DNA of 64,000 nucleotides. It comes from Labrenzia sp. DG1229 (GTDB lineage: Bacteria; Pseudomonadota; Alphaproteobacteria; Rhizobiales; Stappiaceae). Position 1 is the stretch's first letter, and each line of letters begins with the position of its first letter. The notes beneath the pieces were generated by a model. The model worked only from the letters and a program-made list of their open reading frames with translations, was not told where the DNA came from and searched no databases. This document shows, one piece after another, positions 1-64,000 of the stretch. Location: assembly GCF_000521215.1 (NCBI RefSeq), contig NZ_KI928931.1, positions 68,023-132,022 of the forward strand, written 5' to 3'. The translations under genes were made by a program, and so were the position numbers.

Positions 1-2
1 AA

Positions 3-1598
3 GATCTTCAAAAGGAGCTACTGGACAACGATCTTTTCGACGGGGTGTTCGTGAAACCCCCGGTCGAGTTGCCGGAAGAGGCTGTCGATGTTGCCTCGCT
101 GAATGAGATGGTGGCGGTGCCGGATGTTCCACCACCTGCAACTCCGGACTTCGTCGCGAGGCAGATCTATCTGGATCCCGCACCTGCGGGTATCGATGCG
201 CGCTGGGCCTGGAACCAGGCTGGCGGACGTGGGACCGGCATTCACATTACGGATATCGAAGGCGCCTGGCGCTTCAGCCATGAGGACCTGATCGAACGGC
301 AGGGCGGGGTTGTTGGCGGTGTGGAATTCAACGACGTTGGCTGGCGTAACCACGGGACGGCGGTTCTGGGTGAATACGGAGGTGACGTCAATCCCTTCGG
401 CGTGACAGGCATTTCACCAGAGGCGATCTGTACGGCGGTGTCGCACAGAACACTGGGCTCGGCGGGTGCGATCAATCATGCTGCTGCCCGGTTGAACGCC
501 GGGGATATCCTGCTTCTGGAAATGCACAGACCGGGACCACGGCACAATTTCCGGCTGAGGCCTGATCAGCGAGGTTACATCGCGGTCGAGTGGTGGCCGG
601 ATGATTTCGCTGCCATTTTGAATGCCTCCAGGCGTGGCATCATCATTGTGGAAGCGGCCGGGAACGGGGCCGAAGATCTTGACGACGCGCTTTACGAAAC
701 GCCCGGCTTCGGTTTTCCGGCAGGATGGACCAATCCTTTCCGGCGGGCCAATCGTGATTCGGGAGCGATTGTGGTAGGAGCCGGTGCACCTCCTCCCGGC
801 ACACACGGGCGCAACCACGGTCCTGACAGATCCAGGCTCGGCTTTTCCAACTACGGGTCGATCGTCGATGCCCAGGGCTGGGGGCGCGAAGTCACGACAT
901 GCGGCTACGGCGACCTGCAGGGAGGTGGTGACGAGGACCTGTGGTACACGGACACCTTTTCAGGAACCTCGAGCGCATCACCGATCGTGACCGGCGCCCT
1001 TGCATGCCTTCAGGGCATGGCGCGCGCCCGCAACCTGCCTGTCTTCACACCGGATGAATTGCGCAACGCGCTCAGAACGACCGGTTCTCCTCAGCAGGAT
1101 GCTGCGGGTCGTCCGGCAACACAGCGCATCGGCAATCGGCCGGACTTACCGGCTTTGTCAGGGGCATTGTTCGGAGTGGGTGGCAACAGGCGATCCGTTG
1201 CCTTCCGGCGAGAAGTGGAACGGTGGCGGCCGCTCGAAGTCAGGGCACTTATTGATATCAGTCCTGAGCTGGTCGCCTCTCATTCGACATTTACCTTGCA
1301 GCAGGCCCTGGTATCGGCGCAGCCGGTAAGGGCCGATGCGGACGGGATCTTGTCGAAAATGGCGATCATGTTCCGCATCTCGTCGCTTGCCGGTCAGGCA
1401 ATCGAGATTGCCGGCCCGGTTGGCGGCTCACGATATCGCTGGTGGGGCAGCATCGCGGCGGACGGACTTGGCCAGCTTTACGTCGATGAAGGCTATTCCT
1501 CAACCGGCAGCGACAATTTCGATCTGATTGCGGAGATCAGGGGAGTCGATACGCGGTTCGCATTTGACACGGTCGCACAACGGTATCGCGCGGTCTGA
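3..1598 (+). CDS. S8 (subtilisin-like) serine protease, 5'-truncated by window edge
   Basis: The frame is already open at the first bases, so the gene very probably begins upstream; the first in-window start candidate is GTG at 45. Counting from that GTG, the catalytic triad of family S8 is visible: Asp70 in ITDIEG, His103 in RNHGTAVLG and Ser309 in GTSSASP, with oxyanion Asn207 in EAAGNG. About 200 residues after the Ser form a C-terminal extension of unknown role that looks beta-rich. The family hydrolyses peptide bonds and is usually secreted, but the N-terminus that would show a signal peptide is outside the window. There is no adjacent co-directional partner. The family call is firm; the substrate is unknown. 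Confidence 0.88.
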   Translation, partial: DLQKELLDNDLFDGVFVKPPVELPEEAVDVASLNEMVAVPDVPPPATPDFVARQIYLDPAPAGIDARWAWNQAGGRGTGIHITDIEGAWRFSHEDLIERQGGVVGGVEFNDVGWRNHGTAVLGEYGGDVNPFGVTGISPEAICTAVSHRTLGSAGAINHAAARLNAGDILLLEMHRPGPRHNFRLRPDQRGYIAVEWWPDDFAAILNASRRGIIIVEAAGNGAEDLDDALYETPGFGFPAGWTNPFRRANRDSGAIVVGAGAPPPGTHGRNHGPDRSRLGFSNYGSIVDAQGWGREVTTCGYGDLQGGGDEDLWYTDTFSGTSSASPIVTGALACLQGMARARNLPVFTPDELRNALRTTGSPQQDAAGRPATQRIGNRPDLPALSGALFGVGGNRRSVAFRREVERWRPLEVRALIDISPELVASHSTFTLQQALVSAQPVRADADGILSKMAIMFRISSLAGQAIEIAGPVGGSRYRWWGSIAADGLGQLYVDEGYSSTGSDNFDLIAEIRGVDTRFAFDTVAQRYRAV

Positions 1599-2152
1599 AG
1601 AAAGGGAGCGGCGCGAGGTGGCCTGTCCAGCCAGAAACTCGCGCCGCGCCTGTGCAAGATACGGTTCAAGCCGTAAGCCGCAATGCATTTTTTTGCTCGC
1701 CCCCTCTCATTGGAACTTCGCTCTGGGCTGGTGAAAAAGGCTCGGAACCGATTGTGAATTGTCATCCCGGTTTGGCGGAGCCTGGACCGGGATCGGCGAA
1801 ACACAAGCGCTATAAATCAAGTGGAAACATCAGTGCTTGCTGGTTCCCGGATCTCCCAATGGTCGTCCGGGATGACTAACGGTGAACAATTGCTTCTTTT
1901 GCGACCCTGACGAGTGAAGATGTCACGAGTCTTGCGGGAGCAGCAAAATTCAAGAAATTCACCGTTTGCGACGTTCCTGCCGATTTCCGGATTCTTGCGT
2001 GCGGAAAGGCAGTAATTTTGGTCGTGTAAAAGGGGAAGGCGTCGGGGTGCATATTTCAGCAAATACCGGACTCCTGAAACCGTCAGGTCTTTCCAGTTCC
2101 GGCCCGTTCAGCTGCACGCATCACCAGCACTTCTCGAACCCGGACCCGCCGA
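1599..2152. other. Intergenic stretch with a repeat element and no supported gene
   Basis: Between the protease stop and the ttcA relic no reading frame has a convincing start, family resemblance or ribosome binding site. It holds the palindromic element at 1761-1876. The remaining sequence looks like non-coding or eroded DNA. Confidence 0.5.
1761..1876. repeat. Palindromic intergenic element with GTCATCCCGG ends
   Basis: The segment starts with GTCATCCCGG and ends with CCGGGATGAC, a perfect 10-bp terminal inverted repeat 116 bp apart, with further CCCGG/CCGGG blocks inside (near 1790 and 1846). Related CCCGGA/TCCGGGA hairpins occur in gaps at 16852 and 26870. This resembles the small dispersed palindromic repeats known from alphaproteobacterial intergenic DNA. 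The family name is unknown to me. Confidence 0.55.
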
Positions 2153-2440
2153 GTGAACGACATTGCCGACAGTACCGATACGGATGTTCCGGCGCTCCTG
2201 CGCAATTTATTCTCCAGCGTCGAGTTCAAGAAACCGCTTGGTCGATTGTTGTGCCAGGCGCGTGAGGCATTTGAAGATTTCGGCATGCTGCCGGAAAGTG
2301 CGACACACGAAATCAGGCACAATTAGCTGGTGTGTTTGTCGGGCGGCAAAGACAGCAACACGCTGCAGGCTGAGTTGACCGACGGGGATTGACGTGGCCC
2401 CTGCCGGTCAACCTGAACCGCATCTGAAATCTGTATCCGG
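2153..2440 (+). pseudogene. Decayed duplicate of ttcA (N-terminal remnant)
   Basis: Starting at GTG 2153 the translation runs parallel to the N-terminus of the intact TtcA at 3467: [18 protein letters not shown] versus [18 protein letters not shown], then SSVEFKK, a gapless alignment to an in-frame TAG at 2324-2326. Homology resumes directly with [10 protein letters not shown], which keeps the ATP-binding PP-loop, then a deletion and a TGA (about 2390). After that the DNA still matches around CTGCCGGT until about 2440. The rest of the gene (CxxC cysteines) is absent. It is a clear degenerate paralogue about 1.3 kb upstream of the functional gene. The 3' end of the opposite-strand membrane gene overlaps its last bases. 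Confidence 0.85.
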
Positions 2441-3163
2441 ATCGCGATTTAAGTTTCGCGCTTGTTGAAAAAGCCACGGATCTTCGTGCTCAACGAAGTT
2501 CAGGGACAGGAAACTCCAGTGGTGATCCCAGCCCTTTCCATCAATATGAAGCAACAGATAAGGGCGCTTGATCTTTTCGTGCCGGTTTCCGAAAAGCAGA
2601 GCATGAGGTGCAAGATCAACCGATTTTGTTGTTCTGAACCCGGTGCCGTCCTGCAAACACCAAATTCTTCCCATGGCTTGTTTCTCCGCTTGAAAGTGCA
2701 AAAGCGTGATCAGAAACCACCAGGAGACCAAGGCAGTTGCCACGGAAAATGATGCGAGCTGAAAACCACGTTTTTGCACCGAGCGGGAGAGAAGCCTGTT
2801 TTCTGCATAGTGCCCGGTTTCAAGCAAAAACAGAGGGGCGGTGATTGCCCAGAAGAACACGGTTGAAATGATGATTGGAGGAAAATCCATGTGAGCGAGG
2901 GCAAGCATGAGACCAAAACCGCGTGTTTGATCCAGATCCCACAGGAGAGGCAGTGCGGGTATGGCGAGTATGATCGAAGTCGCTATTCCATAGGTGGGAC
3001 GCACACGAACAAGTTGAACAACAAGGAAAAAAAGGGGGAAGAGAAAAAGAGGTGTAGCTGTGAAGAAATCCGGCAGGCTGAAGTAGAACATGCAAATCAG
3101 GATAAGGCCAACGACGCATAACCAGGTAAGCCAGGCCCGGATAGTGATTACTAGACGGGGCAT
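2408..3163 (-). CDS. Predicted multi-pass membrane protein, family unknown
   Basis: A 251-residue protein with about six hydrophobic segments in the first 160 residues (roughly 8-30, 36-54, 61-78, 84-95, 98-118, 137-156), followed by a hydrophilic tail of about 90 residues rich in His and aromatic residues. I do not recognise a family. ATG at 3163 is the only good start. The stop lies inside the ttcA relic, so the C-terminus may have been rewritten when that DNA arrived or decayed. It sits between the dead and live ttcA copies, with no obvious partner. That it is an expressed gene is likely but not certain. Confidence 0.6.
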   Translation of the reverse strand: MPRLVITIRAWLTWLCVVGLILICMFYFSLPDFFTATPLFLFPLFFLVVQLVRVRPTYGIATSIILAIPALPLLWDLDQTRGFGLMLALAHMDFPPIIISTVFFWAITAPLFLLETGHYAENRLLSRSVQKRGFQLASFSVATALVSWWFLITLLHFQAEKQAMGRIWCLQDGTGFRTTKSVDLAPHALLFGNRHEKIKRPYLLLHIDGKGWDHHWSFLSLNFVEHEDPWLFQQARNLNRDPDTDFRCGSG

Positions 3164-3466
3164 GCGTTATGGGGCTCGAATATCAATCGTTCGCATTGCA
3201 ATCAATAAAACGAACGCACCTATGTAAGCTGGCAATATCATAAGGTGCATGATTGGATGTGTGGTTGGTTTAATTGTGGCGCTGCGGGCAACTTCGAGTG
3301 ATTTTGGTATTGCCCCGGTTTCCGTAGGTGGCCGTGCAAAACACCCGAATTTGTTTGATCGGTGGATGTACGGCGCGTTGCGATGCGGTGGCAGACCTTT
3401 TCAAACCCTTTAGGTTCCTTTAAACCCTCGCGTCGATGCGAAGCCAATTTGAACTAGGTTAAGTGT
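3164..3466. other. Intergenic region upstream of ttcA
   Basis: Divergent spacer between the membrane protein and ttcA. No coding frame is supported. It should hold promoters for both genes, but I could not assign -35/-10 boxes with confidence. Confidence 0.4.
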
Positions 3467-4408
3467 GTGAACGATATCGCCGACAGCACCGATGCGGACG
3501 TACCGTCTCTCCTGCGCAATGCGCCTTCCAGCGTCGAATTCAAGAAACTGCGCAAGCGGCTGCTGCGGCAATCGCGCGAGGCGATCGGTGACTACGGCAT
3601 GATGCCCGGGGATGCATCGCCTGAAAGCAGGCCGAAGTGGCTGGTCTGTCTGTCCGGAGGCAAGGACAGCTACACACTTCTGTCGGTCCTGATCGAGCTG
3701 AAATGGCGCGGGCTTCTGCCGGTTGAACTGATCGCCTGCAATCTGGACCAGGCACAACCGGGTTTTCCGACCGACATTCTGCCGAAATTCTTCGAAGACA
3801 ACGGCATCGAGCACATCATCGTGCGCGAAGACACCTATTCCATTGTCACCGACAAGATTCCTGAGCACCGGACCTATTGTTCGTTGTGTTCTCGGTTGCG
3901 CCGGGGGATTCTTTACCGGATTGCGCGGGAGCAGGGCTGCGAGGCGATCGTTCTCGGCCATCACCGGGAAGACATCCTGGAAACCTTCTTCATGAACCTC
4001 TTCCACGGTGGCCGTCTGGCGTCGATGCCGCCGAAGCTGATCAACGACGAAGGTGATCTTCTGGTTCTGCGTCCGCTGGCCTATTGCGCAGAGAGCGACA
4101 TCGCTCGCTTTGCCAATGGCATGCAATTTCCGATCATTCCCTGCAATCTCTGCGGTTCTCAGGACGGGCTGCAGCGTGAGGAGGTCAAGCGCATGCTCCA
4201 GGGCTGGGAAAAAGCGACACCCGGACGCCTCGGCGTCATGGCGCGTGCTCTCGGCCATACGAGACCTTCTCATCTCCTGGACAGGTCACTTTACGACTTC
4301 GCCAACCTGCGGCCTGCGGAGAGCGCGGCAGAAGACCCTGGCGGGGAGGCAGAGGAACCCTGCGGCGCCAGCCTTGCGATGACGGCGAAGCTGTTCGCGG
4401 CGGAATGA
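3467..4408 (+). CDS. ttcA: tRNA 2-thiocytidine(32) synthetase TtcA
   Basis: TtcA thiolates cytidine 32 of certain tRNAs, using ATP and an iron-sulfur cluster. In this 313-residue protein the PP-loop SGGKDS sits at 63-68. The cysteine pair C138/C141 (TYCSLC) and the C226/C229 pair (PCNLCG) match the family's cluster-ligand and catalytic motifs. Length agrees with the family (about 280-310) with a short extra C-terminal tail rich in Ala/Glu. The start is GTG 3467; the relic at 2153 also begins with GTG at the same codon, which supports this choice. It is monocistronic, followed by a convergent LysR gene. Confidence 0.93.
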
Positions 4409-4429
4409 GACAGGTTCGCCTGCAAAACG

Positions 4430-5314
4430 CTATTCGGGGGTCGCAAACAGCTGTCTCAGCCACACCTCAACCGTCTGTGCCGCCGGTTTCTGAGGCCCCG
4501 AAGCTTCCCAGTGCAGAAGAAAGTGTGTCTGGGCGGATGGAATTTTCGTCTCGAACGGGATGGTCAGGCGTCCACTTGAGACCAGCCTCGAGGCAACACG
4601 CTCGAGCAGCAAGGCAACGCCGCCTTTCGAGGATGCCCATTCCACCGCCGCGAGGGAAGTGTCAACAGTGATGCTGGTGGACAGATGCGGTGTATCGAGA
4701 CCGAGCGCTTCAAAATACCTTGCCCAATGGTCGTCAAAACCGAGCGTGTGAATTCGGGCGACGTCAGTCAGGTCACTCGGCTTCTTGAGTTTCTTCGCGA
4801 GAGCGGGATGGCACACCGGCACAATGAACTCCGATCCGAGAGATTCGGCGCGAACGCCAGGCCAGTTGCCCGACCCAAGCCGGATTTCGATATCGATCCC
4901 TGTTTCCAAAACCGTGTCGGCCCAGATAGCGGAGAGCAGCCTGACATTGACCCCCGGATGCTCCTGCTGAAAATCGGCGAGGGCGGGACCAATGATCAAC
5001 GTCCCTTCGGAGATCGGTGCGCGGATTGTGACCGATCCTGAGCTGCGGTTGCCGAACAGTCCCTCCGTCGAGACGGCCAGGTCCTGGAGCGCCTTTCTGA
5101 CGGCGGGCAGATAGGCGCGCCCGCTGGCTGTCAGATCCACCTTGCGCGTGGTTCGTTCAAAGAGCTGATGGCCAAGTTGTTGTTCGAGTGCGCTGATGTG
5201 ATTGCTGACGGCTGCCTGGGTCAATCCGAGCTCGTTGCCGGCAGCGGTGAAGCTGCCCAAGCGGCTGGAGGCTTCGAAGCTTCTGAGCCAGAGCAGGTTG
5301 GGTAGAGCTTGCAT
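4430..5314 (-). CDS. LysR-family transcriptional regulator (GcvA-like)
   Basis: The N-terminus from MQALPNLLWL carries the LysR winged helix-turn-helix (AAGNELGLTQAAVSNHISALEQQLG, split here as residues about 20-45), then a substrate-binding domain of periplasmic-binding type. ATG 5314 is preferred over a TTG 36 bases upstream because the upstream residues are hydrophobic and lie outside the family's start; GGAG lies only a few bases before it. It is transcribed divergently from the dehydrogenase/aldehyde dehydrogenase pair and is therefore their likely regulator. The inducer cannot be read from sequence. Confidence 0.88.
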   Translation of the reverse strand: MQALPNLLWLRSFEASSRLGSFTAAGNELGLTQAAVSNHISALEQQLGHQLFERTTRKVDLTASGRAYLPAVRKALQDLAVSTEGLFGNRSSGSVTIRAPISEGTLIIGPALADFQQEHPGVNVRLLSAIWADTVLETGIDIEIRLGSGNWPGVRAESLGSEFIVPVCHPALAKKLKKPSDLTDVARIHTLGFDDHWARYFEALGLDTPHLSTSITVDTSLAAVEWASSKGGVALLLERVASRLVSSGRLTIPFETKIPSAQTHFLLHWEASGPQKPAAQTVEVWLRQLFATPE

Positions 5315-5317
5315 TGC

Positions 5318-5356
5318 TCCAATTAATAAAAAAAACCACGTAATGTCCAATTATTA
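5318..5356. promoter_or_regulatory. Direct repeat TCCAATTAATA / TCCAATTATTA in divergent promoter
   Basis: Two 11-bp copies differing at one base lie at 5318-5328 and 5346-5356 (28 bp apart) in the AT-rich gap between the LysR gene and the dehydrogenase operon. Position and spacing suit binding by the adjacent LysR protein or a shared promoter. Only the repeat itself is observed; the function is inferred. Confidence 0.4.
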
Positions 5357-5431
5357 TATCGTTTCTCTTCTCTTTCAGTGAGGCGCAAAGTGATGTGAGT
5401 GAAACAATTCGCGTCTCGGGAGGAGCTTGCA

Positions 5432-6427
5432 ATGCATATCGGATTCATCGGTCTTGGAAATGTCGGCGGAAAACTGGCGGGCAGCATCCTGCGCAACGGC
5501 TACGACCTGACAGTTCTGGATCTGGATCCGGGTTTGATGGACCAATTCGTGGCATCAGGTGCCAATCGTGGTCAGAGCCCGAGGCAATTGACGCAGGTCT
5601 GTGACATCGTCATTACCTGCCTGCCCAGTCCGGCGGCCTGTTCGGCTGTGGTCGAGGGACACGACGGGATCCTGGAAGGCATGGGCCCCGGCAAGATCTG
5701 GGCCGAAATGTCGACCACCGATTCAAACGAAACACGGCGGCTGGCCGATCTTGTCATCGCACGGGGCGGCGAGGCGATCGAATGTCCGGTATCGGGCGGT
5801 TGTCATCGCGCGGCAACCGGCAACATCTCCATTTTTGCCGGCAGCACCCGCGCCACGTTCGAAAAGGCCCTGCCACTGCTGACGGTTCTCGGGCGCCGCG
5901 TGCTGCACACCGGGGAAATCGGTTCCGCATCGGTCCTGAAAGTGGTGACCAATTATCTTGCGACCGCAAACCTGGTCTCGCTCGCCGAGGCGCTGGTTAC
6001 CTGCAAGGCTGCGGGTATGGATCTCAACACGTCCTACGAGGCGATCCGCATCTCGTCGGGGAATTCCTTCGTGCATGAAACCGAAAGCCAGGTGATCCTG
6101 AACGGTTCGCGCGACATATCCTTCACGATGGACCTGGTCGCCAAGGACATCGGACTGTTCCAGTCAATCGCCGAAGCGCATGACGTTCCGCTGGAACTGT
6201 CGCCCTTGCTCAACAAGCTGTTTGCAGACGCCATCGGGCGCTATGGTCCACGGGAGCTGTCTCCCAACATCATCCGAAGGCTGGAGGAAGCGACCGGCCT
6301 GGCTGTTCATGCGCCCGGTTTCCCTCCGGAAATGTCTGACGACGAACCGGAAGAAGCCGGATATGAAGTCGTGCCGAAGCGCGATGACGCCATCGTGCCG
6401 GATATTCGGGAGGCGGCAGGCCGATGA
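5432..6427 (+). CDS. NAD(P)-dependent beta-hydroxyacid dehydrogenase (3-hydroxyisobutyrate dehydrogenase-like)
   Basis: 331 residues from ATG 5432, which has AGGAG seven bases upstream; an upstream GTG at 5399 is less likely. The N-terminus MHIGFIGLGNVGGKLAG is the family's Rossmann GxGxxG. The substrate motif region near VSGGCHRA and the catalytic Lys in SASVLKVVTNYL match the 3-hydroxyisobutyrate/tartronate-semialdehyde reductase family. An acidic C-terminal tail follows. Its stop overlaps the start of the aldehyde dehydrogenase (ATGA at 6424), so the pair is translationally coupled and probably oxidises a hydroxyacid or alcohol through a semialdehyde. The exact substrate is unknown. Confidence 0.87.
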   Translation: MHIGFIGLGNVGGKLAGSILRNGYDLTVLDLDPGLMDQFVASGANRGQSPRQLTQVCDIVITCLPSPAACSAVVEGHDGILEGMGPGKIWAEMSTTDSNETRRLADLVIARGGEAIECPVSGGCHRAATGNISIFAGSTRATFEKALPLLTVLGRRVLHTGEIGSASVLKVVTNYLATANLVSLAEALVTCKAAGMDLNTSYEAIRISSGNSFVHETESQVILNGSRDISFTMDLVAKDIGLFQSIAEAHDVPLELSPLLNKLFADAIGRYGPRELSPNIIRRLEEATGLAVHAPGFPPEMSDDEPEEAGYEVVPKRDDAIVPDIREAAGR

Positions 6428-7848
6428 TCGAAAAACGGAAATTCCATATCGGCGGACATTGGGTCGATCCGGTGGAAGCGCGGGACCACCAGGTGATCAA
6501 TCCAGCGACGGAGGAACCTGTCGCAGTCATTTCTCTCGGAAGTGCCGGCGATGTGGACCGGGCAGTCGATGCGGCGACAGCGGCGTTTCGGTCGTGGTCG
6601 GAAACGCGTGTTGACGAAAGGGCTGGGCTGCTGGAGCGGATCATCGAAATCTACGAACGCCGTTCGGATGAGATGGACGAAGCCATCCGGTTGGAAATGG
6701 GCGCGCCAGTCGATTTCGCAAGGGAACAGCAGACACCATCGGGAACCGGCCATCTGCAGGCGACACTTGAAGCATTGAAAACGCACGAATTCGAGCGTCC
6801 GAGCCCGCGCGGCGGAAGCATGCTCCGGCACGAACCCATCGGGGTTTGCGGTCTGATCACCCCATGGAACTGGCCGATCAACCAGGTTGCCGCAAAGGTT
6901 GCACCCGCGCTTGCCGCAGGATGCACCATGGTGCTGAAACCGAGTGAGATCGCGCCGCTTTCAGCGTTGCTTTTTGCCGAGATCCTGCACGAGGCCGGAT
7001 CTTCCGCGGGTGTTTTCAATCTGGTCAATGGCGATGGCCCGGGCGTCGGGGCGGCGATGTCCGCTCATCCGGGTATCGACATGATGTCCTTTACCGGGTC
7101 GACGCGGGCAGGTGTTGCAGTGACACAGAACGCGGCCCCGACCGTCAAACGGGTGGCGCTGGAACTCGGAGGCAAGTCACCCAACCTGCTCTTTGCCGAT
7201 GCCGATCTTGAAACGGCAATCCGTTTTTCTTTGGAAAGCTGCTTTTCCAATTCCGGCCAATCCTGCGATGCTCCGACCCGGTTGCTGGTTGAAAGGAGTG
7301 TTTATGAGGATGCGGTCACGGCAGCGGAGCGGATTGCCGCGGAGACCACGGTCGGCGATCCGGCCGAGGAGGGCGATCATATCGGCCCGGTGATCAGTGA
7401 ACTGCAATATGAGCGTATCCAGGGGCATATCGAACGAGGGATCACCGACGGTGCGCGCCTTGTGGCCGGAGGACCAGGCAGACCGTCGGGTTTTGAAAAG
7501 GGTTATTTCGTCAAGCCGACGGTCTTTGCCGATGTCACCAACCAGATGTCCGTGGCCCGCAATGAAATCTTCGGGCCAGTGCTGGTGATGATCCCGTTCG
7601 AAACGGAAGATGAGGCCGTTGAAATGGCCAACGACACGCCCTACGGCCTGGCAGCCTATGTTCAGACCGGAAATCCCGAGCGAGCCAAACGGGTCTCCCG
7701 GAAACTGCGCGCGGGCAGCGTTTACATCAACGGCGCAGCTCCGGACTGGGATGTTCCCTTCGGCGGTTACAAGCAATCGGGCAATGGACGCGAATATGGC
7801 GAATTCGGCCTGGAGGACTTCCTGGAATTGAAGTCCATCACGGGTTGA
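6424..7848 (+). CDS. NAD(P)+-dependent aldehyde dehydrogenase
   Basis: A full-length 474-residue ALDH-superfamily enzyme. The conserved TPWNWP segment lies near 146-151, the general base Glu247 in VALELGGKSPN, and the nucleophile Cys281 in NSGQSCDAPTR. The EIFGPVL motif and the C-terminal PFGGYKQSGNGRE are present. It oxidises an aldehyde to a carboxylate (or CoA ester in some subfamilies; the residues fit the hydrolytic type). It overlaps the upstream dehydrogenase by 4 bp and is thus in the same operon under the divergent LysR gene. The substrate is probably a small semialdehyde made by the neighbour, which is an inference. Confidence 0.92.
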   Translation: MIEKRKFHIGGHWVDPVEARDHQVINPATEEPVAVISLGSAGDVDRAVDAATAAFRSWSETRVDERAGLLERIIEIYERRSDEMDEAIRLEMGAPVDFAREQQTPSGTGHLQATLEALKTHEFERPSPRGGSMLRHEPIGVCGLITPWNWPINQVAAKVAPALAAGCTMVLKPSEIAPLSALLFAEILHEAGSSAGVFNLVNGDGPGVGAAMSAHPGIDMMSFTGSTRAGVAVTQNAAPTVKRVALELGGKSPNLLFADADLETAIRFSLESCFSNSGQSCDAPTRLLVERSVYEDAVTAAERIAAETTVGDPAEEGDHIGPVISELQYERIQGHIERGITDGARLVAGGPGRPSGFEKGYFVKPTVFADVTNQMSVARNEIFGPVLVMIPFETEDEAVEMANDTPYGLAAYVQTGNPERAKRVSRKLRAGSVYINGAAPDWDVPFGGYKQSGNGREYGEFGLEDFLELKSITG

Positions 7849-7984
7849 GAAAAGTGCCGAATGCGTTGCGGATGATGTGTCGCCAGAAATTTTAAGGCAG
7901 CGCTAACACAATAATTTTGCACGCAGACTGGACCTGCCGCTCATATCAGGTGAGGTTAGACCGAATGAATTCTGGGAGAACTTC

Positions 7985-8626
7985 ATGCGGGATCTTCGCA
8001 TCTGCTTCGTCGGCGACAGCTACATCAATGGAACAGGGGATGAACGCTGTCTTGGCTGGACCGGCCGCCTGTGCGAGCGACGGTTTTCCTGGGACCACCG
8101 ATTGTCCTTCCATGATCTCGGCATCCGCGGAGAAACGACGGCGGAGGTTCGCGCCCGCTGGAAAGCAGAATGTGAGGCCCGCTTTTCCGAGACTGCCGAC
8201 AACCGGGTCGTCGTCCAGTTCGGCATAAACGATATTGGTGTTGTGACCGGGGAAGGCCGTCAGATCGAGGAAGATGAAACGGTGGAAGAAGCGGAAGCCT
8301 TCTTGAAGGAAGTTTCAGATCTCTATCCGGTCCTGTGGGTCGGTTTGCCGCCGGCGAACGAGGCTTGTTCGCCCATGAAACCGAGTGAGGGGCTGGAGGT
8401 TTCGTTTTCGCAAGATGCCGCCACAGCACTGAACGAACGGTTCAAGACATGTGCCGAAAAACTGAATGTTCCCTATTTCGATCTTCAGGCGCCGCTGCTG
8501 GCCAATCGGGATTACATGAGCAGTCTGACCCGGGGCGACCGGATGCACTGCGACGGAACCGGGTATGCGATGATTGCCAATCTTGTCAATAACTGGGAGG
8601 CTTGGGACGGCTGGTTTTCTGAATAG
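7985..8626 (+). CDS. SGNH/GDSL-family hydrolase
   Basis: 213 residues, starting at ATG 7985 with GGGAG about 8 bases upstream. The SGNH blocks are visible: block I FVGDSY with nucleophile Ser12, a glycine block around LGIRGET, block III GINDIG with Asn82, and block V DRMH with Asp185 and His188. These enzymes hydrolyse esters (lipids, acetylated sugars or arylesters). No signal peptide is seen, so it is probably cytoplasmic. It stands 137 bp after the aldehyde dehydrogenase and 85 bp before the cyclase, so cotranscription with either is possible but unproven. Confidence 0.85.
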   Translation: MRDLRICFVGDSYINGTGDERCLGWTGRLCERRFSWDHRLSFHDLGIRGETTAEVRARWKAECEARFSETADNRVVVQFGINDIGVVTGEGRQIEEDETVEEAEAFLKEVSDLYPVLWVGLPPANEACSPMKPSEGLEVSFSQDAATALNERFKTCAEKLNVPYFDLQAPLLANRDYMSSLTRGDRMHCDGTGYAMIANLVNNWEAWDGWFSE

Positions 8627-8710
8627 GCCCTTCAACCGCCGCCAGCCTTTCGATCCGGCATCGATGTCAATCGGCTGGACAGTTGCCGTCCGTTTACCTA
8701 TCTCTTCGCC

Positions 8711-10279
8711 ATGACCGTGCGCATACAACAGACCTCGAACGACTACGGGATCGTGGTGGAGCCACTGTCGGGCGAAGTGATCGCCTGGCGGGGCGACCAG
8801 ATGATTGCACGCTCAACAAGAGCGCGTGTCATGTACGAGACCCGGCTTTCCCCTGTAGTCTATTTTCCGGGAGAGGACATTCTGGCCGAGCTGGAACCAG
8901 CTCCGGCACATAAAACCTTCTGCCCGTTCAAGGGTACGGCTTCCTATAGCCATGTTCGCATTGGTGAAGACCTATCGGAAAACGGCGCCTGGCATTACCC
9001 CAAGGCCTTGCCGGAAGGGCAGGCCGTCGATGGGTGCTTTGCCTTCATGCCGGGGGTCGCGACCCGGATCGAGCACCAGGGTGCCGCGATCGATGATCTT
9101 CCGGCCGGTAATATTTCCGGACCGGTCGTCGACTGGCTGCTTCGGGAAGCCTGGTTGGCAAAATCTCCCGAAGAGCTTTTGGCCGCCCTGGGCAGCAAGC
9201 TGGTTGAAGATGGCATTGCGGTCAGCCGGATGAGCATACTCATCTGGTCCCTTCACCCGATGATTGCCGGGCAGAACTGCCTCTGGCTCCGGGACGAGGA
9301 CGAGGTGACCAGCCGTTACCCCTCTTATGAAATCCTGGAAAGCCCGATCTTCAAGGAGAGCCCATTCCAGCATGTCGCCGACGGTCTGGGAGGGGTTAGG
9401 CAGAAACTCGACACCAATCCGGATGAGTTCAATTTCCCGATCATGGAAGATCTGAAGGAGCAGGGCGTAACCGACTATGTCGCGATGCCACTGCCTTTTT
9501 CTGACGGGCGCATTAACGTGTTGACGCTTGCTTCCGATCACCCCAACGGGTTTACCACGGCCAATCTCGGCCTGATTTTCGAATGCTCCGCCCTGATCAG
9601 CCGACTGTTTGAGGTATTCGCACTGACCTCCAACGCAACGACGCTGCTGGAGACCTATCTTGGCAAGCGCACCGGCGCACGTGTTCTGGGCGGCGAAATC
9701 CGCCGCGGTGACGGGGATGTCATCGATGCGGCGATCCTGTTTTGCGATCTGCGCCATTCAACGCGGCTGGAAACCGAACTCGGGCGTGACAGGTATGTCG
9801 CCGTGCTCAACCGCTTCTTTGAAACTTCGACAGATATCGTCAATGCTCACGATGGTGAAGTCCTGAAATTTATCGGTGATGCGGTGCTCGCCATCTTTCC
9901 TGCCAGTTCCGGGCACGCGAAGGCCTGCAGTCAGGCGGTTGCGAGCGCGGAGGAAATTGTCGCTGCGCTGGCGGAGCCTGACCCGGAGATGGAGGACACT
10001 TCGCTCTCCTGCGCCATCGGCGTTGCTTACGGCGACGTGACTTACGGCAATGTCGGCTCTAAGGAGAGGCTGGATTTTACGGTGATCGGCAGTGCCGCCA
10101 ACGTTGCCGCCCGTCTGGGCGACCACGGCAAGATCAACGGCAAATCAATTGTCGTTTCCGAAGAAGTGGCAAGGGTTACCGATTTTCCCGCAGAGAGTCT
10201 CGGCAGTTTAAGTCTGCGCAATGTATCGGAGCCAGTCGAAGCGTTCGCAATCACTCCGGATACGACCGAGCGTCAATAA
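8711..10279 (+). CDS. DUF427-containing class III adenylate/guanylate cyclase
   Basis: 522 residues in three parts. Residues about 8-115 match DUF427 (PF04248-type, with ...VYFPGEDI... and ...CPFKGTASY...). Residues about 130-310 form a linker/sensor region like that preceding the cyclase in many rhizobial proteins. Residues about 335-500 form a class III cyclase domain with metal-binding Asp346 (FCDLRHS) and Asp390 (KFIGDAV), Lys386, and Asn464/Arg468 in SAANVAARLG. It should make cAMP or cGMP; substrate choice cannot be fixed from sequence alone. No membrane segments are seen. The DUF427 fusion suggests a ligand- or metabolite-sensing input, which is an inference. Confidence 0.85.
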   Translation: MTVRIQQTSNDYGIVVEPLSGEVIAWRGDQMIARSTRARVMYETRLSPVVYFPGEDILAELEPAPAHKTFCPFKGTASYSHVRIGEDLSENGAWHYPKALPEGQAVDGCFAFMPGVATRIEHQGAAIDDLPAGNISGPVVDWLLREAWLAKSPEELLAALGSKLVEDGIAVSRMSILIWSLHPMIAGQNCLWLRDEDEVTSRYPSYEILESPIFKESPFQHVADGLGGVRQKLDTNPDEFNFPIMEDLKEQGVTDYVAMPLPFSDGRINVLTLASDHPNGFTTANLGLIFECSALISRLFEVFALTSNATTLLETYLGKRTGARVLGGEIRRGDGDVIDAAILFCDLRHSTRLETELGRDRYVAVLNRFFETSTDIVNAHDGEVLKFIGDAVLAIFPASSGHAKACSQAVASAEEIVAALAEPDPEMEDTSLSCAIGVAYGDVTYGNVGSKERLDFTVIGSAANVAARLGDHGKINGKSIVVSEEVARVTDFPAESLGSLSLRNVSEPVEAFAITPDTTERQ

Positions 10280-10299
10280 GCGCTGGCAAAACAGGCAGC

Positions 10300-10581
10300 C
10301 TAGCGAACTGTTTTTTCTCCCAGGAAACCACCCATGGGCTGATTTCGAACCAGAATCACCAGGCCGGACTTGCTCGGCTCAGCCCCGGTTTCGGCCACGC
10401 CGCCATAGTTGGCGCAAAGCTCTTCGGCACTCTTTCTCTGGGCTGGTGTAAACATGGTGATCGCCTGACAATCGACGCGACGCAATTCGCTGTCGGTTCC
10501 GGGGCCGCCGGATACGACGATTCCAAAACCGGCCAGAGCCAGAGCGAAAGCAGAGGTGGTTGCAATAGCAAACTTGTTCAT
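10300..10581 (-). CDS. Small secreted protein of unknown function
   Basis: Starting at ATG 10581, 93 residues: MNKFAIATTSAFALALAGFG is a typical Sec signal peptide, leaving a mature part of about 65 residues with two cysteines (VDCQAIT, EELCANYGG) that could form a disulfide. An upstream in-frame start at 10614 would add a non-signal-like extension and is rejected. It is convergent with the cyclase gene (21-bp gap). No family is recognised. Confidence 0.65.
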   Translation of the reverse strand: MNKFAIATTSAFALALAGFGIVVSGGPGTDSELRRVDCQAITMFTPAQRKSAEELCANYGGVAETGAEPSKSGLVILVRNQPMGGFLGEKTVR

Positions 10582-11068
10582 TGTCCCCGGTCCCATTTCC
10601 CGGCCCGTCTTCATGTCGGGCCCTGCGATATGGTCGGAGAATGGCGGAACGCACCTGTACTGACTCTGAAATCCGCATTCACCTGTTATTCATGTTAGGC
10701 GATTCGCGGTGAATTGCCGAGCCTGTGCCCTATTTTAGCCAGATTTGATTCGGCTTAACGTTGGATAACCGATAATTCTGGCCGATTTTGACATCGCGAG
10801 TATCTCGTTCGCTCGTGATCATGCGGAAATAGAGAGTGTCAAAGTCCGGGTGCCCAGGACCACGAGGCGGGGCGGGAACAAGGCATTTGATCTTTGGTTC
10901 CGATCGAACCAGGCACAGCATTCAAATATCCCGCGCCTTTTTTCGACTGCTGTGCCGGCCACGCGTATCCCGGGCCTGGGGGCAGGACATTGAAATCTGG
11001 TCCTTTGGAACTCCTGTTTGGGATTACTGCATGCCTGCCGTTGTGAAGATGCTCATCTGAAAACCGAA
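10582..11068. other. Intergenic stretch, nothing supported
   Basis: About 490 bp between the small secreted protein and the grxD terminator. Short open frames exist on both strands but have no family resemblance or good ribosome binding site. No RNA gene is recognised. Confidence 0.4.
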
Positions 11069-11091
11069 AAGGGGCGGAAAAACCGCCCCTT
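11069..11091 (-). terminator. Rho-independent terminator of the purL-bolA-grxD operon
   Basis: AAGGGGCGG (11069-11077), loop of five A, CCGCCCCTT (11083-11091): a 9-bp perfect stem. Read on the minus strand it is followed by TTTTCGGTTTTC and lies 33 bp after the grxD stop. Confidence 0.8.
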
Positions 11092-11123
11092 GACGTCAAA
11101 AGTTCAGAAATTGAGTCCGCGCG

Positions 11124-11459
11124 TCAGGCGGATTGCTGAGCGGTCTCGATGCCCTTGTCGGTGAGCAGGCCCTGCAATTCCTTGTTCTGGAACATTTCGC
11201 GGATGATGTCACAGCCGCCGACAAACTCGCCCTTCACGTAAAGCTGGGGAATGGTCGGCCAGTTGGTGAATTCCTTGATGCCATTTCGCAACTCGTCGTC
11301 TTCCAGGACGTTGATACCCTTATAGGCCGCGCCGACATAATCGAGTATCTGGATTACCTGTCCGGAGAACCCGCATTGCGGAAAATTCGGTGTGCCCTTC
11401 ATGAACAGCACCACGTCGTTGGTGTCGACTTCGTTCTTGATCCAGTCCTGGATGCTCAT
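11124..11459 (-). CDS. grxD: Monothiol glutaredoxin Grx4/GrxD family
   Basis: 111 residues with the monothiol CGFS motif at 29-32 (FPQCGFSGQ) and the TVP-like cis-proline region (WPTIPQLYV) followed by the glutathione-contact GGCDI. Members bind a glutathione-ligated [2Fe-2S] cluster, often in complex with BolA, and act in iron-sulfur delivery and iron sensing. A bolA gene lies 230 bp upstream in the same direction, a classic pairing. Its ATG overlaps the stop of a 45-codon membrane-protein frame (ATGA). It is the last gene of the operon, before the terminator at 11069. Confidence 0.95.
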   Translation of the reverse strand: MSIQDWIKNEVDTNDVVLFMKGTPNFPQCGFSGQVIQILDYVGAAYKGINVLEDDELRNGIKEFTNWPTIPQLYVKGEFVGGCDIIREMFQNKELQGLLTDKGIETAQQSA

Positions 11460-11593
11460 GGATTTCTATCCTTGTGTTTCGCGGGCGCGAGTGAGTTGCG
11501 GCCGGTGCGATAAATCAGGTTTGCCACAGCCCTCCAGATGCGCAGTTCCATGACCAGCATGATCACCAAAACCGTGAAGAGAAGCCAAACCAT
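11456..11593 (-). CDS. 45-residue single-pass membrane microprotein coupled to grxD
   Basis: Reading the minus strand from ATG 11593 gives MVWLLFTVLVIMLVMELRIW then a basic, polar tail (RAVANLIYRTGR...KHKDRNP), ending in a TGA that overlaps the grxD ATG. AGGA sits seven bases before the ATG. The hydrophobic stretch (residues 2-17) fits one membrane helix with a positively charged cytoplasmic side. The frame exactly bridges bolA and grxD, so translational coupling is likely. I know no named family. Expression is inferred from the start site and overlap, not proved. Confidence 0.6.
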   Translation of the reverse strand: MVWLLFTVLVIMLVMELRIWRAVANLIYRTGRNSLAPAKHKDRNP

Positions 11594-11688
11594 CCAATTT
11601 CCTGTTTCTTTGACCGCATATGTGTTTCAAAACGGCAGAAGTTCAAGAGGCCGTGCGATATGCGCGGCAATGTGACAATCGTGTCAGA

Positions 11689-11922
11689 TCAGTCAGGAGC
11701 CTTTGTCTGCAGGGCAAGCGCATGCAGGGCGCCACCCATGTTGCCCTTCAAGGCTTCATAAACCATCTGATGCTGCTGCACGCGGCTTTTGCCACGGAAG
11801 GACTCCGAGACGACATTTGCCGCATAGTGATCGCCGTCGCCAGCCAAATCGCGGATCTCCACCTGAGCGTCGGGCAGCGCCTCCTTGATCAGGGTCTCGA
11901 TCTCGTTTGCGTTCATTGGCAT
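11689..11922 (-). CDS. bolA: BolA-family protein
   Basis: 77 residues with the BolA/YrbA fold signature: N-terminal helix EIETLIKEALPDAQVEI, DLAGDGDHYAANVVS (with the His that ligates clusters in BolA-Grx complexes) and the helix-turn FRGKSRVQQHQMVYEAL. Partners with monothiol glutaredoxins such as the downstream GrxD in Fe-S/iron regulation. Placed 42 bp after purL in the same direction, an arrangement common in alphaproteobacteria. Start ATG 11922 (a second Met two codons later is possible). Confidence 0.93.
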   Translation of the reverse strand: MPMNANEIETLIKEALPDAQVEIRDLAGDGDHYAANVVSESFRGKSRVQQHQMVYEALKGNMGGALHALALQTKAPD

Positions 11923-11964
11923 TGTACGTCAGTCCTCATTTCAAGTTCCTCAAAGGCACGTGCC

Positions 11965-14163
11965 TCAGGCAACAGCCATATAACTCGGGAACCAATCTTC
12001 GTGTGCTTTGCGCAAGTTTGCAACGGATATGGTGAGAATGCCTTCAACATTCAAATCCTTGCCGCCCGTTTTTCCAATTTGTTGAATGTCGATTCCAGCG
12101 TCCAGAACGTCTTCCATCACGGCATCGACCTTGTCCGGAGAAACGGTCAGAACATAGCGGCCCTGATCTTCGCCGAAGAGAGCCGCATGGGCCGGGCTGT
12201 CGATTGCGACATTCGCGCCGATATCGCCGGCCATTGCCATTTCAGCCAAGGCAACACCCAGACCACCTGAGGATATGTCGTGGACACCGGTTAGCCGGGC
12301 CGCGCCGATCAACTGACGCACGATTGTTCCCCGGCGTTTTTCGGCAGCCAGATCAACCGGAGGCGGGGCACCTTCCTCGCGGCCGAGGATATCGACAAGA
12401 TACTGGGACGCACCCAGATGCGTACCAGGGCCGCCGATCAGCAGGATCGCATCACCTTCCTGTGCAAAGGCCGCACCCGCGCGCACCGTCACATCCGGAA
12501 GCAACCCGACGCCGCCGATCGCAGGGGTCGGCAGGATCGCTTCGCCGTGCGTCTCATTGTAAAGCGACACGTTGCCCGACACGATCGGGAAATCGAGCGC
12601 ACTGCAGGCTTCACCGATGCCTTTGATACAGCCAACGAACTGACCCATGATCTCAGGTTTTTCAGGGTTGCCGAAGTTGAGGTTGTCGGTTGCCGCAAGC
12701 GGTTCCGATCCCACGGCTGTCAGGTTGCGCCATACCTCGGCAACTGCCTGTTTGCCGCCCTCGAACGGATCTGCCTCGCAGTAACGCGGTGTCACGTCAA
12801 CGGAAAAGGCGAGGCCCTTGCGTGTGCCGTCAACGCGAATGACACCGGCGTCGCCGCCTGGAGTAGCTGCCGAGTTACCCTGGATCAGCGTGTCATATTG
12901 TTCATAAACCCAACGGCGGGACGCGCCATTTGCGCTGCTGACAAGCGTTTTCAGCGCACAGGCGTAGTCGGCGGGCTCTTCAACGTCGCTCGCAGCAAGG
13001 ACGGGCAATTTCCTGGGTTCTGTCCAGGGCCGGTCGTATTCCGGCGCCTCGTCTCCGAGTTTCTTGATCGGCAGGTCGGCGACGACATCGCCCTGATGTT
13101 TGACGACGAACTGAAGCGTGTCCGTGGTCACACCGACAATGGCGAAGTCGAGGCCCCATTTCCTGAAGATTGCTTCCGCCTCGTTTTCCATGGCCGGGCG
13201 CAGCACCATCAGCATGCGTTCCTGGCTTTCCGACAGCATCATCTCATAGGCGCTCATGCGCTCCTCGCGGACCGGCACCTTGTCGAGGTCGAGCTCAATG
13301 CCGAGGCCGCCCTTTGCACCCATTTCGACAGCCGAGCAGGTGAGGCCGGCAGCACCCATGTCCTGAATCGCGATTACAGCACCTGTCTCCATGAGTTCCA
13401 GGCAGGCTTCAAGAAGACATTTTTCAGTGAAAGGATCGCCAACCTGAACCGTGGGGCGCTTTTCCTCGATCGTGTCGTCGAATTCGGCGGAGGCCATGGT
13501 CGCGCCGCCGACGCCGTCACGACCGGTCTTTGCGCCGAGGTAAACCACCGGCAGGCCGATGCCCTTTGCCTCCGACAGGAAGATGGCGTCCGATTTGGCA
13601 AGGCCGGCAGCAAATGCATTCACCAGGCAGTTGCCGTTGTAGCGGGCATGAAACTCGACTTCGCCACCGACAGTCGGGACACCAAAGGAGTTGCCATAAC
13701 CTCCGACGCCGGAAACGACGCCGGAAACGAGATGCCGTGTGCGAGGATGATCCGGATCACCGAATCGCAAAGCGTTCATTGCCGCAACCGGTCTGGCGCC
13801 CATTGTGAAGACATCGCGAAGGATGCCGCCGACACCGGTCGCTGCGCCCTGGTAGGGCTCGATATAGGACGGGTGGTTGTGGCTTTCCATCTTGAAGACT
13901 ACCGCCTGGCCGTCTCCGATGTCGACGACGCCAGCATTCTCGCCCGGTCCCTGCAGCACGCGCGGTCCCTCAGTAGGCAAGGTTTTCAGCCATTTCTTGG
14001 AAGACTTATACGAGCAATGCTCGTTCCACATGGCGGAGAATATACCGAGTTCGGTAAAGGTCGGCTCCCGGCCGATCAATTCCAGAATGCGCTCGTATTC
14101 ATCCGGTTTCAGGCCATGGGAAGCAATCAGGTCGGGCGTGATCTTGATGTCGTTCGGGATCAT
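11965..14163 (-). CDS. purL: Phosphoribosylformylglycinamidine synthase, large subunit PurL
   Basis: 732 residues, the length of the small-type PurL that needs separate PurS and PurQ, both present at 19.4 and 19.3 kb. It converts FGAR to FGAM with ATP and ammonia delivered by PurQ (step four of purine synthesis). Family motifs are plain: the N-terminal segment [20 protein letters not shown], the MESHNHPS and [12 protein letters not shown]-site elements, and the GGxxR-type repeats with [11 protein letters not shown] in the C-terminal half. First gene of purL-bolA-microprotein-grxD. Confidence 0.97.
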
Positions 14164-14354
14164 GACGTTCCAGTGTTTTGGGCTGCTGTCTCAGGGCCGA
14201 GCAGCCGCGGTCGGGCAATGTTGCCGCCGTTTAGCAGATTGCGTGCCGAATTGGGAGAGGAACGGGGAAAGTTTGTCTCAAAGAAAACTCGAGCAGGCCG
14301 CTTAGATCTTCCGGGCAGCCAGCCAACGGTGAAATCCGCTTTCGTCGAGGCGTG

Positions 14355-14645
14355 TCAGGGTTGATTGGAAACCCGCGACTGGATTTTCAAGGTAATCTGC
14401 TGCCATTCGCGGACACGGCTTTCAAGTCGCCGGATTTCCTTGTCCTTGAAGGTGCTTTGCTGCCTGAGTTCCTGAACGGTGTGTTCAAGCTTCATGATGC
14501 GCAACAATAGCCGTTCCGCCGTCAATTCTTTTGATGCTGAAATTTGATCATTCGGTTGCATGGGAGAATTTCGTTTCTCTAAATTCTTGCCTTGAGAGTT
14601 GAGTATTTTCTTAAATAAAACAATGACTTCATCACGAGGTTCCAT
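14355..14645 (-). CDS. Small predicted coiled-coil protein, unknown
   Basis: From ATG 14645, 96 residues, hydrophilic, with a heptad-like region from about residue 45 to 85 (LLLRIMKLEHTVQELR, then KDKEIRRLESRVREW) that predicts a coiled coil. A GTG nine bases upstream and an internal Met (about 14561) are alternative starts; none has a strong Shine-Dalgarno sequence. Upstream DNA is AT-rich. No homologue is recognised. Whether it is a gene is uncertain, but it overlaps nothing else and its composition is protein-like. Confidence 0.45.
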   Translation of the reverse strand: MEPRDEVIVLFKKILNSQGKNLEKRNSPMQPNDQISASKELTAERLLLRIMKLEHTVQELRQQSTFKDKEIRRLESRVREWQQITLKIQSRVSNQP

Positions 14646-14939
14646 TGTATTCACATGGCGCTGTTTTGATAAGTTTGTCGAAATAAGTTTTTCAAAATGA
14701 ACTTAGCGTAGAGTAATTGGTTGTATCGGGGTTGTAAAGGTAATCATTGTCAAAATAACTAAAAGTTTAACTATGCTTAACAGCAAGGGCACACAGCGGC
14801 AGCCAGTAGACTGCGGGATTAGTCCAATGACCGGATATTGCGGGTTTGACGGCGAGGCAGTTTGACTGAAAATCAGACGCGTCCGTGGCACAAGAACAGT
14901 GAAGAGCTGATTGCGACCAGGACTTGGTGAGGGGCCTGT

Positions 14940-16451
14940 CTATTCAAAGCTGTCGTAACCGGCACCGCTGTCTTCCAGAAGATTTCTCAATATTTCAAGG
15001 CCCTTGGCCGTTTCTTCCCGTGTCAGTGGATTTGTAATGCCGACGCGCACGCGATGATAGACCCTGCCGGAGCGTCCCGACTTGAATTCGTCCTCGTCGT
15101 CAACAAGCGTGTTGAAGGCTGCGGCCGCGGCCTTGAAGGTGCCCGAAAGCCAGGGCTCGGGAACCTTGAGCCAGAAAAACGGGGCATCGGCCGCCGAAGC
15201 ATGCTCGAATGGGTCGAGTAGTTGCTGGACCAGACCGTGACGGGCGGCGATTTCCTCCAGCACCCCCTTGCGCAAGGTGTCGGCGGCTCCGCTGAGGACA
15301 AGGCGCGCCGACAGTTCCGAAAGCAGAAACGATATTCCACCTGTCAGCATCTTGTGCGCCGTGTAGATCCGCTGGGCGTGAGAAACGGGACTGGAGACCC
15401 AGCCGCCGCGTACCCCTGCCGTGACGGCCTTGGACAGGGACCCGACATGAAAAGTGCGCTCCGGAGCGAGTTCTGCAAACGGGGCCAGGCCGGTATTGCG
15501 CAATGATCCGTAGACTTCGTCCTCGATGATCCAGAGATTGTGCCGGCGGGCGACTTCCACCAGTTCGATGCGTCTTTCAACGCCCATCAGCCTGGTTGTC
15601 GGATTGTGCATCGTCGGCATGACGAACAGTATCTTCGGATGACGCTGTGCGCAGACACGTGCGAGATCGTCCGGAAGAGGACCCTCGTCATCACTTGTTA
15701 TCTGCACGGGTCTGCGTCCGGTAAGTGCCGAACCGCGCGCAATCGAGCTGTAGGTGAGGTCTTCGAACGCGACCTGGTCTCCAGGTGCTGTTGTGGCCGT
15801 TATTATCGCCATGATCGCTGCCTGGGCGCCCGTTGTCGGGACGATAGAGCCTTCCGGTGGCTGCCAGTCGCCCCGGGACAACCAGACACGCCCAGCCTCC
15901 CGCCAGCGTTCAGGTACGGACCGCGTGTAACTGGCAATATCATAAGGAGCATCGCGGGTGATCTCGGCAGTCAGCTCACGGATCGCCCGTGCCTGACCGA
16001 CCTCCGGTGCGGATGTGCTGTCAAAACGGATGGCTTCGGGGGACGGAACCGAAACACGTGTGCCTGCGAACGCGATGTCCTTGGGAGTTTTCATCGCGCC
16101 CTGAACCCAGGAAACCTCGGCAGGAACGGAAGATCCGGTTCCGTTGCCAGAGTTTGATAGCGAGTTGATCGGTGACTTGGTCCCTTCTGCGAGCGCTTCA
16201 CCTTCATGGGTGCCGAGGACGTATGTTCCCCGGCCGACTTCTCCGCTGACCAGTCCACGTTGACGGACGACCGCATAGGCGCGACCGACTGTGCCGACGG
16301 TTACACCAAGATCATACGCCAGGTTTCGCTGGGGCGGCAGCTTTGCACCTGCAGCAAGTTTACCTGTCGCGATTTCCTCGGCGATGCAGTCGGCAAGACG
16401 AATGTAGAGCGGACCGTGGCCTTCGGGGATGCTTGGCAGCCAATTTGTCAT
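14940..16451 (-). CDS. MocR-family regulator (GntR helix-turn-helix fused to aminotransferase-like domain)
   Basis: 503 residues. Residues about 10-78 form a GntR winged helix (LPPQRNLAYDLGVTVGTVGRAY), followed by a linker and a fold-type I aminotransferase domain (about 150-490) with the PLP-binding Lys in VGSLSKAVTAG and the FVMPTMHNPTT and IIEDEVYGSLR motifs. MocR proteins sense PLP or amino compounds and bind DNA direct repeats. It is divergent from the DUF1127 gene, across a spacer with three repeats (16468-16538). Its target may be that gene or itself. The effector is not readable. Confidence 0.88.
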   Translation of the reverse strand: MTNWLPSIPEGHGPLYIRLADCIAEEIATGKLAAGAKLPPQRNLAYDLGVTVGTVGRAYAVVRQRGLVSGEVGRGTYVLGTHEGEALAEGTKSPINSLSNSGNGTGSSVPAEVSWVQGAMKTPKDIAFAGTRVSVPSPEAIRFDSTSAPEVGQARAIRELTAEITRDAPYDIASYTRSVPERWREAGRVWLSRGDWQPPEGSIVPTTGAQAAIMAIITATTAPGDQVAFEDLTYSSIARGSALTGRRPVQITSDDEGPLPDDLARVCAQRHPKILFVMPTMHNPTTRLMGVERRIELVEVARRHNLWIIEDEVYGSLRNTGLAPFAELAPERTFHVGSLSKAVTAGVRGGWVSSPVSHAQRIYTAHKMLTGGISFLLSELSARLVLSGAADTLRKGVLEEIAARHGLVQQLLDPFEHASAADAPFFWLKVPEPWLSGTFKAAAAAFNTLVDDEDEFKSGRSGRVYHRVRVGITNPLTREETAKGLEILRNLLEDSGAGYDSFE

Positions 16452-16467
16452 GGTGACAATTTAGTAT

Positions 16468-16538
16468 ATTGCACCCGCAGAAGAGTCAATTCATATAATT
16501 GAACCGTAACAATTTCTCAATCAAAGCAAATTGTACCC
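16468..16538. promoter_or_regulatory. Three direct repeats ATTG(C/A/T)ACC between MocR and DUF1127 genes
   Basis: ATTGCACCC at 16468, ATTGAACCG at 16498 and ATTGTACCC at 16530 are spaced 30 and 32 bp, about three helical turns, on the same strand. Near-inverted partners GGTGACAAT occur at 16452 and in the start of the DUF1127 gene (about 16565). MocR-type regulators are known to bind direct repeats, so this is a plausible operator. Confidence 0.5.
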
Positions 16539-16555
16539 GAGAATCAGGTGTCGAA

Positions 16556-16777
16556 ATGAATTCAATGGTGACAATACGAGTCAGTGAGTTTCCCGAACAG
16601 TGGCGCCGGCGCCGATTTGGCTGGATTGTCTGGAACAAGCTGGTGTCCTGGGCGCAATTGTACCGGACGCGCCGGCAACTCCTGGAATTGACGGACAGGG
16701 AACTGGATGATCTCAATCTGACGCTGGAGGCAGCGCGCCGGGAAGCCTGTCGGCCGTTCTGGGACAGTAGCCGCTAA
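16556..16777 (+). CDS. DUF1127 small protein
   Basis: 73 residues from ATG 16556. The C-terminal half has the DUF1127 pattern: an arginine-rich, Trp-containing helix (WNKLVSWAQLYRTRRQLLEL) followed by TDRELDDLNL. Such short basic proteins in alphaproteobacteria are linked to RNA binding, phosphate and carbon homeostasis or stress. Upstream in-frame GTG/ATG codons (16499) would place the start inside the operator and are less likely. It is divergent from the MocR regulator. Confidence 0.75.
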   Translation: MNSMVTIRVSEFPEQWRRRRFGWIVWNKLVSWAQLYRTRRQLLELTDRELDDLNLTLEAARREACRPFWDSSR

Positions 16778-16851
16778 CCTGTGTCGGTGCAGCGCCTTGG
16801 CCGGAAGCGTTCTGATTTCGGAAAAAACTGGTTCAAACCGGTATTTTCATT

Positions 16852-16883
16852 TCCCGGACCGGGAGTGGGATCCCGGTCCGGGA
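16852..16883. repeat. Perfect 13-bp inverted repeat (CCCGGACCGGG type)
   Basis: TCCCGGACCGGGA (16852-16864), a six-base loop, and TCCCGGTCCGGGA (16871-16883). It lies 8 bp beyond the peroxiredoxin stop on the minus strand, but neither side shows a T-run, so it looks more like a member of the dispersed CCCGG palindromes (also 1761 and 26870) than a simple terminator. Confidence 0.55.
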
Positions 16884-16891
16884 TACGACAC

Positions 16892-17428
16892 TCAGACCGC
16901 GCCGGTATATTCGCCGCGGGCCGGGTAATCGTTCTTTTGGACGAAGTCGAGCGCACCGATCATTTCCTGGAAATGCGGGCGGACGAAAGGCATCGTCTGT
17001 ACGGAAGCGAAGTAGAGAGTGCCGTCACCCCTCACCAGGAAAACGCCCGGTTCTGAGAAGAGGGCAGGTTCCTCGATGCCGATGGACGTGGTGCCACGGC
17101 TCGTCGAAATGTAAAGACCCCATTCCTTGGCGACCGAAAGGGACAGGCCATATCCGAAGCGCAGCGCCTCGTGTCCGACCTTATCGGCCATCTGCTGGGC
17201 GCGATCCTTGTCGTCGGAAGATATTGCAACCGTCTTGACGCCCTTGGCGGCAAAATCCGGTGTCAACCGGCCAAGTTCTTTCAGGTATGTGGCACAGATC
17301 GGGCAATGGAGACCGCGATAAAAGACGACGAGCGTGGCAAACTCCGCACCGTCCTTTGCGAGATCAAATGTGCCTGAAGTAAGGGTTTCAACGGTCAGGC
17401 CGGGAACCTGCTGGCGTGGGACTAGCAT
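16892..17428 (-). CDS. Peroxiredoxin-like (AhpC/TSA) thiol-disulfide protein
   Basis: A thioredoxin-fold protein of about 178 residues. YRGLHCPICATYLKEL holds a CxxC in the place of the peroxidatic Cys, followed by a beta-alpha pattern (VKTVAISSDD), as in the AhpC/TSA 'peroxiredoxin-like' family. It probably reduces peroxides or disulfides in the cytoplasm; no signal peptide is seen. ATG 17428 has AGGAAA six bases upstream; ATG 17440 is an alternative. It is divergent from the AraC-type regulator at 17521, a common arrangement for redox or detoxification genes and their activator. Confidence 0.8.
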   Translation of the reverse strand: MLVPRQQVPGLTVETLTSGTFDLAKDGAEFATLVVFYRGLHCPICATYLKELGRLTPDFAAKGVKTVAISSDDKDRAQQMADKVGHEALRFGYGLSLSVAKEWGLYISTSRGTTSIGIEEPALFSEPGVFLVRGDGTLYFASVQTMPFVRPHFQEMIGALDFVQKNDYPARGEYTGAV

Positions 17429-17451
17429 CTTTTTCCTCATACTGATTGGAG

Positions 17452-17472
17452 CAAGGCTTCACTTTTGCCTTG
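17452..17472. promoter_or_regulatory. Inverted repeat CAAGGC-N9-GCCTTG in divergent promoter
   Basis: A 6-bp inverted repeat centred between the peroxiredoxin-like gene and the AraC-type gene, within an 80-bp spacer. It could be the operator or a promoter element. Short enough to occur by chance. Confidence 0.25.
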
Positions 17473-17520
17473 TGATGGGCTTAAAATAGCGAACGAACAA
17501 AGAAGAAACATCCCGAAAAG

Positions 17521-18345
17521 ATGATCAGGAGTACGGAAGTGCCGGTTGCCTATCGAACGTCATTCAGCGGTAAACTCGACCGGCTGTCTTCTCTCATCGA
17601 CAGATTGCGGGTTCAGGTTGCCAATGCAATGACGGACGAGCCAGGTAGGGGTATGGCCAATCTGGTCATCTATTCAGACCCGTCCGGCGGACACAGGCTG
17701 GTGTATTGCCCCTTGCTGGAGGAAGAAGAAACACAGCACTTTCCCGAAAGTGCGCCGGTGATTGGAGAAGCGCCCTTGGTGGCCGCCAACATCGCAATAT
17801 CGGGGATCGGCAAGCAACTGATCAATGCATTGCCGGCCTGTATTTCCGTTCCGCTATCGGAAGAGCCTTATCTGACAGCCGTTGTGACCCCCTTGATCGA
17901 AGAAGCCACGATGCCCCGTTGCGGTGGGCAGGCGGCTTTTGAACGCCTGTGCGAAGTGGTGGTGATCCGGTTGCTGCGTCACGCAATGGAAGAGGGCAAG
18001 GCCAATACCGGTCTGTTGAACGGGCTGGCGCATCCGCGGGTGGCCGCAGCCCTGGTCGCAGTCCATGAAGCGCCCGGCGAGGCCTGGACACTTGAAAGGC
18101 TGGCGGAAACGGCAGGCATGTCCCGGACCCAGTTCGCCGTGACATTCAAGGACCTGGTCGGCGCAACACCGATGGGATACCTGTCAAACTGGCGGCTGGA
18201 CATTGCCCGCGCGGAACTTGAAGGGGGCCGTCAGGTCAAATCGGTTGCAACGATTTGCGGCTTTTCGAGCCCGGCAGCCTTTTCAAGGGCCTTTTCCAGA
18301 CGATTCGGCTATCCACCGAAGCAGAAACGAAAGCAGGCCGCTTGA
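17521..18345 (+). CDS. AraC-family transcriptional regulator
   Basis: 274 residues. The N-terminal half is a cupin-like AraC ligand-binding domain (about 8-170); the C-terminal 100 residues carry the two AraC helix-turn-helix motifs (LERLAETAGMSRTQFAVTFK and VATICGFSSPAAFSRAFSRR). It matches the AraC_binding_2/cupin subgroup that sits next to oxidoreductase genes. It is divergent from the peroxiredoxin-like gene, its likely target. Convergent with the DUF2164 gene, four bases apart. Confidence 0.88.
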   Translation: MIRSTEVPVAYRTSFSGKLDRLSSLIDRLRVQVANAMTDEPGRGMANLVIYSDPSGGHRLVYCPLLEEEETQHFPESAPVIGEAPLVAANIAISGIGKQLINALPACISVPLSEEPYLTAVVTPLIEEATMPRCGGQAAFERLCEVVVIRLLRHAMEEGKANTGLLNGLAHPRVAAALVAVHEAPGEAWTLERLAETAGMSRTQFAVTFKDLVGATPMGYLSNWRLDIARAELEGGRQVKSVATICGFSSPAAFSRAFSRRFGYPPKQKRKQAA

Positions 18346-18349
18346 TGTT

Positions 18350-18622
18350 TCAGCACCGGTCTTCCACCTTGCGTTCCAGTGCGTAGATTTCGTCGGTAAT
18401 ATCGTCGGCCTTGCGGGAGAACAGCGCCTGCGCGTCTTTCAGGCCGAGATTGTAGAAGTGAGCGCCGAGCGAGCTGCTCAGAAAGTCGATCAGGAACTCC
18501 GCATCCATGTTGCCGACTTCGATCTCGAGTTCCTCGTCCATGTAGTTCCGGATCTGTGAGGTGAGACGAGACCTGACTTCCTTGTCCAGCTTGAGTTCCT
18601 TCAAAGTCTCCTCCCAGGGCAA
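18350..18622 (-). CDS. DUF2164 family protein
   Basis: 90 residues matching DUF2164: basic N-terminus with LDKEVRSRLTSQIRNYMDEELEIEVGNMDAEFLIDFL then GAHFYNLGLKDAQALF. Function unknown. It begins 6 bp after the purQ stop and so lies at the end of the purS-purQ transcription unit, where it probably rides along. The start codon ATG 18622 agrees with the family length. Confidence 0.75.
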   Translation of the reverse strand: MPWEETLKELKLDKEVRSRLTSQIRNYMDEELEIEVGNMDAEFLIDFLSSSLGAHFYNLGLKDAQALFSRKADDITDEIYALERKVEDRC

Positions 18623-18627
18623 AAAAA

Positions 18628-19296
18628 TCAGGCTGCCTGAGTAGCCAGGCTTTCAAACAGCAGTCGCCCGTCAAGGCCACCGTGGAGCGCTTCCACCAGG
18701 TTTTCCGGATGGGGCATCATGCCTAGGACATTGCCGTTGTCATTGGTGATCCCGGCGATATCGTTGAGCGAGCCGTTGGGATTGGTGCCGTCGGCATAGC
18801 GGAAGACGACCTGGCCGTTGTCCTCAATGCGCCTGAGTGTTTCTGCATCGGCGAAGTAGTTGCCGTCATGGTGAGCAACAGGGCAGCGCCAGACCTGACC
18901 CTTGGTGAATTTGGAGGAGAAACGGGTCGCGTTGTTGACTGTCTCCATCATCACTTCCTTGCAAACGAAAGTAATACCCGCATTGCGCATCAATGCCCCT
19001 GGCAACAGACCTGCTTCAGTCAGGATCTGGAAGCCGTTGCACACGCCAAGAACGGAAACACCATTGTCGGCCTTGGCAACGAGGTCCTTCAAAATGGGCG
19101 AGCGCGCGGCAATGGCACCGGAGCGCAGATAGTCGCCGTAGGAAAAACCACCCGGAACGACCACCAGATCGACATCAGGCAAGGTGCTTTCAGCATGCCA
19201 CACACTCTGGGGACGCGAGCCGGTGATCAGTTCCAGGGCGTGAAACATGTCATGGTCACGGTTGGAACCTGGGAAAACGATGACGGCGGTCTTCAT
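18628..19296 (-). CDS. purQ: Phosphoribosylformylglycinamidine synthase, glutaminase subunit PurQ
   Basis: 222 residues of a class I glutamine amidotransferase. The nucleophile is Cys86 in LGVCNGFQ, and His196 with Glu198 (MMPHPEN) complete the triad. It releases ammonia from glutamine and passes it to PurL within the PurL-PurQ-PurS complex. It follows purS with a 35-codon membrane frame between them (spacing 17 bp). Confidence 0.96.
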
Positions 19297-19313
19297 GGGG
19301 TGATCCCGTTTTT

Positions 19314-19421
19314 CTATAGCAGGACAAGAACGGCAACTAGCGCCGCAAGGGCTGGTACCAGGATGAATATCGCCGCCTTGATCGCCATGAAGGATATGGC
19401 CTTGCGGGTGTCCTCGTCCAT
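19314..19421 (-). CDS. 35-residue membrane microprotein between purS and purQ
   Basis: The minus strand from ATG 19421 reads [20 protein letters not shown], followed by [15 protein letters not shown] and TAG: an acidic/polar N-terminus and one long hydrophobic helix (about 12-35). It sits 16 bp after the purS stop and 17 bp before the purQ start, with AGGG about nine bases before the ATG, so it is positioned as an operon gene. It is too short for most gene finders. No family recognised; the call rests on the clean placement and strongly hydrophobic composition. Confidence 0.55.
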
Positions 19422-19437
19422 TGTCCAGTCCCTGAAT

Positions 19438-19677
19438 TCAGTCGATTTCGATCGCGTAGTTTTCAATAACCGTATTGGCCAGCAGCTTTTCGCACATCTG
19501 TTCCAGTTTCTCTTTGGCGGTGCTCATGTCTGCGCCAGCCAACTCGACGTCGAACACCTTGCCCTGGCGCACGGAGCCAACATCGCCGAAACCGAGGCCG
19601 CCGAGCGCTCCCTCAATGGCCTTTCCCTGGGGATCGAGTACGCCGTTTTTCAAGGTGACGATGACGCGTGCTTTCAT
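19438..19677 (-). CDS. purS: Phosphoribosylformylglycinamidine synthase subunit PurS
   Basis: 79 residues from ATG 19677: MKARVIVTLKNGVLDPQGKA, then LGFGDVGSVRQGKVFDVEL, typical of PurS, the small dimer that bridges PurL and PurQ. Upstream in-frame Met codons add 33 residues without family resemblance and are rejected. It starts the purS-microprotein-purQ-DUF2164 unit. Confidence 0.95.
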   Translation of the reverse strand: MKARVIVTLKNGVLDPQGKAIEGALGGLGFGDVGSVRQGKVFDVELAGADMSTAKEKLEQMCEKLLANTVIENYAIEID

Positions 19678-19786
19678 GATTGGCTTCCCGCAATGGTCTG
19701 CACTGGGTGCAGCGACAAACAGTTTGGGGCTCCCCATACACGAGGAGCCCCTGAAGCGAAAGAGCAATGCGCACAAAAGCCGTGGT

Positions 19787-20320
19787 TTACGGCAGCCGGC
19801 GGATCGTCGTGTTGCGAATGTATCTGTTGAAATATGTATTGGCGACGCTTCGCGAGCGCGCGCCCGAGAATATCACCGATCCCCGGTTTTCCTGAACAAC
19901 AAAGCGCCCCTTGAGCCAGACGCGTCCCTTTCTGTCATGAATGTAGCCGCTGAAGTCGAAGCCGGCGTAAGTATTGGTCACGACCCTTCGGGTAATCGAC
20001 ATTCTGGTTTTGCCCTTTGCAGCGACGTTGTAGACGTTCGCAACCGCATTGAACAATTCTGCAGAAATATCGTTTTCCTTGATTTCCTTTTCGAAATTTC
20101 CGCTCACCCTGATCGGACCGTAACCAATTGCACGGTCTGACTTGCAAACGGGAGGCTGGCAAATGTAGCCCGTCACTCCATTCTTCGTTTTTTTGGTCCA
20201 ACCACTCGGTGCATAATTCGTCTGGATGCTGCCGGGTTTCAACCCGCTTGTCTGGCAGGCCGCCAGCAATCCGCATAACAGGATCATCAGTCCTGTCTTC
20301 GTAAAGTTCCGTAATTTCAT
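19787..20320 (-). CDS. Predicted lipoprotein of unknown function
   Basis: 177 residues with a lipoprotein signal: MKLRNFTKTGLMILLCGLLAAC gives the lipobox LLAAC with Cys22 as the lipidated residue. The mature part has a CQPPVCKS pair and a beta-rich C-terminus. It is in the same direction between purC and purS (106 bp from purC, 110 bp to purS). No family recognised. It is probably in the outer or inner membrane facing the periplasm. Confidence 0.72.
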   Translation of the reverse strand: MKLRNFTKTGLMILLCGLLAACQTSGLKPGSIQTNYAPSGWTKKTKNGVTGYICQPPVCKSDRAIGYGPIRVSGNFEKEIKENDISAELFNAVANVYNVAAKGKTRMSITRRVVTNTYAGFDFSGYIHDRKGRVWLKGRFVVQENRGSVIFSGARSRSVANTYFNRYIRNTTIRRLP

Positions 20321-20425
20321 GAAGATAACGCCCCCTTGATTTCCAAGGAGGCGTCTTAATCAGCATTTTTACCAATTACAATCAGGCCGCGCAATTCACC
20401 TTCTGATTGTGCTGCTGTTGTGTCT

Positions 20426-21190
20426 TTACTGCACCAATGTCGGACCCGAGTTGGGCGGGCGTTCGTTGCCGATCATGATGCCGAGACGCTTTGCAACTTC
20501 CTGGTAGGCTTCAAGCATACCTCCGAGATCCCGGCGAAATCGGTCCTTGTCCATCTTGTCGTTGGTCTCGATATCCCACAGCCGGCAGCTGTCGGGAGAA
20601 ATCTCGTCCGCAACGACGATCCGCATCATGTCGCCTTCAAAAAGGCGGCCGCACTCGATCTTGAAGTCGACGAGGCGGATGCCGACGCCCAGGAAAAGAC
20701 CGGACAGAAAATCGTTGACGCGGATGGCGAGCGCCATCATGTCATCAAGCTCCTGCGGTGTTGCCCAGCCGAAGGCGGTTATGTGCTCCTCGGCGACCAT
20801 AGGATCGTCGAGTTCGTCGTTCTTGTAGTAGAACTCGATGATGGACCGCGGCAGTTGTGTGCCTTCTTCCAGGCCCAGACGCTTGGCGATCGAACCGGCG
20901 GCAACATTGCGCACGACGACTTCCAGCGGAATGATTTCAACTTCCCGGATCAGCTGCTCGCGCATGTTCATGCGGCGGATGAAATGTGTCGGGATGCCGA
21001 TGGCATTCAGGTGATTGAAAATGTACTCGGATATGCGGTTGTTGAGCACACCCTTGCCGTCAATTATCTCGTGTTTCTTGTTGTTGAAGGCGGTCGCATC
21101 ATCCTTGAAGTGCTGGACCAGGGTTCCCGGTTCCGGACCTTCATAGAGAATCTTGCCTTTACCTTCATAAATGCGCCGGCGGCGGTTCAT
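20426..21190 (-). CDS. purC: SAICAR synthase PurC
   Basis: 254 residues. [24 protein letters not shown] is the N-terminal ATP-binding segment, and the signature [12 protein letters not shown] and [10 protein letters not shown] follow. It condenses CAIR with aspartate using ATP (purine pathway step eight). First gene of a minus-strand group leading through the lipoprotein to purS/purQ. The promoter is expected in the 357-bp spacer to the divergent zeta-subunit gene. Confidence 0.96.
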
Positions 21191-21547
21191 GAGCTATACC
21201 GTGTTTTTCGTGAAACCTTGGGACGGGACTTGCCAACCTAGTCGAATTTCCTGCGGGACATTTTCCCGTCAACCGGCAGGTGTCAAGAAGGCTGCATTCC
21301 CCGATTTGCGGCGCGGAACTTACCCGAAGCGCGACAAAAGTACAATCTTATGTTTTTTTGGACGACCGACGCGTGCAAGACCCGGTCGTATCCGCGTGTC
21401 CAACCTCCGATAAACGCAGCTTTATCATGCTTTTGACGCAAGTGTGTATCTACTGCGTTGATTTGGCGGGCTGGCGGGGATATGCAAGAGGCCAAAGAAT
21501 CCCCATATGGGGTACAGTGCATAAGCGCAGTTCAGGAGACGAAGAGT
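21191..21547. other. Divergent spacer between purC and the ATPase zeta gene
   Basis: 357 bp with no supported frame. It should hold the purC and zeta promoters. No palindrome of the PurR type was found by eye. Confidence 0.4.
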
Positions 21548-21871
21548 ATGAGCACATTCGACAAGCGCGAACAGGGATTTGAAAGCAAATTCGCGCATGA
21601 CGAGGAGCTGCGGTTCAAGGCGACCGCGCGCCGCAACAAGCTTTTGGGCCAGTGGGCCGCCGGACTGCTGGGCTATGAAGGCGAAAAAGCCGGGGAATAC
21701 GCCAAGGAAGTTGTCCGGGCGGATTTCGAAGAGCCGGGCGATGAGGATGTCTTTCGCAAGATCCGCGGAGACTTCGATACCAACAACATCGACCAGTCCG
21801 ACCATCAGATTCGCCGCAACATGGACGAACTGATGGCAACCGCCATCGAGCAGCTCCAGAACGAAGGCTGA
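21548..21871 (+). CDS. ATP synthase inhibitor subunit zeta (DUF1476)
   Basis: 107 residues from ATG 21548 (GAAGAG upstream). STFDKREQGFESKFAHDEEL is the conserved N-terminal inhibitory segment of the alphaproteobacterial F1-ATPase zeta subunit, then the four-helix core (ARRNKLLGQWAAGLLGYEG...). In Paracoccus this protein blocks ATP hydrolysis by F1. An upstream start at 21458 is not credible. Monocistronic, closed by the hairpin at 21902. Confidence 0.9.
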   Translation: MSTFDKREQGFESKFAHDEELRFKATARRNKLLGQWAAGLLGYEGEKAGEYAKEVVRADFEEPGDEDVFRKIRGDFDTNNIDQSDHQIRRNMDELMATAIEQLQNEG

Positions 21872-21901
21872 AACAGCTTTCGATCGTCATTTTGGAATTC
21901 T

Positions 21902-21930
21902 AACGCCCGCCGGAAACGGTGGGCGTTTTT
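21902..21930 (+). terminator. Rho-independent terminator after the zeta subunit gene
   Basis: AACGCCCGCC (21902-21911), short loop, GGTGGGCGTT (21918-21927) with one G-T pair, followed by TTT. Confidence 0.8.
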
Positions 21931-22140
21931 GTCAAGGGCAGGAGGCTCGCTTCTCCGTTGCGGGAACGGAAACAGTGAATTCAATCAAGCAGCCAGCGTG
22001 TTAACAACGAACTGAGTTTTGAATTCAGTTTTTTGGCCAATCGTTCTACCTCGACAGCGAACGAACGGAATTGATGACACGCACACTTGCGACTTGCGTT
22101 CTCTGCCGTTTTGATGGCGGCAGACTGAGGGAGATCGATC

Positions 22141-22947
22141 GTGACAGACAATTCCATTCTTGCCGACAAGCTGCGTTCCGGACAACCGGTCGTGACCGGG
22201 TGGTGCCTGTTGTCCGCGCCCATGGTTCCGGAGCTGTTTGCGCGCGCAGGATACGAGGCGGTCACGCTGGACATGCAACACGGCATGTTCGATTTCGATG
22301 CGGCTGTCGATTCCCTCGGACTGATCGCACTTGGTGGAGCGCACCGGATTGCACGCATTCCCGTTGCAGACAATGCACTTGCCGGCCGGCTGATCGACAT
22401 GGGGGCGGAATGCATCATCGCCCCGATGATCAATTCCAGGGAAGAGGCAGAGCAGTTTGCCCGCGCGATGAAGTACCCGCCAATGGGCGAACGGAGCTGG
22501 TCACCGCGCCGTGCTGCCACACTCGCGGGTCAGACCGACGACGAGTATCTCGTGAATGCTAATGCCCGGACGCTTGCCCTTGCGATGATCGAGACGCAGG
22601 AGGCCGTCGATGCACTTGACGACATCCTGTCGGTACCGGAGCTGGATGGTATCTTTGTCGGACCGAGCGATCTGTCGCTGTCCCTTTCGAAGGGGAGCGC
22701 TCTCGATCCGAACGGTCCGGAGACAGCCCGCGCCTGCGCTGATATTGCCAGGAAAACAATTGCCGCCGGAAAGATCGCCGGAATTTTCTGTCTCAGTGCC
22801 GAAAAGGTTGAAGAGGCAGTTGCGCAGGGTTACCGGCTGATGTCCTACGGGATCGACACCGTCTTTATCGACCATTCTGCGCGGGTGTCCTTGAAAGAGG
22901 CGGGGGCGGTGGCACTTGCGGGACCTGGCTCAAAGGCTGGTTACTGA
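22141..22947 (+). CDS. HpcH/HpaI-family class II aldolase
   Basis: 268 residues. The HpcH/HpaI pattern is clear: DMQHGMFD, MGAECIIAPMINSREEAE, PPMGERSW with arginine, IETQEAVDALDDIL and the metal/phosphate loop FVGPSDLSLSL. Enzymes of this family cleave 4-hydroxy-2-oxoacids to pyruvate plus an aldehyde. ATG 22141 follows GGGAGATCGATC. It overlaps convergently the LysR gene by 7 bp. The nearby LysR/EamA genes give no sure pathway. Confidence 0.88.
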   Translation: MTDNSILADKLRSGQPVVTGWCLLSAPMVPELFARAGYEAVTLDMQHGMFDFDAAVDSLGLIALGGAHRIARIPVADNALAGRLIDMGAECIIAPMINSREEAEQFARAMKYPPMGERSWSPRRAATLAGQTDDEYLVNANARTLALAMIETQEAVDALDDILSVPELDGIFVGPSDLSLSLSKGSALDPNGPETARACADIARKTIAAGKIAGIFCLSAEKVEEAVAQGYRLMSYGIDTVFIDHSARVSLKEAGAVALAGPGSKAGY

Positions 22948-23897
22948 GTTTCGTGTTTGTTTAGATCCGTTTGGTCCAGAGTTTCCCAATAGGGGCGCCC
23001 AGGGCCATAAAGGGCCGAAAAATAGTCGATAAAAACCCGGATTTTCTTCGGCAAAAGCCTCCTGGCACCGTGCACCGCATAGAGTGTCTTGGACGGCATG
23101 TCATGCATTGCCAGCAGCCGTGCCAGTTTCCCGGATTTCAGATAGGGTCCGGCGATGAAGGTCGGCAGGCGGGCGATTCCAAGGCCCTGCAGGGCGGCTT
23201 CGCACAGGGCTTCGCTGTTATTGACCTGAAAGTTGCCGGAAACGGCAACCGTCTCCTGGCCGAGTTCCGATTTGAACTGCCAGTCTTCCTTGTTGTCCGA
23301 ATAGGAAAATAAAATGCAGTTGTGATCGATCAGGTCTGCTGGAACGGTGACCGGCGATACCTTTTCAATATATGAGTGCGCTGCACACACGATACTTCCG
23401 AGCGGTGCCAGTGTCCGGCAGATGAGACCCGATTCGGGAAGGTCGCCCACCTGAAGGGCAAGATCACAACCGAGATCATGGGGATTTACTTTCCGGTCGT
23501 CCAGATGAAGATCGACTGAAAGTCCAGGGTTGGTAGTGAGAAAGCCCGACATGTGCGGTGCGACATGCAGCTTGCCGAAAGACATCGGTGCGAGCACCTT
23601 CAGCGTTCCGACGATTTCCTTGCTATGCAACCGTGCAGAGGCCTCCGCCTCCCTCAAGTGCTCTAGCGCCAGCAGGGAATGGGCAAGGTAGTGCTGGCCG
23701 GCTTCCGTCAGTCGCAAATGCCGTGTCGTACGCTCCAGAAGCCGCACCGACAATTTCCCTTCAAGTGCACTGACCCGCCTGCTGACAGCAGATTTTGAAA
23801 GTCCAAGGAAATCGGCCGCGTTCGAAAAACTGCCGATCTCTGCAACCGCGGCAAAAACCTCGGCATCCAGGGGAGAATTGAGTTTGTTGTCCACCAT
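22941..23897 (-). CDS. LysR-family transcriptional regulator
   Basis: 318 residues from ATG 23897. LDAEVFAAVAEIGSFSNAAD and LSKSAVSRRVSALE form the DNA-binding helix; the effector domain follows. The upstream frame extension to 24125 runs through the divergent EamA gene and is rejected. It is divergent from the EamA transporter at 23994, with inverted repeats in the gap, so it probably controls it. It is close to the CrgA/AaeR-type LysR group, which often acts on exporters. Confidence 0.88.
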   Translation of the reverse strand: MVDNKLNSPLDAEVFAAVAEIGSFSNAADFLGLSKSAVSRRVSALEGKLSVRLLERTTRHLRLTEAGQHYLAHSLLALEHLREAEASARLHSKEIVGTLKVLAPMSFGKLHVAPHMSGFLTTNPGLSVDLHLDDRKVNPHDLGCDLALQVGDLPESGLICRTLAPLGSIVCAAHSYIEKVSPVTVPADLIDHNCILFSYSDNKEDWQFKSELGQETVAVSGNFQVNNSEALCEAALQGLGIARLPTFIAGPYLKSGKLARLLAMHDMPSKTLYAVHGARRLLPKKIRVFIDYFSALYGPGRPYWETLDQTDLNKHETQ

Positions 23898-23936
23898 GCA
23901 ACAAACATTTGCATGAGGCCGTGATTGTTGCAAATA
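23897..23936. promoter_or_regulatory. Nested inverted repeats between LysR and EamA genes
   Basis: TGCAACAA (23897-23904) pairs with TTGTTGCA (23925-23932), and ATTTGCA (23907-23913) pairs with TGCAAAT (23930-23936). They occupy most of the 96-bp spacer and are the natural candidate operator for the divergent LysR regulator. Confidence 0.45.
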
Positions 23937-23993
23937 ACGGTGAGGATTACCTGTGGGTTCACGAAGTTTCATACAGAAAAACGGGAGCCAGCC

Positions 23994-24938
23994 ATGCGCA
24001 AAGCGAATCCTGGAGCGGGTGGGAGGGGACGCGACTTTCATTCCTGGAAAGCAAGCGCGCTGACTGTCGCCATCGGCACACTTGTCGGCGGGAATTTCGT
24101 CCTGGCCAAATACGTTGTCTTGCAAGGTATTGCACCGTTCGTGACTTTCTATTGGCAGGTTACCGGAGCTGCGGTTCTCTTGTCGTTGGCTGTGCTATTG
24201 CAAGGCGGCGGCAGGCTCGCCGGACAATTTTCCGCAGCACATTGTCGCTATTACGTCATTGGCGGTGTTTTGGGCATCAGTGTGCCACAGACCCTTGGTT
24301 ACAGTGCCCTGAGGGAAGTGCCGGCCGGACTTTTCACGATGGCAGTGACGCTTTCTCCCCTGCTGACGTTTCTTGCGGCCTCTATTTTCGAACGCCGTCT
24401 GTTGCCGCCCTCCCGAGCGCTCGGACTGTTTGCCGGTTTGGCCGGCGTTTTTCTCGCGACCTCACAAGGCCTCGGCGGCTCGGCCTTTTCGCTGTCGGCC
24501 TGGGCATTTGCCATGAGCGTTCCGGTTTTTCTCGCCATCACAAACGTATTCCGTGACAAGGCCTATCCGACAGGCGGTCAACCCCTGTTTCTTGCCGCCG
24601 GGACGCTGGGGTCCCAGGTCGTCCTGCTGGTTCCGGTTGCTTATACTGCGGGCGCATTTGCGCTGCCGCTCGAGGTGGTGTCTTCGCTCGGTCTCTATCT
24701 GATCGTGCTGATGTTGGTGACGGCTCTCAGCTACTTCCTGACCTTCGAGCTCTACCGGCACACCGACGGGGTTGGTTTCAGCCAGGTTGGGTATTTCGCC
24801 ACATTGTCGGGCGTTGGCGCAGGCGCACTTGTCTTTGGCGAAAGGATCAGTGGCTTGTTCGCAATTTCCATCGCCCTGCTGTTTGCCGGCATGGCGCTCG
24901 CCAACAGAAGGCCGGGACGCATCAACAACACAGATTGA
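23994..24938 (+). CDS. EamA-family (drug/metabolite transporter superfamily) permease
   Basis: From ATG 23994 (GGGAG upstream), 314 residues with ten predicted hydrophobic segments in two repeated five-helix halves, as in DMT/EamA proteins (ALTVAIGTLVGGNFVLAKYV; second half FLTFELYRHTDGVGFSQVGY). It likely exports a small metabolite such as an amino acid or its derivative. Divergent from the LysR gene above. Confidence 0.85.
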   Translation: MRKANPGAGGRGRDFHSWKASALTVAIGTLVGGNFVLAKYVVLQGIAPFVTFYWQVTGAAVLLSLAVLLQGGGRLAGQFSAAHCRYYVIGGVLGISVPQTLGYSALREVPAGLFTMAVTLSPLLTFLAASIFERRLLPPSRALGLFAGLAGVFLATSQGLGGSAFSLSAWAFAMSVPVFLAITNVFRDKAYPTGGQPLFLAAGTLGSQVVLLVPVAYTAGAFALPLEVVSSLGLYLIVLMLVTALSYFLTFELYRHTDGVGFSQVGYFATLSGVGAGALVFGERISGLFAISIALLFAGMALANRRPGRINNTD

Positions 24939-25178
24939 AACAGCAGGAATGACTTCACGATGAATGGAACCAGGTTTCCCGCATGAGGCCCCGGTCGCCT
25001 GGAAGAAATGCCGGCAGACGCGTTTTGCAACCGACGGGAGCAGGTGTTGATTTTGGTCAATGCGTTAAGTTTCAGAATACCGAACATAACAAGTCATCGC
25101 ATTTGCGACGGTACTGGAGCCGGGGCGGTGCCCCAGGATCCGGACGGACTACCGCCGCCTTCCTGATAGGAGACCAAT

Positions 25179-25397
25179 ATGTGGAAACTGGCGATTATCA
25201 TGTTCATCATCGTCGGGCCAACGCTTGCCGGCATTGGAGCACTGGTGCCGCTTACCATTTATGGCGTCGGTGATTTCAGCGCGTTTTTGCTCGTCGGTTG
25301 CGCGGCTGCCGGGGCGCTGGTTGCCATGCCGGTCAGCTATTTCGTTGCCGCGCGCATTGGCTCCATGATGGGACCGAACACTTCGGCACAGCATTGA
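25179..25397 (+). CDS. Small two-helix membrane protein, unknown
   Basis: 72 residues: MWKLAIIMFIIVGPTLAGIG and a second hydrophobic segment around LLVGCAAAGALVAMPVSYFV. AGGAG sits six bases before the ATG. Conserved-hypothetical type; no function known to me. Convergent with the alpha/beta hydrolase gene. Confidence 0.65.
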   Translation: MWKLAIIMFIIVGPTLAGIGALVPLTIYGVGDFSAFLLVGCAAAGALVAMPVSYFVAARIGSMMGPNTSAQH

Positions 25398-25418
25398 CAA
25401 GGCACCGTTGAGTACGGG

Positions 25419-25973
25419 TCAGCCCAGACGTTTCATGAAATGGGCGAAGGACATCATGCCCTCAGGCCAGGGGCCGTGGCCGCTTTCAAGATTGATGTGA
25501 CCTGCTTCGCCGGCGTCCTGAAAGGTCGCACCCCATGCGGTCGCCAGGTCCTGAGCGCGCTCATGATCACAATAGGGGTCGTTTCTGCTGGCAACGACGT
25601 GGGCAGGGAAGGGCAGCGGTTCGCGCGGGATGGGCTTGAAGTCACCGCCGTCGAATTCCTTGACCAGTCCGTCGCGGTCCCAGTCTGAAGGCGCCACGAG
25701 ATAAGCGCCCTTGACCTTGTCCTTAAGCACATGTGTTCCGTGAGCAACCAGGACGCAGCCCAGGGAATGGGCCACCAGAACGACGGGGCGTTCGGCGGCT
25801 TCGACTTCTTTGACAAGGGTTTCCAGCCACTCGTTCTTTTCGGGAGCGTGAAGTTCTGCCTGCTTGACGACACGGGCAGTCGCCATCTTGTCGCTCCAGC
25901 GCAGGATCCAGTGCCCCGGAAGAGGTTTGCCGTAGCCGGGGATGAGCAGGATGTCCGTCTCAGAAATTTTCAT
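25419..25973 (-). CDS. RBBP9/YdeN-type serine alpha/beta hydrolase
   Basis: 184 residues from ATG 25973. The RBBP9-like features are present: nucleophile Ser in VAHSLGC, Asp in SRNDPYCD, and His in EAGHINLESGHG near the C-terminus. A cytoplasmic small hydrolase of unknown substrate. The extension to 26042 would overlap the metallophosphoesterase gene and is rejected. It begins 24 bp after that gene, same strand, possible cotranscription. Confidence 0.83.
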   Translation of the reverse strand: MKISETDILLIPGYGKPLPGHWILRWSDKMATARVVKQAELHAPEKNEWLETLVKEVEAAERPVVLVAHSLGCVLVAHGTHVLKDKVKGAYLVAPSDWDRDGLVKEFDGGDFKPIPREPLPFPAHVVASRNDPYCDHERAQDLATAWGATFQDAGEAGHINLESGHGPWPEGMMSFAHFMKRLG

Positions 25974-25996
25974 GATGAACCCTTGATTTTGTCCGG

Positions 25997-26746
25997 TCAG
26001 GAGAGTGGGCCGAAGAATCCGAGCTTCAGTGCCCGGGCCCATCCGGGGCGTCCGTTCCTGTCCGCCTCCCGGCTTGCCGTTTCCCAGTCATAGTCAACCA
26101 TCTTGTCTTCAAAGGTCCAGTTGTCCGCCGTTTTTGTCATGATCGCATAGCGTGCCTGTGGATTTCCCATGGCCATGGTTTTTCGAAGCGGATGGTTTTC
26201 GTCATAAGATGGAAGGCCGACACTTCCGGGGTTGACGATGGTCTGGCCGGTGGATGGAAGACTGATAACCCGCGGAATGTGTGTATGTCCGCAGCAGATG
26301 ATCGGAGACTTCTCCCCTTTGAGGTCTTCAAGAAGCGCCGCTTCACCTGGTAGATGTCCCTTCGGACCCTCAACCAGTTCGCTCAGGTAACGGTCGTCAT
26401 CATCCGGGGTCCCATGACACAGGAAGACCTCTTTCGTCAGTCGGATCGTCGGCTGGACCGTTTTTAGCCACGCCATGTTTTCCGGCGACAGCCTTTCGGC
26501 GGCAAACCGATCGGTCGGACCCATTGATTCTGCCGGATCGTCAGTAACGAACCTGTCGTGGTTTCCACGCACCGTCGGCCAGTTCTTCTCGCGCAGGATC
26601 GTGGCTGTTTCTTCCGGCCAGAGCGGCCCGGCAACACAATCACCGAGATTGACGACCACGTCCGGGCTTTCCCTCTTGAGGTTGTCCAGTACAGCCTCCA
26701 GCGCCAGGAGATTGCCGTGAATGTCGGACACAACTGCGATCTTCAT
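25997..26746 (-). CDS. Metallophosphoesterase (calcineurin-like, YfcE/Icc type)
   Basis: 249 residues with the dinuclear metal motifs of the calcineurin-like superfamily: DIHGN (near 9), GDCVAG, GNHD, and CGHTHIP, plus NPGSVGLPSY. It probably hydrolyses phosphomonoesters or diesters in the cytoplasm. ATG 26746 chosen over TTG 26749. It is followed by the alpha/beta hydrolase on the same strand and preceded by purB. Confidence 0.88.
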   Translation of the reverse strand: MKIAVVSDIHGNLLALEAVLDNLKRESPDVVVNLGDCVAGPLWPEETATILREKNWPTVRGNHDRFVTDDPAESMGPTDRFAAERLSPENMAWLKTVQPTIRLTKEVFLCHGTPDDDDRYLSELVEGPKGHLPGEAALLEDLKGEKSPIICCGHTHIPRVISLPSTGQTIVNPGSVGLPSYDENHPLRKTMAMGNPQARYAIMTKTADNWTFEDKMVDYDWETASREADRNGRPGWARALKLGFFGPLS

Positions 26747-26869
26747 CAAATGCTCCGGCCAACCAACGTCAAAATCAATGAGGTATCGGCCCTGTCAAAC
26801 GGGTCAAAACCGGCTTTGCAGCACGATTCCGGTCTCTTCCCGGGATCAACTTCCGGCTGCTGTCCTTGG

Positions 26870-26888
26870 TCCCGGATCAGGTCCGGGA
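26870..26888. repeat. CCCGG palindrome (TCCCGGA-N5-TCCGGGA)
   Basis: A 7-bp inverted repeat with a 5-base loop just past the purB stop, plus another TCCCGGGA at about 26837. It is the same type as the elements at 1761 and 16852; it may serve as a transcription end but has no T-run. Confidence 0.45.
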
Positions 26889-26927
26889 TGGAACCGGGCG
26901 AGACAACAACAAGCCACCAGGAACGCT

Positions 26928-28256
26928 TCAGCTCTCACCAAATACGCGATTGAAAATCGCGTCCACGTTCTTGGTGTGATAGCCAAGATCGAAACGGTCG
27001 CGGATTTCCTGTTCGGACAGATATTTGCGCACATCCTCGTCTGCGAGCAGTTCGGTCAGGAAATCCACCGAAGCCGAGCCGGCGACCTGGTAGCTGTCCC
27101 AGACCTTCATGGCATTGCGCTGGACGAGCCGATAGGCGTCCTCACGCAAGGAGCCTGCCTGCGTCAGAGCCAGCAGGATGCGTTGCGAGTGAACAAGACC
27201 TCCGAGACGGTCCATGTTGCCGACCATTCGTTCCGGATAGACCATCAGCTTGTCGATAACACCCGTCAGGCGGACGAGGGCAAAATCCAGCGTCACCGTG
27301 GCGTCAGGGCCGATCATGCGTTCGACGGAAGAATGCGAGATATCGCGTTCGTGCCAGAGGGCGACGTTTTCCATGGCAGGGATCGCATAGCCACGCACGA
27401 GACGCGCCAGGCCTGTCAGGTTCTCGGTCAGGATCGGGTTGCGTTTGTGCGGCATCGCCGAAGATCCTTTCTGCCCCTTGGAGAAAAACTCCTCGGCTTC
27501 AAGGACTTCCGTACGCTGAAGGTGGCGAACTTCTGTCGCAACCCGCTCGATGGAGGATGCGATGACGCCAAGCGTTGCGAAGTACATCGCGTGCCGGTCG
27601 CGCGGGATAACCTGGGTGGAGACGGGTTCGGCGGCAAGGCCCATGGCTTTAGCGACATGTTCTTCAACACGCGGGTCGATATTCGCAAACGTGCCGACGG
27701 CACCGGAGATCGCACAGGTCGCGATTTCCTCGCGTGCAGCAAGCAAACGGGTTCTGCTGCGGTCGAACTCGGCATAGGCCTCGGCCATCTTCAGTCCGAA
27801 AGTGACCGGCTCGGCGTGAATACCATGGGACCGTCCGATGCAGACGGTGTCCTTGTGTTCCATCGCGCGCCGTTTGAGCGCTGCCAGCAAAGCGTCCATG
27901 TCGTCGAGCAGAAGATCGGTAGCCTTGACCAGCTGGACATTGAAGCACGTGTCGAGAACATCCGATGACGTCATGCCCTGGTGGACAAAGCGGGCGTCCG
28001 GACCGACGATTTCAGCCAGATGCGTCAAAAAGGCGATGACATCGTGCTTGGTCTCGCGCTCGATCTCGTCGATGCGATCGATGTCGAAAGTGGCATTGCC
28101 GCCCTTTTCCCAGATCGTCGCCGCCGCTTCCTTCGGGATGACGCCGAGCTCGGCAAGCGCATCGCAGGCATGAGCCTCGATCTCGAACCAGATGCGGAAT
28201 TTGGATTCCGGAGACCAGATTGAAACCATGTCGGGGCGGGAATAGCGCGGAATCAT
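26928..28256 (-). CDS. purB: Adenylosuccinate lyase PurB
   Basis: 442 residues. The fumarase-superfamily signature is SSAMPHKRNP; catalytic His/Ser sites are in QGMTSSDVLDT and in the flexible loop before KRNP. It cleaves SAICAR and adenylosuccinate, releasing fumarate, for AICAR and AMP formation. Minus strand as for purC, purS, purQ and purL. Divergent from the Nudix gene. Confidence 0.96.
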   Translation of the reverse strand: MIPRYSRPDMVSIWSPESKFRIWFEIEAHACDALAELGVIPKEAAATIWEKGGNATFDIDRIDEIERETKHDVIAFLTHLAEIVGPDARFVHQGMTSSDVLDTCFNVQLVKATDLLLDDMDALLAALKRRAMEHKDTVCIGRSHGIHAEPVTFGLKMAEAYAEFDRSRTRLLAAREEIATCAISGAVGTFANIDPRVEEHVAKAMGLAAEPVSTQVIPRDRHAMYFATLGVIASSIERVATEVRHLQRTEVLEAEEFFSKGQKGSSAMPHKRNPILTENLTGLARLVRGYAIPAMENVALWHERDISHSSVERMIGPDATVTLDFALVRLTGVIDKLMVYPERMVGNMDRLGGLVHSQRILLALTQAGSLREDAYRLVQRNAMKVWDSYQVAGSASVDFLTELLADEDVRKYLSEQEIRDRFDLGYHTKNVDAIFNRVFGES

Positions 28257-28415
28257 CGCGGGCAGAACCTCTTTTTCAGGGAATTTCTGGCTGCGGAATA
28301 GCAGAGGGGCGCGCGGCCTTCAATGCGGCGAAGCGCTTTTTGCTTGCGAGCAGCACAAACAACGTGAAATTTATGTCGATGGTTCCCGGAATACAGCCTT
28401 CACCTGGAGATCTTT

Positions 28416-28898
28416 ATGCCGATCTGGCGCCCCGCAAACACAATTCGGGTCAAGGCGCTTGCCCTGATCTGGCAAGATGATGCGTTGCTCCTGTCCGACG
28501 TCCAAGACGACACCGGTCGCGTAACCGGAATGCGACCGCTTGGCGGAACCATCGAGTTCGGGGAGCCCTGGCGAGACGCCCTGCAAAGGGAATTTCTGGA
28601 AGAACTCGGTGCGCGGTTGACACTGCTCGAGAACTATTTCGTCCTTGAAAATCTCTATGAACACCATGGCGTGCAGGGACATGAGATCGTTTTCCTGTGT
28701 CATGCCCACTTTGCCGACAACAGCTTTTACCGAAGGGACAGTATGACCTTTGAGGAGAGCGACGAGACGGATGGACTGGCCAAGTGGGTGTCATTGGCAG
28801 AGCTTGAGGCCAAGGGACTGGATCTCTATCCCGGCGGTTTGAGAGAAAAACTCTCAATTGCTGATGTCGTCCCGCGACCGACAGCCTTCCTCAGCTAG
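28416..28898 (+). CDS. Nudix hydrolase
   Basis: 160 residues. The Nudix box G-x5-E-x7-RE-x2-EE-x-G is clear: GGTIEFGEPWRDALQREFLEELG. It hydrolyses a nucleoside diphosphate linked to another moiety (substrate not readable). ATG 28416 follows GGAGATCTTT. Convergent with the APC permease; independent of the purine genes. Confidence 0.87.
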   Translation: MPIWRPANTIRVKALALIWQDDALLLSDVQDDTGRVTGMRPLGGTIEFGEPWRDALQREFLEELGARLTLLENYFVLENLYEHHGVQGHEIVFLCHAHFADNSFYRRDSMTFEESDETDGLAKWVSLAELEAKGLDLYPGGLREKLSIADVVPRPTAFLS

Positions 28899-28960
28899 AG
28901 TTATGTCGAGTTTCATCAGGCTCGGACAGGACAAATCCGCAAAAGGGGATCTAGACCGGT

Positions 28961-30595
28961 TCAATCGCGTTTGAACTCAGGCTTCTCCACGGGAGCGTCT
29001 TCGACGGTGTCATACTCGCCGATCTCATCGAGCTCCTCTTCCGCAAGATAGCGGTCGAACTTGCCCTTTGGCAGACTGAGACGGTTTGCCAGGAAATAGA
29101 CACCTGTAGCAAGGACAGCCACGGCAAGAATATCCGGCCCGAGCGGGATAATGTCGGACCCGCCGCCAAAGGATCCGAGGTAGGACAGAAGAACGAGACC
29201 GGCAAGATAGGGCGCAAGCCACATCGCCTCGCGCCAGTCGAGGCTGTCGAAGCCGCCCTGTGAATTCCTCACCACCAGGAGCACAAGCCCGACCAGGAGA
29301 CAAATCCCGAGGTGGATCATCGTGTCCCAGCCACTCCAGTAGATGATCAGACTGGCGACGACGAATGCAAGACAGCCGGTCACTGGAGCTGCAGGTAATA
29401 CAAAGGCTCTTGGCGTGTCCGGCAGCAGGCGCCGGAATGCGAGAACCGCGATGGGGCCGACAACAAAAGACAACACGATGGACGACGTGTTCAGCGCAAG
29501 CACTTCCTTGAAGGGCAGCAGCACAAAGAAAATGGCGGCGACAACGAAGTTCACGAAAAGAGCAAACAGGGGTACGCCACGTTCAGACAGCGTTTCCATG
29601 AATTTCGGGAAGAGGCCGTTTTGTGCCATCGCCAGTCCGAGGCGGGCATTGGAGCCGACGGAGACCAGGCCAGAAGCAAAACTGGATATTCGGGCGCTGG
29701 TGTCCAGGATGCTGACGATCCAGAGCGCGCCGACCGCGGTCGCAAGCGAGGCCATCGGGCCGAGATCACCGGAAAAATGAAGTTCCGGCCAGCCTTTTTC
29801 CAGATCGGAATGATCCAGGGCACCCAAGAAGGCCAGTTGCAGCCCCCCGTAGATGACCAGGCTGATAACAAGGCTCAGAACAAGGGCGAGCGGCACATTG
29901 ACTTTCGGATTGCGGGCTTCACCGGCCATGTCGATAACGTGCCTGAAGCCGATAAGGGCGAATATCACGCCTCCGGTGGAAATGGCCGACAATATGCCTT
30001 TTAAGCCCTCCGGTGCGAAACCGCCGTAGTCGCTGAAATTGGCGTAGCGGAATTCGGATGTGAGGATAACGGCAGCAAGCAGCGCCGGAACGACGATTTT
30101 CACCCACGTCAGTGCCGTGTTGATGCGCGCAAAGAATTTTACGCCGAATGCATTCACCACCGTGAACACCAGTAGCAGCAAGCAGGCGACCGCCAGACCG
30201 CCGGCGGACATCTTGCCGTCCGGCAAGTAGAGCCAGGGAGCGAGGGTCTTTGAATATCGCAGAACCGCTTCGACTTCGATGGTTGCGGTGGTGTTGTAAC
30301 CGATCCAGGCCGTCCAGCCCATTGTCATTGAGACTACCGAACCGTGCGAGAAATGCGGCACGCGCCCGATACCTCCCGCAACCGGCAGGATCGCCGCTAT
30401 TTCAGCGAAGGTTGCTGCGAGAAGCAGCATGGCAAAGCCGCCGATCACCCATGCAATCAGGGCTGAGGGACCTGCCGCCTGGGCCGCGAGAAGGGGGGCG
30501 AACAGCCAACCGGAGCCGAGAATGCCGCTAATGGCGACAAAGGTCAGACTCAGCAATCCGATACTGCGATGCATATGTGCCAATGTGTCCCCCAC
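28961..30595 (-). CDS. APC-family amino-acid permease
   Basis: 544 residues with about 12-14 hydrophobic segments. The N-terminal SLTFVAISGILGSGWLFAPL and the central GFRHVIDMAGEARNPKVNVP (APC signature region) identify the amino acid-polyamine-organocation superfamily. An acidic C-terminal tail. Probably imports an amino acid or polyamine by proton symport. Monocistronic; 158 bp from the FkbM gene on the same strand. Confidence 0.85.
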   Translation of the reverse strand: MGDTLAHMHRSIGLLSLTFVAISGILGSGWLFAPLLAAQAAGPSALIAWVIGGFAMLLLAATFAEIAAILPVAGGIGRVPHFSHGSVVSMTMGWTAWIGYNTTATIEVEAVLRYSKTLAPWLYLPDGKMSAGGLAVACLLLLVFTVVNAFGVKFFARINTALTWVKIVVPALLAAVILTSEFRYANFSDYGGFAPEGLKGILSAISTGGVIFALIGFRHVIDMAGEARNPKVNVPLALVLSLVISLVIYGGLQLAFLGALDHSDLEKGWPELHFSGDLGPMASLATAVGALWIVSILDTSARISSFASGLVSVGSNARLGLAMAQNGLFPKFMETLSERGVPLFALFVNFVVAAIFFVLLPFKEVLALNTSSIVLSFVVGPIAVLAFRRLLPDTPRAFVLPAAPVTGCLAFVVASLIIYWSGWDTMIHLGICLLVGLVLLVVRNSQGGFDSLDWREAMWLAPYLAGLVLLSYLGSFGGGSDIIPLGPDILAVAVLATGVYFLANRLSLPKGKFDRYLAEEELDEIGEYDTVEDAPVEKPEFKRD

Positions 30596-30752
30596 AACCT
30601 GTTCCCGAGCATCAGGCCAAACCTTAGCCGAGGGAAGGTCTTTACGGGAAGACGGGATTTGGCTTTGTGAAAGGGAAGTTCACTGGATCAGCAATGGATG
30701 ATAGTACAAACACCGGTTTAAGGCGGCCAGTGTGAAACGGCATCGCCGGGTC

Positions 30753-31673
30753 TTACGTCGCCAGTACAAGTGCTGCCTTGTCTGTTTTCGATGGATCCAG
30801 CTTTTCGCGCCGAACGGTCGTTGAAAACACATTCCGTATGTCGCGCTTGAATACTTCGAATTTGTTGTAACCCAGTTTTTCAAGAAAGGAGATCAATTCA
30901 ATCCCCTTTCTGTCGCTGAGTATTTCACAGAGCAAGGGTATCCTGAATTCGGAAAGGGTCGACGCGCCGCCTTTGATGACGCTCGTCTCGTGGCCCTCGA
31001 CATCAATCTTGATCAACCTGATGTTCCTGGCATTGATATCGCGGGATTTCACGAAGGAATCCAGCGTTGTGCATTCTATGTCGGTTCGGTCAACCGCGAT
31101 GTCATGGTGCTGCGCATCGAGTGTTGCCCAACCCAGGTTCCCGTTTTGCGGGACAAAGATCGGAACCTGTCCTTCTTCGTTCGAGAGCGCCTTGTTTATT
31201 GCCTTGATGTTTCTCGCGCCTGTCAGAACACAATTCGCTTTCAGTATTTCGTAGGTGACGGGGTTCGGTTCAAACGAGTAGACCTGCGCGAAATAGTCCC
31301 GAAGCAAAATGGAATACACGCCGATGTTGCCACCAACGTCGAGAAAAATTGCGTTCGTGTCGGGAGGGGATTCGTCAAGATAATCGAGGACACCATCCAA
31401 CTGCGTTTGTTCAAAACTTCCAGTGCTGAACAGACGCATTCCGATGACGTCGTTGATTGGAACACATATGTGCGTGAAGCCGTTTTTTCGCAATGCACGG
31501 TTCCGCATGGCTTCGGCTATCGAATAAAGGCCGCGATCAATCAGAAGGCTGGATAAATTTCTCTTGCGCAACATTTTCGCCCGGCGTCGTTCTCGAAGTA
31601 TCGAGGTGTCAAGCGCGCGAGCTTGTCTGAACAGGCTTTCAAAACATATAAACTGAAAGAATAATTCCGGCAC
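30753..31673 (-). CDS. FkbM-family methyltransferase
   Basis: 306 residues. The core from about 105 onward has the SAM-binding AIFLDVGGNIGVYSILL, then SFEPNPVTYEILKANC and the IKIDVEGHETSVIKGG motif, which define FkbM methyltransferases (typically O-methylation of sugars or polyketides). The first 90 residues are basic and of unclear function. Base composition is slightly lower in GC than the flanks, hinting at transfer. It lies 56 bp beyond the rpe stop on the same strand. Confidence 0.85.
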   Translation of the reverse strand: MPELFFQFICFESLFRQARALDTSILRERRRAKMLRKRNLSSLLIDRGLYSIAEAMRNRALRKNGFTHICVPINDVIGMRLFSTGSFEQTQLDGVLDYLDESPPDTNAIFLDVGGNIGVYSILLRDYFAQVYSFEPNPVTYEILKANCVLTGARNIKAINKALSNEEGQVPIFVPQNGNLGWATLDAQHHDIAVDRTDIECTTLDSFVKSRDINARNIRLIKIDVEGHETSVIKGGASTLSEFRIPLLCEILSDRKGIELISFLEKLGYNKFEVFKRDIRNVFSTTVRREKLDPSKTDKAALVLAT

Positions 31674-31729
31674 CTGCCTGAAATGGTCACCAAAGTCTTA
31701 ACTCTGTCTGTTGAGACAATTGTCGTTCG

Positions 31730-32398
31730 TCACGATGCGGCAGCGCTGCGGATGGCCGAAATGTTGGATGCGTAGCTTTCGACGGTGCTGCCCTTGAAGA
31801 TGGCGGAGCCAGCCACAAGCACGTTGGCACCGGCGGCAGTGACCAGCGGTGCCGTTTCCGGTGTTACACCACCATCGATCTCGAGGTCGATCGGACGATC
31901 TCCGATCATGTCCCGGATACGGCGGGTCTTTTCGATCTGCGAATGAATGAATTTCTGGCCTCCGAAGCCTGGATTGACCGTCATCACAAGGATCAGGTCC
32001 AGGCGGTCCATTACGTATTCCAGAACAGTTTCCGGGGTCGAGGGATTGAGCGACACGCCGGCCTTCTTTCCCAGGTCGCGAATGGCCTGCAATGTCCGGT
32101 CCAGATGAGTTGTGGCTTCCGCGTGGATTGTGATGATGTCTGATCCGGCTTTGGCAAAAGCCTCCAGGTAAGGATCGACGGGCTCGATCATCAGGTGTGT
32201 GTCGAAAACACGGTCGGTGTGAGGGCGGAGCTTCGAAATGACGTCTGCACCGAATGTGATGTTCGGGACAAAGTGACCATCCATAACGTCGAGGTGAATC
32301 CAGTCGGCACCAGCATCAATGACATCGCGAACTTCCTGGCCCAGTTTGGAAAAGTCCGAGGCGAGGATGGAAGGGGCGATTTTGATGTCGCGCGGCAT
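31730..32398 (-). CDS. rpe: Ribulose-phosphate 3-epimerase
   Basis: 222 residues, a TIM barrel with the metal-binding pair in [34 protein letters not shown] and the C-terminal phosphate site [12 protein letters not shown]. It interconverts ribulose 5-phosphate and xylulose 5-phosphate in the pentose phosphate pathway, feeding ribose-P (PRPP) to the nearby purine pathway. ATG 32398 has good family agreement. Confidence 0.96.
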
Positions 32399-32649
32399 GA
32401 GAGGCTCCCGAATATGTGCTGCCGGAGTGCCTGAGAAACCGCACCGGCCAAGTTGCCTGCGCGGCTAACATGGCCGGGCGACAGATTCAATTGTTTTCCG
32501 GCGCTGAACGGAAGGTGGCGACTAGTCAATTGCGTTGTCCCTGGATTTGAAGACAACCTTGACCAATGTGCCATTCAGGCCCTGGCCATCGGGTGACTTG
32601 CTTGGAGACGTATATGCGATCGGAATTGCGCGCAGGAACCGGAGCGTTT

Positions 32650-33420
32650 TCACAGTCGTCCTGTGATTGCCAGATATCTCCGGTCCGGGCCTTCAAAGCC
32701 AAGGCTTTCCATCTGTATCAAGATGGCGAACACCGGGGGGGCCTGCTCAGGATAGTAGGTGAAAAAACGCTCGATCCGGTAGGCAAAGGGGCAGCGGCGG
32801 CTGTCGGGTACGGAAGTATCGTCGTTCAGAGTTCGAGTAACGCCGTTATTCACCATAGTCAGCCGGAATCCCTTTGTGTTGACGTCATAGCCGGCACATT
32901 CGGAGTTCTTCAACGGGTATTCGGTTAGCGTGAGTTCGATCGAGGTTTCACCGGAAACGAGCGGAAGCCTGGGCGCGACAACCATCTTGTAAGGGTTGGA
33001 GGTCAACTCGGTCGGTGGATTGAAAGCGACGGTTTTTCCCTTGCCGAAAATACCCTTGTCCTGCAGCAACGACCTGGCGGCCTCCTGGTTGCGATCCCGT
33101 GTTTCATTCAGAACCTGATTTTCGTCGTAACCGTTTGCCTCGTCCACCTCGTCAAGGCGGCGAAAGGGGGAAGGCTTGACCCAGGTGTCGCCGATAACGT
33201 CCAGGACAAAGATCTCAGAATAAGGGAAACCGGATCCATCCTGTGTTCCGTATTGCTCGAAGGCAAAAAAATCGCCGTGACTGGAAAACCCGAAGATCTC
33301 TGCCTCGGCGGTGTCTCCCGCATCGGCCGGATTGGCAAGCGAGCCAGCTAGAAACACAGCGGGAAGCAGGCCCGGGATCGACCTGATGGCATTTCTTGCA
33401 AGCAAAAACAGTAGTGGCAT
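32650..33420 (-). CDS. DUF2259 secreted protein
   Basis: From ATG 33420, 256 residues. A signal sequence (MPLLFLLARN...LAGSLANPADAG) leads to a mature protein with EAEIFGFSSHGDFFAFEQYG and EIFVLDVIGDTWV, as in DUF2259 (predicted secreted proteins of alphaproteobacteria). Function unknown. It is upstream of rpe (about 250 bp, without a supported gene between). Confidence 0.78.
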   Translation of the reverse strand: MPLLFLLARNAIRSIPGLLPAVFLAGSLANPADAGDTAEAEIFGFSSHGDFFAFEQYGTQDGSGFPYSEIFVLDVIGDTWVKPSPFRRLDEVDEANGYDENQVLNETRDRNQEAARSLLQDKGIFGKGKTVAFNPPTELTSNPYKMVVAPRLPLVSGETSIELTLTEYPLKNSECAGYDVNTKGFRLTMVNNGVTRTLNDDTSVPDSRRCPFAYRIERFFTYYPEQAPPVFAILIQMESLGFEGPDRRYLAITGRL

Positions 33421-33478
33421 TGCGTTCTCCTTCGGCACCGACCTGTTCGCCGAGACTAAAACACAACTAACGGCGAAT

Positions 33479-34453
33479 TCAGGTCTGTGATGTCACAGAA
33501 TTCACGTTCAGGCGGCAGTACACCCGGACAAAAGGTTTGAGGATCATCGGCAGCAGGTAAATCGGGAATTGTCCGACGGCGAACCAAAGCCAGGTGAATT
33601 CCGGCAGTGTGCCGCCAAAGGCGGCTACCATCAGGCCCATGTTGCGCGTGCCGCATGTATGGGCAATCGCATAGGCATCTTCCCGGGTTGCCGGTGCGAA
33701 CAGGACAAGGGAAAGCCCTATCTGAACAAGCGCAAGACAGAAGGTGAGTGCGGTGATGGCCAGCGTGTAGAGCGGCTTGGAGGCAAAACTCGCAGCAACA
33801 CCGTCCATGGCGGCAATTGCGAAAAAGAGCAGGAGAAGTACATTCAATCCACCGATGTGATGCGCACCGCGCAGCAGGCGGTCCTTTCCAACAAGTTTTC
33901 TCACTATCGCCGAAACAATGAACGCGCCGGCAAGCAACAGTGACAGCTGCACAGCAAGGCTTGCGACACTCAGGGGAAGGGCCTGGCCGAGCATCAGGCT
34001 TCCGATAAAGGGGGCGGTGAGCGGCGTGACTATCACGGCGGCGACCGAAACCGCCAGGCTCAGCGTCCCGTCGAGGCCGAGCAGGTAAATGAAGGCTGGG
34101 GCGGCCATCACCGGGGGCGCTGCGGTCGAGATGTAAAGGGCCAGGGCAACGTCAGGGCCAAGAGCCGACAGGCCAGTATATCTTATCAGGAAATACGTCA
34201 GGAGAGGCGCTCCGAGCATCATCCACAACAGAGCGGCGATCAGGATCGTGGGCCGTTTCAATCGACTCCTGATGGCGACCTGGTCGACGCGCAGGAACGC
34301 GAGCGTCAGGAGCAGGAATACGGCAACTGCCAGATAAGGTCGCAGATAGGCCGACAACGCTGGAAGGGCCATGCCGACAAAGACAGTCACGGCAAGGGCA
34401 GCGGTTCCGTGACGGCCAGTGAATGCCAAACCTGCCCCTAGCAGTCGAATCAT
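33479..34453 (-). CDS. Bile acid:sodium symporter-like (BASS superfamily) membrane protein
   Basis: 324 residues, about nine to ten hydrophobic segments in two halves. The segment AHTCGTRNMGLMVAAFGG resembles the crossover region GRN/GxxN of BASS-type carriers. It probably moves an organic anion. Divergent from the FAD oxidoreductase at 34522, which hints at shared substrate handling, but the link is only positional. The exact family is uncertain. Confidence 0.6.
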   Translation of the reverse strand: MIRLLGAGLAFTGRHGTAALAVTVFVGMALPALSAYLRPYLAVAVFLLLTLAFLRVDQVAIRSRLKRPTILIAALLWMMLGAPLLTYFLIRYTGLSALGPDVALALYISTAAPPVMAAPAFIYLLGLDGTLSLAVSVAAVIVTPLTAPFIGSLMLGQALPLSVASLAVQLSLLLAGAFIVSAIVRKLVGKDRLLRGAHHIGGLNVLLLLFFAIAAMDGVAASFASKPLYTLAITALTFCLALVQIGLSLVLFAPATREDAYAIAHTCGTRNMGLMVAAFGGTLPEFTWLWFAVGQFPIYLLPMILKPFVRVYCRLNVNSVTSQT

Positions 34454-34521
34454 CTAGTGTTACTCCTGAAACTGCGAGGTGAGGCAGGTGCCTTGCGCTA
34501 TTTATAGGAACCGGGACGCTG

Positions 34522-35832
34522 ATGCCAGACACATTGGCCGCCCGACAAGTCGCTGGCATGGGCATGACAAGACAGGCAGGTCAACTCAGATCGTTCGACG
34601 TTCTGGTTCTGGGTGCCGGAATAGTCGGGGTATCGACGGCAATTCATTTGCGCCGGCTGGGTCTTGATGTCGCTCTGATCGACCGGAAGCATCCCGGCGT
34701 GGAAGCGTCGTTCGGGAATGCAGGGATCGTCCAGTGCAATGGATTTGTCCCGCATGCGATCCCGTCTCGCCCCTCGCAGCTGATCGGAATAATGCTTGGG
34801 CAATCGAGTGCCGTTTCCTATGATTTTTCCACGCTCGTCAGACTGTTTCCCTGGCTGCGCCAGTACCACGCCGCAAGCAGTGGCCGCGGTATCGAAACCT
34901 ATTCGAGAGCGATTGCTCCGCTGAGAGCACTTGCCGCGCAGGATCATCTTGACCTTGCCGCCTCGACGCTGGCGGACAGATACTACCGCAAGGGTGGCTG
35001 GCTGCATCTTTACAGAGGCGAAGGCTCCTTTCGTCAAAGCGAGATAGAACGCCACTATGCGCGCGTGTTCGGGGTTGCTTACGAGGAACTTTCAACAGAA
35101 GAGACCAATGTGCTCGAGCCGGGCCTGAACAACATGATATTCAAGGCTGTCCACTGGACCGAGAGCTGCTCCGTTTCCAATCCGGGAGCGGTTGTCGACG
35201 CGTTCTGGCGCGGGTTTGTTCAGGACGGCGGGCATTCCATACGCGGCGACGCACGAAAACTGGAAAAGGGGCGAGGAGACTGGAGCCTGGACAGCGAGCG
35301 CGGAACCATCACTGCGCCCAATGTCGTTGTTGCGCTGGGCGCCTGGTCGTCGGATCTGCTTGCGGAGCTGGGAGAAAATTATCCGCTCGTCTCGAAGCGC
35401 GGTTACCACATGCATTTTCAGCCCCGAACCGGAGCCTCACTTTCCAGACCCGTTGTCGATGTCGAAAATGGATTCGCCCTGACACCGACCGACAACGGCA
35501 TTCGACTGACCACCGGCGTCGAACTGGTTGAACGCGATGCGCCGCCAAATCCGAATATTATCAAACTGACGAAACGGCGTGCATCTGAATTGTTTCCGCT
35601 TGGACAAGCGCTTCAAGACCAGCCCTGGCTGGGATCCCGTCCTTGTCTACCTGACTCGCTTCCCGTCTGCGGCCAGTCGGCGAAAACGTCCGGCCTCTGG
35701 CTGAACTTCGGTCATGGCCACGACGGTTTCACACTCGGCCCCGTAACCGGGCGGCTTCTGGCGGAGCAGATTGCCGGCAAGGAAGGTGTGCAGGACTTGA
35801 CGGCGTTTTCGCCGGCGCGGTTTCCGATCTGA
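34522..35832 (+). CDS. FAD-dependent amino-acid oxidase/dehydrogenase (DadA-like)
   Basis: 436 residues. VLVLGAGIVGVSTAIHLRRL is the Rossmann FAD-binding motif near residues 27-46, GNAGIVQCNG follows, and the C-terminus has the second FAD contact LNFGHGHDGFTLGP, the pattern of DadA/glycine oxidase-type DAO enzymes. It likely oxidises a D-amino acid or an N-methyl amine. The start is taken at ATG 34522 (GGGAC upstream); ATG 34558 also fits the family. Confidence 0.85.
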   Translation: MPDTLAARQVAGMGMTRQAGQLRSFDVLVLGAGIVGVSTAIHLRRLGLDVALIDRKHPGVEASFGNAGIVQCNGFVPHAIPSRPSQLIGIMLGQSSAVSYDFSTLVRLFPWLRQYHAASSGRGIETYSRAIAPLRALAAQDHLDLAASTLADRYYRKGGWLHLYRGEGSFRQSEIERHYARVFGVAYEELSTEETNVLEPGLNNMIFKAVHWTESCSVSNPGAVVDAFWRGFVQDGGHSIRGDARKLEKGRGDWSLDSERGTITAPNVVVALGAWSSDLLAELGENYPLVSKRGYHMHFQPRTGASLSRPVVDVENGFALTPTDNGIRLTTGVELVERDAPPNPNIIKLTKRRASELFPLGQALQDQPWLGSRPCLPDSLPVCGQSAKTSGLWLNFGHGHDGFTLGPVTGRLLAEQIAGKEGVQDLTAFSPARFPI

Positions 35833-35844
35833 GCCTCAACGGGT

Positions 35845-35910
35845 CGCATAAACCCGCCATGCCCCCCCGGTTTATGCGCATAAACTTTGGTTCATTCAGG
35901 GGTTTATAAG
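35845..35910. promoter_or_regulatory. Repeated CGCATAAACC half-sites (hairpin/operator cluster)
   Basis: CGCATAAACC (35845-35854) is inverted as GGTTTATGCG (35869-35878), which overlaps a third copy CGCATAAACT (35877-35886), giving the 14-bp palindrome TTTATGCGCATAAA (35871-35884). A weaker GGTTTATAAG lies at 35901. The first two could be a terminator stem of the DadA-like gene, but no T-run follows; together they look like an operator cluster ahead of the PepSY-LuxR genes. Confidence 0.45.
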
Positions 35911-36014
35911 CCTTAGGCCAATGGCGAAAACAACATTCCCGGATCCAAATCGGGTCAAGCCGGTGAGTTGTTTACCGGTGATCTGACCTCCAATCAGGAC
36001 AAGGAATGTACACG

Positions 36015-36320
36015 ATGAAAAAGACCTTCACCTCTTCAGCTCTCACGATTTTTTCTGTCTCGGGCCTGCTCGCCAGCATGGGTGTTGCCGCGGCTGCCGT
36101 TTCTCTCGGTGACAATCTCGGCACGACGGAAGATGAAGTTCGCTCGGCTCTGACAAGCCAGGGTTACGCCGTTGAGGAAGTCGAAACGGAAGACGGCAAA
36201 CTGGAGGCTGAAGTCACTCTGGATGGCCAGGAGATGGAAGTTGTTGTCGACGCCAGTTCCGGCTTGGTTCTGGAAGTGGAACTTGAGGATGACGAAGACG
36301 GCGACAAAGACGACGACTGA
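36015..36320 (+). CDS. PepSY-domain secreted protein
   Basis: 101 residues from ATG 36015 (AAGGA nine bases upstream). Residues 1-27 form a signal peptide (LLASMGVAAAA). The mature part (LTSQGYAVEEVETEDGKLEA then VVVDASSGLVLEVE) is a PepSY domain with an acidic tail. PepSY proteins inhibit or modulate peptidases and bind metals or peptides in the periplasm. It precedes a membrane LuxR-type regulator and a second PepSY protein. Confidence 0.78.
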   Translation: MKKTFTSSALTIFSVSGLLASMGVAAAAVSLGDNLGTTEDEVRSALTSQGYAVEEVETEDGKLEAEVTLDGQEMEVVVDASSGLVLEVELEDDEDGDKDDD

Positions 36321-36465
36321 TCTCTGACTAGCGTTCGCATCGGCCCCGACCGGACCAGCCTGGTTCCACCGGTCGGGGCACTTGCAAACCTGCACTCGAA
36401 GAAATTGGTATAGTACTAACCGGTGAACAGGTTCTGTTCGGAAACAAAAGTGAAAGGGAATGTGC

Positions 36466-37029
36466 ATGCCATCCTTGGAACGTTTGAAAACCACTTGGCC
36501 ATGGCTGCTCGTCGGCTTGCAGGCGGTTTGCGTCCTGTTCCTTGTGGGTGAAGAATTTGCCGATCTGTTCTGGGGGGAAACCCCAGGCACGGTGATCAAT
36601 ACCGACATTCTCGAAAATCTGGTTGTTTCGGTGTTGCTTGTCAGTCTTGTTGCGTCTGGCCTGGAAGTCAGAAGGGTGATGACCAGGCAAAAGCGCCTGG
36701 AAAACCAGGTAAAGGTGGCGTCAGGCGAATTTGCCGGCATGCTTGAAGAACATTTCGAGAAATGGGCGCTGACACCGTCCGAATGTGACGTTGCAATGCT
36801 GTGCCTCAAGGGTTTTTCCATCGCTGAAATTGCAGGTATTCGAAAGACTGCAGAAGGGACTGTGAAGGCGCAGTGCAACGCGATTTACCGGAAGGCAGGT
36901 GTGAGCGGGCGTCCGCAACTCCTCTCTCTTTTCCTGGACGAGCTTCTCTATGGAGCCGTTCTGGCCGATGGAGCAACGAACAACGGGCAAAGTGAACGCA
37001 GATCCCGGCTTCTTCAGGTTCAGGCCTGA
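36466..37029 (+). CDS. Membrane-anchored LuxR-type helix-turn-helix regulator
   Basis: 187 residues from ATG 36466 (GGGA seven bases upstream). Two hydrophobic helices (about 10-30 and 45-65, WPWLLVGLQAVCVLFLVGEE; LVVSVLLVSLVASG) are followed by a coiled region and a LuxR C-terminal helix-turn-helix (LTPSECDVAMLCLKGFSIAE ... TVKAQCNAIYRKAGV) at about 105-160. A membrane-tethered DNA-binding protein; it may sense a periplasmic or membrane signal. The flanking secreted PepSY proteins could be the sensor inputs or targets (inferred). Confidence 0.8.
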   Translation: MPSLERLKTTWPWLLVGLQAVCVLFLVGEEFADLFWGETPGTVINTDILENLVVSVLLVSLVASGLEVRRVMTRQKRLENQVKVASGEFAGMLEEHFEKWALTPSECDVAMLCLKGFSIAEIAGIRKTAEGTVKAQCNAIYRKAGVSGRPQLLSLFLDELLYGAVLADGATNNGQSERRSRLLQVQA

Positions 37030-37158
37030 GACAGTCACGTCCGCCTGTTTGTGCCAAGCGCTCGCGATTGATGGAATATCTTTAATTTGCAAGTCTTCTT
37101 CAAATACCCATTTCGCTTTGGGTAGCCGGCATTTGCCGTCACGATCCTGGAGTAGAAC

Positions 37159-37440
37159 ATGTCTCATTCAAAAACCTGTCGCGGTGTGCAAACCGGTCTT
37201 CTGGCGTCTTCCATCCTGATTGGAACCGGTGCTGTCGCGATCGCACAAATCCAGACCGGGGACACGGTCGGTACCTCGGTTTCGGAAATAGCGCAAAAGC
37301 TCGAGACCAGCGGCTACGACATTCGCGAGATCGAAGTGAAGAACAACCGCATCGACGTCGATGTTCTGCTGGATGGCAGCAAACTGGAAATCAAGGTCGA
37401 TCCCCGATCCGGCGAAGTGATAAGGGTCGAAATCGACTAA
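37159..37440 (+). CDS. PepSY-domain secreted protein (second copy)
   Basis: 93 residues. A signal peptide MSHSKTCRGVQTGLLASSIL...AVAIA then a PepSY domain: KLETSGYDIREIEVKNNRID then EIKVDPRSGEVIRVEID. GGAG sits about seven bases upstream. It shares the pattern (GD, AQKLETSGYDIREIE/SALTSQGYAVEEVE) with the protein at 36015 at low identity, so the two are diverged paralogues bracketing the LuxR gene. Confidence 0.78.
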   Translation: MSHSKTCRGVQTGLLASSILIGTGAVAIAQIQTGDTVGTSVSEIAQKLETSGYDIREIEVKNNRIDVDVLLDGSKLEIKVDPRSGEVIRVEID

Positions 37441-37505
37441 GCGTGATTTCACGGGCATCGTCTCAACGGATGCGAATCGATGCCGCCCGTTGAGCTCGGA
37501 TGACC

Positions 37506-37985
37506 CTAGTTTTCCCTGAGCGGCAGTGCAACGGTATCCTTGACCGTATTGACGACGATCCGCGACTGCACGTCCGATACCAGTGTGTTGTCCAGCAGCT
37601 TCAATCTCAGAAAATTGTCATAGGTCTTGATGTCGTCGGTCACGACCTTGATCAGATAGTCAACAGCTCCCGTGATCCGTTCGCAGGTCACGACTTCGGG
37701 CCAGTGATGCACCAGCTTGTCGAAGGTTTCCATGTTGTCCCGGCTGGGAACCGCGAGCTTGACGAAGGAATAGGCGACAAAACCAAGGCCCACCGACTCC
37801 CGGTCGATAATGGCCGTGATCTGTCGGATTATTCCTTGTTCCTTCAGCCGTTTGATCCTGCGCCAGCAAGGCGTCTGGCTCATTCCGGCTTCTTTTGCCA
37901 CTTCCGCAATCGACAGCGATGCATCGCGCTGCAAGACTCGGAGAACACGTATGTCAGACGGGTCGAGAAGATATTTGTCGGTCAT
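37506..37985 (-). CDS. Lrp/AsnC-family transcriptional regulator
   Basis: 159 residues. The N-terminal helix-turn-helix (LRVLQRDASLSIAEVAKEAG ... SQTPCWRRIKRLKEQGII) and the RAM domain with the ligand loop (CERITGAVDYLIKVV) are clear. Divergent from the indolepyruvate oxidoreductase gene across about 146 bp, so it probably controls it in response to an amino acid (aromatic or branched; inferred from the neighbour). Confidence 0.9.
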   Translation of the reverse strand: MTDKYLLDPSDIRVLRVLQRDASLSIAEVAKEAGMSQTPCWRRIKRLKEQGIIRQITAIIDRESVGLGFVAYSFVKLAVPSRDNMETFDKLVHHWPEVVTCERITGAVDYLIKVVTDDIKTYDNFLRLKLLDNTLVSDVQSRIVVNTVKDTVALPLREN

Positions 37986-38131
37986 TGCCTATTTGGGGAA
38001 ATTTTATGCGGTCTCTGGGTGATTACCCGTGACGATAGCACAGAATTTGCCCAAGAAAAGGATGATATTTATCTGACAGAGGCTGCAGCGGGGACGTGGC
38101 CGTCAGAATCGACGTTTCAGGAGGACGCCGG

Positions 38132-41100
38132 ATGAATGTACGTATGCCAACCGTTTCGCTGGAAGACAAATATGTTGCGAGCGAAGGACAGGTGTATCTG
38201 ACAGGAATTCAGGCGCTGGTCAGACTTGCGCTCGATCAGGCGCGCCTGAACCATCGGGCAGGTCTGAAGACCGGAGGCTTCATTTCCGGTTATCGAGGTT
38301 CTCCGCTTGCCGGATACGATACTGAACTGATGCGAGCACAAAGCCATCTCGACGCGTCCGACGTCGTCTTCAAGCCTGGTGTCAATGAGGAACTCGGGGC
38401 TACCGCGGTCTGGGGCAGCCAGAAACTTCGAGGCGAGGGTGGTGTTGGCAGGCCGACCGAATATGACGGTGTCTTCGGCATCTGGTACGGAAAGGCCCCC
38501 GGTGTGGACCGGGCTGGCGACGTCCTGCGCCAGGCGAATGCATCGGGAACGGACCGGAATGGCGGTGTCCTTGCACTAGCCGGAGACGACCATCTTGCCA
38601 AGTCGTCGATCCTTCCGGCACAGAGTGAATTTTTCTTCGAACATGCCGAAATTCCGGTCCTCAATCCCGCAGATATTCAGGATGTGCTGGATTACGGCCT
38701 TCATGGGCTGGAAATGTCGAGGTTTACCAGTCTGTGGACCGCACTGATCTGTGTTGCCGACACAATGGACGCCTCTGCGACAATCAATGTTTCACAGGAC
38801 CGGTTGCGGCTTATGCGTCCGCTGGACGGTGATCCGCGCAAGGACTATCGCCAGAATCGCGATCTGTTGCTTGGCAACCGTTTGGAAACCGAGCGGCTGG
38901 TCCGGGACCTCCGCATTCCGGCAGCCCAGAATTATGTTCGCACCAACGGCCTCGACCGCGTGACCTTCGGCACACGAGGCCAGGTCAAACTTGGCATCGT
39001 TGCCGCCGGCAAGGCCTACCGCGACCTGTTGCAGGCCCTTCACCTGATGGGTATCACCGAAGACTTCGCCAGGTCTCTTGGTCTGGCGGTTTACAAGGTT
39101 GCGATGACGTGGCCGCTTGAACCACTTGGGCTACGGGAGTTTGCGCGCGGAGCAGAACGTTTGCTTGTTGTTGAACACAAGCGCGCCTTCATGGAAACTC
39201 AGATCAAGGATATCTCCTATCACTGGCCGGAAATGAGCCGTCCGGAAGTGTGGGGCAAACGGCGCCCGGACGGTGCACCGTTCCTGTCTGATGTGCTGGA
39301 ACTTTCGGTGGCCGAATTGATCAAGGGGCTGATGACCTGGTTGCCCCAGGAAGTTGTTTCGGAAGAAATGGGCGCCGTGGCCAACCGGATGACCAAGCAG
39401 GTCATGTGGGCGCAGGGGCATGCCGAACGGGCTGCCCGTATTCCGTATTTCTGTTCAGGCTGTCCGCATTCAACATCGACCAAGACACCCGAAGGATCGC
39501 GCTCCATGCCGGGCATCGGCTGTCACGCGATGACCGAAATGGCTGGCCGGACGACGGAAGGCCAGATCGCAATGGGCGGCGAGGGTGTTCTGTGGGTCGG
39601 GCAACAGCCATTCTCCGGTGACAGCCATGTGTTTGCCAATGTCGGCGACGGAACGTATTTCCATTCCGGCATCCTTGCGATCCGCCAGGCACTCGCGTCG
39701 AAGGTGCCGATAACATACAAGATCCTTTACAACGACGCCGTTGCGATGACCGGTGGACAGAAAGTCGACGGTCAGTTGACCGTTCCCCAGATTACCCGGC
39801 AGCTGGAGGCGGAAGGCGTTGAACGGATCGCCGTGGTTTCCGAAAACCCGGAGGCATTCGGTACCTGGACACCCGTCGCACCTGGAACGAAAATCCACCA
39901 CCGGGATGAACTGATGGATGTCCAGCAGGACTTTCAGTCGTTCAAGGGTGTGTCGGTAATCGTCTACGACCAGACCTGCGCTGCGGAGAAGCGTCGCCGG
40001 CGCAAGCGCGGCCAGTTTCCGGATCCCGACAAGCGGCTATTCATCAACGACCGGGTCTGTGAAGGGTGCGGAGACTGTTCGGTTCAGTCGAATTGTCTTT
40101 CTGTTGAACCGCTGCCGACGCCTTTCGGCGAAAAGCGGGTGATCAACCAATCAAGCTGCAACAAGGACTTTTCCTGCATCAAGGGGTTCTGTCCGTCCTT
40201 TGTGGAAATCGATGGCGCAGCCCTTAGAAAGCCCAAGAAGGCCGATATCGATATCGACTTTCTGGCCGCAGAGTTGCCTCAGCCGGTGCTTGCCTCTCTG
40301 AAGGAAACCCGGAATGCTCTTGTTGCCGGTATCGGCGGGATGGGTGTAACTACAATCAGTGCGGTTCTCGCCATGGCGGCTCACGTTGATGGCAAGCAGG
40401 CGTCGACGCTGGACATGACCGGGCTTGCGCAAAAGGGCGGGCCGGTAACATCACATGTCCGCTTTGCCGCCAGCGACAAATCAATCGAGGGCCCGCGCGT
40501 GCCGACGGCAAGCCTGGATCTTCTGATCGCCAGTGATATGGTGGTTGCCACCAACGCGGATCAACTGGCTCTGGCGCGCCGGGGCCACACACTCACGGTT
40601 GCCAACACCAAAGTGGCACCGACAGCGGAGTTCGTTCTCAAGCAGACGCTGTCCTTTGACGAAAAACGCATGGATACGGCTCTGCGCGAAGCCTCTGGCA
40701 GCTATCTGGCGATGAACGCGGCGGAAATTGCCGAAAAGCTTCTGGGCGATGCCATCTACGCCAACATGCTGCTCGTCGGCATGGCCTACCAGAACGGTGC
40801 GTTACCGATTTCCGGTCATGCAATTGAAACAGCTCTTGAGCTGAACGGCGCGGCTGTTGCCAACAACATCAAGGCTTTCCGGGCCGGACGGGTCCTTGCG
40901 GCAGAGCCGGAAAAGCTGCTGAAAGCACTGCCATCGGAGGCAAAACAGCAGGTTCTCACAGTGAGCGAGAAAATCGCGTTGAATGAAAGAGAACTCGTTT
41001 CCTACCAGGATGCGGCGTATGCAGCCGGTTATCGCGACCTTGTTGAGAAGGTGAAGGCCGCTGACGAAGAACACGGAACTGGTACCTTGCGGTTGTCTCA

Positions 41101-41653
41101 GACAGTTGCCGACATGCTCTTCAAGGTTCTTGCCTACAAGGATGAGTATGAAGTCGCCCGGCTTTATTCTGATCCTTCCTTCAAGCAGAAGGTCGCACAG
41201 CGCTTCGAGAATCCGAGAAAGATCAGGGTTCATCTTGCACCGCCCATGCTGGCGCACCGCAAGGATCCGAAAACCGGCCGCCCGGAGAAGATTGCCTTTG
41301 GTCCCTGGATTCTCAAAGTCTTCGGTCTGCTTGCAAAGTTCAAGGCAGCGCGGGGCAAGTGGTATGACCCCTTTGGCGGGACAGCTGAGCGCAAGGCTGA
41401 ACGTGACCTGATTTCTCAGTACAGGTCCGACATCGCGGAGATCCTGAACCGGTTACCGGATGGAAACTACGGTCTGCTGGTCGAGCTGGCACGTGTTCCG
41501 GACCTGGTCCGGGGATTCGGGCCTGTGAAGGAAGCCAATCTCAAGAAGGCCGCTGAAAAGCGGCGCGTTCTCCTGGATCAGCTGAATTCGAGCGGAAGCG
41601 GCGGCGGCGACCGCAGTGAAACTGCGAACGAGTTTCTGGAAGCGGCTGAGTAA
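38132..41653 (+). CDS. Indolepyruvate:ferredoxin oxidoreductase, fused alpha-beta subunits
   Basis: 1173 residues from ATG 38132 (AGGAGG upstream). A single-chain form of IorA-IorB: N-terminal TPP-dependent 2-oxoacid domain (GFISGYRGSPLAGYD; GDGTYFHSGILAIRQ; LYNDAVAMTGGQ), a cysteine-rich cluster region (VCEGCGDCSVQSNC; SCIKGFCPS) and a C-terminal gamma/beta domain (GIGGMGVTTISAVLA). It oxidatively decarboxylates aryl pyruvates to acyl-CoA with ferredoxin, in catabolism of aromatic amino acids. Divergent Lrp gene. Length is typical of the alphaproteobacterial fused enzyme. Confidence 0.92.
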   Translation: MNVRMPTVSLEDKYVASEGQVYLTGIQALVRLALDQARLNHRAGLKTGGFISGYRGSPLAGYDTELMRAQSHLDASDVVFKPGVNEELGATAVWGSQKLRGEGGVGRPTEYDGVFGIWYGKAPGVDRAGDVLRQANASGTDRNGGVLALAGDDHLAKSSILPAQSEFFFEHAEIPVLNPADIQDVLDYGLHGLEMSRFTSLWTALICVADTMDASATINVSQDRLRLMRPLDGDPRKDYRQNRDLLLGNRLETERLVRDLRIPAAQNYVRTNGLDRVTFGTRGQVKLGIVAAGKAYRDLLQALHLMGITEDFARSLGLAVYKVAMTWPLEPLGLREFARGAERLLVVEHKRAFMETQIKDISYHWPEMSRPEVWGKRRPDGAPFLSDVLELSVAELIKGLMTWLPQEVVSEEMGAVANRMTKQVMWAQGHAERAARIPYFCSGCPHSTSTKTPEGSRSMPGIGCHAMTEMAGRTTEGQIAMGGEGVLWVGQQPFSGDSHVFANVGDGTYFHSGILAIRQALASKVPITYKILYNDAVAMTGGQKVDGQLTVPQITRQLEAEGVERIAVVSENPEAFGTWTPVAPGTKIHHRDELMDVQQDFQSFKGVSVIVYDQTCAAEKRRRRKRGQFPDPDKRLFINDRVCEGCGDCSVQSNCLSVEPLPTPFGEKRVINQSSCNKDFSCIKGFCPSFVEIDGAALRKPKKADIDIDFLAAELPQPVLASLKETRNALVAGIGGMGVTTISAVLAMAAHVDGKQASTLDMTGLAQKGGPVTSHVRFAASDKSIEGPRVPTASLDLLIASDMVVATNADQLALARRGHTLTVANTKVAPTAEFVLKQTLSFDEKRMDTALREASGSYLAMNAAEIAEKLLGDAIYANMLLVGMAYQNGALPISGHAIETALELNGAAVANNIKAFRAGRVLAAEPEKLLKALPSEAKQQVLTVSEKIALNERELVSYQDAAYAAGYRDLVEKVKAADEEHGTGTLRLSQTVADMLFKVLAYKDEYEVARLYSDPSFKQKVAQRFENPRKIRVHLAPPMLAHRKDPKTGRPEKIAFGPWILKVFGLLAKFKAARGKWYDPFGGTAERKAERDLISQYRSDIAEILNRLPDGNYGLLVELARVPDLVRGFGPVKEANLKKAAEKRRVLLDQLNSSGSGGGDRSETANEFLEAAE

Positions 41654-41678
41654 CTGACCCAACGGGATCGCGTATCTG

Positions 41679-41706
41679 AACCGGCGCTTCGTGCGCCGGT
41701 TTTTTC
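41679..41706 (+). terminator. Rho-independent terminator after the oxidoreductase
   Basis: AACCGGCGC, TTCGT loop, GCGCCGGTT then TTTTT: a 9-bp perfect stem 26 bp after the stop. Confidence 0.85.
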
Positions 41707-41750
41707 GGTGGCAAATCGATTGCTGGTCCGGAATCAAGCCGATGACTGTC

Positions 41751-41987
41751 TCAAAACCAGGTTTGGGCGTCGAAGCGTGTGGGCACGCGGCGGATTTTTT
41801 CCCACGTTCTGGCGTCTTCGTCCGCAACGATGTCGTCCAACAACTCTTCCGGGATGAGGCCCAGGGATCTGCGGCGTCGGCGGAACGCGAACCACGCAAC
41901 CAACATTTCGAGTACTGAGGTCACGGGCCTGTCCGGGGGAATGGATTTGCCACGATGTGACGTTGAAAACGGAATTACCTTGGACAT
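41751..41987 (-). CDS. Small basic DUF1127-like protein
   Basis: 78 residues from ATG 41987, preceded by GGAGGAGACA. The run VLEMLVAWFAFRRRRRSLGL then IPEELLDDIVADEDARTWEK resembles the DUF1127 pattern (basic helix followed by a short acidic helix), though the N-terminal half is longer. Possible RNA-binding or regulatory role by analogy; function not known. Convergent with the oxidoreductase; the AT-rich region lies upstream. Confidence 0.55.
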   Translation of the reverse strand: MSKVIPFSTSHRGKSIPPDRPVTSVLEMLVAWFAFRRRRRSLGLIPEELLDDIVADEDARTWEKIRRVPTRFDAQTWF

Positions 41988-41999
41988 TGTCTCCTCCAT

Positions 42000-42509
42000 A
42001 AAAAAATGTTCTCTTATTTTATTGGGGAGCGAGCGGCGATATTCAATAAAGAAAGGAAAATATTTTTAAATTAAATTATCATTCTTGAAACCCATCAATT
42101 CGATCATTGAGGAAAATGAAGGCGCGAGGACGACAAGGCGTGTCGAGAGATCCAAAGGCGAAACAACTGCGGAATGCAGAAGTAACGTGAAACGCAAATC
42201 CAAAAGGGTTTACGAAATCATGAAAAGCCTCCTGGATCCTGGACAAATTCGCAGATGCATCAAACTTTTTTCGAACGAATTTACAATTTTTTTCCTTTGT
42301 ATGCATCGCTGCGGTCATGGGAGGTCGGCGCCAATTTCTTTATATTTTTCAGATTCTTAATATCGACGGCGGTCAACAAATTATAATTTTCGGTAAATTT
42401 TTCACAAAGACAATTACATTTCAGACAAAGGTTTTGGGGGCTTCTTTAATTCTCCTCGCCATTTTCGATACCGACGCCCAAGGACAAATTTGAGAATTGG
42501 TATCAAAGC
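42000..42509. other. AT-rich intergenic stretch
   Basis: About 510 bp clearly lower in GC than the flanks (for example ATATTTTTAAATTAAATTAT near 42060). Short frames on both strands begin with TTG or ATG but have no family features. It is the likely promoter region for the DUF2336 gene and the small basic protein, or a relic. No RNA or repeat was identified by eye. Confidence 0.4.
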
Positions 42510-43595
42510 ATGAGTGAAGCGTTGAAAACAGAACTGGTGAACTTTTCGGAGCTTACCGGGGAAGCTGGAAACGCCCGCAAGGCGGAACTGGCCCGGCACG
42601 TTGCAGCCCTCTTTGCGCTGACGTCAGAGCGTTGCTCGGATGAACAGGTCGGAATTTACGATTCGGTCCTGTTTCGCCTCGTGGACATGGTGGAGGCGGA
42701 GGTTCGGCGATATGTTGCCGACCAGATGTCCGGTCTCAGACGCGGACCTCTGGATACCATTCGCCGGCTTGCCGATGACGATATCGAGGTCGCCGAGCCG
42801 ATCCTGGTCCGCTCGACCATTTTGAGCGACGAAGACCTGATCAAGATCGCCGAAAAGCGCGGAAACTCTCATTGCTACGCGATTGCACAACGCGAGGCTC
42901 TCTCCGAAAATGTGACCGATGTCCTGGTGCAGCAAGGTGACCTGAATGTGAAGCGCAAGGTCGCCAGCAACGATGGTGCGAACCTTTCCGACAATTCCAT
43001 TCATTCGCTGATCAGTGATGCAGCTTCAGACGCCACGCTTCAAAACTTTCTGAGCGACCGTGGCGACCTCGCAGAAGCGCACATCGCAAGTCTGGTCACG
43101 ATCGCCAGCGAAGAAGTCCGCAGAAAACTGCACGAATCGGGTCGCACCGAAGAAGCCGAACTTGTTGATGAAGCTGCCGACATAGCTGCGCAGCACATGT
43201 CCAACAATTACTGGCTTGGCCGATATGATTTTGAAACTGCCAAAGCCCGGGTGTTGTTGCTTGCAAAACGTGGAATGGTGAACGAAGCGGCATTGCGTCG
43301 CTTCGCGTCCGAAGATCGTTTCGCCGAAGCCGTTGCTACAATCGCCCTGTTGGTGCGCGGTGATGTGGAGGAAATCAGCCATTGCATGGTGAGCCCCAAT
43401 CCCGAGCCGTTCATCGTTCTTGCCAAGGCGTGCGGTTTTTCTGCAATATCAGTTGGCGCACTCCTTGCGATCGGGCCATGGCGCCACCGCCTTACCCCTG
43501 AAGTTCGCAGTGCAGCAGTGGCGCAATTCGGCCGGCTGACGGTCGCGGAAGCAAAACGCAAGATGGCGCACTGGAACCAGAACGTACTGAGCTGA
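42510..43595 (+). CDS. DUF2336 protein
   Basis: 361 residues, largely helical, in the DUF2336 pattern: LSELTGEAGNARKAELARHV, RYVADQMSGLRRGP, ADDDIEVAEPILVRSTILSD, EKRGNSHCYAIAQREAL. The repeat-like helical architecture resembles HEAT/PBS repeats. Function uncertain; associated with signalling or regulation in alphaproteobacteria. ATG 42510 matches the family start. Terminated by the hairpin at 43619. Confidence 0.82.
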   Translation: MSEALKTELVNFSELTGEAGNARKAELARHVAALFALTSERCSDEQVGIYDSVLFRLVDMVEAEVRRYVADQMSGLRRGPLDTIRRLADDDIEVAEPILVRSTILSDEDLIKIAEKRGNSHCYAIAQREALSENVTDVLVQQGDLNVKRKVASNDGANLSDNSIHSLISDAASDATLQNFLSDRGDLAEAHIASLVTIASEEVRRKLHESGRTEEAELVDEAADIAAQHMSNNYWLGRYDFETAKARVLLLAKRGMVNEAALRRFASEDRFAEAVATIALLVRGDVEEISHCMVSPNPEPFIVLAKACGFSAISVGALLAIGPWRHRLTPEVRSAAVAQFGRLTVAEAKRKMAHWNQNVLS

Positions 43596-43618
43596 TCTTT
43601 TTTCTTTCCCCATGAGTA

Positions 43619-43657
43619 CGAGACAAAGGCCCGGTTTGCTGCCGGGCCTTTGTCTCG
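43619..43657 (+). terminator. Long hairpin terminator after the DUF2336 gene
   Basis: A 16-bp perfect stem: CGAGACAAAGGCCCGG (43619-43634) and its complement (43642-43657) with a 7-base loop. Strong structure, only a weak T-run downstream (TCTGCC), so it could act in either direction or as a processing site. Confidence 0.65.
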
Positions 43658-43754
43658 TCTGCCTCATTGATGCAGGTGACCGGCTTTCTTTTAAATTCGC
43701 CGGAACCGTGCTTAACAGGGGCAAGGCAAAAAACGCGACTCGTATGGGGCTGAA

Positions 43755-46164
43755 ATGCAAGCACAACTCAACCATTCCCAACACTGGCTGTTTCGGTTTT
43801 CCATGGGGCGCCTTTGCGTCTCCACCGCGATAGCGCTGTTTCTCCTGGTGTCGGGGGCAGGTTTCGGTCAGCCGACGGTGCAGGCACAGGGATTGACCGG
43901 CGTCATCACAGGCATGGCTGCGGGCGATGATGCTGATAAATCCGATGCGGACGGGTCAAAGGCAGCCTCGGAGGAGACGCCGGCTGAGCAAAGCGTCTCG
44001 GCAGATGAGGGCGAAGGAGCAGGGTTCGTTCAGGAAGTCGACGTGTTTGTCGACCAGGCCATTTCAGCGCGCGACGTCTTCAAGGACATCCTGAAGGAAA
44101 TTCCCGTCATTCACGAAACGATGCTCACGACGCTCAAGGCAGAGGGGGAAGACCGAGGCCTGGGGTGGATCCCGGTTGCCCTTATCGACATTGCGGCAGG
44201 GGTCATCTTTGGTGTTCTCGCCATGACACTTCTTGCGCGCTGGGGCCGCCGTCAGTTTGCCAATATGTACAAGGCGGATGTCTACAGTCGATCCGACAAG
44301 ATCACCTATCTGCTGTTGCGCGCGCTTTTGATGATCGTCGGTGTCGCGCTGTTTTTTGCTGCCGCCGTTGTCGTTTACCTGACGGTTGGAACGGGCCTGC
44401 AGGCGGCCAACCAGACCGCGCTTGTCATATTCAGCGTGATTGCGGCGTTTCTGGTTTTTCGCATAATTTTTCTGAATTTGCTTGCTCCGGATGCCGACAG
44501 TCACCGTTTGATCAACCTGTCCAGTGAAGAAGCCGGCAGCTTGTATCGGGCTCTTCTGGCAGGCAGTGCCGTTTCGCTGTTTTCCGTCGGGTTCTGCCTT
44601 TGGATGGAACGACTAGGGCTTTCACTGGATGCCCACAAGATTGCGCTGATCGGCGCATCGGCCCTGTCTATGATCATTCTGATCGGAATTTCGATCGCCT
44701 ACAGAAAGACGATCGCCGGTCTGATCCGCGGCGAGGTGGAAATTGATCCACCAATCTGGCGTAAGATTCTGGCAAATATCTGGCACTTCATCGCCATCAT
44801 TTACTTTGCGATTGCCTGGGGCATTTCCGCGGTCCGGATACTTCTGGATCTGCCGGATGCAACCGGGCTTGTCGGTGCTCCGCTTCAGGTCATGCTGCTC
44901 GCGGCGATCGTCTACGGAATTCTGATCCTGATCATCGACAAGGTGCTGCTGCCGCGCCTGGATACTGCCGATGCGCAGTCAAAGATTGCGGAAGACATCA
45001 AGCGTACGGAAGAAAACGAAGGCGGTAACGAAGATCCCGAAAGCGCGATGGCGCAGGCGCGCGCTGAGGCAGCCGACAGGGAAGCGCTCAGATCTCCGTT
45101 CCGGGACCTTTTCGACCGAGGCGCCGCGATTATCGTGCTTTTCGGATCGTTGGATCTGCTGGCGTCGATGTGGGGTGTCCCTCTTGCGGGCAGCAGTTCA
45201 CTCATCGGGTCGTTCGTGGAAGTTCTGCTGGTCATGTTCCTTGGTTACATGGCTTACGAGGCGGTCAAGATCGTTATCGACCGCCAGATTGCCAAGGAAG
45301 CACCAGCCGATCAGGACGAAGAGGTTGAAGTCGGTGGAACCGGGGAAAGCCGAATTGCAACACTTCTGCCGATCTTCAGAAATTTCCTGCTGATTACCAT
45401 CGTGGTGATTGCAGCGATGGTGGTGCTGTCAGAACTCGGCGTGAATATTGCGCCGCTCTTCGCAGGTGCCGGTGTCGTCGGTCTTGCGATCGGTTTTGGA
45501 GCCCAAACGCTCATCCGCGATATTTTCTCAGGCGCATTCTATCTGCTCGACGACGCTTTCAGGAAGGGAGAATACATCGATATCGGCAGTGCCAAAGGGG
45601 TCGTGGAGAAGATTTCGATCCGATCGATGCAATTGCGCCACCACTCGTGGTGCCTTGACGACGATCCCTTTCGGAGAAATCCAGCAAGTCGAGAACTTCT
45701 CGCGCGACTGGGCTGTCATGAAGCTGGCGTTCCGGGTCACCTACGACACGGATGTCGAGAAGATGCGAAAAATCATCAAGAATTTCGGCAAAGAGCTGCT
45801 TGATGACGAGTATTACGGACCGATGTTCCTGGCTCCCCTGAAATCTCAAGGGATCATGTCCATGGAAGACTCGGCCATGATCGCGCGCGTGAAATTCACG
45901 ACAAAGCCGGGCAAGCAATTCGAACTTCGCAAGATCGTCTATGCGGGTCTGCAGGATCTTTTTGAAAAGAACGGCATCAAATTCGCGCACCGCCAGGTGA
46001 CGGTGCGTGTCGCAGGTCAGGATGAAGGCGCAGACAGACAAGGGTCGCCGACGGTATCACAATCCGCCCTGCAGGCCACAGCTCATGCTGCGGCAGCCGG
46101 TGGTGCGGCCGGGATATTCGATCCCGACGATGCGAACGGAGACGCCAATACCGATCAGCTCTAA
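43755..46164 (+). pseudogene. MscS-family mechanosensitive channel, coding frame broken by one base
   Basis: The frame opening at ATG 43755 has a signal sequence, several membrane helices (about residues 145-440) and the MscS pore helix and beta domain (VIAAMVVLSELGVNIAPLFA; GVVGLAIGFGAQTLIRDIFSG). It runs to a stop at 45803, but the conserved continuation ...RGALTTIPFGEIQQVENFSR ... DWAVMKLAFRVTY lies in another frame. Dropping one T at about 45645 restores one 802-codon protein ending at 46164. The break is either a real frameshift, a sequencing error or a recoding site. If repaired it would be an inner-membrane osmotic-release channel. The signal sequence may begin at 43803 instead. Confidence 0.82.
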
Positions 46165-46282
46165 ATCTGCAAGTTGAAAAATGCGCATATTCTGGTGCGC
46201 TTTGTTCAGCTGGATGCAAATCCATGGACCTTGCGGCTGAAATCCGATATCGGTCCGGCCAAAGATTACAAGCAGGACCGGA

Positions 46283-47332
46283 ATGCGGATCGGATTTCAG
46301 GCAGGAGCCATAAACGAGCGCGGGATGAGCGTTGCGCTCTTTGACTATGCCCTCGGTGTTCAGGACATATTGGGTCACGAGGCCATCGTTTTTTACAGCG
46401 ATAGCCACAGCGATCCGGCGGTCGTCGAAAAGTTCCGCAAATCACTGCAAATGGTGCCGGTCCCGCTGGAACAGGACGGACGTGACGTCAGCGACCCTTT
46501 CAAGCTGGATTTTTGCTACTTCATCCGGGACGGGCGCAATCGACCCCTGAATATCAGCGCCAACCGGATTGGTGTCCACGCGGTTTTCCGGCATTTCGAA
46601 CCTCATGGCGATGTCTATGCCTATGTCTCAGACTGGCTTTCGAACTGGATGACGGGCGGTCGAGCTCCGGCCGTGCCGCATATAGTGGACCTGCCATCAG
46701 CAAACGCGGACTTGCGTTCCGAGCTCGGAATTCCGGACGATGCATTTGTTGTTGGACGATATGGCGGGTATGACCAGTTCAATATTCCATTTGTTCACGA
46801 CGCCGTCGCCGAAGCGCTCGAACGCAGGTCAAATCTGCACTTCCTTTTCGTCAATACGGAAAAGTTTCTTGATCATCCACGCGCCGTGTTTCTGCCTCCG
46901 GTTGTCAATCCGATGGAAAAGTCCCGGTTCATCAACAGCTGTGACGTTGGCCTGAACGCAAAGAAAATCGGCGAGAGCTTTGGCCTCGCAATCGCCGAAT
47001 TTCTGAACTTCGGCAAACCTGTCTTCAGCTGGGCAGGTGGGATGGACCAGAACCATGTCTTTCTCACTCCCGAGCATGATTGGAATTACCACACGCGCAG
47101 GGATCTTCTTCACCTTCTGACAGACTATGCCCCCAACCCGATGGATAGCGATCTTGCCAGCCGGTCAGTCGATCCCTACAGGCCGGAGGCGGTGATGAAG
47201 CGATTCGACAGCGCTTTTCTGTCTGGAACCTATTCGGCGGAAGACTTGCGTCTGCCAGCGAGTTTCAAGGCAAAACGATATGTGCAGGAAAAGATCCTGC
47301 GGGCAAAATTCAGGCTCTGGAAAAGCGTGTAA
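46283..47332 (+). CDS. Glycosyltransferase-like protein (GT4-type fold)
   Basis: 349 residues. The GT-B pattern is seen in the C-terminal half: IPDDAFVVGRYGGYDQFNIP, LFVNTEKFLDHPRAVFLPP, and GESFGLAIAEFLNFGKPVFS (the conserved E-x7-E-type glycosyltransferase element). The N-terminal half has HAVFRHFEPHGDVYAYVSDW. Likely transfers a sugar to a surface polysaccharide, glycolipid or protein. It is 23 bp before the GT17 gene, so the pair is cotranscribed. Confidence 0.75.
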   Translation: MRIGFQAGAINERGMSVALFDYALGVQDILGHEAIVFYSDSHSDPAVVEKFRKSLQMVPVPLEQDGRDVSDPFKLDFCYFIRDGRNRPLNISANRIGVHAVFRHFEPHGDVYAYVSDWLSNWMTGGRAPAVPHIVDLPSANADLRSELGIPDDAFVVGRYGGYDQFNIPFVHDAVAEALERRSNLHFLFVNTEKFLDHPRAVFLPPVVNPMEKSRFINSCDVGLNAKKIGESFGLAIAEFLNFGKPVFSWAGGMDQNHVFLTPEHDWNYHTRRDLLHLLTDYAPNPMDSDLASRSVDPYRPEAVMKRFDSAFLSGTYSAEDLRLPASFKAKRYVQEKILRAKFRLWKSV

Positions 47333-47355
47333 CGGGCGGGACTGGAACTTTAAAG

Positions 47356-48213
47356 ATGATGCTTTATGACTGTTTTGTCTTTCACAACGAATTTGATCTC
47401 CTGGAAATCCGCCTGCGCGAAATGGGCGACTGTGTTGACAGGTTTGTTCTCGTTGAAGCCGATCAGACACAGCGCGGATCACCGAAGCCGTTCTATTTTG
47501 ATGAAAACAGAGACCGTTTTGCACCGTGGGCCGACAAGATCATCGATCTGCAGGTTCGGTTCCCTGACGAGCTTCCACCTGCGCTCGGTGTCTACAAGAA
47601 CCGCCGGAAAAAGGATTGGGAACGCGAGAACTACCAGCGAAACTGCATTTCACATGCTTTGGAGAGCTGTGATCCCGACGATCTGATATTGTTGTCGGAT
47701 GTCGACGAAATCGTTCGTGCCCCGACCCTTGCGAAGGTCACGGCGGAGCGACTTTACAGGGGCAGATTGCTGGTATTCGAGCAAAGTCTGCACAAGCATC
47801 ATCTGGATCGCATCGTTCCCGGCAAGAACTGGCTGCTCGGATCGCGCATGATCGAGAAGAAATATTTGACGACGCCTCAGCAATTGCGCCGAACAAAGGC
47901 ACGGATGACCAAGAAGTCGTATATTCCGGATTTCGCGACACAGCCATTTCTCAGAATACGGAACCACAATCTGTCGGGTATTGGCAGACCGGTGAAAATC
48001 ATTCCCGATGCAGGATGGCATTTTTCCTCCATGGGCGGTCTTGAGGCTTTCAAGACCAAGCTGGACTCGGTCGTTCATGGACAGACGGTCGATACCAGCG
48101 ATATCCGAGAACTTTATGAGCGGGAACTCGTCGGGACGCAGATCATTCCGCCAGCCGACCTTCCTGCCTGCGTTCAGGACGGCAATTTTGATCACATGCT
48201 TGCGCGGAGTTAG
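47356..48213 (+). CDS. Glycosyltransferase family 17 (N-acetylglucosaminyltransferase-like)
   Basis: 285 residues matching GT17: LYDCFVFHNEFDLLEIRLRE, VDRFVLVEADQTQRGSPKPF, NCISHALESCDPDDLILLSD with the DVDEI metal motif, and WHFSSMGGLEAFKTKLDS at the end. Members include eukaryotic beta-1,4-N-acetylglucosaminyltransferase III-like and bacterial surface-polysaccharide enzymes. Same operon as the preceding transferase. Acceptor unknown. Confidence 0.88.
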   Translation: MMLYDCFVFHNEFDLLEIRLREMGDCVDRFVLVEADQTQRGSPKPFYFDENRDRFAPWADKIIDLQVRFPDELPPALGVYKNRRKKDWERENYQRNCISHALESCDPDDLILLSDVDEIVRAPTLAKVTAERLYRGRLLVFEQSLHKHHLDRIVPGKNWLLGSRMIEKKYLTTPQQLRRTKARMTKKSYIPDFATQPFLRIRNHNLSGIGRPVKIIPDAGWHFSSMGGLEAFKTKLDSVVHGQTVDTSDIRELYERELVGTQIIPPADLPACVQDGNFDHMLARS

Positions 48214-48252
48214 CGCAATCGGATTTGTACAGCTTGCAGCCGCCGGAAGAGA

Positions 48253-49965
48253 TCACGACATGGTATTCGTGAATTGCTCCGGTCGCCGTCGGACAACGTT
48301 CACGTAGTATGAGATGGCGGTCAAAATGCGCAGGAACGCCTTTCCCAGGTCTTCCTTCCAGTTCTCCGGAAGGCGGCTTCCCGACGTGTCCTGAGCGGTT
48401 TCTTCCGGGAAACGGAAGCCAAGCAGTCTGTCGACTTCGAGAATGTCAGCCTGCAGTTTCTGAAATTCCCAAGTCGGTAGATTGCTCGCCATGCCGCTGT
48501 GGACGTGTGAGAATTTCTCGGAAAGCTCGGTGAGCTCGCTGTTTTCGGGTGGCGGATCAAGCGGCAGGTCAATGATTTCAATGCGCAAAGAACGCAAGTT
48601 TGCGATTGCCCGGGCAAAATCCTCGCGGATCAGGTCTTCGGAGCTTTCCAGTGAAGAGGCTCCGATTTCAAGATAGTCCGCCAGTGTTTCCGTCTTCACG
48701 AGGGGATTTCCGAGATTGGGTGCGCGAAGGTATTCTTCCAGGAGAGGTGGAAGTGCGGAAAAGGCCGGATCATAGCCCCTCAGTGCTTCACGCGCATCCT
48801 TGGCGTCCGACAGGTAGTGATCCAGCGCAAGCCTGAACATGTCTCGACTGCCCCGGAAGGCGTCATATACGAATTGCCACTCCGGTATCGTGGCCAGGGT
48901 CTGGAGCGTCAGAAAAACGTTGCTGTCGAATGCCTTGGCAGGGTCGCTCGTCTTTGACGCCATTGTAAAATTGTTGATGTAGCGTTTCACGTCCCGCGGG
49001 TTGATCCCGCCGCCTGCCGAGACGAGATAGCGCAGATGAGGGAGAATATCGTCAATGAGGACGTCTTTCTGTGTTTGCGGCAGCCTCGCCTCAAGGGCCA
49101 TGGAATTCACGAGATCTTCAACATTGTCGCTGCTTACCGGTCGCAGTTCGAACGGGACCTGGAAAATCTTCTTGATGTAATCGGCACCTTCTATCGGACG
49201 GGTGAGTGGGACGTCCGTGTCACCTTCCCGAGACGCGGTCTTGTATATGCTGTCAATGCTCCAGGCGATAACATCCTTGTCGAGACCGACAATAAAAACG
49301 AAACCGTCAAGATCGAAAAACAGTTTCATGGATTCCAGAACAGAGAGCGCGCCTTTCGGCAGGCAGCGGTCCAGGTCGTCTATGAACACCACAATCCGCC
49401 GTGCGGGGTTGTCTTTCGCGAAGGTTTCAAATGCCAGACTCAAAGCGCGAAAACTGGCGAAATAAGACGATTTCGGAACGCTTGCCTTTTCTTCCTCTTC
49501 CTTGATGTTCTTCGCCGACATCAACATCTTGTTGGCATCGACAGAAATTGAAAGGGCATCTCCCAGCCCGGCCTTAAAAGAAAGGCCGGCTGTGATTGAG
49601 TAGGCGACCTGGCCGATCGTTTTGATCAGAGTTTCGATTTTTTCGTCATTTCCACCCTGATCCTCGAGCCATTTGTCGAGAGCGGCCTGAATTGAATCGA
49701 GCAAGGGAATGATCAGGTGATCTTCCTTTTCATAGCGCCACGCGCTGAAGTCCACCTTGACGATATTCTTGTTCGGTTTCAGCTTGTGTCGTATGCGCTC
49801 CATCAGGGTGGTCTTTCCAGACCCCCATCCACCGAAAATGCCGATTGCGAATCGGGGTGGACTGTTATGCACGATGTCGGCAAATGCGTTTGCGTACCGG
49901 TCAAAACCAAGCTGTGGAGACTTCGCAGGCTGGTCGAGGATGATCTGCCAATCACTGTGGTCCAT
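48253..49965 (-). CDS. KAP-family P-loop NTPase
   Basis: 570 residues from ATG 49965 (AAGG upstream). Walker A GGWGSGKTT at 45-53 and Walker B IVVFIDDLDR with Asp196/197/199 mark the KAP P-loop group. Between them lies a region (about 120-145) that could insert in membrane. KAP ATPases are sporadic and often membrane-linked, and some family members (such as the PifA-related T7-exclusion protein) act against phage. It stands alone, convergent with the GT17 gene, without other defence genes. Function not assignable. A start at 50037 is also possible. Confidence 0.85.
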   Translation of the reverse strand: MDHSDWQIILDQPAKSPQLGFDRYANAFADIVHNSPPRFAIGIFGGWGSGKTTLMERIRHKLKPNKNIVKVDFSAWRYEKEDHLIIPLLDSIQAALDKWLEDQGGNDEKIETLIKTIGQVAYSITAGLSFKAGLGDALSISVDANKMLMSAKNIKEEEEKASVPKSSYFASFRALSLAFETFAKDNPARRIVVFIDDLDRCLPKGALSVLESMKLFFDLDGFVFIVGLDKDVIAWSIDSIYKTASREGDTDVPLTRPIEGADYIKKIFQVPFELRPVSSDNVEDLVNSMALEARLPQTQKDVLIDDILPHLRYLVSAGGGINPRDVKRYINNFTMASKTSDPAKAFDSNVFLTLQTLATIPEWQFVYDAFRGSRDMFRLALDHYLSDAKDAREALRGYDPAFSALPPLLEEYLRAPNLGNPLVKTETLADYLEIGASSLESSEDLIREDFARAIANLRSLRIEIIDLPLDPPPENSELTELSEKFSHVHSGMASNLPTWEFQKLQADILEVDRLLGFRFPEETAQDTSGSRLPENWKEDLGKAFLRILTAISYYVNVVRRRPEQFTNTMS

Positions 49966-50298
49966 TGGTCTGCCTTCATTCGAGGATGCCGCGTGTAGGC
50001 GGCCAGTCTTGCTTGCAGTTATTTGAAAGTCGGGCATTACAAGGCGGATTGAACTCGCGGTAAAAACCCGGGCGATCTGCAAACATACACTTCCGATCAA
50101 TCGACACCTTGAATGACGCACGCCAGAGGGCCCGCAGCCTCGTGTCGTTGCCAGTCTCAAGCGCATTGAAAACCCATGATTGGCCGCATCATGGACTTAA
50201 GTCAAAGGGTTGAGAGACGTCGCGGACATCATCCCGTGCCGTGTTATCGCCAATTCGCGTCGGATTCGCTTGTGCCGCTTGCATCTGCTTTCAAGTTC

Positions 50299-50318
50299 AT
50301 ATAAAGATATCTTTATAT
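50299..50318. promoter_or_regulatory. Perfect 20-bp palindrome, likely SAM-cycle regulator operator
   Basis: ATATAAAGATATCTTTATAT is its own complement. It lies 36 bp before the ArsR-methyltransferase start and ahead of metF-metH. ArsR-family regulators of SAM/SAH metabolism (SahR/SamR type) are known to bind AT-rich palindromes of this kind, so autoregulation is plausible. Confidence 0.7.
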
Positions 50319-50353
50319 CGACATTGATGCTGACAAGGCATAAGCTACTACGC

Positions 50354-51364
50354 ATGACCGACGAACCGACGCTTTCCGTGGAAGATACGCTTGCCGCCCT
50401 CAGGGCTGTCGGCGAAGCCACACGATTGCGCCTTATCGCATTGCTGGCCGAAAGCGAGTTGACTGTGAAAGATGCGACAGCGATCCTCGGACAGAGCCAG
50501 CCGCGCATCTCACGCCATCTGAAGCTTCTTGCCGAAGCGGATCTGATACAACGATTTCCTGAAGGGTCGTGGGTGTACTATCGCCTGGCTGATGGTCCTG
50601 AAGGCGAACTTGCCAGGGGACTGGTTGAACGTATTTCCAGAGAAGATCCCGTTCTTGCCGCCGATCAGGAACGTTTCCGGGCCATTCGCAAGGCCAAGGC
50701 GGAGGAAGCTGCTTCCTACTTCGCCGCGCGTGCGCTCACCTGGGACAGGGAACGCTCCCTGCACGTGTCGGAAGATGACGTGGAAACAGCGATGCAATCG
50801 GCGCTCGGGGATACGCCGTTCCAGTCGTTTCTGGATCTGGGAACGGGTACGGGCCGGCTGCTGGAAGTCTTTTCGGAGCAGTATACCTCTGCACTTGGTA
50901 TTGATGCGTCGCACGACATGCTGGCGGTGGCACGGGCAAATCTGGCAAAATCAAAACTTGGCAACGCACAGGTACGCCATGGCGACGTCTATGCCCTGAA
51001 TGTACCGCCGCGGTCTTTCGACGTTGTCGCGATCCATCAGGTTCTGCACTTTCTCGATGAGCCGGCGCGGGCACTTGCCGAAGCTGCACGCGCCCTGCGG
51101 CCCGGAGGCCGTCTCATGATCATCGATTTCGCACCGCATGAACTGGAGTTCCTGCGCGACAACCATGCCCACCGCCGGCTCGGCTTTGCCCATGACCAGA
51201 TGGAGCGCTGGCTGGAAGCTCTAGAACTCGATCTGGAACAGGTCACCGACCTGGTTCCGGGAGACGACACAAAAAACAACCTAACCGTTACGCTTTGGCT
51301 TGCCCGTGATCGACGCATTGTCACCGATTGGCCCGCGCGCGACACGTCCCGAGAGGTCGCCTGA
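50354..51364 (+). CDS. ArsR-type regulator fused to SAM-dependent methyltransferase
   Basis: 336 residues from ATG 50354; an alternative ATG 50327 would overlap less of the operator. Residues about 10-85 form an ArsR winged helix (EATRLRLIALLAESELTVKD; GQSQPRISRHLKLLAEAD). Residues about 150-310 are a class I methyltransferase (FLDLGTGTGRLLEVFSEQY; RPGGRLMIIDFAPHELEFLR). In alphaproteobacteria such fusions precede methionine-cycle genes and may sense SAM or SAH. metF starts one base after its stop, so the operon is tight. The regulatory role is inferred from context. Confidence 0.9.
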   Translation: MTDEPTLSVEDTLAALRAVGEATRLRLIALLAESELTVKDATAILGQSQPRISRHLKLLAEADLIQRFPEGSWVYYRLADGPEGELARGLVERISREDPVLAADQERFRAIRKAKAEEAASYFAARALTWDRERSLHVSEDDVETAMQSALGDTPFQSFLDLGTGTGRLLEVFSEQYTSALGIDASHDMLAVARANLAKSKLGNAQVRHGDVYALNVPPRSFDVVAIHQVLHFLDEPARALAEAARALRPGGRLMIIDFAPHELEFLRDNHAHRRLGFAHDQMERWLEALELDLEQVTDLVPGDDTKNNLTVTLWLARDRRIVTDWPARDTSREVA

Positions 51365-51365
51365 C

Positions 51366-52277
51366 ATGTCTGAATTTTCGAACCGCCGCTCACACCAGGC
51401 CGCTCTATCGCCAATTACGGCGTCCTTTGAGTTCTTCCCTCCGAAGTCCGACAAAATGGCTGAAACGCTCTGGGGCACGGTCAAGCGGCTGGAACCGCTC
51501 AGCCCGTCCTTTGTTTCCGTAACATACGGCGCTGGTGGCTCGACACGGGAGCGGACCCACAAGACAGTCGAGCGTATCCTGGGGGAAACTGACCTCAGCC
51601 CTGCTGCCCATCTCACCTGCGTGGGCGCGTCTCGCGAAGAAGTCGATGCCATCATCGAGGATTACTGGAAACTGGGTGTGCGCAATCTGGTTGCGCTGCG
51701 CGGGGATCCGCTGGAGGGCATCGGCAGTCGCTATGTGCCCCGGGAGGACGGCTACGCCTATGCTTCCGATCTTGTGGCCGGGATCAAGAAAATCGCCGAT
51801 TTCGATATTTCCGTTTCCGGATATCCTGAAAAACACCCTGAAAGCGGCAGCTGGCAGAGTGAAATCGACAACCTGAAACGCAAGGTTGATGCAGGTGCGG
51901 ACCGGATAATTACCCAGTACTTCTTCGACAATGACATGTTCGATGATTATCTGGATCGGATCGCGGCGGCTGGTATCAACGTGCCGGTGATTCCCGGCAT
52001 TCTGCCAATCCATAATTTCGAGCAGACCATGGTGTTTTCGGCCAAGTGCGGCACCAGTATCCCGTCATGGCTCGCCCGCAGGTTTGCCGGCCTTCACAAC
52101 GACCCTGAAACACGGAAACTCGTTGGCGTAGCGATTGCCTGCGAACAGGTCATGGATCTAGTCGACCGAGGCATCAACGACTTTCATTTCTACACCATGA
52201 ACAGGGCTGATCTGACCTACGCGATCTGCCACATGCTCGGCATGGGACAGCAAGCACCGGAGAACATGGCAGCCTGA
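51366..52277 (+). CDS. metF: Methylenetetrahydrofolate reductase
   Basis: 303 residues from ATG 51366. MetF features: ITASFEFFPPKSDKM, SVTYGAGGSTRERTH, VALRGDPL, TQYFFDND and VPVIPGILPI. It reduces 5,10-methylene-THF to 5-methyl-THF with FAD and NAD(P)H, supplying MetH. The upstream extension to 51300 overlaps the regulator and is rejected. Followed 291 bp later by metH. Confidence 0.96.
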   Translation: MSEFSNRRSHQAALSPITASFEFFPPKSDKMAETLWGTVKRLEPLSPSFVSVTYGAGGSTRERTHKTVERILGETDLSPAAHLTCVGASREEVDAIIEDYWKLGVRNLVALRGDPLEGIGSRYVPREDGYAYASDLVAGIKKIADFDISVSGYPEKHPESGSWQSEIDNLKRKVDAGADRIITQYFFDNDMFDDYLDRIAAAGINVPVIPGILPIHNFEQTMVFSAKCGTSIPSWLARRFAGLHNDPETRKLVGVAIACEQVMDLVDRGINDFHFYTMNRADLTYAICHMLGMGQQAPENMAA

Positions 52278-52568
52278 AGATCCAGGAAGACCCTCAAGCT
52301 GAGCCTTGACGACAAAGGGCTCGGCTTCCGAATGCGGCAACTGTGTAAGTCTGGCGTTGCACGGTAACTGGGGGCAACTGGCCAAGGCTCTGCAAAACTC
52401 CCTTTTTGCTTGTGGGGATGGGGCCTCGCGTAGGGCAATCGGTCAAACCGAACACCGCGAGAAAAGCTGTTCCTGAAACAGGAGGGACAGCTCGCCCGGC
52501 AATTCAAGAGGCACTTTCACGTTGAGTGCCGATCCAAAATTAACTCGACTGTCCGGAAGGAAATACCC
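52278..52568 (+). other. Untranslated region between metF and metH
   Basis: 291 bp with no supported gene. It contains a hairpin AGCTGTTCCTG-AAA-CAGGA...ACAGCT (52465-52492) with a GGG bulge. I could not match the SAM-II, SAM-V, SAH or cobalamin riboswitch consensus, but an element regulating metH is possible. Confidence 0.4.
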
Positions 52569-56297
<3,729 letters not shown>

Positions 56298-56326
56298 AAT
56301 TGCTCGCCCTGATTACGTGTCGATGA

Positions 56327-56366
56327 GAAGCCTCCCGTGGAGAGACTACGGGAGGCTTCCTTGTTT
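56327..56366 (+). terminator. Rho-independent terminator of metH
   Basis: GAAGCCTCCCGT (56327-56338) pairs with ACGGGAGGCTTC (56348-56359), followed by CTTGTTTTTTG. Confidence 0.85.
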
Positions 56367-56530
56367 TTTGTGAGCAAACAGAACGGTCTGGGAGATCAAT
56401 CAGGCGGTTCCTCGATCAATGAAAAGGTGCGTTCTTGTAATGTGCACGCAGTGCGCTAGAATGAGATTTATCAGGTGGACGGGGATTTCGATTCGCGGAC
56501 CACAAATGACAGAAAAAGACTGTGCACACG

Positions 56531-56660
56531 ACCAGAATTCTTCTGGTTCAGCACCGCCAGGACGCCTACAGAGGCCTCGTCGCTGCGTGACCCGCGAGGT
56601 TGCTTCGATCCTGGCGGGAAGCAATCCCAAGGTTTCGGGAGACGTTTGGCGTCTCCCGAA
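56531..56660. repeat. Three successive hairpins in the metH-MAPEG gap
   Basis: ACCAGAA-TTC-TTCTGGT (56531-56547), TTGCTTC-N11-GAAGCAA (56600-56624) and TTCGGGAGACG-TTTGG-CGTCTCCCGAA (56634-56660) are each perfect. They lie 3' to both convergent genes (metH and the MAPEG gene). The run may be a repeat element, a minus-strand terminator or a structured RNA; no coding frame is convincing in 56298-56767. Confidence 0.45.
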
Positions 56661-56767
56661 TTCTGGTTGCTCTCAATCAGGTTCCTGACCAAGCAAAAAA
56701 ACTTTCAGATGATTTGTCGCTCCCGGTTTCAAACCAGACAAGCGTCACCCCCTTCTGCATAAACGCT

Positions 56768-57352
56768 TTAAATCAGCAAGCTGATCGCCAGGTACCCGGC
56801 GATCCCATAAAGGGAAAGCAGACTGAGGCTCATGAACAATCCGCGCGCACCGCTCTTTCCGGTCAAAAAGCTGAACGTGTGGCCGAGCCGTCCCAGCGCA
56901 AATCCGATCAGCCAGAAGCCTGCCGCCATGGCAGATGGAGACACCAGCGAAAATACGAAAGCCAAGAGGGCAAACAACGTGGTGTTCTCCGTTGCATTTC
57001 TGTGGGCATTGTGATGCCGTTCCAGTTCGGCGAACCCGTCTTGCGTGACATCTTCCCTGGTGAAGCCGCTGGTTTTCCATTCTTCAGGCGTTGCGCGAAT
57101 GTTGTACTTAAGCCTCGTCAACTCGGTGCTTGTCATCAACCAGGTGTGGTTCAAGACAAGCATCAGACCTGCAATGACGAGTGAAACAAGGATTTCGTGC
57201 GAGGGTAAGGCTATCGACACGGTACCGATCCCGAAGACCGCCAGACTCAGCGCGAGGCTGATCAAAATCAGCGCAACCGGGTAGGCCTTGATGACAAGGG
57301 CAACCCGTTTCTTGTTGTCGACCTGGTGAGGCACGTTAGAATTGAATCCCAA
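56768..57352 (-). CDS. MAPEG-family membrane protein
   Basis: 194 residues, four hydrophobic helices (about 22-48, 52-75, 125-145, 158-190). The loop RHHNAHRNATENTTLFALLA resembles the conserved MAPEG sequence (glutathione-binding region). Eukaryotic members are microsomal glutathione transferases and leukotriene-C4/PGE synthases; bacterial roles are poorly known. An ArsR-type regulator is 57 bp upstream on the same strand. Confidence 0.75.
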   Translation of the reverse strand: MGFNSNVPHQVDNKKRVALVIKAYPVALILISLALSLAVFGIGTVSIALPSHEILVSLVIAGLMLVLNHTWLMTSTELTRLKYNIRATPEEWKTSGFTREDVTQDGFAELERHHNAHRNATENTTLFALLAFVFSLVSPSAMAAGFWLIGFALGRLGHTFSFLTGKSGARGLFMSLSLLSLYGIAGYLAISLLI

Positions 57353-57409
57353 GTGAGTTACAGAATTGACTGAAACCGGTCACACGTAGTTCGTGGAGCC
57401 GAATGGATT

Positions 57410-58105
57410 CTAGTCGAGGCTTGAAGGAAAAAGCCTGTTTAGGTTTTCGTGGCCATTTGGAGAAATGTGGACCACACGGCTGTTTTTTTCGCGCCGAAGC
57501 CAGCCTTCTTCCTGGAACCGGACCAGGAGCGCTGCTCCGAGTGATCCTGCTAGATGGTTACGCCGTTCGCTCCAGTCAAGACAGGCCCTGCAGATCGGAC
57601 GGCGCGACAGCCTGAGACCCGCGAGATCGACACCGAAGCCGGTGACAAAATCTTCGCCACTGGCTGTAAGGCCCAAACCTCCCTTGTCCTGTGTGATTTT
57701 CAAAAAATCGCGCGACTGCAAACTGTCGAAGATCCTGACCGCCATATCGCCGGCAAGGTGATCATAACAGACACGGGACGTTCGCATGGCCGGATCGCGA
57801 GGCCCAGTGCGCGTGCGCAGATGCCCCTTGCGGGCAGCAAGTCCCATGAGGGCTTCGAGTGTCGTGCCGACATCGGGACCTGAAAGCGTGAAATAGCGGT
57901 GACGGCCCTGCTTCGCCTGAACCAGCAGCCCGCCTTCCTGCAGTTTTTTCAGGTGCGAACTGGCCGTCTGGCCGGTGATGCCGGCCTCGGCCGCCAATTC
58001 CGTTGCCGTCAGTGCCTTGCCGCTCATGAGAGCACTCAAGATGTTGGCGCGGGCCGGATCTCCGATCAGGGCGCCGATGCGAGTAATGTCTGGTCCGTCT
58101 TTCAT
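57410..58105 (-). CDS. ArsR-type winged-helix regulator with extended C-terminus
   Basis: 231 residues from ATG 58105. Residues about 5-75 have the ArsR fold (GDPARANILSALMSGKALTA; ITGQTASSHLKKLQEGGLLV). A second module follows from about 100 to 225 with several conserved Cys (CRACLDW), seen in the DUF-associated ArsR group that neighbours NIPSNAP/antibiotic-monooxygenase genes. Divergent from the NIPSNAP gene with a TTCGAT-ATCGAA operator between; it probably represses that cassette. Confidence 0.82.
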   Translation of the reverse strand: MKDGPDITRIGALIGDPARANILSALMSGKALTATELAAEAGITGQTASSHLKKLQEGGLLVQAKQGRHRYFTLSGPDVGTTLEALMGLAARKGHLRTRTGPRDPAMRTSRVCYDHLAGDMAVRIFDSLQSRDFLKITQDKGGLGLTASGEDFVTGFGVDLAGLRLSRRPICRACLDWSERRNHLAGSLGAALLVRFQEEGWLRREKNSRVVHISPNGHENLNRLFPSSLD

Positions 58106-58107
58106 GG

Positions 58108-58123
58108 TTCGATCCTCATCGAA
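58108..58123. promoter_or_regulatory. Inverted repeat TTCGAT-CCTC-ATCGAA
   Basis: A perfect 6-4-6 inverted repeat three bases before the ArsR start codon, in the divergent promoter. A likely operator for that regulator. Confidence 0.45.
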
Positions 58124-58181
58124 GCATTCTCGCCGCAGACCATGGCACAAACCGTCTTCAGGACCAACCGAAAAGGACCGG

Positions 58182-58516
58182 ATGATGATCACATGTTTTA
58201 TCCGCTATCACATCGACCCCACCAAAAGGGAAGCCTTCGAGGAATATGCCCGCAACTGGGGTCAGGCGATCCCACGCTGTGGTGCAGACCTGATCGGCTA
58301 CTTCGCGCCACACGAAGGATCAACCACACGTGCGTATGGCGTTTATTCCATTGAAAGCCTGGCCGCCTATAAACCTATCGCGCGCGTCTCGCCGCCGATC
58401 CTCTCGGACAAATGAATTATGAATTCGCCAACAGAGAAAAATTCATCTTGCGGGAAGACCGTACGTTTCTGACACTGGCCTCCGCGCCGCATGGCGAAGG
58501 GGAGAGTGGAAATTGA
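58182..58516 (+). pseudogene. NIPSNAP-family protein, frameshifted near codon 65
   Basis: From ATG 58182 the frame reads MMITCFIRYHIDPTKREAFE ... CGADLIGYFAPHEGSTTRAY, then a stop at 58415. One missing base between 58374 and 58375 restores [20 protein letters not shown], then [20 protein letters not shown], the normal NIPSNAP C-terminus, up to TGA 58514-58516. That stop overlaps the TTG start of the next gene, an arrangement expected of an intact operon. So the break is either a recent mutation or a sequence error. NIPSNAP proteins are stress- or antibiotic-linked dimeric ferredoxin-fold proteins. Confidence 0.75.
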
Positions 58517-58857
58517 TTGCAGTGATTTTCGAAGTCATTCCGCATGCGGACAAAAAGCAAAACTATCTTGATACGGCGGCGGAGATACGTCCGCTTCTTG
58601 AAGAGATCGATGGCTTTGTTTCCGTTGAACGATTCCAGAGCCTGAGCGACCCTGAAAAACTGCTCTCCGTTTCGTTTTTCCGCGACGAAGAGGCCCTGAA
58701 TGAATGGCGCAGGCTGACCGCACACAGAAAAGCGCAGCAAATCGGCCGAACCAGCTATTTCAAGGACTACAGGCTGCGTGTTGCGCACGTTCTTCGGGAT
58801 TACGGCATGGATGACCGTGAAGCAGCGCCTTCTGACAGCCTTGCAGTGCACGGCTGA
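58513..58857 (+). CDS. Antibiotic biosynthesis monooxygenase (ABM)-domain protein
   Basis: 114 residues. The pattern [53 protein letters not shown] and [20 protein letters not shown] is the ABM/dimeric alpha-beta-barrel fold. The start is TTG 58513, overlapping the NIPSNAP stop (TTGA) with GGGGAGAG upstream. May act in quinone or small-molecule oxidation or heme handling. Followed 11 bp later by the EamA gene. Confidence 0.82.
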
Positions 58858-58868
58858 CGTTTCGGATC

Positions 58869-59780
58869 ATGCAGAACCGGTCTTTCGAATACGCACTGCT
58901 GGGTTTTCTCGCCCTTTTGTGGGGCTCGTCCTACATGTGGATCGGTCTTGCACTTGAGACGTTTCCGCCAGCAACCCTGATGGCCATACGCGTGGTGCTG
59001 GCTTCGGCCGTGCTCTTGCTGATCATGGCGTTTCAGGGCATGGGTCTGCCGCTGGACCGGCGAAGCTGGTGGCTCTTCTTCACCCAGTCGCTTTTGAACA
59101 GCACCGGTCCGTGGCTGCTTCTGGCCTGGGGACAGCAATATGCCGGAACGGCGGTTTCCAGTGTCCTCAATTCCACATCACCGCTTTGGGTCTTTGCACT
59201 TTCCTATCTTGTGCTGCGACGTGGCCAGTTTCCGGGAGGGCATCAATTGACCGGCGCGCTGCTCGGTTTCACCGGAGTTGTGCTGATCATCGGTGTCGGA
59301 GCACTGGACAATCTCGGCCAGAACCTCGTTCCGCAACTCGCTGTCTTTTTCAGCGCCGCGCTTTACGGCATGGCGGCCCTTCGAGGGCAACTTTTCAAGG
59401 GTTTGCCACCGATCGTGCCTGCGACCGGCACCCTTGTCTGCTCCTCATTGGTGCTTGTGCCCCTGAGCCTTCTGACCGAGGAACCCTGGACCCTGTCACC
59501 GAATGCTGTCGGATGGACTTCTACGATCGTTCTCGGCCTGGCCTGCACGGCGCTGGCTTTCCTGATCTATTTCCGTTTGCTCTCGACACTTGGAGCCATG
59601 GGCACCGCAAGCCAGGCGTACCTGCGCGCGGGTGTCGGGGTTTTCCTGGGCGTGATGTTTTTGTCCGAAAGACTGGATTTGGAAACCTTCGCCGGAATTT
59701 GCCTTGCCATTCTGGGGGTCATTCTGATCAACTGGCCAAAGAGCAGCAATGCGGTAAAGTCGACGCATGCTGCCAAGTAA
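58869..59780 (+). CDS. EamA-family transporter
   Basis: 303 residues, ten hydrophobic segments in two halves (ALLGFLALLWGSSYMWIGLA; LACTALAFLIYFRLLSTLGA), DMT superfamily. It follows the ABM gene by 11 bp and precedes the cupin by 15 bp, so it is part of the cassette and may export the product or substrate of the neighbours. Confidence 0.87.
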   Translation: MQNRSFEYALLGFLALLWGSSYMWIGLALETFPPATLMAIRVVLASAVLLLIMAFQGMGLPLDRRSWWLFFTQSLLNSTGPWLLLAWGQQYAGTAVSSVLNSTSPLWVFALSYLVLRRGQFPGGHQLTGALLGFTGVVLIIGVGALDNLGQNLVPQLAVFFSAALYGMAALRGQLFKGLPPIVPATGTLVCSSLVLVPLSLLTEEPWTLSPNAVGWTSTIVLGLACTALAFLIYFRLLSTLGAMGTASQAYLRAGVGVFLGVMFLSERLDLETFAGICLAILGVILINWPKSSNAVKSTHAAK

Positions 59781-59795
59781 CTGGCGAGGGATCTT

Positions 59796-60203
59796 ATGAG
59801 CTTTCTGACCGTTTACAAGGCCGGTTCCAGGCCGAGCAAACGCGCCAACCCGGACTATTTCACCGGAATTGTCTGGCAGGAACCGGTGATTGAAGCCCCC
59901 GCGCCCGCACGGGTGAGGGCCTTGAGAGTGTTTTTCGAACCGGCTGCCCGGACCCACTGGCACACGCATCCGCTGGGACAAACCCTTCATGTGCTTGATG
60001 GCGCTGGTTTCGTGCAGCTTTGGGGGCAGGACAAGCTGCCGATCCTGCCCGGTGACGTGGTCTGGATTCCACCCGGCATGAAACACTGGCACGGTGCCGG
60101 TCCGCAAACCTCCCTGGTGCATCTCGCGATCCAGGAGGAAAGCGATGGGGCCGTTGCCGACTGGCTTGAAGCGGTCGACGAGGCGACTTACGCAAAGACC
60201 TGA
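59796..60203 (+). CDS. Cupin-domain protein
   Basis: 135 residues with the two cupin motifs: [19 protein letters not shown] (metal-binding His) and [20 protein letters not shown] small metal-dependent beta barrel, possibly an enzyme or regulator. The arrangement resembles cupins of the carboxymuconolactone-decarboxylase type. Last gene of the NIPSNAP-ABM-EamA-cupin cassette; no terminator seen nearby. Confidence 0.85.
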
Positions 60204-60214
60204 AAATCGGGAAA

Positions 60215-60451
60215 TCAGGAAACGGCAAGTGAGACGGGCTCGTCCGCGCCCTGCGCGGTCGGTTTCGCATTGCTGACTGCGTCTCCTGACTTCGAAAGCA
60301 AAGAGGAACATGCGGACTGGAGGATGCCGAAAAGCAAGCCAAGTGTGTTGTAAGCATCGTTGCTTCGAATGGCTCTTGCCCGTTTGTCATAGAACGCAAG
60401 GTCAATCGATCCGTCGTTCAAAGTGCGGTAGTCGGTTGAGTGTCCGGTCAT
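60215..60451 (-). CDS. Small RSP_7527-like protein
   Basis: 78 residues from ATG 60451 with a strong AAGGAGGAAGACC upstream. The core DLAFYDKRARAIRSNDAYNT resembles the short alphaproteobacterial RSP_7527-type proteins; the rest is low complexity. Convergent with the cupin and divergent from the winged-helix hydrolase. Function unknown. Confidence 0.6.
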   Translation of the reverse strand: MTGHSTDYRTLNDGSIDLAFYDKRARAIRSNDAYNTLGLLFGILQSACSSLLSKSGDAVSNAKPTAQGADEPVSLAVS

Positions 60452-60568
60452 GGTCTTCCTCCTTGAACTGATGCAAGCAGAATGGACGCCCATGACGGGT
60501 TCCGCTTGAAGGGAACCTTTAGAACAGCTTGTGTTTTCCTTGATTTTTCACCTGCCAAATTGCGTTGA

Positions 60569-61810
60569 ATGTGCTCATCAAGTACGCTGATCCCGTCGAA
60601 CATTGCCGTTGGGGGTCGCGTGCGCTACGAATTTGCAGATTGCGTCCTGGATACGGAAAGCTATCAACTTCAACGGTTTGGAGCGACTGTTCCGGTTGAG
60701 CCGCAGGTGTTCGAGCTTCTTTCTCTGCTTGTTGAAAATGCCGGCAAACTCGTTTCGAAAGACAAGATCATCGAGCGTGTCTGGGATGGGAGGATCGTGT
60801 CGGAGGCAACGATCAGTGCCCGGATCAATGCCGCCAGAACCGCTGTCGGGGACAATGGCAAGTCCCAGGCGGTTATCCGGACCGTCCAGCGCCGGGGACT
60901 TGAACTGGTTGCCCCGGTAGAGACAGATTGCAACGTGACGCCGTCCGCAGGGTCGGCGAAACGCATGCAAACCATTCATTTCGTCCGGTCGGAGGACGGA
61001 ACTTCCATCGCCTATGCACGATCGGGTGACGGCAGTCCCGTGGTGAGGGCCGGACATTTTCTCACACACCTGGAAAAGGACTGGTCGAGCCCGGTGTGGG
61101 GCCCTTACCTGAAGGAACTCAGTTCCCGCTACAGCCTCATCCGTTACGACCAGCGAGGGACAGGGCTTTCCGAGGCCGAGATCAAGGGCACAAGGATCGA
61201 GGACTACGTCGCCGATCTCAAGGCGGTTGTAGACGCGGCGGGGCTGGAGACCTTTCCGCTGGTTGCTTCATCGCAAGGCGTGCCCATTTCTATCGTTTTC
61301 GCGGCGGCCTATCCCGAGCGGGTCAGCCGCCTTGTTCTTTATGGCGGTTTCGCACAGGGCCGTGCTCGGCGTGATCATCAATATGCAAACGACGAGGCCA
61401 ATGCGCTGATGGCGCTGATCCGGTCAGGCTGGGGGAAACCGGACAGCCCTTTCATGGTGGCCTTCACTTCCGTCTTCTGCCCGGGGGCCTCGAAAGAGGA
61501 AATGGACAACATGGTCGAGATTCAGCTCGCCTCGACCTCGGCGGAGAACGCTGCAACAATCAGGGCGGCATTCGATCAGTTCGACGTTTCCGCCTGTTTA
61601 CCGCAGGTGAGGGTGCCAACACTGATCATTCACGCAAATGCCGACGCAGTTCATCCCGTTACACAAGGACGATGGCTGGCGTCGGAGATTCCAGGCGCCG
61701 AGTTTCTTCAGGTCGAGAGCAACAACCACGTCTATCTGCCTTCTGATCCGGCGTGGCGGCAAATCGTCGACGCGCAGCTGGAATTTCTGTCGAGGAAACA
61801 AGGCAAATAG
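60569..61810 (+). CDS. Winged-helix (OmpR/CadC-type) DNA-binding domain fused to alpha/beta hydrolase
   Basis: 413 residues. Residues about 17-118 form a trans-reg-C winged helix (RYEFADCVLDTESYQLQRFG; ELLSLLVENAGKLVSKDKII; TISARINAARTAVGDNGKSQ). Residues about 135-410 form an alpha/beta hydrolase: nucleophile region ASSQG at 233-237 (Ser235, Ala in place of the first Gly), Asp359 (NADAV), His387 (SNNHVYL). It looks like a one-component regulator whose sensing part is a hydrolase fold, soluble rather than membrane-bound. ATG 60569; a GTG at about 60619 is an alternative. Confidence 0.83.
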   Translation: MCSSSTLIPSNIAVGGRVRYEFADCVLDTESYQLQRFGATVPVEPQVFELLSLLVENAGKLVSKDKIIERVWDGRIVSEATISARINAARTAVGDNGKSQAVIRTVQRRGLELVAPVETDCNVTPSAGSAKRMQTIHFVRSEDGTSIAYARSGDGSPVVRAGHFLTHLEKDWSSPVWGPYLKELSSRYSLIRYDQRGTGLSEAEIKGTRIEDYVADLKAVVDAAGLETFPLVASSQGVPISIVFAAAYPERVSRLVLYGGFAQGRARRDHQYANDEANALMALIRSGWGKPDSPFMVAFTSVFCPGASKEEMDNMVEIQLASTSAENAATIRAAFDQFDVSACLPQVRVPTLIIHANADAVHPVTQGRWLASEIPGAEFLQVESNNHVYLPSDPAWRQIVDAQLEFLSRKQGK

Positions 61811-61815
61811 CTACA

Positions 61816-63261
61816 TTAACGCGTCGGCAACCTTACTTCGGCGGTCAGGCCGGCTTCGGTTCCGTTCTTCAGTGTTATCGTTCCGCCGTGGGCATGGATA
61901 ATGGAACGCGCTATTGCGAGGCCAAGTCCGATGCCTCCGGTTTCCTCGTTGCGCGATTCTTCCAGTCTGACAAAGGGTTCAAAGACATCCTTGAGCCGGT
62001 CATCGGGTATGCCGGGACCTTCGTCCGACACGCGAATGACGACCTCTCCGTTCGTCGTTGCCGCAAAAATCGAGACACCGCCGCCATAGCGGATGCCGTT
62101 TTCGATCAGGTTGCGCAAGGCGCGCTTGAGTGCGATCGGACGGCAGGTGAGCGTGACATCCTTTTCAAGGTTCAGACCGCAGTCATGTCCGAGGTCCTTC
62201 TGGTCACCTGCAAGACCTTCCAGCATTGCGCCCAAATCGGTTTCTTCAGCCCCTTCCGCATGTGCTTCATCCCTGGCGAAACGGAGCGTTGCCTCGGTCA
62301 TGGTCGCCATCTCGTCCAGCGTTTCGATCATCTTTTCGCGATTTTCTTCATCGTCGATGAATTCCGCCCTGATCCTGAGCGACGTGATCGGCGTGCGCAG
62401 ATCGTGGCTGATCGCTGCGAGCATGCGCGTGCGATCCTTCACGAACCGGGTGAGGCGGTCCTGCATGTTGTTGAAGGAAGACGTCAGCGCCTGAACTTCC
62501 CTTGGTCCGCTCAATTGCAGCGGTTCCTGTTCTTCGCCGCGGCCGAACTTCTCCGCGGACACAGACAGGATTTTCAATGGACGCGTGACCCTTCGTACGG
62601 CAAATCCGATGATAAGAACGGCCAGGACCGCGGTAAGCCCGAGTTGGACGAGCAGCGGAATGTAGGCACCCGGCGGTGGGCGGTAGCTTGTCGCAACGTT
62701 CAGCCAGCGGCCGTCGGTCATCCGGATGGACAGAGAAAAGTCCTCCGGCTTGTTCATTATCTTGCGCAGGTTAGGCGGGCGCTCATTCTTCGGAACATAG
62801 CGCCAACTGTAGGAGCCATCGCCATCGTTGTCCCTGGTTCGCCGAACCTTGGGGCCGCGTTTTTCGTCTGCATGTATGTTCACGTGAACAGTCTGGTCGT
62901 GCTGCAGCCGCTTTGAAAGGATCCCCTGAAGACGCTGTTCGAACCGGGATTGTCCTGGGTCGCGGGCAAGCGGTGTTTCTCCGAGCCAGAAGACGGCGAA
63001 ACGGCTGCTGCTGGCTTCCAGGATACGGCTCTGAAGCGGTAGCGGCGTATCCTCGAGCAACTCGGCAATGGATACCGCACGTGCGAGAAGGTTATCGCGC
63101 GCCGCCGCAACGAGAGCGATGCGGCGTTCGTCGTGAAAGATCCAGATGCTCAAGGCCTGGGCGAAGAAAATGGCGGCCAGCAGCAGAACGATCAGCTGGG
63201 ATGCAAGTGACCTTGGCCACAAATACCCTAGGGTCCTGCGCATATGATCAACAGCCGTCAT
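61816..63261 (-). CDS. Sensor histidine kinase (EnvZ-type)
   Basis: 481 residues. Two membrane helices (about 22-42 and 200-222) bracket a periplasmic domain of about 155 residues. A HAMP region follows, then the H-box AAISHDLRTPI with His286, N-box LRNLIENG with Asn388, and the G boxes DEGPGIPD and GGIGLGLAIA. Autophosphorylates His and signals to the response regulator immediately upstream (ATGA overlap). The signal is not readable. Confidence 0.93.
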   Translation of the reverse strand: MTAVDHMRRTLGYLWPRSLASQLIVLLLAAIFFAQALSIWIFHDERRIALVAAARDNLLARAVSIAELLEDTPLPLQSRILEASSSRFAVFWLGETPLARDPGQSRFEQRLQGILSKRLQHDQTVHVNIHADEKRGPKVRRTRDNDGDGSYSWRYVPKNERPPNLRKIMNKPEDFSLSIRMTDGRWLNVATSYRPPPGAYIPLLVQLGLTAVLAVLIIGFAVRRVTRPLKILSVSAEKFGRGEEQEPLQLSGPREVQALTSSFNNMQDRLTRFVKDRTRMLAAISHDLRTPITSLRIRAEFIDDEENREKMIETLDEMATMTEATLRFARDEAHAEGAEETDLGAMLEGLAGDQKDLGHDCGLNLEKDVTLTCRPIALKRALRNLIENGIRYGGGVSIFAATTNGEVVIRVSDEGPGIPDDRLKDVFEPFVRLEESRNEETGGIGLGLAIARSIIHAHGGTITLKNGTEAGLTAEVRLPTR

Positions 63262-63986
63262 TCAATTCGGTCTTTCACATCGGCAGTGAACATGTAACCG
63301 CCTCCCCAAACGGTCTTGATCATCTTGGGGTCCTTGGGATCGATCTCGATCTTGCGGCGGAGCCGCGAGACCTGGTTGTCAATGGATCTGTCAAAGACGG
63401 CGGGCGTTCGTCCCGTAGTCAGATCGAGAAGCTGATCCCGGTTCAGAACCATTTTTGGACGTTTCAGGAAGGCGCACAGCAACTGGTACTCGCCGCTCGA
63501 AAGGGCAATGGCATTGCCTTCAGGGTCTGTCAGTTCGCGGCGGGACACGTTGAGTGACCATTCGTCGAATTGCAGCCGTTCCTGTTCGATGGGATCGCGT
63601 TCCTTGGGAACGAGTGCGGTTCTGCGCAAAACAGCACGAATTCTGGCCAGCAGTTCCCGCGGGTTGAACGGTTTTGTCACGTAGTCGTCGGCGCCGATCT
63701 CGAGGCCGATTACCCTGTCGGTGTCGTCTGCCATGGCAGTCAGAAGGATGACCGGCATTGATCCGGTTTCCACGAGATGACGGCAGAGCGACAACCCGTC
63801 TTCGCCCGGCATCATGATATCGAGCACGACAAGATCAATCGACGCCGCTTTCAGAGCCTTGCGCGCATGTGCGGCGTTTTCGGCTGCCGTTGCGCGCAGG
63901 CCGTTCTTGATAAGATAGCGCGCGAGGGTTTCTCGAATATCGCGGTGATCGTCCACCACCAGAATGTGCGGGCTCGGGTCGCTCAC
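63258..63986 (-). CDS. OmpR-family response regulator
   Basis: 242 residues. Receiver domain with phosphoacceptor Asp56 (VVLDIMMPGEDG), acidic pair in VVDDHRD and Lys105 (YVTKPF), then a winged-helix C-terminus (LLCAFLKRPKMVLNRDQLLD; RSIDNQVSRLRRKIEIDPKD). The gene overlaps the kinase start by four bases, so both are cotranslated. It begins 15 bp from the window end, at the proximal side of the two-gene operon. Confidence 0.94.
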   Translation of the reverse strand: MSDPSPHILVVDDHRDIRETLARYLIKNGLRATAAENAAHARKALKAASIDLVVLDIMMPGEDGLSLCRHLVETGSMPVILLTAMADDTDRVIGLEIGADDYVTKPFNPRELLARIRAVLRRTALVPKERDPIEQERLQFDEWSLNVSRRELTDPEGNAIALSSGEYQLLCAFLKRPKMVLNRDQLLDLTTGRTPAVFDRSIDNQVSRLRRKIEIDPKDPKMIKTVWGGGYMFTADVKDRIE

Positions 63987-64000
63987 ATGTTTCTCCCGTC

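Follow-up and report, generated by a model that had tools for sequence, protein, structure and literature searches.

The window analysed here, a stretch of 64,000 nucleotides from the genome of Labrenzia sp. DG1229, contains three adjacent genes in which two small secreted PepSY proteins flank a predicted membrane-anchored LuxR-type regulator. The locus raises the question of how a transcription factor with almost no periplasmic part could be informed about the periplasm, and what the PepSY proteins contribute. The reading favoured here, with a probability of roughly 0.6, is that the cassette would constitute a self-regulating system consisting of a membrane LuxR, a PepSY partner and an output directed at b-heme proteins.

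Organization of the cassette

The genes are arranged on the plus strand in the order PepSY1, two-helix membrane LuxR and PepSY2, with a cluster of half-sites upstream of all three (Table 1), an arrangement recognised in the preliminary description of the locus and recovered here in full. PepSY1, which has an alternative start at 36006, and PepSY2 both exceed the curated PepSY_2 cut-off of 24.3 bits and the regulator exceeds the GerE/LuxR cut-off of 23.5 bits, while the signal peptides of the two PepSY proteins were judged by eye from the translations. The 5' neighbour is a gene for an FAD-dependent oxidoreductase and the 3' neighbour is an Lrp/AsnC regulator gene on the minus strand. This Lrp flank is retained in several Roseibium relatives and was not seen at L026 and L041, both with the three-gene unit intact. 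The window comes from a Roseibium-like alphaproteobacterium, and its closest named relative found is R. album, whose regulator is 97% identical. The inverted repeat between PepSY1 and luxR is a possible attenuating or stabilising hairpin that may set PepSY1 expression above that of luxR. No TAAAC half-site was seen by eye in the segment ahead of PepSY2 (37030-37158). Elsewhere in the window genome a third PepSY_2 protein is encoded (G000:C4:99863-100105; L020, L036), unlinked to the cassette.

Table 1. Features of the PepSY-LuxR cassette, in window coordinates.
Feature	Position	Strand	Description	Basis
Half-site cluster	35845..35910	+	Four half-sites within 66 bp: 35845-35854 (+), 35869-35878 (-), 35877-35886 (+), 35901-35910 (-)	Word matching
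Conserved operator dyad	35881..35894	+	TAAAC-N4-GTTYA, proposed LuxR binding site	10 upstream regions aligned; part of non-Roseibium loci
-10-like box	35905..35910	+	TATAAG at fixed distance from the dyad; putative promoter	Spaced-pattern matches
CAATGG-type element	35919..35924	+	Just past the predicted start site	By eye in many upstream regions
PepSY1	36015..36320	+	Small secreted PepSY_2 protein, acidic C-terminal tail	ORF; PF13670 40.4 bits
Inverted repeat	36343..36379	+	GC-rich, perfect, 11 bp, without T-run, between PepSY1 and luxR	By eye
luxR	36460..37029	+	Membrane LuxR-type regulator, 189 aa	PF00196 28.9 bits; AlphaFold
TM helix 1	36493..36549	+	Residues 12-30, holding Q21 and C24; acidic residue 31 just beyond	Hydropathy; family alignment
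TM helix 2	36592..36648	+	Residues 45-63, holding conserved E52	Hydropathy; family alignment
Helix-turn-helix	36769..36927	+	GerE/LuxR, residues 104-156; K136 in recognition helix	PF00196; AlphaFold; regulator sequences
PepSY2	37159..37440	+	Second small secreted PepSY_2 protein	PF13670 52.0 bits

Predicted topology and family of the membrane LuxR

The hydropathy profile of the regulator displays two hydrophobic segments, and the AlphaFold model, of moderate confidence (mean pLDDT 78.5, pTM 0.50), places a helix at residues 6-38 and another at residues 42-101 with a 3-residue turn between them, followed by the helix-turn-helix and a long C-terminal helix. Membrane anchoring, as proposed for this protein from the outset, is upheld as a prediction by the segments and by the modelled hairpin. 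The two hydrophobic helices, together with an acidic tip and basic flanks identified by eye, suggest that both ends of the regulator are cytoplasmic. No autoinducer-binding domain of the acyl-homoserine-lactone LuxR type was matched in Pfam at E<=1, and the Pfam and NCBIfam profile searches returned no receiver or kinase domain. The best NCBIfam match was NF047608 (8.8e-17, residues 71-163 on profile positions 70-162 of 166), the LIC13292 family transcriptional regulator, which going by its name we take to be a Leptospira family. Size and helix-turn-helix position are similar in the two, the N-terminal hairpin is unmatched, and with 61.7 bits against a cut-off of 200 the regulator falls outside that family.

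The earlier remark that two helices are all the protein has by way of a sensor undervalues the hairpin, in which a polar signature is conserved. Among 84 distinct family members, Q21 is conserved in 76, an acid at position 31 in 76 and E52 in 73, and C24 and an acid at position 35 occur in 59 and 62, respectively; two further alignments took in 24 and 28 hand-picked regulators. Residues 21, 24, 31, 35 and 52 are thus candidates for a sensing or docking surface. The same conserved residues would also suit an explanation in which PepSY is output only and LuxR senses within the membrane itself, either redox via C24 or protons or metal via the acidic residues 31, 35 and 52, inducing PepSY and heme-b membrane proteins that would jointly handle metal or heme electrons in the periplasm. 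We rate this explanation as possible, if on balance improbable. The 3-residue turn of the model also counts against a PepSY partner, since the docking surface available to it would be small.

Conservation of the PepSY-LuxR neighbourhood

The cassette genes are conserved as a unit. Scanning GTDB genomes for relatives of the regulator yielded 33 loci, found through peptide words of the window's own regulator and consequently skewed to close relatives; 31 of them have a PepSY or PepSY-like gene on the upstream side, separated in some by one further gene. The two exceptions are L069, which is at a contig end, and L053 from Nitratireductor, at which two membrane LuxR genes stand in tandem (L053:5226-6471) and no PepSY neighbour was detected. 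Among Roseibium-genus orthologues (at least 241 bits) PepSY lies upstream in 14/14, so the gene-neighbourhood check suggested for the locus gave no sign of independent occurrence. PepSY2 is less constant, being found downstream in 10/14, and was dropped as a defining part of the cassette; of the initial notion of two flanking PepSY genes as a unit, the upstream member stands. In Roseibium the constant neighbour of the orthologous regulator is therefore PepSY and not a b-heme gene, which argues against PepSY as output only.

At E<=1e-12 the family was detected in 25/45 genomes of the genus, 14/240 of a class draw and 39/398 of a phylum draw, all of them lower bounds, since scoring covered a share of the first-look candidates, namely 8 or 14 in larger genomes. 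The 18 class-draw matches comprise nine with a PepSY or PepSY-like neighbour, two with cytochrome b561 alone (one divergent), two with diheme cytochrome c genes and five with none of these. In the phylum draw 30 loci of 53 matches were inspected, mostly the better-scoring ones and many from one family; PepSY or PepSY-like genes are nearby in 21, cytochrome b561 only in three and neither in six. The class and phylum draws have five loci in common, and 30 of the 39 genus-draw matches had loci. A control of 45 loci (155 kb, mostly ferric-reductase loci) contained two PepSY matches, both adjoining distant ferric-reductase homologues. A PepSY neighbour was absent from the inspected stretch at L076, L077, L080, L083 and L087 (class draw), L109 and L112-L114 (phylum draw) and L133-L138 and L140-L143 (genus draw), and none was seen in a lower-scoring subfamily comprising L133-L138, L143 and the second copy of the window genome. 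The family as a whole thus cannot depend on PepSY. That PepSY-less regulators, such as that of L014/L030 with its own upstream dyad, retain the two-helix architecture is again compatible with sensing by the regulator itself.

Neighbour calls differ in their basis. The Rhodobacterales neighbours were named PepSY-like from an iterated profile and alignment alone; none of eight proteins, taken from seven of the 11 loci L058-L068 (L058-L062, L064, L067), had a Pfam match at E<=0.01, PF13670 included, and the profile iteration may have drifted, L062 having risen to the top match. Neighbours in L090-L107 were found with profile A2 and, like those of Rhodobacterales, are best termed PepSY-like. ORFs in relatives are the longest ORFs, with approximate starts, and some neighbours may have been missed, for example a b561 gene in L079. 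The order PepSY-cytochrome b561-LuxR is displayed by the Kiloniella loci, L055, L072, L073, L105 and six Roseibium-genus loci (L128-L132, L139), the b561 calls having been tested with Pfam PF01292 for L047, L055 and L072 and made by our own profile or by resemblance for the others. In L074 and L075 diheme cytochrome c (DHC, PF09626) genes occupy the PepSY position; the regulator family there adjoins DHC genes, with a DUF1924 gene in L074, in an arrangement resembling SHP/DHC operons (L074:1453-3480, L075:2-1989). The second family member of the window genome lies on contig C18 (G000:C18:201823-202278; L015, L031), without a PepSY neighbour.

Half-site cluster and conserved dyad upstream of PepSY1

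The cluster of half-sites initially reported upstream of the cassette is present, with four sites, but its perfect CGCATAAACC pair is not conserved and the inner dyad is. Exact CGCATAAACC copies number two (35845, plus; 35869, minus), the site at 35877 (plus) having one mismatch and that at 35901 (minus) two. At up to two mismatches the whole window holds 55 matches against 48.9 expected; the word is thus clustered here and not enriched overall. The CGCATAAAC-N16-GTTTATGCG geometry has its best match in the 7.6 Mb genome at this place (0 + 2 mismatches), with one other match of 3 mismatches, and shows no genome-wide enrichment (3 matches per strand against 6 for the reversed control), while exact CGCATAAAC words in 12 loci were confined to L001, the window's own copy. 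Perfect pairing of the outer CGCATAAACC sites was found in the window alone among the 10 upstream regions aligned; even R. album (L037) lacks it. As the outer CGCATAAACC/GGTTTATGCG pair begins 13 bp past the stop codon of the oxidoreductase gene, it might be mainly a hairpin at the end of that gene, the iteration being partly accidental. This is unlikely, since 7/9 relatives have a TAAAC half-site at the aligned position, a half-site that thus looks selected, and the outer pair is without a T-run.

In the ten aligned Roseibium upstream regions the dyad TAAAC-N4-GTT is conserved in 10/10, in most together with upstream half-sites and a downstream GGTTTATAAGC-like stretch. The TAAAC-N4-GTTTA dyad is positioned 25-26 bp (start to start) ahead of an ATAAG -10-like box. 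If ATAAG is taken as the -10 box, the dyad lies over the -35 region, the position expected of an activator that replaces the -35 element; LuxR may thus be an activator at its promoter, and a repressor is also possible. The CAATGG-type element recurs by eye with the dyad and -10 box in other loci. A TAAAC half-site upstream of the module is found as well in Kiloniella, in a Tepidamorphaceae MAG and in other MAG loci. In 29 non-Roseibium loci, the 250 bp upstream of the module are 15.9-fold denser in [AC]TAAACC and 18.8-fold denser in TAAACN4GNT than the rest of the loci, each pattern occurring in 13/29 and having been picked after the upstream regions had been seen.

Combining TAA[AG]C with ATAAGC at fixed spacing gave 28 unique matches in 2.08 Mb, both strands counted. 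Of these, 25 sit immediately before the module and one lies elsewhere; the remaining two (L080, L109) overlap the regulator's own promoter in a different register. The spaced pattern had no match in L058-L068 or L090-L107. Similarly, no dyad was found within 250 bp ahead of the divergent PepSY-like genes at 10/10 Rhodobacterales loci, L063 having a single half-site. Genome-wide dyad counts were rejected as evidence for a regulon, because the matches do not exceed those of reversed controls (3 against 7 in one such count) and position and co-occurrence alone are informative. The half-sites are very probably the operator of the regulator.

Predicted operator type and recognition-helix residue 136

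A second dyad type links the sites to the regulator. All 14 unique TAAGC-N4-GCTTA dyads in 1.04 Mb, for which chance expectation estimated from base counts is about one, belong to loci with Arg at recognition-helix position 136 of the regulator, and this position is Lys in 25/25 displayed regulators with a TAAAC site, a set from which L079 was excluded as it had been grouped as TAAAC with no TAAAC site found there. The grouping by operator type was set after the sites were seen; related regulator sequences are not independent, and each operator class covers several genera. In the sequence examined the exact TAAGC dyad is absent at three Arg136 regulators (L111-L113). Many Lys136 regulators had no detectable TAAAC dyad; as the Rhodobacterales regulators are among them, Lys136 alone is no predictor of a TAAAC site. 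That dyad type tracks residue 136 points to autoregulation, and we strongly infer that LuxR very probably binds the dyad and controls its own expression. A TAAGC-N4-GCTTA dyad also stands directly ahead of PepSY-less family regulators at L014:2073-2086 and L141:1403-1416, suggesting that these regulators too may be autoregulated.

A distal site at a ferric-reductase-like gene

The sole perfect TAAACC-NN-GGTTTA dyad of the window genome is located 96 bp before a gene for a ferric-reductase-like membrane protein (PF01794, 36.5 bits against 28). Across 45 genus genomes the perfect dyad was found in five, all with a regulator orthologue, three at the PepSY-luxR promoter and two (close relatives) at the reductase; since the reversed control occurred in eight genomes against these five of 45 (one strand), the positions alone are informative. 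With a weight matrix built from PepSY-side sites only, a dyad scoring at least 8 precedes the ferric-reductase gene in 13/14 genomes with the regulator orthologue and in 2/9 without it. Here 23 close orthologues out of 29 reductase matches were scored, the cut of 8 was fixed after the scores had been seen, and the Fisher p=0.001 is too optimistic because the genomes are related and the labels clustered on the tree. G682, which has the orthologue, scores 6.2, with 4 of 200 shuffles as high, and G686, counted as having the site, scores 9.3, with 9 of 200 shuffles as high; both are borderline. The distal site is present without a regulator orthologue in G695 and G685, and G672, classed as lacking the orthologue, has a PepSY-b561-LuxR set of the Arg136 type. 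A further pattern gave eight matches in six genomes, four of them at the ferric-reductase gene, against 29 for the reversed control; a quick look at the other four (L177, L180, L183, L184) revealed no common ORF theme. Distal sites occupy two differing positions and orientations, which suggests that they may have arisen by repeated gain or turnover. From these predicted sites we strongly infer that LuxR probably controls membrane heme-b proteins.

The regulator could instead be constitutive or a minor relic, with the half-sites belonging to another transcription factor and the neighbourhood kept by operon inheritance alone. The regulator-site link is itself predicted from sequence, and the Rhodobacterales loci examined yielded no dyad; against this, the dyad type shifts together with residue 136 and the distal site follows orthologue presence across the genomes scored, rendering such an explanation highly improbable.

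In two same-genus genomes a PepSY gene is directly beside a distant ferric-reductase homologue (L176:937-2569, L171:2336-2653), and at L176 a response-regulator gene is divergent to the PepSY-ferric reductase pair, as if the same job were run by a two-component counterpart of the cassette. PepSY adjoining b-heme genes under another regulator, as in L176, or beside a reductase, as in L171, would also be in line with PepSY as output only.

Relation to known signalling systems

PepSY domains occur widely, and what exactly they do has been termed unclear (PMC12714742). In Vibrio cholerae dbfRS is preceded by the gene for the PepSY protein DbfQ, which binds the kinase DbfS; PepSY genes are found close to two-component genes at more than 60 times the chance frequency, and PA2658 with BqsS in Pseudomonas is a predicted pair only (PMC12714742). 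As in DbfQRS modules (PMC12714742), a gene for a small secreted PepSY protein immediately precedes the membrane signalling module, two PepSY genes are present in some cases, and the gene neighbourhood is enriched. That PepSY recurs beside sensors, with one direct interaction demonstrated (PMC12714742), speaks against an output-only role. In DbfQRS, however, PepSY partners a histidine kinase that has a periplasmic sensory domain and works with a response regulator, and direct PepSY binding has been demonstrated (PMC12714742); the cassette, for which such binding is a proposal, has a single membrane LuxR which, unlike DbfS and DbfR, would do both jobs with almost no periplasmic part. A DbfQRS-like assignment was discarded, the signalling gene next to PepSY being luxR and not a kinase and response-regulator pair.

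The co-component systems ToxR/ToxS, VtrA/VtrC and PsaE/PsaF each couple a transcription factor in the membrane to a partner on the periplasmic side (PMC9214523). The cassette resembles them in having a predicted membrane-tethered transcription factor and a small putative periplasmic-side partner from an adjacent gene, with which its gene order and predicted topology agree. In contrast, these systems have a CadC-type N-terminal HTH, one TM helix, a periplasmic domain and a lipocalin-like partner (PMC9214523), while the cassette displays a C-terminal LuxR HTH, two TM helices and soluble PepSY; a VtrA-like architecture was therefore rejected and no sequence relation is claimed. We read the cassette as an undescribed variant of co-component signalling, with a membrane regulator and a periplasmic partner.

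Operons for SHP, DHC and cytochrome b carry an accessory periplasmic protein (Orf1) and the sensor kinase SK1 (PMC2909971). Genes for membrane cytochrome b and diheme cytochrome c beside a regulator and a small periplasmic protein are the feature in common, DHC genes adjoining this LuxR family at L074 and L075, but the operons are under sensor kinase/response regulator control (PMC2909971), and neither LuxR nor PepSY occurs in the main text of PMC2909971. Transmembrane LuxR regulators of gut Actinobacteria, described as membrane-bound (PMC9734109, PMC11585353), have the LuxR type and membrane location in common with the cassette regulator and are likened to it by description only. Among the papers listed, no title or abstract opening describing a PepSY and membrane LuxR cassette was found, and the search for PepSY with cytochrome b561 found no paper. 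The initial impression that the arrangement is undescribed holds, among the literature found, for LuxR plus PepSY; PepSY proteins encoded beside two-component systems, however, have been described, one of them binding its kinase (PMC12714742).

Proposed mechanism and implications

The cassette is proposed to act as a self-regulating one-component signalling unit. Judging by sequence and model, LuxR would cross the inner membrane as a hairpin of two helices that keeps both of its ends cytoplasmic and points its acidic tip at the periplasm. A LuxR dimer would bind TAAAC-N4-GTTTA dyads, as conservation and the co-variation of base and residue suggest, one dyad overlapping the -35 region at the promoter of PepSY1-luxR and a second, in Roseibium, preceding the distant ferric-reductase-like heme-b gene. 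Secreted PepSY, apparently the most constant product of the promoter, would most probably act as its partner on the periplasmic side, informing the hairpin of envelope, metal or redox state, by analogy with DbfQ and DbfS. That PepSY gates the regulator in this manner has, on the same analogy, a little better than an even chance. The output would adjust PepSY itself and electron transfer via membrane b-heme proteins, the target being cytochrome b561 inside the operon in other lineages and an unlinked ferric reductase in Roseibium. Evenly balanced is the broader view that these loci represent a widespread, undescribed alphaproteobacterial class of one-component transmembrane LuxR regulators, whose domainless acidic TM hairpin would be gated by soluble periplasmic PepSY and which through TAARC-N4-GYTTA would control PepSY and b-heme genes as a phosphorelay-free counterpart of DbfQRS.

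DbfQ gave one answer to the question of PepSY function, for kinases. If the proposal for the PepSY and membrane LuxR cassette is true, the same kind of periplasmic partner can also drive transcription without a phosphorelay, through a regulator that has virtually nothing in the periplasm. With a predicted operator in two specificity classes and a distal target, the idea is directly testable and would link PepSY to membrane heme-b electron transfer. The cassette would thus be a compact route to sense the periplasm and to adjust electron transfer.
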